Of a stretch of DNA of 40,636 nucleotides, positions 1-40,636 are shown in pieces. The DNA is taken from assembly GCA_016790175.1 (NCBI GenBank), contig JAEUPI010000247.1, forward strand, positions 1 to 40,636, read 5' to 3'. The number at the start of each line of letters is the position of its first letter. The first letter of the stretch is position 1. Made by a program: the position numbers and the translations under genes. This stretch comes from Burkholderiaceae bacterium. Its GTDB lineage: Bacteria; Pseudomonadota; Gammaproteobacteria; Burkholderiales; Burkholderiaceae_C. A model generated the notes under the pieces. The model did no database searches. It was not told where the DNA came from and was given only the letters and a program-made list of their open reading frames with translations.

Positions 1-332
1 AACGCCATTGCGAGCAGAACGTTGCCGATCACCGCGCCCAGGATCGTCAGGCCCACCTGCGACAGCCCGAGACCGAACACCAGCGAGCGCATGCTGCGCA
101 GCTTGGGCAGGTTGAACTCCAGCCCGATCACGAACATCAGAAAGACGACGCCGAACTCGGCCAGCGCCCTCGCGCCCGCCGGGTCGCCGGCGAGCGACAG
201 GGCGTTGGGTCCGATCAGCACGCCGACCGCCAGATACCCCAGCATTGGCGGCAGGTGCATCGAGCGACACAGCACCACACCCAGGACTGCGGCGACGAGG
301 TACAGCAGCACGACTTCCAGCGTGGTGGCCAT
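1..332 (-). CDS. Monovalent cation:proton antiporter, KefB/CPA2 type (N-terminal part only)
   Basis: The minus-strand frame opens with ATG at 332 and runs off the left edge, giving about 110 residues. It begins MATTLEVVLLYLVAAVLGV and continues through SMHLPPMLGYLAVGVLIGP, then AEFGVVFLMFVIGLEFNLPKL. The 'LGYLAVGVLIGP' segment and the 'EFGVVFLMFVIGLEF' helix are typical of the first helices of CPA2 exchangers such as KefB/KefC. Three or four membrane segments are visible. The family exchanges K+ or Na+ for H+ at the inner membrane; whether a C-terminal TrkA-N domain is present cannot be seen. It is transcribed away from kdsD, with only 77 bp between the two starts. The family call is firm; the exact subfamily and ion are inference. 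Confidence 0.85.
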   Translation of the reverse strand, partial: MATTLEVVLLYLVAAVLGVVLCRSMHLPPMLGYLAVGVLIGPNALSLAGDPAGARALAEFGVVFLMFVIGLEFNLPKLRSMRSLVFGLGLSQVGLTILGAVIGNVLLAMA

Positions 333-359
333 GGCTCCGGTCGGCCGCGCCCTGCGGCC

Positions 360-365
360 TAGAAT
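360..365 (+). promoter_or_regulatory. Candidate -10 element (TAGAAT) for the kdsD operon
   Basis: TAGAAT matches the sigma-70 -10 consensus at 5 of 6 positions and lies 44 nt before the GTG chosen as the kdsD start, inside the 77-bp gap to the divergent antiporter gene. No good -35 hexamer is visible. The same CCTAGAAT string recurs in front of the AmpG-like and M48 genes, which makes chance less likely. Confidence 0.4.
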
Positions 366-409
366 GCCCGATCCTAAAGCGAGACGTCCAACGCAAGCCG
401 TCGCAGTCC

Positions 410-1402
410 GTGGCCGCCGCCTTCAAGACCTTCGATCCGCAGCGTGCGCTGGCTCTGGCGGCCGAGACGTTCGACATCGAGGCACGTGCGCTGCTGGGTC
501 TCAAGTCCCGTCAGGGCGACGGCTTCACGCGCGCGGTGAAGACGATGCTCGACTGTCGCGGCCGGGTGGTCGTGATGGGCATGGGCAAGAGCGGTCATGT
601 CGGGCGCAAGATCGCCGCCACGCTGGCCTCGACCGGCACGCCGGCGTTCTTCGTACACCCGGCAGAGGCCAGCCATGGCGACCTCGGCATGGTGCAGGCT
701 GGCGATGTGGTGCTCGCGATCTCCAACAGCGGCGAGAGCGACGAGCTGGCCGCGATCGTGCCGACGATTCGGCGCATCGGGACCACGCTGATCGCGATGA
801 CCGGTCAGGCCGAGTCCACCCTGGCCAGCCATGCGGACATCGTGCTGTCGAGTGCCGTCGACCAGGAGGCCTGCCCGCTGAACCTCGCGCCCACCGCCAG
901 CACGACGGCACAGATGGCGCTCGGCGACGCGCTGGCCGTTGCCCTGCTCGATGCGCGTGGATTTCGCGAGGAGGACTTCGCGCGTTCGCATCCCGGCGGT
1001 GCGCTGGGGCGCAAGCTGCTGATGCATGTGGTCGACCTCATGCGCCGCGGCGACGACCTGCCTCGCGTGGGCCCGGCGACCGGGTTCACCGACATGCTGC
1101 GCGAGATGACGCGCAAGGGCCTCGGCTTTGCCGCCGTGGTAGACACCGACGACCGCGTGATCGGCATCTTCACCGACGGTGACCTGCGCCGCCTGATCGA
1201 ACGTGGCGGCGACTTGCGTGCGCTGACCGCACGCGAGGTCATGCACCCGAAGCCCAGGCTCGTACGCGGCGACGCGCTGGCCGTCGATGCGGCCGGGGTG
1301 ATGGAGATGCACCGCATCACCAGCGTGCTGGTCGTCGACGACCAGGACCGGTTGATCGGCGCATTGAATTCCAACGACCTGATGCGCGCCAAGGTCATCT
1401 GA
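410..1402 (+). CDS. kdsD: D-arabinose-5-phosphate isomerase (KdsD)
   Basis: KdsD converts ribulose-5-phosphate to arabinose-5-phosphate, the first step of Kdo synthesis for lipopolysaccharide, in the cytoplasm. An N-terminal SIS sugar-isomerase domain (about residues 35-175) carries VVVMGMGKSGHVGRK at 53-67 and the ISNSGES loop. The linker SHPGGALGRKLL is characteristic. Two CBS domains follow to the C-terminus (GIFTDGDLRR, then a second ending NDLMRAKVI). I chose GTG at 410, giving 330 aa, close to the roughly 328 aa of E. coli KdsD. The frame stays open to a TTG at 245, but that would overlap the divergent antiporter start and the candidate promoter. There is no strong Shine-Dalgarno site, so the start is the least certain part. 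The stop overlaps the kdsC start by one base. Confidence 0.93.
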   Translation: MAAAFKTFDPQRALALAAETFDIEARALLGLKSRQGDGFTRAVKTMLDCRGRVVVMGMGKSGHVGRKIAATLASTGTPAFFVHPAEASHGDLGMVQAGDVVLAISNSGESDELAAIVPTIRRIGTTLIAMTGQAESTLASHADIVLSSAVDQEACPLNLAPTASTTAQMALGDALAVALLDARGFREEDFARSHPGGALGRKLLMHVVDLMRRGDDLPRVGPATGFTDMLREMTRKGLGFAAVVDTDDRVIGIFTDGDLRRLIERGGDLRALTAREVMHPKPRLVRGDALAVDAAGVMEMHRITSVLVVDDQDRLIGALNSNDLMRAKVI

Positions 1403-1971
1403 TGGCGATGCGACAGCCCGCGCTGGTCTTTCCGCCCGAGCTGCTGCTGCAGGCCCAGGGCATGCGCGCGGCGATCTTCGATGTCGACGGCGTGCTCACC
1501 GATGGCCGGCTGCACATCGGCGAGCACGGCGAGTCGGTCAAGGTCTTCCACGTCCACGACGGCCACGGACTGAAGCTGCTCGCGCGCATCGGCATCGAGC
1601 CGGTGATCATCAGCGGCCGTGACTCGCCGGCCCTGCGTCGGCGGCTCGGCGACCTCGGCATCCGGCATGCCGTCTATGGCACGTCCGACAAGCTGGCCGC
1701 CGCCGAGGCGTTGCGTGCCGCGCAAGGATGGTCATGGACCGAGATGGCCGCCATCGGCGACGATTGGCCCGATCTGCCGTTGTTGGCCAGGTCCGGTTTC
1801 GCCTGCGCCGTGGCCAATGCGCACGCGGAGGTGAAGGCGGCCGCACTCTACGTCACATACCTGTCCGGCGGCGCCGGTGGCGCGCGCGAGTTCTGCGATC
1901 TGCTGCTGATGGCCTCCGGCCGCTACGCCGCCCTGTTGCAGGGTGAGCTCGGCAGCCTCGACACTCGCTGA
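1402..1971 (+). CDS. kdsC: 3-deoxy-D-manno-octulosonate 8-phosphate phosphatase (KdsC)
   Basis: This HAD-superfamily phosphatase of 189 aa removes phosphate from Kdo-8-phosphate to give free Kdo. HAD motif I is FDVDGVLTDG at about 26-35, with D27 as nucleophile and D29 as general acid. Motif II is the Ser of VIISGRDSP, and motif III/IV is the IGDDWPDLPLL segment. It has the short, cap-less layout of tetrameric KdsC enzymes. Its ATG shares a base with the kdsD TGA, so the two are translationally coupled, and lptC starts 8 nt after its stop. Confidence 0.94.
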   Translation: MAMRQPALVFPPELLLQAQGMRAAIFDVDGVLTDGRLHIGEHGESVKVFHVHDGHGLKLLARIGIEPVIISGRDSPALRRRLGDLGIRHAVYGTSDKLAAAEALRAAQGWSWTEMAAIGDDWPDLPLLARSGFACAVANAHAEVKAAALYVTYLSGGAGGAREFCDLLLMASGRYAALLQGELGSLDTR

Positions 1972-1979
1972 GGCAACGG

Positions 1980-2684
1980 ATGAACGCGGCCGCGCCACCC
2001 GAGCTGCATCTGCCCGATCTGCCCGAGCTCGAGGTCTCGCTCGGCCCGGCGCCGCCGCGTCGCGATCGACGCTCGTGGCGTCGCCGCGTGCGCGACGGGC
2101 TCGGCACCTACCTGCCGCTGCTGTTGATGGCCCTGCTGGCGCTGGGCACCTGGTGGTTGGTGAAGAACACCCCGCGTCCGCCGGTGCCCACCGAGGCCGG
2201 CACCGCGCGCAGTGATCCGGACTACGAGATGCGCGACTTCGCAATCACGCGGTTCGCGGCCGATGGACGCGTGAAGGTGCGCATCGAGGGCCAGCAACTG
2301 CGCCACTTTCCGGATACCGATCGCGTGGAGATCGTCGAGGCACGGATCCATGCGATTGCGGTCGACGGCCGCGTCACGCAGGCCCGCGCCGCGCGGGCGC
2401 TCGGCAACGGAGATGCCAGCGAATGGCAGCTCAGCGGCGGCGCTCAGGTCGTCGCCCAGCTCGAAGGCCGCGGTACGTTGGAGCTCGACAGCGAGTTTCT
2501 TCACGTCTTCGTGAACGTGGAACGGATGCGCACCCATCTGCCGGTGCGCGTGCGCAGGGGCTCCGACGAGCTGCGCGCGGCGGGCCTGGAGTACGACAAC
2601 CTCAGCCAGCGCCTCGAACTGAGCGGTCCGGTGCGCGCCACGTTCGCGCGTGCGGCGGGCGCGGTCGCGAAGACCTTGCCATGA
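1980..2684 (+). CDS. lptC: LPS export ABC transporter periplasmic protein LptC
   Basis: LptC is the bitopic inner-membrane component that takes lipopolysaccharide from LptB2FG and passes it to LptA. The 234-aa product has a cytoplasmic basic stretch (PPRRDRRSWRRRVRD), a single membrane segment at about residues 43-60 (YLPLLLMALLALGTWWLV) and a periplasmic beta-rich domain. 'PDYEMRDFAITRFAADGRV' matches the start of the LptC/OstA-like fold. Position behind kdsC supports the call. The stop overlaps the next start (ATGA). In the usual proteobacterial order lptA and lptB follow; here they do not. Confidence 0.88.
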   Translation: MNAAAPPELHLPDLPELEVSLGPAPPRRDRRSWRRRVRDGLGTYLPLLLMALLALGTWWLVKNTPRPPVPTEAGTARSDPDYEMRDFAITRFAADGRVKVRIEGQQLRHFPDTDRVEIVEARIHAIAVDGRVTQARAARALGNGDASEWQLSGGAQVVAQLEGRGTLELDSEFLHVFVNVERMRTHLPVRVRRGSDELRAAGLEYDNLSQRLELSGPVRATFARAAGAVAKTLP

Positions 2685-3466
2685 GTCTCGACGATCGACC
2701 GCTGGTGTTGATCACCGGGGCCTCCAGCGGCATCGGTCAGGCGCTGGCGCTGCGCTTTCACCGAGCGGGCTGGCGGCTCGCTCTGGTGGCCCGACGTGAG
2801 CGCGAGTTGCAGCAGTGGGCGAACAACGAGCAGCTACCGGTCGACTCGACGCAGATCTACCGAGCCGACGTGCGCGACGTCGACGCCATCATCGGCGTCG
2901 GGCACGACTGCATGGCGCGGCAGGGGCTGCCCGAGGTGGTGATCGCCAATGCCGGAGTCAGCATCGGTGTCGATTCCGCGCGCCGCGAAGACCTGGACGA
3001 CATGCGTGCCACGCTCGACACCAATGTCCTGGGCATGGCGGCAACGTTTCAGCCGTTCATCGCGCCGATGCGGGAACGTCGTCGCGGCACGCTGGTGGGC
3101 ATCGCCAGCGTGGCGGGCATCCGCGGCCTGCCTGGCCATGGCGCCTATTGCGCCAGCAAGGCGGCCGTGATCAGCTACTGCGAAAGCCTGCGCGGCGAAT
3201 GCCGCCCTTTCGGCTTGAAGGTGGTGACGATCGCGCCGGGCTACATCGACACCCCGCTGACCCAGCGCAATCCGTATCCGATGCCGTTCCTGATGCCAGT
3301 CGCACGTTTCGCCGACCAGGCCTTCCGGTCGATCGAGGCCGGGCACAGCTACCGCGTCATCCCCTGGCAAATGGGTGTGGTGGCCAAGCTGCTGCGCGTG
3401 TTGCCCAACGCCCTGTTCGACCGCCTGCTCGCCGGGCGTCCGCGCAAGCCGCGACGCAGCGAGTGA
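2681..3466 (+). CDS. SDR family NAD(P)-dependent oxidoreductase
   Basis: This is a classical short-chain dehydrogenase/reductase of 261 aa. The cofactor loop TGASSGIG is at 13-20, the NAG motif sits in VIANAGVS, and the catalytic residues are S143 (GIASVAG), Y156 and K160 (AYCASKAA). After the active site comes the standard PGYIDTPLT segment. The basic C-terminus (GRPRKPRRSE) and a hydrophobic stretch around KLLRVLPNALFDRLL resemble members that act near membranes on lipid or keto substrates, but the substrate cannot be read from sequence. The ATG at 2681 overlaps the lptC stop by four bases, so it is translated as part of the Kdo/LptC operon and occupies the place expected for lptA. A link to envelope lipids is inference from position only. 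Confidence 0.88.
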   Translation: MSLDDRPLVLITGASSGIGQALALRFHRAGWRLALVARRERELQQWANNEQLPVDSTQIYRADVRDVDAIIGVGHDCMARQGLPEVVIANAGVSIGVDSARREDLDDMRATLDTNVLGMAATFQPFIAPMRERRRGTLVGIASVAGIRGLPGHGAYCASKAAVISYCESLRGECRPFGLKVVTIAPGYIDTPLTQRNPYPMPFLMPVARFADQAFRSIEAGHSYRVIPWQMGVVAKLLRVLPNALFDRLLAGRPRKPRRSE

Positions 3467-3502
3467 GTGGCCGGCGAGAGCCGAGACACCTGGACCGGTC
3501 CG

Positions 3503-3527
3503 AAAAAAAGGCGCCCGCAGGCGCCTT
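3503..3527 (-). terminator. Rho-independent terminator of the RRM gene
   Basis: Read on the minus strand this is a perfect 8-bp stem AAGGCGCC / GGCGCCTT with a 4-nt loop, running into a tract of seven T. It lies about 30 nt beyond the RRM stop codon. On the plus strand the hairpin lacks a T tract, so it mainly terminates the minus-strand gene. Confidence 0.85.
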
Positions 3528-3555
3528 GGGTCATCGAGCGGATCGAGAGCCGGTC

Positions 3556-4002
3556 TCAGTAGCCCTGGCCGCCGCCGCGCGGACCGCGCCCGGTGCCGTA
3601 GGGGCTGCGACCACCGCCACCACCGCCACCACCACCATATCCGCCACCACCGCCGCCGCCACCGCCACCATATCCACCGCGGCCGCCGCCACCGCCGCCG
3701 CCACCGTACGGACCCCGTCCGCCACCGCCGCCGCCGAAGCCGCCAGGGCGATCCTCACGAGGGCGCGCCTCGTTGACCACGACTGCGCGGCCTTCGATTT
3801 GTTGGCCGTTCATGCCGTTGATGGCGGCCTGCGCCTCGGTCGACGACGACATCTCGACGAAGCCAAAACCTTTGGAACGCCCCGTCTCGCGATCCATCAT
3901 GACCTTCGCCGACGTGACGGTGCCGAACGCCGCGAACGCAGCCTGCAACGACTCATCGCGCACGGAGTACGCGAGGTTGCCGACGTAAAGCTTGTTTCCC
4001 AT
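3556..4002 (-). CDS. RRM-domain RNA-binding protein with glycine-rich tail
   Basis: This is a single RNA-recognition-motif protein of 148 aa. RNP2 is LYVGNL at residues 5-10 and RNP1 is KGFGFVEM at 44-51, spaced as in small bacterial and cyanobacterial Rbp proteins. From about residue 92 the chain becomes a Gly-rich tail with interspersed Arg, Tyr and Pro (GGGGGGRGPYGGGG-type runs), which produces a low-complexity CCACCGCC tract in the DNA. The start has a strong site, GAAGGAGC, about 8 nt upstream, and the gene has its own terminator. Members of the family bind single-stranded RNA and are often cold-induced; that role here is inference. It is a single-gene unit convergent with the SDR gene. 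Confidence 0.93.
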   Translation of the reverse strand: MGNKLYVGNLAYSVRDESLQAAFAAFGTVTSAKVMMDRETGRSKGFGFVEMSSSTEAQAAINGMNGQQIEGRAVVVNEARPREDRPGGFGGGGGGRGPYGGGGGGGGRGGYGGGGGGGGGGYGGGGGGGGGRSPYGTGRGPRGGGQGY

Positions 4003-4109
4003 TGGGGGAAGCTCCTTCTCAATACAGACAATCCATGTGGAGCTTCAACCCAGCGTGAACCGATCAAGCAAAGGCGCCGCCTCCAGACAAGGGCCATGGG
4101 CGCTCGCGC

Positions 4110-4150
4110 GCCCGGCCGGATTATCAGCATAAGTCCCAGTTGCCGCCATC
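4110..4150 (-). promoter_or_regulatory. Possible promoter of the RRM gene
   Basis: On the minus strand TTGCCG is followed after 18 nt by TATGCT, with a GATAAT just downstream as an alternative -10. This would leave a leader of a little over 100 nt before the RRM start, a length seen for cold-responsive RNA-binding protein genes. The match is moderate and no experiment backs it. Confidence 0.3.
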
Positions 4151-4220
4151 GGCAATGCTTGGTGCAAACCCGCAGCCCGTTTCCGACCGGGTTTGGCGTG
4201 CAATGGGAGGGAGCGACCAC

Positions 4221-5915
4221 ATGCCCACGACCCTCACGGACCCCGACACCTTCGACTTCATCGTCGTCGGTGCCGGCACGGCCGGCTGCCTGCTGGCCAA
4301 CCGGCTGAGCGCCGACCCGCGGCGACGGGTGCTGCTGCTCGAGGCCGGCGGCAACGACGACTACCTGTGGATTCACATTCCGGTCGGTTACCTCTACTGC
4401 ATCGGCAACCCGCGTACCGACTGGTTGTACCGGACCGAGCCCGATCCGGGGTTGAACGGCCGCCAGCTGCGTTACCCGCGCGGCCGCGTGCTGGGCGGCT
4501 GCTCGAGCATCAACGGCATGATCTACATGCGCGGCCAGAGCCGCGACTACGATCATTGGGCCGCAGTCACGGGTGACGAGACCTGGCGCTGGCAGGCATG
4601 CCTGCCGTACTTCCTGAAGCACGAGGACCATTGGCGAGGCGCCGACGCGCATCACGCCGCGCCGGGCTTCGATGCGAGCGGTACGCGCAGCGGGGGTGAA
4701 TGGCGCGTCGAGCGTCAGCGCCTGTCGTGGGAGATCCTCGATGCCTTTGCTGCGGCGGCGCAGCAGACCGGCATCCCGGCGCAGGACGACTTCAATCGCG
4801 GCAACAACGACGGCGTCGGCTACTTCGAGGTCAATCAGCGTCGGGGTGTGCGCTGGTCGGCCACCAAGGCGTTCCTGCGGCCGGCGATGCGGCGACCCAA
4901 TCTCGAAGTACGCACCGGTTGCCTGGTCACGCGGCTCGTGTTGGTGCGGTCGGACGCCGGTGATTTGCGGGCACACGCCGTGGAGTACCGTGACGCGCAG
5001 GGTGCGCTGCGCCGCGCGAGGGCCCTGGGCGAGGTGGTGATGGCTGCCGGCGCGGTGGGCACCCCGCAGATCCTGCAGTTGTCGGGCATCGGCGCGGCCT
5101 CGCTGCTGCAGCCGTTGGGCATCCCGGTGCGCCATGTGTTGCCGGGTGTCGGCGAGAACCTGCAGGATCATCTTCAGATCCGCGCCGTCTTCGGCGTCGA
5201 GGGCGTGAAGACGCTGAACCGGCTCGCCAACAGCTGGCACGGCAAGGCGGCGATCGCGCTGGAGTACTTGCTCCGCCGCAGCGGGCCGATGAGCATGTCG
5301 CCCTCGCAGCTCGGCTGCTTCACCCGCTCGTCGCCGGACCACGCCTGGCCGAACATCGAATACCACGTGCAACCGCTGTCGCTCGATGCGTTCGGTGAGC
5401 CTTTGCACGACGTCGATGCCTTCACCGCGAGCGTGTGCAACCTCAATCCCGAAGCACGAGGACATGTGCGGCTCCGATCGCCGCAACCGGACGAGGCGCC
5501 GACGATCCTGGCGAACTACCTGTCCACCCCGGCCGATCGACGGGTCGCCGCCGAGTCGTTGCGCCTGACGCGCCGCATTGCTGGGCAGAGCGCACTCGCA
5601 CGCTACCGGCCGCGCGAGATCAAGCCCGGCGTCCAGTTCCAGAGTGACGACGATCTGGCGCGTCTGGCCGGCGACATCGGCACCACGATCTTTCACCCCG
5701 TGGGCACCTGTCGCATGGGGCCGCGGCGCGACCCGATGGCGGTGGTCGACCCGCGGCTGCGGGTGCATGGCGTGTCCGGCCTCCGGGTGGCGGACGCCAG
5801 CGTGATGCCGACGATCACCAGCGGTAACACGAACGCACCGACGCTGATGATCGCCGAACGAGCTGCCGAGTGGATCGCAACCGACGCCGCGCACGGCCCA
5901 GGCGCGGCGGGTTAG
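4221..5915 (+). CDS. GMC family FAD-dependent oxidoreductase (choline dehydrogenase-like)
   Basis: This 564-aa flavoenzyme belongs to the glucose-methanol-choline family. The FAD-binding Rossmann motif GAGTAG is at 17-22, followed by the LLLEAGG strand. GMC signature 1 is PRGRVLGGCSSING and signature 2 is GAVGTPQILQLSGIG. The C-terminal active site has HPVGTCRMG with H492 and SGNTNAPT with N536, the His-Asn pair that activates the alcohol. It is about as long as BetA and alcohol dehydrogenase AlkJ-type enzymes. The substrate is an alcohol, but choline is not established: no bet genes are near. The ATG at 4221 is preceded by GGGAGGGAG; an in-frame ATG at 4203 is possible but lacks a site. It appears monocistronic and ends before a terminator. 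Confidence 0.9.
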   Translation: MPTTLTDPDTFDFIVVGAGTAGCLLANRLSADPRRRVLLLEAGGNDDYLWIHIPVGYLYCIGNPRTDWLYRTEPDPGLNGRQLRYPRGRVLGGCSSINGMIYMRGQSRDYDHWAAVTGDETWRWQACLPYFLKHEDHWRGADAHHAAPGFDASGTRSGGEWRVERQRLSWEILDAFAAAAQQTGIPAQDDFNRGNNDGVGYFEVNQRRGVRWSATKAFLRPAMRRPNLEVRTGCLVTRLVLVRSDAGDLRAHAVEYRDAQGALRRARALGEVVMAAGAVGTPQILQLSGIGAASLLQPLGIPVRHVLPGVGENLQDHLQIRAVFGVEGVKTLNRLANSWHGKAAIALEYLLRRSGPMSMSPSQLGCFTRSSPDHAWPNIEYHVQPLSLDAFGEPLHDVDAFTASVCNLNPEARGHVRLRSPQPDEAPTILANYLSTPADRRVAAESLRLTRRIAGQSALARYRPREIKPGVQFQSDDDLARLAGDIGTTIFHPVGTCRMGPRRDPMAVVDPRLRVHGVSGLRVADASVMPTITSGNTNAPTLMIAERAAEWIATDAAHGPGAAG

Positions 5916-6021
5916 TCCCGATGCCGTGGCCTTGGACGGCCCCTACAGTTCGCGCACTCGCGAGCCTGGGGGCCCACAACGGCCAAGCAGGCGTCGCTGG
6001 GAGACCGAGGAGACAACGCCG

Positions 6022-6057
6022 AAGGCGCCGGGCCACAAGCTTGGCGCCTTTTGTTTT
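6022..6057 (+). terminator. Rho-independent terminator downstream of the GMC oxidoreductase
   Basis: An 8-bp stem AAGGCGCC / GGCGCCTT encloses a 13-nt loop and is followed by TTTTGTTTT-type sequence. It lies about 105 nt after the oxidoreductase stop. The stem is the same as in the RRM-gene terminator at 3503-3527. The remaining sequence to 6205 shows no other convincing gene. Confidence 0.75.
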
Positions 6058-6205
6058 GGGCTCGGCGACCTTGTTTTCGGCACCCGCTGGCGTGCGGTCG
6101 CGCCGATAGGTCGAGATGCCGCCCTGCGGCCCCTCGACTTCCGCGATCGACGCGGCTCGGACGCATCTACGCTGGCTGCCGGTCCATTGTCCTGCCGAGC
6201 CACAG

Positions 6206-7021
6206 ATGTCCGTCGATTCGCAACTGCGCACGCTCGAAATCGACGTGCCGAGCCAGCCCGAGTCGCTGGTGAAGCTCTCGCTGCTGATGGCGGAGGAGGA
6301 CTCCAACCTCGGCGACCTGGCGGCGCTGATCGAGTCCGACATGGGTCTGGCATCGGCGGTGCTCAGGGCCGTCAATTCGTCGATGTATGGCGTGGCGGGC
6401 CGCGTGCAGAGCGTGCAGCAGGCGCTCACCTACCTCGGAATGCGCGAGGTCGCGGCCATCACACTGGAGATGGGACTTCGCGCGGTGTTCCCGGCCGCAT
6501 CCGAACTCGAGCCGATCTGGCAGCGCGCGGCACTGCGCGGCCTGATCATGGGCCGGCTCGGGCAGGCGCTCGACGTCGATGCCTGGGCGGCGCATTCGGC
6601 CGGCCTGTTCGAGGAATGCGGCAAGGCGGTGCTCTTCAAGCATGCGCCGCAGCACTATCGATCGATGCTGCGCGCAGCGAGTTCGGACAGCGCGCTGTGC
6701 GAGATGGAGATTGCGGCCTTCGGCGTCAGTCACGACGCGCTCGGCGCCGCGCTGTGCGAGAGCTGGGGTCTCAATGCCGCGGCGGTGGTTTGCGTGCGGC
6801 ACCATGTATCGGCGCAGGCCGATCTGATCCTGCCGCAGTCGTTGACCCGGCGTGCCGTGCTGGCGCTGTCGGTGCTGGCACAGACGATGATGCGCTTGCC
6901 CGAGGCGGTTGAAGCGCTGGTGCCGGGGCTTGCCGCTCAGGCCGACCTGGAACCCGATCTGATGCTGCGCGGGGTGCGCACGGTTGGCGCGCAACTGCAG
7001 GCAGTCCCGGCTCGCCACTGA
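6206..7021 (+). CDS. HDOD domain-containing protein
   Basis: This 271-aa protein consists mainly of an HDOD domain, a catalytically dead relative of the HD phosphohydrolase fold found in bacterial signalling proteins. The family pattern is clear in 'ALIESDMGLASAVLRAVNSS' followed by MYG, and in 'VQSVQQALTYLGMREV'. Later come 'HSAGLFEECGKAVLF' and the 'HDALGAALCESWGL' helix, with CVRHH near the C-terminal end of the domain. No receiver, GGDEF or EAL domain is attached. HDOD proteins have been tied to motility, biofilm and cyclic-di-GMP networks; which process applies here is unknown. The ATG at 6206 was chosen because the family similarity begins within the first residues; the frame is open further upstream without a better start. 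Confidence 0.85.
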   Translation: MSVDSQLRTLEIDVPSQPESLVKLSLLMAEEDSNLGDLAALIESDMGLASAVLRAVNSSMYGVAGRVQSVQQALTYLGMREVAAITLEMGLRAVFPAASELEPIWQRAALRGLIMGRLGQALDVDAWAAHSAGLFEECGKAVLFKHAPQHYRSMLRAASSDSALCEMEIAAFGVSHDALGAALCESWGLNAAAVVCVRHHVSAQADLILPQSLTRRAVLALSVLAQTMMRLPEAVEALVPGLAAQADLEPDLMLRGVRTVGAQLQAVPARH

Positions 7022-7125
7022 GGTCCCACCCGCGGCGTCGGCGTCGGGGCGTGAAACCCCCAGGCGCGCCGCCCGGCTGCGCAGGCTACGCTGGCCGCCC
7101 GTTGGTCGAGCCCGAGAGGACGCCC

Positions 7126-8814
7126 GTGAGCCAAACCACCGTCGCTCCCGAACAGCTTGCGCTGCAGCGCCTGTTTCACTGGGAGCGCAGCGCTCCCGAC
7201 CGGATCGTGCTGTCCCAGCCGATGGGCGGCGGCGAGCTGCGCGAATTCACCTGGAAGCAGGCGCTGGACCAGACACGCCGCATGGCGGCGCACCTGCAGA
7301 ACCAGGGCCTGAAACCGGGCGACAAGGTGGCCATCCTGTCGAAGAACACCGCCTGGTGGCTGATGGCCGACTGGGCGATCTGGCTGGCCGGCGGCGTGTC
7401 GGTGCCTCTGTATCCCACGCTGGCGGCGGAGACGATCCGGCAGATCCTCGTGCACAGCGAGTCGAAGCTCCTGTTCGTCGGCAAACTCGATGGCTGGAAC
7501 GGCATGAAGCCCGGCGTGCCGGCGGGGCTGCCATGCATCGCCACGCCGCTGGCGCCGGCGAACGACTACCCGCAATGGGACACGATCATCGCAGGCACAC
7601 AGCCGCTGCAGGGCGAGCCGGTACGCGACGGCGACGAGTTGTCGACCATCATGTACACCTCCGGCACCACCGGCATGCCCAAGGGCGTGATGCACAGCTT
7701 CGCGACCTTCGCCTGGTCCGTGCAGTCGGGCCTGAAGCGCGTGCAGGCCATCAACGAGCACGCGCGCATGCTCAGCTACCTGCCGCTGTCGCACGTGGCC
7801 GAACGCACCCTGGTGGAACACGGCATGCTGGCCACCGGCATGCATGTGTACTTCGCCGAGAGTCTGGACACCTTCACCGCCGACCTGCAGCGCGCGCGGC
7901 CAACCGTGTTCTTCTCGGTGCCGCGGCTGTGGGTCAAGTTCCAGCAGGGCATTCAGGCCAAGATGCCGCCGAAGAAGCTCGATCGGCTGCTGTCGATCCC
8001 GATCCTCGGCGGCATCGTGCGCAAGAAAATCCTCACAGCGCTCGGTCTGCAGGAATGCCAGTTCGCTGCAGGCGGTGCGGCGCCGATGCCGCCCGAGCTG
8101 CTGCGCTGGTACAACCGCCTCGGGCTGGACCTCGTCGAGGTTTACGGAATGACCGAGAACTGCGGCGTCTCTCATGCCACCTTGCCCGGCAAGAGCCGGC
8201 CCGGCACCGTGGGCCTGCCCTATGAAGGCGTGCAATGCCGGCTCGACCCGGCCAACGGCGAGATCCAGGTTAAGAGTCCGGGCCTGATGCTCGGTTACTA
8301 CAAGGAACCCGCGCAGACCCAGGACGCATTCACCGCCGACGGCTGGCTGCACACCGGCGACAAGGGCGCGCTCGACGCCGAGGGCAATCTGAAGATCACC
8401 GGCCGCGTGAAGGATCTGTTCAAGACCAGCAAGGGCAAGTACGTGGCGCCGGCGCCGATCGAGGACCGGCTGGTGATGCATGTGGCGGTGGAAGCCTGCT
8501 GCGTGGCCGGTGCCAACCTCGGCCAGCCGCTGGGCATCGTGATGCTCAACGTCGACGCCATATCGCGCGCCCGCGATCCGTCGGGTCGAAGCGAGATCGA
8601 GTCCTCGCTCGCCGAACACCTCAGGCGCATCAACGAGGCGCTCGATCCGCACGAGCAACTCGACTGCCTGGCCGTGGTGACCGAACCCTGGACGGTCGAC
8701 AACGGGTTCATCACGCCGACCTTCAAGGTCAAGCGCAATCGCATCGAAGAGGTGTACGCGTCGAGCTACGAACGCTGGACCGGCGCGCGCCAGCCGGTGG
8801 TCTGGATCGGTTGA
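7126..8814 (+). CDS. AMP-dependent synthetase/ligase, long-chain acyl-CoA synthetase type
   Basis: This 562-aa ANL-superfamily enzyme adenylates a carboxylic acid and transfers it to CoA. The P-loop YTSGTTGMPKG is at 177-187. The A5 motif sits in VEVYGMTENCG, the A7 aspartate is D412 in TGDKGALD, and the A8 hinge reads KITGRVKDLFKTSKGKYVAP. The 'KTSKGKYVAPAPIE' form is typical of FAA1/FadD15-like long-chain fatty acyl-CoA synthetases rather than acetyl-CoA synthetases. Chain length preference is inference. The GTG at 7126 is preceded at good spacing by GAGAGGA; upstream in-frame codons lack a site. It likely acts in fatty acid activation for degradation or lipid remodelling and has no dedicated neighbours. 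Confidence 0.88.
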   Translation: MSQTTVAPEQLALQRLFHWERSAPDRIVLSQPMGGGELREFTWKQALDQTRRMAAHLQNQGLKPGDKVAILSKNTAWWLMADWAIWLAGGVSVPLYPTLAAETIRQILVHSESKLLFVGKLDGWNGMKPGVPAGLPCIATPLAPANDYPQWDTIIAGTQPLQGEPVRDGDELSTIMYTSGTTGMPKGVMHSFATFAWSVQSGLKRVQAINEHARMLSYLPLSHVAERTLVEHGMLATGMHVYFAESLDTFTADLQRARPTVFFSVPRLWVKFQQGIQAKMPPKKLDRLLSIPILGGIVRKKILTALGLQECQFAAGGAAPMPPELLRWYNRLGLDLVEVYGMTENCGVSHATLPGKSRPGTVGLPYEGVQCRLDPANGEIQVKSPGLMLGYYKEPAQTQDAFTADGWLHTGDKGALDAEGNLKITGRVKDLFKTSKGKYVAPAPIEDRLVMHVAVEACCVAGANLGQPLGIVMLNVDAISRARDPSGRSEIESSLAEHLRRINEALDPHEQLDCLAVVTEPWTVDNGFITPTFKVKRNRIEEVYASSYERWTGARQPVVWIG

Positions 8815-8846
8815 TCCCGCGCCGCGTCGGCGGCGGAAAAAAGAAA

Positions 8847-8906
8847 GGGGAGCGGGACGCTCGTTGTCCAGGCTCGCTCTCAACAACCCGAACGCGCCCG
8901 CTCCCC
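8847..8906 (-). terminator. Long-stem terminator for the minus-strand small genes
   Basis: GGGGAGCGGG (8847-8856) pairs perfectly with CCCGCTCCCC (8897-8906). The 40-nt region between can extend the stem through GTTGT / ACAAC. On the minus strand the hairpin is followed by CTTTCTTTTTTCC (a T-rich tract over 8837-8846). It lies 57 nt beyond the stop of the 48-residue small gene and faces the plus-strand acyl-CoA synthetase end, for which it has no T tract. The presence of a minus-strand terminator here argues that a minus-strand transcript really exists. Confidence 0.65.
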
Positions 8907-8948
8907 TGTGGACGTCAACCCTGTCCCAACAACCCCGACGTCCTGGCA

Positions 8949-8969
8949 GCCCTGATCGAGAGTCAGGGC
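8949..8969 (-). other. Hairpin overlapping the stop codon of the small proline-rich gene
   Basis: GCCCTGA and TCAGGGC form a perfect 7-bp stem with a 7-nt loop, and one arm contains the TGA stop of the 48-residue gene. There is no T tract. It may protect the mRNA 3' end or be incidental. Confidence 0.35.
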
Positions 8970-9109
8970 GCCCGATGAAACTGAAGTTCCAGCTGATACG
9001 GCACCCGCGTCGGGCGCAGCACGCCTGCCGGCGGGCAGGGTGTGATCGGCTTTGGCGCCGGCGTCTGCTGGCGAGGCGCGGGCTTCAGCACGGTCGGCGC
9101 GGTGTTCAT
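8963..9109 (-). CDS. Small proline-rich protein of unknown function (48 aa)
   Basis: The minus-strand ATG at 9109 is preceded by AGAAGGAAC with about 7 nt spacing, a strong ribosome-binding site. The product begins MNTAPTVLKPAPRQQTPAPK, has 12 prolines in 48 residues, one cysteine, and ends VPYQLELQFHRAP. No signal peptide or membrane segment is visible. It starts 27 nt after the stop of the gene at 9137-9481 and is followed by a T-tract terminator, so the two likely form one transcript. I do not recognise it. A plus-strand frame also crosses here but has arginine- and histidine-rich shadow composition. Existence is probable rather than proven. Confidence 0.5.
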   Translation of the reverse strand: MNTAPTVLKPAPRQQTPAPKPITPCPPAGVLRPTRVPYQLELQFHRAP

Positions 9110-9136
9110 CTGAGTTCCTTCTCCGTGGCTGGCGGT

Positions 9137-9469
9137 TCAGCGCCAGGCCGGCGACGCCCGCAGCCCCGCGCTGGGCTGCAGCGGTGTGACGAACGCCTCG
9201 CGCGCGTCTTCGGCCACCTCGACCATCTCCGGCCCGACGACGGCAGCAGCGCGCTGCGCCCACTCAGCCAGATCGCCCCGAGTGGGCAAGCGCACGCCTC
9301 CGGGTTGCGCCAGGCGCAGCAGCGATGACGCGCCGCCATGTACGCGGCTGGCTGCGGCACGCAGTTTGCGCGGGCGGGCAAGTGGGGCGAATCCGCTGGG
9401 CATCTGGGGCGACTCCGGAGTCTTGTCAGTCCGCCGGGCCTGGACCCGCCGGTGCCACAGCCAGCGCAT
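9137..9469 (-). CDS. Hypothetical protein (about 110 aa)
   Basis: This minus-strand frame begins at ATG 9469 (MRWLWHRRVQARRTDK); a TTG four codons earlier at 9481 is an alternative. Most third codon positions are G or C, as in the neighbouring real genes, and the second half reads as an ordinary soluble helix-forming protein (GDLAEWAQRAAAVVGPEMVE, EVAEDAREAFVTPLQPS). The N-terminus is basic with several Trp and Arg. No known domain is recognised. No strong ribosome-binding site precedes either start. It lies downstream of the ABC transporter ATPase on the same strand (about 170 nt) and just upstream of the small proline-rich gene. Confidence 0.5.
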   Translation of the reverse strand: MRWLWHRRVQARRTDKTPESPQMPSGFAPLARPRKLRAAASRVHGGASSLLRLAQPGGVRLPTRGDLAEWAQRAAAVVGPEMVEVAEDAREAFVTPLQPSAGLRASPAWR

Positions 9470-9640
9470 CAACCGTGCCAAGCCGGGCTCGCCGGATGGG
9501 CGTGATCCGCTTCACAACCTGCCGACGGCCCACCGCCGCGGCTCGGCGCTGGTGACACAGGTTTTGTTACAGGCCTGACGGGCTTGGTCAGCTCCGGCTC
9601 GGCTGCGCCGGCGGGTTCTCGACCTCGGTTCGAGCCGAAG

Positions 9641-11317
<1,677 letters not shown>

Positions 11318-11354
11318 CGTGCTCCCTTGGGCCGACGGCCCGTGGTCCCGCCGC

Positions 11355-12401
11355 TCATTCCGCCCCGCGCAGCTTGGGGTCGAGCGCGTCGCGCCAGGCG
11401 TCGGCCATCAGCGAGAACGCAGTCACGAACGCCGCCATGAAGACGGTGGCGGCGACCAGCTGCCACCAGTAGCCGAGGATCAGTTCGCTCTGCGCCTCGG
11501 CGAGCATGGTGCCCCAGCTCACCTGATCCACCGGCACGCCGAGGCCGAGGTACGACAGGATCACCTCGGCCTTGATGAAGCCCACCACCAGCAACGACAG
11601 CCTCACCAGGATCACATGGCTCACGTTGGGCAGGATGTGGCGGAACATGCGCGAGGGCACGCTGGCGCCGATGGCTTCGGCCGCGCGCACGTATTCGCGC
11701 GAGCGGTGCTTGATGAACTCCGCGCGCACCTGCCGGTAGACGCCGGCCCAGCCAGTGAGGCCGAGGATCAGCACCACGGTGCCGAGGCCGCGGCCGAAGA
11801 CGGCCGCGAACGCGAAGATCAGCAGGATGTCGGGCACCGCGGTGAAGACGTTGTAGAGCCACTCGAGAAGATCGTCGACCCGCTTGCCGAAGAAGCCGGC
11901 AAAGGCGCCGAGCAAGGTGCCGATCGTGGTGGCCAGGATCGCCGACAGCACGCCCACGAAGACCGAGATCTCGGTGCCCTTGATCGTCTTGGCGAGCACG
12001 TCGCGGCCGAGGCGGTCGCCGCCGAACGGCAGCGTGGGCGCGCGAACGATTTCCTCGGTCTTGATCTGCGCGGCGCGCTCGGCCCACTCCTTGTAGCGCG
12101 GTGCCAGCGGATCGACGTCGGACAGATCGACATTCGGGCCCTTCGGCACCTCGATCGTTCCCAGGTCCTCTGGCGGCCGTGGCCCCATGAACGCCGGCGG
12201 CGCATTCGGCACGCCCAGCTCGCGCTGCCACTGGCTCGCAACGACGCGTGTGGCCGACAGCGCGATCAGCACCAGGAATGCGGCAACGATCGCGAGGCAC
12301 ACCATGCCGACGCGGTCGCCGCGAAAGCGGCGCCAGGCCGTAGCCCAGACGCCTTCGCTGCGCAACCCGGCCGCGACCGGAGACGTCAGCACCGCGCTCA
12401 C
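11355..12401 (-). CDS. Oligopeptide-type ABC transporter permease (OppC/YejE type)
   Basis: This is the second membrane subunit, 348 aa. A first membrane helix (about residues 31-52) is followed by a long periplasmic stretch to about residue 140, as in YejE and OppC, then five more helices. The 'GGDRLGRDVLAKTIKGTEIS' segment opens the transport domain. The EAA loop that contacts the ATPase is EYVRAAEAIGAS with RHILPN following. It starts with GTG at 12401, whose GTGA overlaps the stop of the preceding permease gene, so the two are translationally coupled. Confidence 0.92.
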   Translation of the reverse strand: MSAVLTSPVAAGLRSEGVWATAWRRFRGDRVGMVCLAIVAAFLVLIALSATRVVASQWQRELGVPNAPPAFMGPRPPEDLGTIEVPKGPNVDLSDVDPLAPRYKEWAERAAQIKTEEIVRAPTLPFGGDRLGRDVLAKTIKGTEISVFVGVLSAILATTIGTLLGAFAGFFGKRVDDLLEWLYNVFTAVPDILLIFAFAAVFGRGLGTVVLILGLTGWAGVYRQVRAEFIKHRSREYVRAAEAIGASVPSRMFRHILPNVSHVILVRLSLLVVGFIKAEVILSYLGLGVPVDQVSWGTMLAEAQSELILGYWWQLVAATVFMAAFVTAFSLMADAWRDALDPKLRGAE

Positions 12402-13336
12402 TTGAGGACCACCCGCGGATCGACCACCTTGTACAGCAGGTCGGTGGCCAGGTTGATCAGCATCGTGAGCATCGCCAGATAGACCGTGGCGGCCTGGATC
12501 ACCGGATAGTCGCTGCGGTTGACGGCCAGCAACACCTCTCGACCGAGGCCCGGAATCGAGAAGAACACCTCGATCAGGAACGAGCCGACAAAGATGCCCG
12601 GCAGGTTGTAGCCGACGTTGGTGAGGATCGGGATCAGCGCGTTACGCAGCACGTGCTTGAACAGCACCGTGCCTTCGGTCAGGCCCTTGGCACGCGCGGT
12701 GCGCACATAGTCGTGGCCCAGCTCGTCGAGGAAGAAGCTGCGGTACAGCCGCGTCTGCGGCGACACGCCCACCAGCACCGCCAGCAGCGCCGGCAGCGGC
12801 ACATAGGTCGTGAGGTTGGTCAGCGTGGAGTCGCTCCAGCCCTGTACCGGGAACCAGCCGAGCTGGAATCCGAACAGGTATTGCCCGACGATGATGTAGA
12901 CGAGGAACGAGATCGACAGCGCCACCGTCGTCGCGATCATCAGCGCGCGATCGGTCAGCGATCCGCGCACGTAGGCCACGCCGATCGCAATCGGAATCGC
13001 GATCAGGGTGTCCAGAATCAAGATCGGCACCATCACCGTCAATGTCGCGGGCAGTCGCGTGGCGAACAGGTTGCTCACCGCCTCGTTGGTGGCCCAGCTG
13101 CGGCCCCAATCGAAGGTGACGATCTGCTTCAGATAGATGCCCAGCTGCACGTACCAGGGCTGATCGAGACCGAGCTGCTGGCGGATCGCGGCGATCTGTT
13201 CCTGGGTGGCGTTCAGGCCGCCGAGGATCACCGCCGGATCGGCACCGAAGGCCTTGAAGAGCAGGAACACCAGCAGCACCACGCCGAGCAGCGTGGGCAC
13301 CATTTGCCACAGGCGCCTCAGAAGATAGGCCAGCAT
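12398..13336 (-). CDS. Oligopeptide-type ABC transporter permease (OppB/DppB/YejB type)
   Basis: This is the first membrane subunit, 312 aa from ATG at 13336 (MLAYLLRRLWQMVPTLLGVV). The opening hydrophobic helix after a short basic start is typical of DppB-like permeases, as is the periplasmic 'IRQQLGLDQPWYVQLGIYLK' segment. The EAA loop reads DYVRTARAKGLTEG with KHVLRNALIP after it, and the C-terminus has the family's FSIPGLGREVLLAVNRSDYP. A longer frame upstream to 13486 adds no hydrophobic or conserved sequence and would cross the divergent promoter region. No clear ribosome-binding site precedes the ATG. Confidence 0.92.
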   Translation of the reverse strand: MLAYLLRRLWQMVPTLLGVVLLVFLLFKAFGADPAVILGGLNATQEQIAAIRQQLGLDQPWYVQLGIYLKQIVTFDWGRSWATNEAVSNLFATRLPATLTVMVPILILDTLIAIPIAIGVAYVRGSLTDRALMIATTVALSISFLVYIIVGQYLFGFQLGWFPVQGWSDSTLTNLTTYVPLPALLAVLVGVSPQTRLYRSFFLDELGHDYVRTARAKGLTEGTVLFKHVLRNALIPILTNVGYNLPGIFVGSFLIEVFFSIPGLGREVLLAVNRSDYPVIQAATVYLAMLTMLINLATDLLYKVVDPRVVLK

Positions 13337-13450
13337 CGGAGCGTCGGGAACGGTTCGTGTGCCGCCGCGCGCCGCGTCGGGCGACCGCGGCACGTGTTGC
13401 CAAGGATGGGCGAGTGTAGGGTCGGCCCCCGACACCACCGCCTCGCGTTT

Positions 13451-13471
13451 GCCCTGCGTGAGACGCAGGGC
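13451..13471. promoter_or_regulatory. Perfect inverted repeat in the divergent transporter/binding-protein region
   Basis: GCCCTGCGT and ACGCAGGGC form a perfect 9-bp inverted repeat separated by GAG. It lies between the permease start (13336) and the binding-protein start (13570), just upstream of the candidate promoter at 13480. No T tract follows on either strand, so it is not an intrinsic terminator. It could be an operator for a dimeric regulator or an RNA hairpin. Confidence 0.4.
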
Positions 13472-13479
13472 GCCCACGA

Positions 13480-13508
13480 TAGGCACCGCGCGCAGCCGCC
13501 GCTAGACT
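13480..13508 (+). promoter_or_regulatory. Candidate promoter of the substrate-binding protein operon
   Basis: TAGGCA at 13480-13485 and TAGACT at 13503-13508 are separated by exactly 17 nt, a sigma-70-like arrangement with 4 of 6 matches in each element. Transcription would start near 13515, leaving about 55 nt before the first binding-protein gene. Confidence 0.35.
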
Positions 13509-13569
13509 CCATTGCACCCGTGGTGGTCTTCGCGGCCGGTGCACGGACAATCACGACCCGGACCGCAAG

Positions 13570-15381
13570 ATGCTCCGACCTCTGCTGCTCGCGCTGGCGT
13601 TGGGCCTGGTGCCGACCGGTCCGTCCCGCGCCGACGCGTCCGCGGCCAATGCGCCTGCCAAGGTGCTGCGCTATGCATTCCCGGCCGCTGAGTCGGGATT
13701 CGATCCGGCCCAGGTGACCGATCTGTACTCCAACACGGTGATCGCCAACATCCTGGAGGCGCCGCTGGAATACGAGTACCTCGCGCAACCGGTGCGCGTG
13801 CGCAGCAACACCGCCGTCGCGCTGCCCGACGTGTCGGCCGACTTCACGCGCTTCGTCTTCCACATCCGCTCGGGCATCCACTTCGCAGACGACCCGGCGT
13901 TCGGCGGCCGACGCCGCGAGCTGACGGCGGCCGACTATGTGTACACGCTGAAGCGCCACTACGATCCGCGCTGGAAGAGCGGCAAGCTCTACCTGTTGGA
14001 GACCGAGAAGATTCTCGGCCTCAGCGAGCTGCGGGCCGAGACGATTGCGCAGAAGAAGCCCTTCGACTACGACCGCGACGTGCCGGGCCTGCGTGCGCTG
14101 GACCGCTATCGTTTCGAAGTGCGGCTGGCGCAGCCCAGCCCGCGATTTCACCTGCTGTTCACCGATGCGTCGCTCACCGGCGCGATGGCGCGCGAGGTGG
14201 TCGAGCACTACGGCGATCGCGTCGCTGAACACCCGGTGGGCACCGGTCCGTTCAGGCTGCTGCAATGGCGCCGAAGCTCACGCATCGTGCTCGAGCGCAA
14301 CCCGGGCTATCGCGAGCAGCGATACAGCGAGCGCCCCGCGCCGGACGACCCGCGGCGCACGCGCATCGCGCGCGCGCTCAACGGCCGCGTGCTGCCGATG
14401 GTCGACCGCGTGGAGATCTCGATCATCGAGGAGCCTCAACCGCGCTGGCTGTCGTTCCTCAACGAAGAGCAGGACATCGTCGAGCGTGTGCCCGACGAGT
14501 TCACCGAACAGGCGCTGCCCAACGCCAGGCTGGCGCCCAACCTCGCCCGCCGCGGCATCGAGATGGTGCGCTACCAGCGCAACGATGTGTCGGTGTCCTA
14601 TTTCGCGATGGAGCATCCGGTGGTCGGTGGCTACACGCCGGAGAAGGTGGCGCTGCGTCGGGCGATCTCGCTGGCGGTGGATATCGAGCGCGAGATCCGC
14701 GTGCCGCGACGCGGGCAGGCTATTCCGGCGCAGTCGCCGATCGCGCCGCAGGTGTGGGGTTACGACCCGGCGTTCAAGTCCGAGATGAGCGAATTCGACC
14801 GCGCCCGCTCGCGTGCGCTGCTGGACATGTACGGCTATCTCGACCGCGACGGCGACGGCTGGCGCGAGCAACCCGACGGCTCGCCGCTGGTGCTCGAATA
14901 CGCGACCTCGCCCGACAAGGTCTTTCGCGACCTCTACGAGCAATGGGACGTGAACATGAAGGCTGTCGGCCTGCGCATGATTCCGCTGGTTCGGCAGTGG
15001 CCCGAGCACCTGAAGGCCTCGCGCGCGGGCAAGCTGATGATGTGGGGCGTCGGTTTTTCCGGCGGGCCTGATGCCGATTCCTTTCTCGTGCTCGGCTATG
15101 GCCCCAACAAGGGTCAGGCCAATCACGCCCGCTTCGACCTGCCGGCCTACAACGCGCTGTACGAACGCCAGCGTGTGCTGCCCGATGGGCCCGAGCGCGC
15201 GAAGCTGATCGAGGAGATCAAGCGGCTGATGGTCGCCTACATGCCCTACAAGCTGCACGTGCACCGCATCTGGACCGATCTGTCGCATCCCTGGGTGCTG
15301 GGCTATCACCGCAATCTGTTCGTGCGCGACTTCTGGAAGTATGTCGACGTGCAGCCACACCCGCGCGCGGCCCCCCGGTGA
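13570..15381 (+). CDS. ABC transporter substrate-binding protein, family 5 (paralogue 1)
   Basis: This 603-aa periplasmic solute-binding protein is of the oligopeptide/nickel type. A signal peptide covers about residues 1-22 (MLRPLLLALALGLVPTGPSR, then ADAS). Mature sequence follows the family pattern: KVLRYAFPAAESGFDPAQV at the N-lobe, 'VSADFTRFVFHIRSGIHFAD', the VGTGPFRLLQWRR hinge region, and AYMPYKLHVHRIWTDLSHPW near the end. It carries DRDGDGW (14842-14862), an EF-hand-like loop. It is the first of three adjacent paralogues and is transcribed away from the permease genes. Ligand unknown; peptide uptake is the family expectation. Confidence 0.92.
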   Translation: MLRPLLLALALGLVPTGPSRADASAANAPAKVLRYAFPAAESGFDPAQVTDLYSNTVIANILEAPLEYEYLAQPVRVRSNTAVALPDVSADFTRFVFHIRSGIHFADDPAFGGRRRELTAADYVYTLKRHYDPRWKSGKLYLLETEKILGLSELRAETIAQKKPFDYDRDVPGLRALDRYRFEVRLAQPSPRFHLLFTDASLTGAMAREVVEHYGDRVAEHPVGTGPFRLLQWRRSSRIVLERNPGYREQRYSERPAPDDPRRTRIARALNGRVLPMVDRVEISIIEEPQPRWLSFLNEEQDIVERVPDEFTEQALPNARLAPNLARRGIEMVRYQRNDVSVSYFAMEHPVVGGYTPEKVALRRAISLAVDIEREIRVPRRGQAIPAQSPIAPQVWGYDPAFKSEMSEFDRARSRALLDMYGYLDRDGDGWREQPDGSPLVLEYATSPDKVFRDLYEQWDVNMKAVGLRMIPLVRQWPEHLKASRAGKLMMWGVGFSGGPDADSFLVLGYGPNKGQANHARFDLPAYNALYERQRVLPDGPERAKLIEEIKRLMVAYMPYKLHVHRIWTDLSHPWVLGYHRNLFVRDFWKYVDVQPHPRAAPR

Positions 15382-15397
15382 GAGCCACTGCCACTGC

Positions 15398-17248
15398 ATG
15401 AATCGCCAGGCGCCCACACGTCGACGGCTGTTGCAGGCCGCGGCTGCCACCGTGTTGGCGGCCCGCGGCCAGGCTGCTGCACCGCAGGCCGCCGATGCCG
15501 CGGGCCGCAAGGTGCTGCGACTGCTGTTCAACAGCACCGAGACCAGCTTCGACCCGGCGCGCATTTCCGACATCTACTCGCGCGCGGTCACTGCGCACAT
15601 CTTCGAAGGCCTGTACGCCTACGACCACCTGGCGCGGCCGCACCGGCTCGTGCCGCAGGCCGCCGAAGGCATGCCCGAGGTGTCGGCCGACTTCCGCAGC
15701 TGGACGATCCGCATCCGACGCGGCATCCGCTTTCCCGACGACCCGGCCTTCAAAGGCCGCGCGCGCGAGCTGCAGGCACACGACTTCGTCTACGCGATCC
15801 AGCGTGTGGTCGACCCAGCGAACATCAGCCAGATCGAGGCCGACATCGCCGAGTTGCACATCGTGGGCCTGAAAGAGGCGCGCGACGCGGCGCTGAAAGG
15901 GCGGCAAGCGTTCGACTACGACCGGCCGATCGAGGGCCTGCGCGCGCTGGACAGCCACACGCTGCGCATCGTGCTGCGCGAGCCGCGGCCGCGGCTGCTG
16001 TACGCGCTGGCCCGTGCCGACCAGCTCGGTGGCCAGGCGCGCGAGGTGGTCGAGTTCTATGGCAAGGACATCGGCGAACACCCGGTGGGCACCGGCCCCT
16101 TTCGACTCAAGAGCTGGCGGCGCAATTCGCGCATCGTGCTCGAGCGCAACCCCTTCTATCGCGACGTGCGCTACGACGCGCAACCAGCGCCCGACGACGC
16201 CGAGGGCCAGGCACTGCTGGCGCAGTTCAAGGGCCGGCGGCTGCCGATGGTCGACGAGGTCGACATCTCGATCATCGAGGAATTCCAGCCGGAATGGCTG
16301 GCCTTCCTGGGCCAGGAGGTCGATGCACTGGCCGGCGACACGGGCCAGCTGCCCAGCCTGTTCGCGCCGGTCGCCGTGCCCGGCGGCCGGCTCGCGCCGC
16401 ACCTGGCCAGACGCGGGGTGCGCGCCTACCGGCAGCTCACGCCCGACGTCGCATTCACCTACTTCAACATGGACGACCCTGTCGTCGGCGGCTACGACCC
16501 GGCGCAGGTGGCGCTGCGCCGCGCCATCAGTCTGGCCTACGACACCCGAGAGGAGCTGCGGCAGATCCGCAAGGGCGAGGGCATCCTTGCGCAGTCCCCG
16601 CTGCTGCCGCACACCACCGGTTACGAGGTCGGGTTCAAGAGCGAGGTGAGCGACTACGACCCCGGGCGTGCCAACGCGCTGCTCGATCTGTACGGCTTCG
16701 TCGACCGCGACGGCGACGGCTGGCGCGAACGCCCAGACGGCTCGCCGCTGCGGCTGGAGGTCTCCACCGAGCCCGAGCAGATCTACCGCGCCTACAACGA
16801 GCTGATGCAGAAGGGCCTGCAGCGCATCGGCATCCGCGCGAACTTCCGGATCCAGCAGTGGCCCGAGAACCTCAAGGCCGCCGAAGCCGGCAAGCTGATG
16901 ATCTGGTCCCTCGGCAGCGCGGCGGGTTCGCCCGACGGACAGAGCTTTCTCGGCTGGCTCTACGGCCCGCAGGCCGGCAACGGCAACCTGGCGCGATTCA
17001 AGCTGCCGGAATATGACCGCCTGTACGAGCGCGCGCAGGTGCTGCCCGACGGGCCCGAGCGCGATGCCCTGTTCCTGCGAGCCAAGCGCATTGCGGTGGC
17101 CTACATGCCGTACAAGGTGCGCGTGCACCGCATCTTCACCGACCTCGTGCATCCCTGGGTGCTCGGTTTCCGGCGGCCGCTGTTCTGGCAGGATTGGTGG
17201 CACAGAGTGGACATCGACCTCGCCGTCCGTGCGCGCCACATGAATTGA
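15398..17248 (+). CDS. ABC transporter substrate-binding protein, family 5 (paralogue 2)
   Basis: This is the second tandem binding protein, 616 aa. The N-terminus MNRQAPTRRRLLQAAAATVL resembles a twin-arginine signal (TRRRLLQ followed by an alanine-rich stretch to about residue 28), unlike the plain Sec-type leaders of its neighbours. The body follows paralogue 1 closely: KVLRLLFNSTETSFDPARI, VGTGPFRLKSWRRNSRIVLE, DPVVGGYDPAQVALRRAISL, and the DRDGDGW loop at 16703-16723. ATG at 15398 lies 16 nt after the previous stop; the frame is open back into that gene but the leader sequence fixes the start. Tat export is inference; if true it would be folded before export. Confidence 0.92.
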   Translation: MNRQAPTRRRLLQAAAATVLAARGQAAAPQAADAAGRKVLRLLFNSTETSFDPARISDIYSRAVTAHIFEGLYAYDHLARPHRLVPQAAEGMPEVSADFRSWTIRIRRGIRFPDDPAFKGRARELQAHDFVYAIQRVVDPANISQIEADIAELHIVGLKEARDAALKGRQAFDYDRPIEGLRALDSHTLRIVLREPRPRLLYALARADQLGGQAREVVEFYGKDIGEHPVGTGPFRLKSWRRNSRIVLERNPFYRDVRYDAQPAPDDAEGQALLAQFKGRRLPMVDEVDISIIEEFQPEWLAFLGQEVDALAGDTGQLPSLFAPVAVPGGRLAPHLARRGVRAYRQLTPDVAFTYFNMDDPVVGGYDPAQVALRRAISLAYDTREELRQIRKGEGILAQSPLLPHTTGYEVGFKSEVSDYDPGRANALLDLYGFVDRDGDGWRERPDGSPLRLEVSTEPEQIYRAYNELMQKGLQRIGIRANFRIQQWPENLKAAEAGKLMIWSLGSAAGSPDGQSFLGWLYGPQAGNGNLARFKLPEYDRLYERAQVLPDGPERDALFLRAKRIAVAYMPYKVRVHRIFTDLVHPWVLGFRRPLFWQDWWHRVDIDLAVRARHMN

Positions 17249-17256
17249 ATCCACGC

Positions 17257-19062
17257 ATGACCATGAACCGACTCGCCTCGCTGTTGTTGGCCTTCGTCGC
17301 GGCCACGGCCCTCGCGCAGGCGCCCGAGCGCAAGGTGCTGCGCCTGGCGTTCACGCGCGCCGAGACCAGCTTCGATCCGGCGCGCATCGTCGACCTCTAC
17401 TCGCGCAACGTCACGGCGCACATCTTCGAGTCGCCGCTCACCTACGACCATCTGGCGCGGCCGTTCAAGTACCGGCTGCTGACCGCCGCGGCGATGCCGG
17501 AGCATTCAGACGACTACCGCGTCTGGACCGTCAAGATCCGGCCAGGCATCTACTTTGCGGACGACCCGGCATTCAAGGGCAAGAAGCGCGAGTTGGTCGC
17601 CGCCGACTACGTGTATGCGTGGAAGCGCATCGTCGACCCCAGGAACAAGAGCCCGATCGCGGCCAGTCTCCTCGAGGAAGGCTTCGTCGGGCTCGCGGCG
17701 CTGCGCGAGGAGGCCGTCAAGGGCAACAAGCCGTTCGACTACGACAAGCCGATCGCGGGCCTTTCGGCGCCGGACCGCTACACATTCCGCGTGCAGCTCG
17801 ATGAGGCGCGCCCGCACTTCGTCAGCACCTTTGCCGGGTCGAGTCTGCTCGGCGCCGTGTCGCGCGAGGTCGTTGAGTTCTATGGCGACCAGATCGATGC
17901 GCACCCCGTAGGCACCGGCCCGTTCAAGCTGAAGAGCTGGCGCCGCAGCTCCGAGATCGTGCTCGAGCGCAACCCGACGTACCGCGAGCGTTTCTACGAG
18001 GCCGAACCGGCGTCGGGCGATGCAGCGGGCCAGGCTATCGCCACCCGCTTCATGGGACAGCGGCTGCCGATGGTCGACGAAGTGCGCATCGCGATCATCG
18101 AGCAGAGCCAGCCGATGTGGCTCAGCTTCCTGAATGCCGAGGTGGATGCGCTGGCCACCAACGCCGGGCGTGTGCCGCCTGACTTTCTTGCGCTGGCGAT
18201 GCCGGGCGGCAAGCTGGCGCCGTTTCTGGCCAAGCGCGGCATCCAGGGCATCCGGAACCTGAACTCGGATTCCGGTCTGGCGTACTTCAACATGGAAGAT
18301 CCGGTGATTGGCGGCTACACGCCCGAAAAGATCGCACTGCGCCGTGCGTTCTCGCTCGCCTACGACACCGATGTCGAGATCCGTCAGATCCGCCGCGGCG
18401 GCATTCGCGCGCAGTCGCCGGTGGTGCCGCACACCGTGGGTTACGACCCTGCGTTCAAGAGCGAGATGAGCGACTACGACCCCCCACGGGCCCGCGCGCT
18501 GCTGGACCTGTATGGCTACATCGATCGCGACGGCGACGGCTGGCGCGACCAGCCCGACGGCCGACCGCTGGTGATCGAGATGGCGTCACAGCCCGACGAC
18601 CTGACCCGCAAGTTCGACGAGCTGTGGAAGAAGAACCTCAACGCGATCGGCGTCCGCATCGAGTTCAAGCCCGCGCAGTGGCCGGAGAACCTCAAGGCGG
18701 CGCGCGCCGGCAAGCTGCAGATGTGGATGCTCGGCTCCTCTGCGGCCAGTCCGGACGGCCAAGGCGCGCTGGCGCGGCTGTTCGGCCCGCAATCGGCCAA
18801 CCAGAACCTCGCGCGCTTTCGCAACGACGAGTTCGATCGCGTCTACGAGCGCATGCGTGTGATCCCGGACGGGCCGGAGCGCGAACAGCTGTTCCTTCGC
18901 GCCAAGCAGCTCGCGGCCGCCTACATGCCCTACAAGCACACGGCGCACCGCATGGAAGCCGATATGCTCCATCCCTGGGTCGGCGGCTATCGCCGACCAC
19001 TGTTCTGGCTGGAATGGTGGCACATGGTCGACATCGACCATGGCAAGCGCTCGAAGAACTGA
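17257..19062 (+). CDS. ABC transporter substrate-binding protein, family 5 (paralogue 3)
   Basis: This is the third tandem binding protein, 601 aa. A Sec-type leader is visible (MTMNRLASLLLAFVAATALA with an AQA cleavage context), and ATG at 17263 is an equally possible start. Conserved blocks shared with the two upstream paralogues include KVLRLAFTRAETSFDPARIV, VGTGPFKLKSWRRSSEIVLE, DPVIGGYTPEKIALRRAFSL, the DRDGDGW loop at 18523-18543, and AYMPYKHTAHRMEADMLHPW. It begins 8 nt after paralogue 2 and ends 2 nt before acetoacetyl-CoA synthetase, so all four lie on one probable transcript. The local replacements around the ligand pocket suggest a different ligand from the others. Confidence 0.92.
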   Translation: MTMNRLASLLLAFVAATALAQAPERKVLRLAFTRAETSFDPARIVDLYSRNVTAHIFESPLTYDHLARPFKYRLLTAAAMPEHSDDYRVWTVKIRPGIYFADDPAFKGKKRELVAADYVYAWKRIVDPRNKSPIAASLLEEGFVGLAALREEAVKGNKPFDYDKPIAGLSAPDRYTFRVQLDEARPHFVSTFAGSSLLGAVSREVVEFYGDQIDAHPVGTGPFKLKSWRRSSEIVLERNPTYRERFYEAEPASGDAAGQAIATRFMGQRLPMVDEVRIAIIEQSQPMWLSFLNAEVDALATNAGRVPPDFLALAMPGGKLAPFLAKRGIQGIRNLNSDSGLAYFNMEDPVIGGYTPEKIALRRAFSLAYDTDVEIRQIRRGGIRAQSPVVPHTVGYDPAFKSEMSDYDPPRARALLDLYGYIDRDGDGWRDQPDGRPLVIEMASQPDDLTRKFDELWKKNLNAIGVRIEFKPAQWPENLKAARAGKLQMWMLGSSAASPDGQGALARLFGPQSANQNLARFRNDEFDRVYERMRVIPDGPEREQLFLRAKQLAAAYMPYKHTAHRMEADMLHPWVGGYRRPLFWLEWWHMVDIDHGKRSKN

Positions 19063-19064
19063 AC

Positions 19065-21059
19065 ATGATCCCCGCGCAACTGCCCGAACCCCGCCTGGCG
19101 CGATATCAGCGCTTCCTGAAGGACTCCCGCGGCCTGACATTCGACGACTACGACGCGCTATGGCGCTGGTCGGTGGGCGATTTGCGCGGCTTCTGGGCCT
19201 CGATCTGGGACTACTTCGATGTCGAGTCGCCGACGCCATACACGACGGTGCTCGATGCCGAGTGCATGCCCGGGGCGAAATGGTTCGCAGGCAGCCAAGT
19301 CAATCTGGCGCGCCAGGTCTTTCGCCATGCCGATGCCGCACACCGGGTCGGGCACCCGGCGCTCGTGTTCGCCGATGAGGCGCTGCTGGCGCAGGGCCGG
19401 CTGCAGGAAGTGTCCTGGCCGGAGCTGCAGCAGCAGGTGGCCGCGTTCGCGCGTGCACTCCAGGCGATGGGCGTGCAGCGCGGCGACCGCGTCTGCGCGG
19501 TGTTGCCCAATACGCCGCAGACGGTGGCCGTGTTTCTCGCGGTCGCGAGCCTCGGCGCGATCTGGAGCATCTGTTCGCCCGACATGGGGCCGGTCGCGGT
19601 GCTCGACCGGTTTCGCCAGATCGAGCCGAAGGTGCTGGTGGCCTGCGACGGCTACACCTGGGGCGGCGTGTTCTACGACCGGCGCGCGCATGTCGACGAA
19701 CTGCTCGCCTCGCTGCCCAGTGTGCGGCAGTCGGTGCGCGGTCCACGCATCGGCGCGCTGCTCGCGGGCCCGACGACGCACGACTCACCGTTCGAGCCCG
19801 AGTGGCTGCCGTTCGACCATCCGCTGTGGATCGTCTACTCCAGCGGCACCACCGGATTGCCCAAGCCGATCGTGCACGGACATGGCGGCATCCTCGTGGA
19901 GTTCCTGAAGGGCTCACTTCATAACAACCTCGGTCCCACGATCGAGACCGGCGACCGCTTTCACTGGTTCAGCACCACCGGCTGGATCATGTGGAATGCC
20001 CAGCTGGCCGGGTTGCTCGGCGGCACCACCGTGTGCATCTACGACGGCAGCCCGGGCGGCCCCTCGAAAGCGCCCGACTGGAGCACGCTGTGGCGCTTTG
20101 CCGGCTTGGCCCGATGTACCTTCTTCGGTGCCGGTGCGGCATTCTTCGCCAGTTGCCTGAAGGCCGATGTGAGGCCCATGGACGCGGCGGACCTTTCGGC
20201 GCTGCGCGCCGTCGGCTCGACCGGCTCGCCGCTGTCGGAGGAGTGCCACGACTGGATCTGGCAGCGCTGCCCCAAGGTGGAAGGCCGCGACATCTGGATC
20301 GACGCCATCAGCGGCGGCACCGACTTCGCCGGGGCGTTCGTCGGCGGCAACGTGATGCTGCCGCAACATCGCGGCGTGATGCAGTGCCGCTGGCTCGGTG
20401 CGGCGGTCGAGGCTTGGAACGAGCAGGGCCAACCGCTGCGGGACGAAGTGGGCGAGCTGGTCTGTACCAAGCCGATTCCGTCGATGCCGCTCTACTTCTG
20501 GGGCGACGAGGGCGGGGCACGCTATCGCGACAGCTACTTCGACATGTTCGCCGAAGGCAATGGGAAACCTGCGGTCTGGCGCCACGGCGACTGGATCCGC
20601 ATCACGCCCGAAGGCGGTGCCGTCATCTACGGCCGCAGCGACGCCACGATCAACCGCCATGGCGTGCGCATGGGCACCGCCGAGCTCTATCGCGCGGTGG
20701 AATCGCTGCCGGAAGTGCTCGACAGTCTGGTGGTCGACTTGGAGTATCTGGGGCGTGAAAGCTGGATGCCGCTGTTCGTCGTGCTCCGACCGGGCCTCAC
20801 GCTCGACGACGATCTGGTCGCGCGCATCAAGGCGGCGGTCAAGATCGCCTTGTCGCCGCGTCACGTGCCCAACGACGTGTTCCAGGTCGGCGCCATACCG
20901 CGCACGCTGTCAGGCAAGAAGATGGAGCTGCCGGTGAAGAAACTGCTGATGGGCGCCGACCCGGCGAGCGTGCTCAGGCGCGACGCGATGGCCAACGCTG
21001 ACAGTGTGGACTGGTTCATCGACCTCGCGCGCGGGCGAACCGCGAGCGCGCGAACCTGA
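19065..21059 (+). CDS. Acetoacetate-CoA ligase (acetoacetyl-CoA synthetase)
   Basis: This 664-aa ANL-superfamily enzyme activates acetoacetate with ATP and CoA. Its N-terminus (FDDYDALWRWSVGDLRGFWA, then DYFDVESPTPYTTVL) is typical of AacS, as are AKWFAGSQVNLARQVFRHAD, the P-loop YSSGTTGLPKPIVHGHGG, and WIDAISGGTDFAGAFVGGN. The A8 hinge and catalytic lysine region is YGRSDATINRHGVRMGTAE with SGKKMELPVKKLL at the C-terminus. Function: salvage of ketone bodies or acetoacetate from polyhydroxybutyrate breakdown. ATG 19065 is 2 nt after the third binding protein's stop, so it probably depends on that transcript. It converges on trxC, 8 bp apart. Confidence 0.92.
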   Translation: MIPAQLPEPRLARYQRFLKDSRGLTFDDYDALWRWSVGDLRGFWASIWDYFDVESPTPYTTVLDAECMPGAKWFAGSQVNLARQVFRHADAAHRVGHPALVFADEALLAQGRLQEVSWPELQQQVAAFARALQAMGVQRGDRVCAVLPNTPQTVAVFLAVASLGAIWSICSPDMGPVAVLDRFRQIEPKVLVACDGYTWGGVFYDRRAHVDELLASLPSVRQSVRGPRIGALLAGPTTHDSPFEPEWLPFDHPLWIVYSSGTTGLPKPIVHGHGGILVEFLKGSLHNNLGPTIETGDRFHWFSTTGWIMWNAQLAGLLGGTTVCIYDGSPGGPSKAPDWSTLWRFAGLARCTFFGAGAAFFASCLKADVRPMDAADLSALRAVGSTGSPLSEECHDWIWQRCPKVEGRDIWIDAISGGTDFAGAFVGGNVMLPQHRGVMQCRWLGAAVEAWNEQGQPLRDEVGELVCTKPIPSMPLYFWGDEGGARYRDSYFDMFAEGNGKPAVWRHGDWIRITPEGGAVIYGRSDATINRHGVRMGTAELYRAVESLPEVLDSLVVDLEYLGRESWMPLFVVLRPGLTLDDDLVARIKAAVKIALSPRHVPNDVFQVGAIPRTLSGKKMELPVKKLLMGADPASVLRRDAMANADSVDWFIDLARGRTASART

Positions 21060-21071
21060 AGCTGTCTTCAG
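21056..21071. other. Short hairpin spanning the convergent aacS and trxC stop codons
   Basis: CTGAAG and CTTCAG form a perfect 6-bp stem with a 4-nt loop that contains both the aacS and trxC stop codons. Neither strand has a T tract. It is the only structure in the 8-bp gap and could be a weak bidirectional mRNA end. Confidence 0.25.
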
Positions 21072-21490
21072 CTGGCGAATTGCACGATCTGCGCCGCCGG
21101 CAAGGCGCCCGAGGAACGCGCGCTCTCCTGGCCGTTGTCCAGCCGAAGCAGGGTCGGAATGCTGCGGATGCCGAATCGACCGGCAAGCGTTGGGTTCTCG
21201 TCGCTGTTGACCTTGACCAGCAGCGCCTTGCCGCGCAGCGATGCCGCCGCGGCGTCGAACTGCGGCGCCATCGCACGGCAGGGCCCGCACCAGGGCGCCC
21301 AGAAGTCCACCACCACCGGCAGATCGGTCGCGGCGACAACGGCATCGAAGCGCGCATCGTCGAGCACCACCGGATGGCCATCGAGCAACTCCTGTCCGCA
21401 GCGTCCGCAGACGGGTTGTTCACCTAGCCGTTGCCGCGGAATCCTGTTCTTCGCCCCGCAGTGCGGGCAGCCGACATGTAAGGTCTCCAT
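21068..21490 (-). CDS. trxC: Thioredoxin TrxC (thioredoxin 2)
   Basis: This 140-aa thioredoxin has an N-terminal zinc ribbon. Zinc ligands are C8/C11 (CPHC) and C28/C31 (CGRC), and the redox site WCGPC has C68 and C71, inside VVVDFWAPWCGPCRAMAPQF. The cis-proline segment is IRSIPTLL. TrxC reduces protein disulfides in the cytoplasm and is part of the oxidative stress response in E. coli under OxyR; no OxyR site is evident here. It is a single gene on the minus strand, divergent from the ECF sigma gene, with 88 bp between the two starts. Confidence 0.95.
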   Translation of the reverse strand: METLHVGCPHCGAKNRIPRQRLGEQPVCGRCGQELLDGHPVVLDDARFDAVVAATDLPVVVDFWAPWCGPCRAMAPQFDAAAASLRGKALLVKVNSDENPTLAGRFGIRSIPTLLRLDNGQESARSSGALPAAQIVQFAS

Positions 21491-21544
21491 ATGGTCGACG
21501 TTGGCGCAGCGTGGCGGATTTCAAGCCCTCCGGGGCTCCGGCCC

Positions 21545-21572
21545 GGAATAATCGTGGCTTTCGCCGCGTAAG
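21545..21572 (+). promoter_or_regulatory. Candidate ECF-type promoter of the sigma/anti-sigma operon
   Basis: GGAATAA (21545-21551) and CGTAAG (21567-21572) are separated by 15 nt. GGAA-type -35 and CGT-type -10 elements at this spacing are the general form of ECF sigma promoters, and such genes often activate themselves. The ATG at 21579 lies only 6 nt after the -10, so the mRNA would be leaderless or nearly so. Inference from pattern only. Confidence 0.4.
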
Positions 21573-21578
21573 CCGGTC

Positions 21579-22118
21579 ATGCAGGCCAGTGATGTCTTTC
21601 GCCAGCAGCTGCTGGGCGCGATTCCGCGCCTGCGGCGCTACGCACGATCGCTGGTGTTCGACTCAGCCGCGGCCGACGATCTGGTGCAGACCGCGCTCGA
21701 ACGCGCCCTCGCCCACTGGCACCAGTTCGACCAGCGGCGCGATCTGCTGGTTTGGGTGCTCTCGATCGCCCACAACGCGCACATGGACCAGCGGCGGCGC
21801 GACGCACGGGTATCGGTCGTCGAGCCCGAGCGCGCCAGCGCCGAGCAGGACGCTGCGGGTGCCGAGCCTGGCGTCGATGTCGGGCTTCGGCTGGACCTGC
21901 TCAACGCGCTGGCGCACCTGTCGGTCGAGCAGCGCGAACCGCTGCTGCTGGTCAGTGTCGAGCAGCTCACCTATGCAGAGTGCGCCGAGGTGCTGCACAT
22001 TCCCGTGGGCACCGTGATGTCGCGCGTGTCACGCGCGCGCGCTGCTTTGCGCCAATGGCTCGACGGCAGCGCCCGGCCGGTCGGCAGTGTCGGGCGCAAC
22101 CTGAGGCGTGTGATATGA
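21579..22118 (+). CDS. RNA polymerase sigma factor, ECF subfamily
   Basis: This 179-aa ECF sigma factor has the two regions needed for promoter recognition. Region 2 spans about residues 8-75, with the -10 recognition and core-binding segment DDLVQTALERALAHWHQFD followed by WVLSIAHNAHMDQRRRDAR. Region 4 spans about 110-165 and ends in a helix-turn-helix (LTYAECAEVLHIPVGTVMSR, then VSRARAALRQWL). No region 3 is present. It overlaps the next gene by four bases (ATGA), and that gene encodes a membrane anti-sigma factor, so activity is probably controlled by release from it. The inducing signal is not readable; the flanking TrxC and envelope-related genes are only a hint. Confidence 0.93.
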   Translation: MQASDVFRQQLLGAIPRLRRYARSLVFDSAAADDLVQTALERALAHWHQFDQRRDLLVWVLSIAHNAHMDQRRRDARVSVVEPERASAEQDAAGAEPGVDVGLRLDLLNALAHLSVEQREPLLLVSVEQLTYAECAEVLHIPVGTVMSRVSRARAALRQWLDGSARPVGSVGRNLRRVI

Positions 22119-22948
22119 GCTCGCCCACGGTCCAACGCCCCGACGACGAGTTGATCTCGGCCTGGCTCGACGGCGAGGTCGAGGGCGCCGATTGCGAGCG
22201 TGTGCAGGCCTGGCTGCGTGACCATCCGGAGGATGCCGCGATGGTCCGCCTGTGGGCGGCCGATCGCGAGGCGATGCGTGCGCGGCTGGCGTCGGCGCTC
22301 GACGAACCGGTGCCCGAGCGGTTGACGCAGACCGTCTGGCAGGCGCGGCGAGGCGCGAGGGCCGGCCTGGCCTGGCTGCAGGCCGCGATGGCCGCCGGGC
22401 TGTTCCTGGCGGGGGCGCTTGTGGGGTCACTCTGGCTGCGCCAGGGCCCGGAATTGGCTGCCGAAGCACCGCGCTGGACGCAACGGGCCGCCGTCGCGCA
22501 TGCGGTGTTCGCACCCGAGGAGCGCCATCCGGTGGAGGTCAGCGTGCGCACCGGCGACGCGGCGCAGCAGCGCGAGCAGGAGCAACACCTGGCGCGCTGG
22601 CTGACGCGGCGGCTCGCGGTCGACGTGAAGCTGTACGACCTGGGCGACCATGGCTATGAGCTCGTCGGCGGCCGCCTTCTCACCGATGCAAACGGCCCGA
22701 GCGCCCAGCTGATGTACCAGGACCGGGCCGGCCAGCGCGTGACGGTCTATCTGCGCAAGGCCGACCAGGATGTGCCGGCAGCGTTCCGCTACGAGCGCAG
22801 CGGCAACCTCGGCCTGTTCTACTGGGTCGATGGCCACTGCGGCTACGCGCTCGTGGGCCCGCAGCCGCGCGAACAGCTGCTGGCGCTTGCGCAGAGCATC
22901 CACCGGCAGGATCTGCAGACCGACGGCGCATCGACGCCGTCGCGCTGA
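22115..22948 (+). CDS. Membrane-anchored anti-sigma factor
   Basis: This 277-aa bitopic protein is translated with the ECF sigma gene. The cytoplasmic N-terminus (about 1-80) has the anti-sigma opening DDELISAWLDGEVEGADCER followed by an acidic/Leu helix that would bind the sigma factor. It lacks the HxxxCxxC zinc motif. A single membrane helix lies at about 90-108 (AAMAAGLFLAGALVGSLWL). The periplasmic part is unusually long, about 165 residues, with 'DLGDHGYELVGGRLL' and GHCGYALVGPQPREQLLALA, a layout shared with ECF anti-sigma proteins that sense periplasmic stress. Function is inferred from position and architecture. Confidence 0.85.
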   Translation: MSSPTVQRPDDELISAWLDGEVEGADCERVQAWLRDHPEDAAMVRLWAADREAMRARLASALDEPVPERLTQTVWQARRGARAGLAWLQAAMAAGLFLAGALVGSLWLRQGPELAAEAPRWTQRAAVAHAVFAPEERHPVEVSVRTGDAAQQREQEQHLARWLTRRLAVDVKLYDLGDHGYELVGGRLLTDANGPSAQLMYQDRAGQRVTVYLRKADQDVPAAFRYERSGNLGLFYWVDGHCGYALVGPQPREQLLALAQSIHRQDLQTDGASTPSR

Positions 22949-22989
22949 CGTTCAGTCACACGGCGCCGTGACGCGGCTGGACGCGTCCC

Positions 22990-22995
22990 TAGAAT
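22990..22995 (+). promoter_or_regulatory. Candidate -10 element (TAGAAT) for the AmpG-like gene
   Basis: TAGAAT follows GTGACG by 16 nt (22968-22973), giving 4 of 6 and 5 of 6 matches to -35 and -10. It lies only 6 nt before ATG 23002, so either the mRNA is leaderless or the true start is the in-frame ATG at 23032. Confidence 0.4.
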
Positions 22996-23001
22996 CGGCC
23001 G

Positions 23002-24591
23002 ATGCCTCAACCGCTCGCGCCGAGCGCAGCGATGTCCTCGCGTCTGCGCGCAGCGTATCGACTGCTGGTGGTCGCGCTGCTCGGCTTTGCCTCCGGATTG
23101 CCGCTGGCGCTCACCGGTCAGGCGCTGCAGGCCTGGCTCAGCATCGAAGGCCTCGACGTTGCGACGATCGGCTTCTTGAGCCTGGTGGGTCTGCCCTATA
23201 CGTTCAAGTTTCTCTGGGCGCCGCTGATGGACCGCTTCGAGATCTGGCCGATGCTGGGTCGGCGCCGCGGCTGGCTGGTGTTGTCGCAGCTCGCCCTGGC
23301 GCTTGCGCTGTGGGCGCTGGCCTCGACCTCGCCGAGGCAATCGCTGCAGGTCTTTGCGCTGCTGGCGCTGGCGGTGGCCTTCGTTTCGGCGTCACAGGAC
23401 GTGGTGATCGACGCCTACCGCACCGATCTGTTGTCGGCCGCCGAGCGCGGCCTCGGCTCCTCGCTCAACGTGCTCGGTTACCGGCTGGCGATGATCGTCT
23501 CGGGCGGCCTGGCGCTGATCTGGACCGATGCCGCGCAAGGTGGCGGCTGGACCTGGCCCGAGGTGTACCGCACGATGTCGGCCTGGATGGTCGGCGCCGC
23601 ATTGCTCTCGGCGTTTGCACTGCCGCGTCTGCGCGAGGTGGAGGCACCGCGCAGCGCGGCGCGGCACGATCTGTACGGCTTCCTGGCCGTGCTCGCCGCG
23701 GTGGCCATGGGCTATGTGCTGACGCTGCACGTCGGCACCCGCCTGACCGAGTGGGCGCTGTCACCGCTGTTCGAGGGCAGTGCGATGGCGGCCGCGCTGA
23801 AGGCGCGCTGGATCGACCTGGCTGCGCTGCTGCTGGGCATCGCGTTCACCTTCCCGCTGGCCGCCTGGGCCGCACGGCGCGCGCGCTTTCACACGCTCCT
23901 GTCGGGGCTGGCGAACTACTTTTCGCAGCCGGGCGCTGTCGGGTTTCTGTGGCTGATCGTGCTCTACAAGCTCGGCGACGCGTTCGCGGGATCGCTGATG
24001 ACGCCGTTTCTCTTGCAGGCCATGGCCTTCAGCGCGGCGGAAGTGGGTGTGGTCAACAAGATCATCGGGCTGTGGCTGACCATCGGCGGCGCGCTGTTGG
24101 GCGGCGCGCTGATGCTCAAGCTGGGGCTGTGGCGCGCACTGCTGCTCTTCGGCCTGCTGCAGCTGGCCAGCAATCTCGGCTTCTGGTGGCTTGCCGTTTC
24201 GGGCAAGGGCCTGTTGCCCGGGCTCACGATTCCGGCGTTCGATTGGGGCTTCGTCAAGCTCTCGCTGCCTACGCCGGTCGATGGCGGGCTGCTGATGGTG
24301 ATCGCGGCCGAGAACCTCTCGGGCGGCATGGGCACGGCGGCCTTCGTCGCTTTCCTGATGAGCCTGTGCAACCAGCGCTTCACGGCCACCCAGTACGCGC
24401 TGCTGAGCGCGTTCGCGGCGATCGGTCGGGTCTGGGTCGGTCCGCTCGCCGGTGTGCTGGCCGAAACGATCGGTTGGCCGGACTTCTTCGTCGTCAGCTT
24501 GGTGCTGGGCGCGCCGGCGATCCTGATGCTGTGGTGGCAGCGCGCGGCCATCCGTGCGCTGGAGTCGCCGAGCGCAGACGCCAACCGCTGA
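23002..24591 (+). CDS. AmpG-like MFS permease (muropeptide/drug transporter family)
   Basis: This 529-aa major facilitator superfamily protein has about 12-14 hydrophobic helices. The opening (LLVVALLGFASGLPLALTGQ followed by LQAWL) and the loop LPYTFKFLWAPLMDRFEI are characteristic of AmpG, which imports anhydromuropeptides for cell-wall recycling. Later blocks VSASQDVVIDAYRTDLLS, LGYRLAMIVSGGLALI and FVAFLMSLCNQRFTATQYAL also match the family. A second possible start is the ATG at 23032. It is not next to a beta-lactamase or AmpR gene. The assignment as a true muropeptide permease, rather than a related transporter, is probable but not proven. Confidence 0.85.
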   Translation: MPQPLAPSAAMSSRLRAAYRLLVVALLGFASGLPLALTGQALQAWLSIEGLDVATIGFLSLVGLPYTFKFLWAPLMDRFEIWPMLGRRRGWLVLSQLALALALWALASTSPRQSLQVFALLALAVAFVSASQDVVIDAYRTDLLSAAERGLGSSLNVLGYRLAMIVSGGLALIWTDAAQGGGWTWPEVYRTMSAWMVGAALLSAFALPRLREVEAPRSAARHDLYGFLAVLAAVAMGYVLTLHVGTRLTEWALSPLFEGSAMAAALKARWIDLAALLLGIAFTFPLAAWAARRARFHTLLSGLANYFSQPGAVGFLWLIVLYKLGDAFAGSLMTPFLLQAMAFSAAEVGVVNKIIGLWLTIGGALLGGALMLKLGLWRALLLFGLLQLASNLGFWWLAVSGKGLLPGLTIPAFDWGFVKLSLPTPVDGGLLMVIAAENLSGGMGTAAFVAFLMSLCNQRFTATQYALLSAFAAIGRVWVGPLAGVLAETIGWPDFFVVSLVLGAPAILMLWWQRAAIRALESPSADANR

Positions 24592-24618
24592 GCGCCCACT
24601 TTCGTTGAAGGCGCTGCC

Positions 24619-24624
24619 TAGAAT
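24619..24624 (+). promoter_or_regulatory. Candidate -10 element (TAGAAT) for the M48 metalloprotease gene
   Basis: The string GCCTAGAATCC lies 39 nt before ATG 24664. It repeats the -10-like word found before kdsD and the AmpG-like gene. No clear -35 is present. Confidence 0.3.
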
Positions 24625-24663
24625 CCCTGGAACCCGCTACAGGCGGGGCGATCCCAGACGAAC

Positions 24664-25602
24664 ATGGATGAAATGTTCCGGACCGACGCCACGATCGATG
24701 CGCCGCATCGTTTGGGTTGCCGCTGCGCCTTGCACGGCCGCCGACTGTTCACCGGTGCGCTGGTCGGCGCAGCCGCTTTGCCGGGCCCGGTGCTGGCGCA
24801 GACGATTCCCGAGTGCAAGCGCAGCGGTTTCACCAAGGTGGTATCTGCGCAGCAGATCGAGCAGGCCGCCGGGCAGCAGTACACCCAGATGCTGCAGCAG
24901 GCCGCGGGCAAAAAGGCCTTGGGGCCGAAGGACCACCCGCAGGTGCAGCGGCTGCGTACGATCGCCGAGCGCATGATCCCGTTCACGAGCGAGTGCAACG
25001 GTTCCGCCGCGAACTGGAAATGGGAGGTCAACCTGCTCGGCTCGAACGAGCTCAACGCGTTCTGCATGCCGGGCGGCAAGATCGCGTTCTACTGGGGCAT
25101 CCTGGCCCGTCTGCAGCTCGACGACGACGAAGTGGCCGCGATCATGGGCCACGAGGTGTCGCATGCCCTGCTCGAGCATGCACGCGAACGAATGGGCAAG
25201 ACGATGGCCACTCGCGGCGCGATCGAGATCGGCGCGGCGATCTTCGGCCTCGGCAGCGCCGGCCGCGCGCTCGGCGACATCGGCGGCCAGCTCCTCACGC
25301 TGCGTTTCTCGCGCGACGATGAATCCGAGGCCGACGCGCTGGGCCTGATCCTCTCGGCGCGCGCCGGCTACGACCCGCGCGGCGGCGTCACGCTGTGGCA
25401 GAAGATGCTCGCCGCGAACAAGGGGGCGCCGCCGCAGTGGCTGTCGACGCACCCGTCGGGCGAGACACGCATCCGCGACCTCGAGGCTCGGATACCGAAG
25501 GTGCAGCCGCTGTTCGAGGCCGCGCCGAAACCGGCACGCCGATTCGGTCCGCCGCCCGCGAAGGAAGCCGCAGCCGCCGGCAGCGCCAGCGCAGGTCGTT
25601 GA
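24664..25602 (+). CDS. M48 family metalloprotease, exported
   Basis: This 312-aa zinc metalloprotease carries HEVSH with H163, E164 and H167, and the third ligand E222 in DDESEAD. The order (export signal, protease domain starting near residue 70, proline/alanine-rich tail) resembles the periplasmic BepA/YfgC and LoiP group but without TPR repeats. The N-terminus has a Cys-rich stretch (RLGCRCALH) before GRRLFTGALVGAAALPGPVL with a cleavage-like LAQ, reminiscent of a twin-arginine signal. The substrate is unknown; the family degrades misassembled envelope proteins. It converges on the MBL gene, 20 bp away. The start at 24664 is the first ATG and is not backed by a strong ribosome-binding site. 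Confidence 0.87.
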   Translation: MDEMFRTDATIDAPHRLGCRCALHGRRLFTGALVGAAALPGPVLAQTIPECKRSGFTKVVSAQQIEQAAGQQYTQMLQQAAGKKALGPKDHPQVQRLRTIAERMIPFTSECNGSAANWKWEVNLLGSNELNAFCMPGGKIAFYWGILARLQLDDDEVAAIMGHEVSHALLEHARERMGKTMATRGAIEIGAAIFGLGSAGRALGDIGGQLLTLRFSRDDESEADALGLILSARAGYDPRGGVTLWQKMLAANKGAPPQWLSTHPSGETRIRDLEARIPKVQPLFEAAPKPARRFGPPPAKEAAAAGSASAGR

Positions 25603-25622
25603 CGCGCCGTCATCGGTGTCGG

Positions 25623-26264
25623 CTAGGCGCTGTCGCCGACGAACGGGTTGCTGCGCCGCTCGCGTCCGAAGCTGCTCTCGGGCCCATGGCCCGGAATGAA
25701 CACGGTGTCGTCACCCATCGGCCACAGTCGATGGCGGATCGAGGCGATCAGCGTGTCGAAGTCGCCACCTGGAAAGTCTGTGCGGCCGATCGAGCCGGCA
25801 AACAGCACGTCGCCGACGAAGGCGCGCTGGGCCTCGGCGCTGTAGAACACCACATGACCCGGCGTATGGCCCGGACAATGACGCACCTGCAGCGTGCTGT
25901 TCCCCACCTGCACGGTATCGCCATCGGCCAGCCAGCGGTCGGGCGCGAAGGCCTCGGCCGGCGGAAAGCCGAACATGCGGCTTTGTTCGGGCAGGCCGTC
26001 GATCCAGAACTGGTCACCCGGATGCGGCCCCACGATCGGGAGCCGAAGCTGCCTCGCCAGTGCGCCGGTGCCGCCGGCATGGTCGATGTGCGCGTGCGTG
26101 AGCAGGATCTGCTTCAGATGCACGCCGCGCGCACGTGCAGCGGCCAGCAGCTCATCGAGGTCACCGCCGGGGTCGATCACCGCGCCGTCCATCGTCTCGT
26201 CGCACCAGACGATGGAGCTGTTCTGCTGGAAGGGCGTGACCGGAATCGTGTGGTAGCGCAGCAT
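25623..26264 (-). CDS. MBL-fold metallo-hydrolase (GloB-like, YcbL type)
   Basis: This 213-aa metallo-beta-lactamase-fold hydrolase has the zinc motif THAHIDH (H57, H59, D61, H62), H133/H137 in PGHTPGH, D152 in VGDVLF, and H193 in PGHGP. It is as short as YcbL, a small glyoxalase II-like enzyme lacking the C-terminal substrate domain of GloB. A glutathione thioester substrate is possible, but not shown. It starts from ATG 26264. A gap of 43 bp separates it from the secreted protein gene upstream on the same strand, so the two may be cotranscribed. Confidence 0.9.
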   Translation of the reverse strand: MLRYHTIPVTPFQQNSSIVWCDETMDGAVIDPGGDLDELLAAARARGVHLKQILLTHAHIDHAGGTGALARQLRLPIVGPHPGDQFWIDGLPEQSRMFGFPPAEAFAPDRWLADGDTVQVGNSTLQVRHCPGHTPGHVVFYSAEAQRAFVGDVLFAGSIGRTDFPGGDFDTLIASIRHRLWPMGDDTVFIPGHGPESSFGRERRSNPFVGDSA

Positions 26265-26307
26265 GCGACGATGCTACCTGCCGGCGCTGGGCCAGGGTGG
26301 TTCCGGA

Positions 26308-26679
26308 TCAGCGACGGCCTGGCGGCCCGAGCGTGACCGCCGGCAGCGGACTCTGGGCTTCGACGCGCCGGCGCAACTGCGTCAGTTCGCGCTCGCGCAC
26401 CGATGGCGACGCCTCGCCGAGCGCGGGCCCTCCGCGCGGCGGGCTCAGCGAAGGCTTGTCGTCCGCGCTCACGAGTCGAAAGCGGTCGAAGCCACCGGTG
26501 GACATCTGACTTTCGAGCGCGCGCAACGGGCCGATGCTGCGGCCGGCGACCCAATCCATGCGGGCTTCATTCGCGCCGGACTGGGTGCGCAGCCCGGCGC
26601 CGCCGGGGGGCTCCGCAGCCCATGTGGCCGCAGCCAGCGTTGCCGCACACAGGGCGAGGCAGGCGTGTTGCGGATTCAT
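26308..26679 (-). CDS. Hypothetical secreted protein (123 aa)
   Basis: An N-terminal Sec signal peptide is visible (MNPQHACLALCAATLAAATW, then AAE with a cleavage context). The mature part is short and polar: a GRSIGPLRALESQMSTGGFD stretch, then FRLVSADDKPSLSP and a C-terminal REREL-TQLRRRVEAQ helix. No catalytic motif or known domain is recognised. Codon use is like that of neighbours. It lies between exonuclease III and the MBL hydrolase on the same strand. The 157 bp upstream of it hold no further gene that I can support. Confidence 0.6.
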   Translation of the reverse strand: MNPQHACLALCAATLAAATWAAEPPGGAGLRTQSGANEARMDWVAGRSIGPLRALESQMSTGGFDRFRLVSADDKPSLSPPRGGPALGEASPSVRERELTQLRRRVEAQSPLPAVTLGPPGRR

Positions 26680-26836
26680 CGTCGGATCGGGGGTCGCTCG
26701 GGCGCACAGGCGGCAATGCCTGCATGGCCGGAGTGTCGGCCGACGATACTCGTCGCCACGGGCCGATCCGGTAACGAAGCTGGCGCCAGTGATCGATTCA
26801 CGCGCCGGTGTGGCGCCGCACGCGACGACACTTCGA

Positions 26837-27637
26837 TCAGAGGGTGAACTCGTAATCGACTGTCACCGGCGCGTGGTCGGAGAAGCGCTGGTCCAGATAG
26901 ATCGACTCCCGGCGGGCCTTTTCGGCCAGGGCCGGTGTCGCGAGGTGGTAATCCAGCCGCCAGCCGACGTTCTTGGCCCACGCCTGGCCGCGATTGCTCC
27001 ACCAGGTGTACTGCTCGGGTCTGCCGTTCAGGCGCCGGAACACGTCGACAAGCCCGGCCTCGTCGAGCAGTCGTGTCATCCAGGCGCGCTCCTCGGGCAG
27101 GAAGCCGGAGTTCTTTTGGTTGCTCTTCCAGTTCTTGAGGTCGATCTCCTTGTGCGCGATGTTCACGTCGCCCACGAGGATGAACTCGCGTTGCTTCTTC
27201 AGCTTCAGCAGGTGCGGATAGATCGTGTCGAGGAAGCGGAACTTGGCCTGCTGCCTGTCCTCGCCGGAACTGCCGCTCGGAAAGTAGCAGCTGATCACGC
27301 TGAGTTTTCGCCGGGGCGTGTCGAACCGCAGTTCGACGTAACGGCCCTCGGCATCGAACTCCTGGTGCTTCAACCCGACGAGCACGTCGCTCGGCGCCTT
27401 GCGCGCGTACAACCCGACGCCGGAGTAACCCTTCTTCTGCGCGAAGTGGAAGTGACCCCGCAGCTTGCCGATGTACTCGAAGCGGCCGGCCAGGTCGTCG
27501 GCCTGGGCCTTGATCTCCTGCACGCCCATACAATCGGCGCCCGCCTGCTCAGCCCATTGCACGAAGCCCTTGGTTGCGGCCGAACGGATGCCGTTCAGGT
27601 TGAGCGTAGCGAGGCGGAATCCCACGGTGGCACCCAT
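26837..27637 (-). CDS. xthA: Exodeoxyribonuclease III
   Basis: This 266-aa AP endonuclease and 3'-5' exonuclease acts in base excision repair. Motifs in order: RLATLNLNGIRSA (the metal-site Asn), CMGVQEIKAQ with the catalytic Glu, FILVGDVNIAHKEID carrying the essential D-x-N pair, and SDHAPVTVDY at the C-terminus with the catalytic Asp-His. Between them are GVGLYARKAP and WRLDYHLATP. It is about the size of E. coli ExoIII (268 aa). The start could be ATG 27637 or GTG 27625; conservation begins around residue 7. At ATG 27637 it overlaps the pyrE start on the opposite strand, so its promoter must lie inside pyrE or the two starts exclude each other. Confidence 0.95.
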   Translation of the reverse strand: MGATVGFRLATLNLNGIRSAATKGFVQWAEQAGADCMGVQEIKAQADDLAGRFEYIGKLRGHFHFAQKKGYSGVGLYARKAPSDVLVGLKHQEFDAEGRYVELRFDTPRRKLSVISCYFPSGSSGEDRQQAKFRFLDTIYPHLLKLKKQREFILVGDVNIAHKEIDLKNWKSNQKNSGFLPEERAWMTRLLDEAGLVDVFRRLNGRPEQYTWWSNRGQAWAKNVGWRLDYHLATPALAEKARRESIYLDQRFSDHAPVTVDYEFTL

Positions 27638-28316
27638 GAAGACGACATTCACACCCACCGATACGCTGGCTCAGGAGTTCGTCCGCTTCGCGGTCGATGC
27701 CGGCGTGCTGCGATTCGGGGAGTACAAGACCAAGGCCGGCCGCCTGTCGCCGTACTTCTTCAATGCGGGCGGCTTCGACGACGGTGCCAAGCTCGGTCGG
27801 CTGGCGGCATTCTATGCACGGCGACTGGTTGACTCCGGGCTGCGGTTCGACATGTTGTTCGGCCCGGCCTACAAGGGCATCGTGCTCGCGGCCGCCGTGG
27901 CAATCGAGCTCGCCCGGCTGGGTCGCAACGTGCCCTTCGCCTACAACCGCAAGGAGGCAAAGGACCACGGTGAGGGGGGTCAGCTCGTCGGCGCGCCGCT
28001 GTCCGGCCGCGTTGTGGTGATCGACGACGTGATCTCGGCCGGTACCTCGGTACGGGAGTCGGTGTTGATGATCCGTGCCGCCGGTGCCCAGCCGGCGGCC
28101 GTGGCCATCGCGCTGGACCGACAGGAGCGGGCGGCCGAGGCCGGCGTCGACAAGCCGGCCTCGGCCGTGCAGTACGTCATGACGGAACTGGGGATGGACG
28201 TGATCGCGATCGCGACCCTGCACGACCTGTTGGAGTATCTTTCGGCCGCGGGCGACGGCCCGCTCGCCGAACATGCCGCGCGCGTGGCGGCATACCGGGA
28301 CCGCTACGGAGTATGA
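27636..28316 (+). CDS. pyrE: Orotate phosphoribosyltransferase
   Basis: PyrE makes orotidine 5'-phosphate from orotate and PRPP in pyrimidine synthesis. The 226-aa product starts MKTTFTPTDTLAQEFVRFA. Family features are the KTKAGRLSPYFFNAG substrate loop, FGPAYKGIVLA, the flexible catalytic loop with YNRKEAKDHGEGG, and the PRPP motif VVVIDDVISAGTS with D130 and D131. It is slightly longer than E. coli PyrE (213 aa). The ATG at 27636 overlaps the xthA start; an extended frame to 27465 lies in antisense to xthA and has no conserved sequence. Its stop overlaps the next start (ATGA), making it the first gene of a three-gene unit with two envelope proteins. Confidence 0.95.
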   Translation: MKTTFTPTDTLAQEFVRFAVDAGVLRFGEYKTKAGRLSPYFFNAGGFDDGAKLGRLAAFYARRLVDSGLRFDMLFGPAYKGIVLAAAVAIELARLGRNVPFAYNRKEAKDHGEGGQLVGAPLSGRVVVIDDVISAGTSVRESVLMIRAAGAQPAAVAIALDRQERAAEAGVDKPASAVQYVMTELGMDVIAIATLHDLLEYLSAAGDGPLAEHAARVAAYRDRYGV

Positions 28317-29029
28317 GGACCTTGTTCATGCCACGCCGGCTGCCACGAACTTGCGCTGCCACCGCTCTGGCAGGTGCGGTGCTCGCGTGCGGATCCGTCG
28401 GTGTGCTGGCGCAGGCGAGCACCTCCACGGCCGGCACGATCTACACCTGCGTGGACGACAAAGGTCGGCAGATCCGGCGCGACCGCTACATCGCCGAGTG
28501 CAGCGACCGCGAACAGCGAGTCCTCAACAAGGATGGCTCGCTACGCCAGATCCTGCCGCCGACATACACCGCGGAAGAGCGGACCGAGCGGGAGGCCGAG
28601 CAGAAGAGGCGGGACGAGGAGCGTGCCGCGCAGGCCGACGCGGTGCGCCGAGACCGAAATCTGAAAGCGCGCTTCCCGAACGAAGCCACCCACCAGCGTG
28701 CGCGCGAAACGGCCCTCGGCGCCGTTCGTCAGGCGATGAAGGCTTCGGAACAGCGTCTGCGCGACTTGGCCGACGAGCGCAAGCCCCTGGTCAACGAGGC
28801 CGAGTTCTACAAGGGCAAGAAGCTGCCGTCGCGTCTGAAGCAGCAGCTCGACGCCAACGATGCCACAACCCAGGCCCAGCGCGAGGCGATCCAGAACCAG
28901 GAAGCCGAGGTGGCGCGCATCAACAAGATCTTCGACCAGGAACTCGAGCACCTGCGCAAGCTCTGGGGCGGCGCTCTGCCGGGCACCGTTTCGGTGGCCA
29001 CTCGGTCCACGCCGTCGGCGACGCGCTGA
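28313..29029 (+). CDS. DUF4124-like exported protein with coiled-coil region
   Basis: This is a 238-aa protein translated from ATG 28313, overlapping the pyrE stop by four bases. A signal peptide covers about residues 1-34 (RLPRTCAATALAGAVLACG, ending VLAQA). The segment TIYTCVDDKGRQIRRDRY has the DUF4124 look, a small beta domain common in Betaproteobacteria: 'Y.C.D..G' followed by a second Cys (AECSD). From about 85 to the C-terminus it is highly charged and heptad-like, with QRARETALGAVRQAMKASEQ and NQEAEVARINKIFDQELEHL, suggesting a coiled coil. Function is unknown; periplasmic location is inferred. Confidence 0.78.
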   Translation: MRTLFMPRRLPRTCAATALAGAVLACGSVGVLAQASTSTAGTIYTCVDDKGRQIRRDRYIAECSDREQRVLNKDGSLRQILPPTYTAEERTEREAEQKRRDEERAAQADAVRRDRNLKARFPNEATHQRARETALGAVRQAMKASEQRLRDLADERKPLVNEAEFYKGKKLPSRLKQQLDANDATTQAQREAIQNQEAEVARINKIFDQELEHLRKLWGGALPGTVSVATRSTPSATR

Positions 29030-29033
29030 ACGC

Positions 29034-29342
29034 ATGCGGCATGCGCCGACCTTGCGCCGCCTCTGCACCGCGCTCGTCCTGACCGGCTGCGCGGCAGCGG
29101 CGGTGGCGCGTCCGGCGCTTTACCGATGCGGCGAGGACATGCAGCTGAAGGTGGACTTCACTCCGCGCAAGGCCCAGATGCACCTGAATGACAAGCAGAC
29201 CACGCTGGTGCGCATCAAGAGCGCGCACCAGGCGCACTACGTGAATCGCAAGGCCGGGATCAAGCTGGTGGCGCGAAAGGGCGATCTGACGCTGCACGAG
29301 GGCGGGCGCACGCACGAGTGCAAACTGCAGGTCATGCCCTGA
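29034..29342 (+). CDS. MliC-like lipoprotein (C-type lysozyme inhibitor family)
   Basis: This small 102-aa protein starts at ATG 29034, five bases after the previous stop. The leader LCTALVLTGC has a lipobox-like LTGC, so lipid attachment to that cysteine is likely. The mature part LYRCGEDMQLKVDFTPRKAQ, then LVRIKSAHQAHYVNRK, then GDLTLHEGGRTHECKL follows the eight-stranded MliC/PliC pattern: paired Cys at the two ends, a Ser-Ala-x-x-Ala-x-Tyr stretch, and a basic loop. MliC proteins block host lysozyme at the outer membrane. The match is by pattern only and the sequence is divergent, so function is probable, not certain. Confidence 0.65.
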   Translation: MRHAPTLRRLCTALVLTGCAAAAVARPALYRCGEDMQLKVDFTPRKAQMHLNDKQTTLVRIKSAHQAHYVNRKAGIKLVARKGDLTLHEGGRTHECKLQVMP

Positions 29343-29378
29343 CGTGAGCGCCCCGCGGCAGGCGCGTGCAGGCGGGCT

Positions 29379-30830
29379 TCAGCGCACCAGCCTGGTCTTG
29401 AGCAGTTCGTTGACTTGCGCGGGATTGGCCTTTCCCTGACTGGCTTTCATCACCTGGCCCACGAGCGCGTTGAAGGCCTTGTCCTTGCCGGCCCTGAATT
29501 CTTCGACCGACTTCGGGTTGGCCGCGAGCACGCGCTCGATGATCGCCTCCAGGGCGGCGCTGTCGTTCATCTGCTTCAGGCCCTTGATGGCGATGACGGC
29601 GTCGACAACCGACGACTCGCCGCTCCACAGCGCATCGAAGACCTGCCGCGCCGCGTTGTTCGACAACGTGCCGTCGGCGATGCGGCCGATCAGCGCCGCC
29701 AGCATGGCCGGCGACACCGGGCTGGCGCCGATGTCCTTGCCCAGAGCGTTCAGGCGCTTGCTCACCTCGCCCATCAGCCAGTTGGCCACCAGCTTGGGCT
29801 GAGCGCAGGCGTCACGCGCGGCTTCATAGTAACGGGCGAAGTTCAGGCTCTGCGTCATCATCGCCGCGTCGTACCCCGGCAGGCCGTCGGCGCGCTGGAA
29901 GCGTTCGGCCATCGCGCCGGGCAGCTCGGGCATACCGGCCCGTACGCGCTCGATCCACTCGGGCGCGATCACCAGCGGCGGCAGGTCGGGATCGGGAAAG
30001 TAGCGGTAGTCATGCGCGTCTTCCTTGCTGCGCATCGCACGCGTCTCGCCGGTGTCGGGGTTGAAGAGCACGGTGGCCTGCTCGATCGGCAAACCGTCTT
30101 CGAGCCGGTCGATCTGCCAGTTGACCTCGAAGTCGATCGCCTGCTGCATGAAGCGGAACGAGTTCAGGTTCTTGATCTCGCGCCGCGTGCCGAACGGCGC
30201 ACCGGGCTTGCGCACCGAGACATTCGCATCACAGCGAAAGCTGCCTTCTTGCATGTTGCCGTCACAGATGCCGAGCCACACCACCAGCCCATGCAATGCC
30301 TTCGCGTATTCGACGGCCTCGGCAGCCGAGCGCATGTCGGGCTCGGTCACGATCTCCAGCAGCGGCGTGCCGGCGCGGTTGAGGTCGATGCCGGTGCTGC
30401 CGTGATAGTCCTCGTGCAGCGACTTGCCGGCGTCTTCTTCCAGGTGCGCGCGTGTGAGCTGCACGGTGCGCGGCCGGCCGTCGAGCAGGTACTCCAGGCG
30501 GCCGCCCTGCACCACCGGCGTCTCGTATTGACTGATCTGGTAGCCCTTGGGCAGATCGGGGTAGAAATAGTTCTTGCGCGCGAAGATCGACTGCGTGGCC
30601 ACCTTGGCGCCGATCGCCAGGCCGAAGCGGATCGCGCGTTCGACCGCGGCCCGATTGAGCACCGGCAAGGTGCCCGGCAACGCGAGGTCCACCGCACAGG
30701 CCTGCGTGTTCGGCGCTGCGCCGAATGCGGTACTGGCGCCGGAGAAGGCCTTGCTCAGCGTTGACAGCTGGGCGTGTGTTTCGAGGCCGATCACGACCTC
30801 GTAGCCGCGCACCAGGGGTGGCGACGCCAT
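29379..30830 (-). CDS. gatB: Aspartyl/glutamyl-tRNA amidotransferase subunit B
   Basis: GatB is the tRNA-binding kinase subunit that phosphorylates Glu-tRNA(Gln) or Asp-tRNA(Asn) before amidation. The 483-aa product opens with [20 protein letters not shown] and carries the family signature [17 protein letters not shown], the zinc/ATP region [20 protein letters not shown], and the C-terminal tail domain to [13 protein letters not shown] 30830 is the correct start; the longer frame upstream overlaps gatA. It follows gatA by 4 nt. Confidence 0.96.
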
Positions 30831-30834
30831 GGTG

Positions 30835-32328
30835 CTAGTACCCCGGCGGCACCGCGAGGTGCCAGTCGGTGACCTGCTGCAGCGCATGCGCGGTACGCAG
30901 AAGACCAGCCTCGTCGAAGTAGTTGCCGATGAGTTGCAGCCCAACCGGCATGCCGTGCTGGCCGTGACCGGCGGGCACGCTCATGCCGGGCAGGCCGGCC
31001 AGGCTGGCGGGCAAGGTGAAGATGTCGGCCAGATAGGCTTTCACCGGATCATCGCCCTGCTCGCCGATGCGCCATGCCACGCTCGGCGCGACCGGACCCG
31101 CGATCAGGTCACAAACGCGGAACGTGGCCTGAAAGTCGTCGGCAATCATGCGGCGCAGCTTCTGCGCCTGCAAATAGTAGGCATCGTAGTAACCATGCGA
31201 GAGCACATAGGTGCCGATCATGATGCGGCGCTTGACCTCTGGGCCGAAGCCTTCGGCGCGCGTCTTGCGATACATGTCGAGCAGATCATCGAAGCGCGAC
31301 GCCCGGTGGCCGTAGCGCACGCCGTCGTAGCGACCCAGGTTGGAACTCGCTTCGGCCGGCGCGATGATGTAGTAGACAGGGATCGACAGCTCGGTGCGCG
31401 GCAGGCTCACGTCGACCAGCGCCGCGCCCAGCTTCTCCAGCTCGCCCAGCGCGCCGCGAACCGCGGTGGCCACATCGCCGTCCAGCGTCGCCGGGAAGAA
31501 CTCGCGCGGCAATCCGATGCGAAGACCCGCCAGCGGCCGCGAGGACGACGCGTCCGGCCTCGGCACACGCATCTGAGCGGCATAGTCCTGCGGCGGACGA
31601 TCGGCGCTGGTGGCGTCGCGCGGATCGAATCCGCTCATTGCCGCGAGCAGCAGCGCGCAGTCTTCGGCCGAGCGGGCCAGCACGCCGGCCTGGTCGAGGC
31701 TGGAGGCGAAGGCGATCATGCCGTATCGAGAACACACGCCATAGGTCGGCTTGATGCCGGTGACACCGGAAAAGCTCGCCGGCTGCCGGATCGAGCCACC
31801 GGTGTCGGTGCCGGTGGTCGCCGGCACCATTCGAGCCGCAACGGCTGCGGCCGAGCCGCCGCTGGAGCCGCCGGGCACCCGCCTGCGGTCCCAGGGATTG
31901 CGGGCCGGCCCGAAGGCCGAATTCTCGGTGCCCGAGCCCATCGCGAACTCGTCGCAGTTCAGCTTGCCCAGATTGACCATTCCAGCAGCGCGCAGGCGGG
32001 CAACGACGGTGGCATCGAAGGGGCTGCGGTAGCCGTCGAGCATCTTCGAACCCGCGGTGGTGGGCTCGTCGGCCGTGACGAAGATGTCCTTGTGCGCCAC
32101 CGGCACGCCGAGCAGCGGGCCGCCCTCTCCGGAGCGTCGGCGTTCGTCGGCGCGCGCGGCCGCCTGCAGCGCGCCGGCTTCATCGACGTGGAGGAAGCAG
32201 CCGAGCTCGTGTTGGGCCGCGACGCGTGCAAGAAGATGTGTCGTCAACTCGACGCTGGACAGGCGTTTGTCGGCCAGCGCGCGGCCGGCCTCGGCCACGC
32301 CAAGGTCCTGCAGCGCCGCCGCGTTCAT
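30835..32328 (-). CDS. gatA: Aspartyl/glutamyl-tRNA amidotransferase subunit A
   Basis: GatA is the amidase that supplies ammonia from glutamine. The 497-aa protein shows the amidase-signature triad: K80 in VAHKDIF, S155 in [12 protein letters not shown] (cis-Ser) and the nucleophile S179 in [11 protein letters not shown]. Further family blocks are [20 protein letters not shown] and [20 protein letters not shown]. It starts at ATG 32328 and is placed between gatC and gatB in one minus-strand operon. Asn and/or Gln use cannot be decided without the aminoacyl-tRNA synthetases. Confidence 0.96.
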
Positions 32329-32377
32329 GGGTGTCCCTCGTCGCCCGTTACTTCGCCCTGCCGAGGCTCTCGCGCGA

Positions 32378-32677
32378 TCATTCGATCACCTTGGGCACGA
32401 GGAACAGGCCATCCTCGAGTTGCGGCGCGCTGCGCTGATTGAGCGCACGCTGGTCGGTCTCGGTGACCGCGTCTTCGCGCAGTCGCAGCGCCACGGCCTG
32501 CACCGCCGACAGCGGCGTGTACAGCGGCTCGACGCCGCGCGTGTCGACCGCGCTCATCCGCTCGACGATCGAGAAGAAGCCGTTGAGCTGCGCCAACATG
32601 GCATGCGCCTCGCCGTCCTGCAACTCAAGCCGCGCGAGAAGCGCGATGCGGCTCACATCGAGGGGTGTCAGGGCCAT
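32378..32677 (-). CDS. gatC: Aspartyl/glutamyl-tRNA amidotransferase subunit C
   Basis: GatC is the small clamp subunit that wraps GatA and touches GatB. The 99-aa product starts [19 protein letters not shown] and has [20 protein letters not shown] and the C-terminal LVPKVIE. It is in the normal size range of about 95-100 aa. ATG 32677 fits family length; an open frame extends upstream to 32785 but overlaps the mreB promoter region. First gene of gatCAB, divergent from mreB. Confidence 0.95.
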
Positions 32678-32734
32678 GTGCAGGAATACGACCGAAGCGC
32701 CACTTCGAGCGCCGGAATGACCGAGGGGTTGGGG

Positions 32735-32740
32735 TATTAT
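32735..32740 (+). promoter_or_regulatory. Candidate -10 element for the mreB operon
   Basis: TATTAT in the 167-bp gatC-mreB gap matches the -10 consensus at 5 of 6 positions and is the most AT-rich word in the region. It would put the start of transcription near 32747, about 100 nt before mreB. No good -35 is found. The complementary strand gives GATAAT, which could serve gatC instead. Confidence 0.35.
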
Positions 32741-32829
32741 CGCGCGCCATCGACAAGCCACCCCGGCGCGCGCCGCGCGAAGCACTCAGGTTCTTCTGCA
32801 CGCGCAGCACACGCAGGACCGCGAGCTGA

Positions 32830-33888
<1,059 letters not shown>

Positions 33889-33942
33889 GGCCCGCGCGAG
33901 CGCGGATTCCCACGCGCACCACCGCGAACCGCGTCGCCATCC

Positions 33943-34869
33943 ATGCCACTGGGCACGCTCGATCGCACGCCGCCGCCCTTCTTCCGCCAGGGGCCGTCGG
34001 CGCTGACCAAGCTGGCCGTCTTCTCGGCGCTGGCGGTCTTCCTCATGGCTGCAGACTCCCGGCTCAAGTACATCCAGCCGGTGCGCGGCGCCATCGCCAC
34101 CGCACTGCTGCCGGTGCAGAAGGCGCTGCTGATTCCGGTGGAAATGGTCCAGGGTGGAGGCGAATACCTGCAAGGCCTGGCGCGCGCGATCCGAGGTGAG
34201 CGCGACGCGCGCGCCGCACTCGTCGCCCAGGCCGAGCGCGCGGCTCGTGTGGAGCAGTTGGCGCAGGAGAACGCCCGCTTGCGTGGGCTGCTCGAGCTGC
34301 GGCCATCGTTGCAGGTGAAGGGCCGGGCGGCCGAGGTGCTCTACGAGGCCACCGATCCGTACTCGCGCAAGCTGTTCATCGACAGCGGCGCCACGCAAGG
34401 GGTGGCGCTGGGCTCACCGGTCATCAACGATGCCGGCGTGCTGGGCCAGGTGACCCGTGTCTACCCGCTGTCATCGGAGGTGACGCTGCTCACCGACAAG
34501 GATGCGGCAATCCCCGTGCTCAACGCCCGCACCCAGCAACGCAGCGCGGCCTTCGGTGGTCTCACCGGCGAGTTCGAAGGCATGGAGCTGCGCTTCCTGG
34601 CCGGCAACGCCGACGTGCAGCCGGGCGACCTGCTGACCACCAGCGGCGTGGACGGCGTCTATCCACCGGGGTTGCCGGTGGCCAAGGTCGTGAAGGTGGA
34701 CCGCAAGGTCGACTCGGGCTTCGCCCGTGTCGCGCTGCAGCCACTGGCTCAGGCCGACGGCGTGCGGCATGTGTTGGTGCTCGAGCCGATTGGTTCGCAA
34801 ATGCCGGCGCGCCCGGCGCCGGAACCCGAGACGCCCAGAGCCGGGCGGTCGAAGGCCACCAGGCGATGA
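33943..34869 (+). CDS. mreC: Rod shape-determining protein MreC
   Basis: MreC is the periplasmic scaffold that contacts PBP2 and activates the elongasome. The 308-aa product has a membrane helix at about 25-40 (KLAVFSALAVFLMAA), then a coiled coil at about 85-125 (ERAARVEQLAQENARLRGLL), and the beta-sandwich domain with DSGATQGVALGSPVINDAGV and GQVTRVYPLSSEVTLLTDKD. The tail is proline- and basic-rich (PAPEPETPRAGRSKATRR). Its TGA overlaps the ATG of a 30-codon frame, the first link in the repeat-based chain leading to mreD. Confidence 0.96.
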   Translation: MPLGTLDRTPPPFFRQGPSALTKLAVFSALAVFLMAADSRLKYIQPVRGAIATALLPVQKALLIPVEMVQGGGEYLQGLARAIRGERDARAALVAQAERAARVEQLAQENARLRGLLELRPSLQVKGRAAEVLYEATDPYSRKLFIDSGATQGVALGSPVINDAGVLGQVTRVYPLSSEVTLLTDKDAAIPVLNARTQQRSAAFGGLTGEFEGMELRFLAGNADVQPGDLLTTSGVDGVYPPGLPVAKVVKVDRKVDSGFARVALQPLAQADGVRHVLVLEPIGSQMPARPAPEPETPRAGRSKATRR

Positions 34870-34958
34870 GTTGGGTATGGTGCGAGCCGCATGATCATGC
34901 CGCCGCAATGGGAGCACGCGTCGTGATCATGCCACCGCGTCTGGAGTGCGCGCCATGA
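34866..34958 (+). other. Coupled 30-codon leader reading frame between mreC and mreD
   Basis: ATG at 34866 overlaps the mreC stop (ATGA). The frame reads MSWVWCEPHDHAAAMG and ends VVIMPPRLECAP at TGA 34956-34958, crossing repeats 1 and 2. That TGA overlaps the ATG at 34955, which opens an 11-residue frame (MIMPPRLEYAP) ending at TGA 34988-34990, which in turn overlaps the mreD ATG. The peptides look functionless; their likely role is to carry ribosomes forward by termination-reinitiation. Confidence 0.45.
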
Positions 34959-34986
34959 TCATGCCGCCGCGTCTGGAGTACGCGCC
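34891..34986 (+). repeat. Three tandem 32-bp repeats carrying ribosome-binding sites and starts
   Basis: Units at 34891-34922, 34923-34954 and 34955-34986 each start [A/G]TGATCATGCC and end with GGAG plus 8 nt. Units 2 and 3 differ at only a few positions; unit 1 is more diverged. A fourth, partial copy is the first 13-14 bases of mreD itself. The unit length of 32 moves the reading frame by one base per copy. The repeats appear to be duplications of the mreD initiation region. Confidence 0.92.
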
Positions 34987-35508
34987 ATGATCATGCCGCG
35001 CGGGGCCGACCAGCTGCTGCTGCCGGTCAATCCGCTGTTCATCGTGGCGTCGCTGCTGTTCGCGCTCGGATTCAACCTGATTCCGTTCGGCCGACAGGCC
35101 GTGCTGCCGGACATGCTGGCGCTGGTGCTGGTGTTCTGGAACGTGCACCAGCCGCTGCGCGTCGGTATCGGCCTGGCTTTTCTGCTCGGGCTGCTGATGG
35201 ACGTTCACCAGGGAGCCCTGTTCGGGCAGCACGCGCTGGCCTACACCATGTTGAGTTTCCTCGCGGTGACGATGCACCGGCGCCTGTTGTGGTTCTCGGT
35301 CCTGGAGCAGGCCTTGCAGGTGTTGCCGCTGTTCGTCGCCGCACATGCCGTCTCGCTCGCGGTTCGCCTGGTGTCTGGGGGGCACTTTCCGGGTTGGCAA
35401 CTTCTGATGGCGCCCGTGTTCGAGGCACTTTTGTGGCCTTTGGCCGTCTGGGTGTTGCTGGCACCGCAACGACGGGCGCCGGACCCGGACGAGAATCGAC
35501 CGCTCTAG
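34987..35508 (+). CDS. mreD: Rod shape-determining protein MreD
   Basis: MreD is the small integral membrane subunit of the MreBCD complex. The 173-aa product starts MIMPRGADQLLLPVNPLFIV and has about five hydrophobic helices, with LPDMLALVLVFWNVHQPLRV and FLLGLLMDVHQGALFGQHAL matching the family. ATG 34987 has GGAG at 34975-34978 with 8 nt spacing, both part of the tandem repeat. Its first 13-14 bases are the fourth copy of the repeat. mrdA follows 15 nt after the stop. Confidence 0.94.
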   Translation: MIMPRGADQLLLPVNPLFIVASLLFALGFNLIPFGRQAVLPDMLALVLVFWNVHQPLRVGIGLAFLLGLLMDVHQGALFGQHALAYTMLSFLAVTMHRRLLWFSVLEQALQVLPLFVAAHAVSLAVRLVSGGHFPGWQLLMAPVFEALLWPLAVWVLLAPQRRAPDPDENRPL

Positions 35509-35523
35509 CACCAGCCCGCCCGG

Positions 35524-37533
35524 ATGACCGAACTTCGCAACGTCGAAGCCGACCTCGATCGATTTCGAGGACGACTCCTGGCGGCCGCGATTTTCGTGGT
35601 CGCCGGCTTCGGCCTGCTGGCGACGCGGCTGGTGTGGCTTCAGGTCTGGCAGCATGAAACGCTGTCGACGCAGGCCGAGGCCAACCGCATCGCGGTGGTG
35701 CCGGTCGTGCCGAACCGCGGGCTGATCCTCGATCGCAACGGCATCGTGCTGGCGACGAACTACTCGGCATACACGCTGGAGATCACGCCGTCGCGCCTGC
35801 CGGCAGATGCCGATGCCGTGATCGACCAGCTGTCGGCCGTGGTCGACATCCAGCCGCGCGACCGGCGCCGCTACAAGCGCCTGCTGGAGGAAAGCAAGAG
35901 CTTCGAGTCGCTGCCGATCCGCACCAAGCTCACCGACGAAGAGGTGGCGCGCTTCATGGCGCAGCGGTTCCGCTTTCCCGGTGTCGACGTGCGGGCGCGC
36001 CTGTTTCGCAACTACCCGCTCGGCGAGACCGCCTCGCACCTGATCGGCTACATCGGCCGCATCAACCAGGCCGAGAAGAAGGCAATGGACGACTGGGAGG
36101 AGGATCGGCAGGCGAACTACAAGGGCACCGACTACATCGGCAAGCTCGGCCTCGAGCAGAGCTACGAGGATCAACTGCACGGCCTGACCGGATTCGAGGA
36201 GGTCGAGACGAGCGCCGGCGGACGCGCCGTGCGGCGGCTCGCAAGCCATGGCGCGACCCCGGGCAACACGCTGCGGCTGTCGGTGGACATCAAGCTGCAG
36301 GCGTTGGTGGAGGAGATGTTCGGCCAGCGTCGTGGCGCGCTGGTGGCCATCGACCCGCGCAACGGCGAGGTGCTGGCGCTGGTGAGCAAACCGACCTTCG
36401 ACCCGAATCTGTTCGTCGACGGCATCGACGCGGACAACTGGCGCGAGCTCAACGAGTCGATCGACAAGCCGCTGCTGAACCGCGCGTTGCGCGGCACCTA
36501 TCCGCCGGGGTCGACCTTCAAGCCGTTCATGGCGATGGCAGCGCTGAACACCGGCAAACGAAGCCCGAGCACGATCATTCACGACGGCGGCTCGTATCAG
36601 TTCGGCAACCATCTCTTCCGCAGCCACGGCGACCATGGACTCGGAGCGGTGGACATGATGAGGTCGATCGTCAAGTCGAGCAACGTCTACTACTACTCGC
36701 TGGCCAACGAGCTCGGCGTCGACCTGATGCACGAGCAACTCTCGCCGTTCGGCTTCGGCCGCAGGACCGGCATCGACATCGACGGCGAGCTCACCGGCGT
36801 GTTGCCGTCCACCGAGTGGAAGCGGCGCTACTACCGGCGGCCCGAACAGCAGAAGTGGTACGCCGGCGAGACGATCTCGCTGGGCATCGGCCAGGGCTAC
36901 AACAATTTCACCGCGCTGCAGATGGCCAGCGCCACCGCCACCCTGGTTTCCGGCGGACTGCGCTTCAAGCCGCGACTCGTGCGCGATGTCGAGGACGTGG
37001 TCAGCCGCGAACGCAAGCGCGTCGCCAGCGATGCGCTGGAGCCGCTGCCGTTCAAGCCCGAGCATGTGGAGCTGATCAGCAAGGCCATGCACGGGGTGAC
37101 GCAGGAGGGCACGTCGGTGCGTTCGTTCATGGGCGCGCCATACAAGTCCGGCGGCAAGACCGGCACGGCGCAGGCCGTGTCGATCAAGCAGAACGAGAAG
37201 TACAACGCCTCCAAGCTCGAGGAGCATCAGCGTGACCATTCGTGGTACATCGCGTTCGCGCCGGTGGGCGCACCGACGGTGGCGCTGGCGGTGATCGTCG
37301 AGAACTCCGGCTTCGGCTCCGAGGCCGCCGCGCCGATCGCGCGCCGCGTGTTCGACTACCTGCTGCTCGGCCTGGTGCCGAGCCCCGAGGACATCGCGCT
37401 CACCCAGCAGGGCAAGTCAGGCGCGCCGGTGGGCAAACAGCGCCCGGCCGACGAGTGGCCGCTGCCCAGCCTGGCCGGCGCGACGCCGCAGACCGTGCAA
37501 CCGCCGGTGACCGTGGCCCGGGGGCCGCGTTGA
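35524..37533 (+). CDS. mrdA: Penicillin-binding protein 2 (elongasome transpeptidase)
   Basis: PBP2 crosslinks peptidoglycan during cell elongation, working with RodA. The 669-aa class B PBP has a membrane anchor at about 19-40, then a dimerisation/pedestal region (VVPNRGLILDRNGIVLATNY), and a transpeptidase domain with the active-site S330 in PPGSTFKPF, the SxN motif S385-S386-N387 (KSSNVYYY) and KTGTAQ at 545-550. The tail to 669 is proline-rich and variable. Beta-lactams such as mecillinam acylate this Ser in other species. It lies directly upstream of rodA, 19 nt apart. Confidence 0.96.
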   Translation: MTELRNVEADLDRFRGRLLAAAIFVVAGFGLLATRLVWLQVWQHETLSTQAEANRIAVVPVVPNRGLILDRNGIVLATNYSAYTLEITPSRLPADADAVIDQLSAVVDIQPRDRRRYKRLLEESKSFESLPIRTKLTDEEVARFMAQRFRFPGVDVRARLFRNYPLGETASHLIGYIGRINQAEKKAMDDWEEDRQANYKGTDYIGKLGLEQSYEDQLHGLTGFEEVETSAGGRAVRRLASHGATPGNTLRLSVDIKLQALVEEMFGQRRGALVAIDPRNGEVLALVSKPTFDPNLFVDGIDADNWRELNESIDKPLLNRALRGTYPPGSTFKPFMAMAALNTGKRSPSTIIHDGGSYQFGNHLFRSHGDHGLGAVDMMRSIVKSSNVYYYSLANELGVDLMHEQLSPFGFGRRTGIDIDGELTGVLPSTEWKRRYYRRPEQQKWYAGETISLGIGQGYNNFTALQMASATATLVSGGLRFKPRLVRDVEDVVSRERKRVASDALEPLPFKPEHVELISKAMHGVTQEGTSVRSFMGAPYKSGGKTGTAQAVSIKQNEKYNASKLEEHQRDHSWYIAFAPVGAPTVALAVIVENSGFGSEAAAPIARRVFDYLLLGLVPSPEDIALTQQGKSGAPVGKQRPADEWPLPSLAGATPQTVQPPVTVARGPR

Positions 37534-37552
37534 GCGAGACACAGGTGTCGGC

Positions 37553-38707
37553 ATGAGCGCCGTCTTCGAGCAGCCCTCGCTCTGGCAGCGCGTGCGTCCG
37601 ATGGTCGGCGGCTTCGACGGCATGCTGATCGGCGTGGCCGCGCTGCTGGCGGCCGCGGGGCTGGTCACGATGTATTCCGCCGGCTTCGACCATGGCACGC
37701 GGTTCGTCGACCACGGCCGAAACATGCTGATCGCCTTGCTGATCATGCTGGTGGTGGCGCAGATCCCGCCGCAGAAGCTGATGGGCCTGGCGGTGCCGCT
37801 GTACACGGTAGGCGTTGCGCTGCTGGTGGCCACGGCGCTGTTCGGCATCACGAAGAAGGGCGCCACGCGCTGGCTCAACGTGGGCGTGGTGATTCAGCCG
37901 AGCGAGGTGCTGAAGATCGCGATGCCGATGATGCTCGCCTGGTGGTTCCAGAAGCGCGAGGGCCGGCTGCAGGCCACCGACTTCATCATCGCCGGCCTGC
38001 TCTTACTGGTGCCCGTGGGCCTCGTGGTCAAGCAGCCTGACCTGGGGACCGCGATCCTGATTCTCTCGGCCGGGCTCTACGTGATTTTCTTCGCCGGCTT
38101 GTCGTGGAAGTTGATCGTCCCGGTGCTGGTCTTGGGCCTGGCTGCCATCGCGGCGATCGTGATCAGTGCCGATGCCATCTGCCAGCCGGACATGAAGTGG
38201 CCGCTGCTGCGCGAGTACCAGAAGCACCGCGTGTGCACGCTGCTCGACCCGACCACCGATCCGCTGGGCAAGGGGTTCCACATCATCCAGGGCATGATCG
38301 CCATCGGCTCCGGCGGCCTGGCGGGCAAAGGCTTCATGAACGGGACCCAGACTCACCTGGAGTTCATTCCCGAGCGGACGACCGACTTCATCTTTGCCGC
38401 CTTTGCCGAAGAGTTCGGGCTGGTCGGTGCCGCCGGACTGCTGATCGGATTCACGCTGCTGATCCTGCGCGGCCTGATGATCGCCGCCGAGGCGCCGACG
38501 GTGTTCACCCGCTTGCTGGCCGGCGCGGTGACGCTGAGCTTCTTCACTTACGCCTTCGTCAACATGGGCATGGTCAGCGGCGTGCTGCCGGTGGTGGGCA
38601 TTCCGCTGCCGTTCATCAGCTACGGCGGCACGGCGATGGTGAGCCTCGGGCTCGGGCTTGGCCTGCTGATGTCGATCGCCCGCAGTCGAACGCTGATGCA
38701 GAGTTGA
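37553..38707 (+). CDS. rodA: Peptidoglycan glycosyltransferase RodA
   Basis: RodA is the SEDS-family polymerase that makes glycan strands with PBP2. The 384-aa product has about 10 membrane helices. Conserved blocks are RWLNVGVVIQPSEVLKIAMP, KQPDLGTAILILSAGLYVIF, the periplasmic loop with PERTTDFIFAAFAEEFGLVG (the catalytic Asp region) and VVGIPLPFISYGGTAMVSLG. It is the last gene of the operon and converges on the sensor kinase gene 18 bp away. No terminator is evident. Confidence 0.96.
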   Translation: MSAVFEQPSLWQRVRPMVGGFDGMLIGVAALLAAAGLVTMYSAGFDHGTRFVDHGRNMLIALLIMLVVAQIPPQKLMGLAVPLYTVGVALLVATALFGITKKGATRWLNVGVVIQPSEVLKIAMPMMLAWWFQKREGRLQATDFIIAGLLLLVPVGLVVKQPDLGTAILILSAGLYVIFFAGLSWKLIVPVLVLGLAAIAAIVISADAICQPDMKWPLLREYQKHRVCTLLDPTTDPLGKGFHIIQGMIAIGSGGLAGKGFMNGTQTHLEFIPERTTDFIFAAFAEEFGLVGAAGLLIGFTLLILRGLMIAAEAPTVFTRLLAGAVTLSFFTYAFVNMGMVSGVLPVVGIPLPFISYGGTAMVSLGLGLGLLMSIARSRTLMQS

Positions 38708-38725
38708 ATCGCCGGCGCGAGGGGT

Positions 38726-40243
38726 TCAGCCGGCCACGGCCGCTGCGGGCGGCTCGGGCGCGCGCAGCGGAAAGCGCAGCGTGAACAACGCGCCGGGACT
38801 CTGGCTCGGCGTACTTGCCGAGGTTGTAGAGCGCGCGCGGGCATCGGTGATCGTCATCGTCGCGCCGTGCTGGACAGCAATCTCCTTCACGATCGCCAGC
38901 CCTAGGCCGCTGCCGTCGACCTCGGTGCCGAGCGCGCGGTAGAAGGCCTGGAACACGAGATCACGTTCGGCCTCCGGAATGCCGGGCCCCGAATCCTCGA
39001 CCTGCAGCACCACGACCTGGCCGAACGGATCGGGCATGACACGCACCGTGGCCTCGCCACCGGCCGGCGTGTATTGAAGCGCGTTGTCGACGAGGTTGCG
39101 GATCAGTTCGCGGATCAGCAGCGGCTGGCCGATCAGGCGCGAGTGGCCGTCGTCCTGCTCGGGTCCCTCGTATCCGAGGTCGATGTGCTTGTCCAGAGCC
39201 TTCGGAACGAAGTCGTGCACCACCTCCCGCGCGAGGCGCGCCAGCCGCACCTCCTGCTTGCGCAACGCGGACTCCTTGTCTTCGGCGCGTGCCATCGACA
39301 ACAGCTGATTGACCATGTGGGCCGCGCGCTGACTCGAACGGGCAATCTGCTGAAGCGACCGCTTCAGCGCACGTGGATCCTGCTGGCCGGCGTCGATCTC
39401 GCGCTGCGCGAGCTCGGCCTGCATGCGCAACCCGGCCAGCGGAGTCTTCAGCTGGTGGGCAGCGTCGGCCAGGAAGTGTTTCTGCGTGGCCATCGACTGG
39501 TCGAGGCGGTATAGCAGGTCATTGATCGCGCGCACCAGCGGTCCGACCTCCTCGGGTGCCTGCCGCTCGTCGATCGGGCTCAAGTCGCTGCTCTTGCGGC
39601 GGCGGATGCGCTGCTGCAGTTCGTGCAGCGGCCGTATGCCGCGCGCGAGTGCGAACCACACCAGAACCACCGCCACCGGCAGGATCACGAACTGCGGAAT
39701 GATGACGCCCTTGATGATCTCGGTGGCGAGCTGCGAACGCTTCTCCAGCGTTTCGGCCACCTGCACCAAGGGCGGTACCTCACCTTCGGCGCCGCTGCCG
39801 CGCATCGAGAAGTAGGCGATGCGCACCGGCTGAGACGCGATCTCGCCGTCGCGGAATCGCAACTCGTCGATCGGCGGCCGGTCCTCGGGCACGTCGAGTT
39901 CGCGGTCTCCGGTGACGTGTTCGCCGCGCAGACCGAGCACGCGAAAGTACACCCGATCGACGTCGTCGCTGCGCAGCACGTCGGCAGCGATGTCGGGCAA
40001 GCGAAGGCGCAGCCGGCCGACCGAGCCATCGGTCGACGGCTCCACCGAGACCTGGCGCGCGATCGTGCGCGCCAGATCGCCGAGTTCACGATCGTAGGGT
40101 CGGTTGGCAATGTTCTGCGCCACCGCGTAGGTCAGCGCCAGGCTCATCGGCCACAGCAACAGCAGTGGCGCGAGCATCCAGTCGAGGATCTCGCCGAACA
40201 GCGAACGCTGCTCCGGCGGTGGAAACGGATCGATCTTGGGCAC
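38726..40243 (-). CDS. Sensor histidine kinase (TctE/QseC-like)
   Basis: This 505-aa two-component kinase has an N-terminal membrane helix (about 20-45), a periplasmic sensor domain to about 175, a second helix (about 178-200), and a short HAMP-like segment (RGIRPLHELQQRIRRRKSSD). The phosphoacceptor H263 is in FLADAAHQLKTPLAGLRMQ. The catalytic domain has the N-box NLVDNALQY, G1-box DSGPGIP and G2-box GSGLGLAIVKEI. The H-box form is that of TctE and related tricarboxylate or metal sensors; the ligand is not readable. It starts with GTG at 40243 and sits 39 nt after its partner response regulator. Confidence 0.93.
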   Translation of the reverse strand: MPKIDPFPPPEQRSLFGEILDWMLAPLLLLWPMSLALTYAVAQNIANRPYDRELGDLARTIARQVSVEPSTDGSVGRLRLRLPDIAADVLRSDDVDRVYFRVLGLRGEHVTGDRELDVPEDRPPIDELRFRDGEIASQPVRIAYFSMRGSGAEGEVPPLVQVAETLEKRSQLATEIIKGVIIPQFVILPVAVVLVWFALARGIRPLHELQQRIRRRKSSDLSPIDERQAPEEVGPLVRAINDLLYRLDQSMATQKHFLADAAHQLKTPLAGLRMQAELAQREIDAGQQDPRALKRSLQQIARSSQRAAHMVNQLLSMARAEDKESALRKQEVRLARLAREVVHDFVPKALDKHIDLGYEGPEQDDGHSRLIGQPLLIRELIRNLVDNALQYTPAGGEATVRVMPDPFGQVVVLQVEDSGPGIPEAERDLVFQAFYRALGTEVDGSGLGLAIVKEIAVQHGATMTITDARARSTTSASTPSQSPGALFTLRFPLRAPEPPAAAVAG

Positions 40244-40282
40244 GGCAGGCGTGGGCCGGGCACACAGCCCGCCGGGGACTCC

Positions 40283-40636
40283 TCAGACGGCGATCTTTTC
40301 CAGGCAATAGCCCAGGCCGCGCACGGTGGCGATGCGGATCGGTCCCTGCTCGATCTTCTTGCGCAGGCGGTGGATGTAGACCTCGATCGCGTTGTTGCTC
40401 ACTTCCTCGCCCCACTCGCACAGCCGCTCGACGAGCTGGTCCTTGCTCACCAGGCGCCCGGCGCGCTGCAGCAGCACCTCGAGCAGCGAGAGCTCGCGCG
40501 CCGAGAGCTCGATCATCTGGTCGTTGATGTAAGCCACGCGGCCGGTGGCGTCGAAGGTCAGCGGCCCGTGCTTGATGATCGTCGAGGCGGTACCGAGGCC
40601 GCGGCGCGTCAGCGCGCGCACGCGGGCCTCGAGTTC
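40283..40636 (-). CDS. OmpR/PhoB-type response regulator (C-terminal part only)
   Basis: The gene runs off the right edge, so only 117 C-terminal residues are seen. It starts in the inter-domain linker (ELEARVRALTRR) and covers the winged-helix DNA-binding domain: ELSARELSLLEVLLQRAGRL, then KDQLVERLCEWGEEVSNNAI, with the recognition helix NAIEVYIHRLRKKIEQ and wing RIATVRGLGYCLEK. The receiver domain with the phosphorylated Asp is outside the window. Together with the kinase it forms a TctDE/QseBC-like pair; targets are unknown. Confidence 0.93.
   Translation of the reverse strand, partial: ELEARVRALTRRGLGTASTIIKHGPLTFDATGRVAYINDQMIELSARELSLLEVLLQRAGRLVSKDQLVERLCEWGEEVSNNAIEVYIHRLRKKIEQGPIRIATVRGLGYCLEKIAV

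Follow-up and report, generated by a model that had tools for sequence, protein, structure and literature searches.

A probable ribosome relay through frame-keeping mini-frames between mreC and mreD in Burkholderiaceae

How might translation of mreD remain tied to that of mreC when more than a hundred nucleotides lie between the two genes? The question is raised by a 40,636-nt contig of a Burkholderiaceae bacterium (JAEUPI010000247.1; the whole contig is called the window here, and the mre genes and the mini-frames between mreC and mreD are on its forward strand), in which 117 nt separate the mreC stop codon (34867-34869) from the mreD start (34987) and three tandem 32-bp units fill most of this distance. 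Direct overlap of mreC and mreD is the common state, found at 116 of the 173 junctions that we compared (those of relatives plus that of the window). Pfam searches confirmed the operon order mreB-mreC-mreD-mrdA-rodA, with mreB at 32845-33888 (MreB_Mbl, E 1.6e-148), mreC at 33943-34869 (MreC, E 5.7e-38) and mreD, beginning MIMPRGADQ, at 34987-35508 (MreD, E 4.5e-14); mreD was matched in 59 of 60 relatives.

The mreC stop TGA lies within an ATGA, and the start at 34866, which shares these four nucleotides with it, opens a lead mini-frame of 30 codons (34866-34958). Its stop overlaps the ATG at 34955, from which an 11-codon frame (34955-34990) runs into the mreD ATG, with ATGA at every junction of the chain; all these coordinates are exactly those given by a first-pass annotation of the sequence. 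What that annotation missed is that every unit forms an 11-codon frame of its own. Following the frames in silico, unit 1 (34891-34922; frame 34891-34926) ends in the start at 34923, unit 2 (34923-34954; GTG start, frame 34923-34958) in the start at 34955, and unit 3 (34955-34986; ATG start, frame 34955-34990) in the start of mreD, which itself follows the three whole units. A second chain thus passes unit by unit to mreD with an NTGA overlap at each step; the frame of unit 2 is the same reading frame as the lead mini-frame. GGAG motifs, read from the sequence, stand 8 nt ahead of GTG 34923 (34911-34914), ATG 34955 (34943-34946) and the mreD ATG (34975-34978), and the claim that every unit carries GGAG-N8 is right for these three starts and wrong for the one at 34891, which has no GGAG ahead of it.

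The tandem arrangement itself was borne out by Tandem Repeats Finder, which reported period 32 with 3.4 copies at 34890-34999 and a score of 157, the highest of 32 rows for the window. Lag-32 identity over 34870-34999 was 0.76, compared to a highest value of 0.50 when 2000 mononucleotide shuffles were scanned at lags 10-59, which places the array far from chance. The repeat is not dispersed, a 171-nt junction query matching its own assembly (3.93 Mb, 82% complete) at one place, and the 32-bp array was absent from the other five members of the genus. The fold of the junction (34850-35020) was ordinary (z 0.60; 142 of 200 shuffled sequences folded as well or better), and RNA structure was rejected as the function of the junction; the special fold expected of a leader peptide or attenuator was likewise not seen. 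Elsewhere in the window, we observed an ACC/CCG-rich low-complexity repeat run at 3602-3745 and, at 14175-19020, three stretches that resemble one another, spaced at intervals of about 1.85 kb and 63-76% similar to their reference copies, which are probably tandem paralogous genes.

It had been proposed that the copy number of the repeat decides which frame reaches mreD and how many steps lie ahead of it. In silico, the frames lead to mreD in every array of 2 to 6 units, because 32 is 33 - 1 and each unit ends in the next start; the number of steps changes, as had been proposed, and the frame does not. With one unit the lead frame becomes an in-frame N-terminal extension of mreD, and with none it overruns. 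The array therefore tolerates copy changes rather than switching. A switch in which slippage of the repeat tunes MreD levels would suit tandem units that keep the coding phase and each supply a relay step, and losing enough of them does alter the outcome, but the chain stays intact over 2 to 6 units and the units have diverged from one another, so that slippage is not recent; we consider such a switch improbable.

We gathered 215 mreC-mreD loci from relatives. Loci L038 (a run of N) and L083 (short) were dropped and exact duplicates collapsed, leaving 174, and L089, in which no mreC stop was found and into which its twin L152 had already been collapsed, was then removed, so that 173 junctions were kept. 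Among the family genomes mreD was found in 389 of 399; the family sampling (24 new loci and 80 regions) drew on the genomes of highest similarity and under-samples distant members. Named records among the close matches belong to Burkholderiales (Ideonella, Rubrivivax and others), and for other families of the order 20 of the 23 genomes with a match were taken.

A gap of at least 5 nt separates mreC from mreD at 56 of the 173 junctions, and one further junction (L084) has TAA and a 2-nt gap. A start codon lies inside the mreC stop (NTGA, N not C) at 46 of these 56, as ATGA in 35, GTGA in 9 and TTGA in 2, and without exception a bridge of mini-frames leads from it to an mreD start: one mini-frame at 42 junctions, whose gaps are all 1 mod 3, and two at the remaining 4, whose gaps are all 0 mod 3 (the window, 117 nt; L051 and L068, 54 nt each; L135, 48 nt). 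The ATGA relay seen in the window is in this sense conserved, and it is so across 19 different gap lengths from 10 to 130 nt. Within the window's genus alone, the six members have gaps of 117, 61, 25, 37, 22 and 91 nt, all different and all bridged. The relay rows L207 and L209 are near-identical (97.5% over 280 nt of mreD). The first-pass annotation had held that its reading would fail if relatives kept the same repeat number and lost the overlaps; among the relatives we found the opposite, lengths that vary and overlaps that stay.

The frequency of bridging was compared with shuffled gaps whose length was varied by one, under a strict rule that counts only called mreD starts and so leaves out L206, whose bridge ends at a GTG that lies in frame with the called start and 6 nt ahead of it. 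Under this rule 45 of 46 junctions are bridged and 13.6 of 46 are expected, an excess with log10 p of -25 if rows are taken as independent and of -11 when each distinct gap length is drawn once. The other ten gapped junctions, where mreC ends in CTGA, provide a natural contrast: none of them is bridged, and their phases 0/1/2 are 2/4/4; at 3 of the 10 mreD also has no A after its start codon. The difference from the NTGA junctions (Fisher p 6e-6; 0.009 on distinct lengths) argues for a restart at the mini start and against slipping or chance.

This contrast bears directly on a reading in which ribosomes slip by -1 at the mreC stop and extend MreC through the mini-frame. At NTGA the mini-frame is indeed the -1 frame of mreC, and a minor frameshifted fusion at an AUGA overlap is described for another bacterium (PMC11260477). 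A slip, however, requires no start codon, and the phase is kept with NTG and not with CTG; in addition, the peptides of the mini-frames range from 5 to 42 codons and are mutually unlike. We find this reading scarcely credible. Nearly as implausible, in our judgement, is a role of the mini-frames as genes for functional small peptides: several of them end alike, for example in ..E.AP, but these endings follow from the copied GGAG and GCGCC ahead of the start, and both length and sequence differ between species of one genus.

The gaps themselves have changed often. A quick tree of MreC and MreD together requires overlap and gap to have replaced one another at least 30 times, and gap length to have changed at least 31 times within the 46 relay rows. 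The MreC tail in 38 relay rows (medians 34 and 36.5) did not differ in length from that in 96 overlap rows (36; p 0.13), in a test that left out the 28 of 173 rows without the motif, and its basicity was 0.31 in relay rows and 0.33 in overlap rows. Since the MreC tails are not shortened, the gaps look like insertions. The intact tails also disfavoured a functionless origin, in which a frameshift in the mreC tail would leave the old frame open down to the old stop in the mreD start. Such a remnant would end in the mreD start automatically, but the MreC tails of relay rows are neither shorter nor less basic, gap length differs among close relatives with the phase kept, frame agreement is found only where a start codon is present, and in several rows the content of the gap is a copied start. 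We regard it as very improbable.

As for the source of the inserted DNA, the mreD start, NTGATCATG, is reproduced with at most one mismatch at 15 of the 50 mini-frame starts, and the idea of a repeat born by duplicating the mreD initiation region holds for part of the cases. The history of the junction is taken to be one of repeated insertion or duplication of which in-phase outcomes would have survived. In the window, the best explanation of the array is local amplification of one mini-frame, and the extra DNA would consist of 32-bp copies of the mreD initiation region (GGAG, a spacer and NTGATCATGCC) amplified in tandem, each copy carrying a complete relay step because 32 = 33 - 1. Two other gaps resemble dispersed sequences by eye: that of L006, which is bridged, would contain a relative of a MIRU-like element of the genus (element A, described below), and the 100-nt gap of L102 a copy of a REP-like family (element B), across which a 35-codon frame forms the bridge.

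Taken together, the anatomy of the junction, the conservation of frame in relatives, its dependence on a start codon and the intact MreC tails make it likely that the mini-frames act as a ribosome relay that preserves termination-reinitiation coupling of mreD to mreC. The 4-nt stop/start overlap of most relatives suggests that most translation of mreD is probably the work of ribosomes coming straight from mreC. Such close coupling is probably old, as direct overlap is the commonest state and as, in other families of the order, an in-frame candidate start lies at -4 in 10 of 20 loci and at -1 in 3 more. After DNA had been inserted, lineages would have been kept only if a mini-frame ran from the mreC stop into the mreD start; by this means one long distance would be converted into overlaps, and ribosomes would terminate and restart once or twice across the gap and still reach mreD. 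We infer from the sequence pattern that the mini-frames would be translated and that reinitiation would be by the very ribosome that terminated, or by its small subunit, the balance of MreC to MreD presumably being what selection acts on. A distance of about 20 nt nearly abolished coupling in six gene pairs as reported by Huber et al. (2023; PMC10666635), a result that fits this picture, and against it stand studies, cited in a review (PMC12548453), that see coupling at 25-50 nt and beyond with no bridge.

Several observations count against the relay. Of the 46 relay rows, 40 have a Shine-Dalgarno-like match of at least 4 nt ahead of mreD, as do 102 of the 116 overlap rows and 7 of the 11 unbridged ones, and with such a match of its own mreD could be initiated independently; among the 46 first mini starts only 26 have one. 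Termination-reinitiation may be inefficient on mini-frames as short as 5-6 codons, ten lineages persist with an unbridged gap, and the folding z demonstrates no structure at the junction that would need opening. In a rival reading the mini-frame acts through occupancy, its translating ribosomes keeping the RNA open or Rho off while fresh ribosomes start mreD: the same comparative pattern would be expected, most mreD starts have the SD-like match, and unfolding is still treated as a live model in the review cited above (PMC12548453). Unfolding, however, needs no exact overlap of stop and start, yet in all 46 cases the bridge stops precisely on an mreD start; there is hardly any need for protection over gaps of 10-37 nt, and the fold of the window's junction is not unusual. 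We therefore judge occupancy unlikely, and retain the relay as the preferred reading.

Neighbouring junctions of the same loci served as controls. At mreB-mreC, the gaps whose upstream stop contains a start codon are spread over the three phases (18/33/31); the figure of 1 bridged in 82 was discarded as a control for bridging, being unfair in that the mreC start is followed by A in only 1 of the 82 NTGA-type gaps. At mreD-mrdA, mini-frames bridge 29 of the 45 junctions whose mreD stop contains a start codon, and 16 are unbridged; 3 of the 29 have more than one mini-frame or lie in phase 0. The tendency to bridge so extends to mreD-mrdA, less strictly than at mreC-mreD (Fisher p 2e-6 against 46 of 46). 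In the window the mreD stop is TAG and no bridge leads to mrdA; between mrdA and rodA, an 8-codon TTG frame (37531-37555) leads from the mrdA stop into the rodA ATG across a gap of 19. Over 800 kb of one genus member, with genes and starts taken from a simple ad hoc caller, 32 of 64 NTGA gaps were bridged as were 15 of 48 CTGA gaps in which CTG was treated as a pseudo-start (p 0.055); this excess at other junctions is only suggestive and, being so weakly above control, counts against the relay.

In the same-strand gaps of an 800-kb region (G003:C4:1-800000; L216-L255) we also observed two repeat families, the first in 18 gaps, of which 15 have a length of 1 mod 3 and 17 open with NTGA (N not C), and the second, REP-like, in 17 gaps. 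Five of 60 genomes, all of the window's genus, carry the MIRU-like dispersed element A of about 78 bp (for example G000:C2:3181-3261; L276-L313), found at 20 sites with a strict pattern; an 81-nt query matched at least 132 times, in all six genomes of the genus. NTGA stands at both ends in 27 of the 36 copies inspected, 25 lead to a frame of at least 80 codons, and some copies are in tandem. It may be, although we lean slightly against so broad a statement, that a frame rule holds for the whole family: under very strong selection for coupling of mreD to mreC, DNA would enter mreC-mreD only as a relay, either as a copied downstream start in units of 3n-1 or as elements that bring a coupled frame, the rule would extend to other junctions such as mreD-mrdA, and the MIRU-like element would exploit it. 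On this account serial mini-frame relays may be a general feature of how operons evolve that has been overlooked.

It is disputed whether ribosomes can cross an intergenic gap after termination. Exact overlaps kept in many lineages at very different gap lengths are natural evidence that crossing without a frame is inadequate for mreC-mreD, and one gene pair supplies one-step, two-step and bridge-less junctions as ready-made test constructs. Very short unannotated frames can, more generally, matter through their position alone.

The arrangement at each relay junction is that of termination-reinitiation coupling at a -4 nt NTGA overlap, which is also the form of the direct overlap at the 116 junctions, and the stop/start overlap of such a coupled pair was found at all junctions of the window's chain and at all 46 NTGA gaps; known cases, however, join two genes directly, whereas here one or two mini-frames intervene. 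The first-pass annotation went too far in holding that a repeat-built relay had not been described, because the MIRUs of mycobacteria are, in the account of PMC12548453, repeat units with an ORF coupled to the next gene at -4 spacing, and together with coupled uORFs they are the closest known kin of the relay. Unlike a MIRU, the window's unit is not dispersed (one match in its genome), is 32 bp long and copies the local mreD start; element A of the genus is much closer to MIRU. Two short ORFs likewise promote translation of the next gene: uPPE2 overlaps ppe2 at an AUGA and is described as lying in a 5' leader, with neither an overlap to an upstream gene nor tandem units in that description (PMC11260477), and the intergenic mgtQ begins 51 nt past the mgtC stop, its description likewise giving no overlap to the upstream gene and no tandem units (PMC8092293). 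In the bicistronic design of synthetic biology, as generally outlined, the stop of a short leader cistron also meets the start of a gene and delivers ribosomes to it; that design is engineered with a single leader, whereas the relay here is natural, serial and set between two genes. A literature search, mostly of titles and abstracts, returned besides MIRU (PMC12548453) no natural series of repeat-made relay frames, no conserved in-phase relay of varying length between two fixed genes and no relay born by copying a downstream start, and at title and abstract level nothing to the point on mreC-mreD coupling. NTGA coupling, coupled uORFs (PMC11260477, PMC8092293) and MIRUs are already known, and what is less familiar here, set beside them, is the origin from a copied downstream start and the strict keeping of frame together with a rapid turnover of length.
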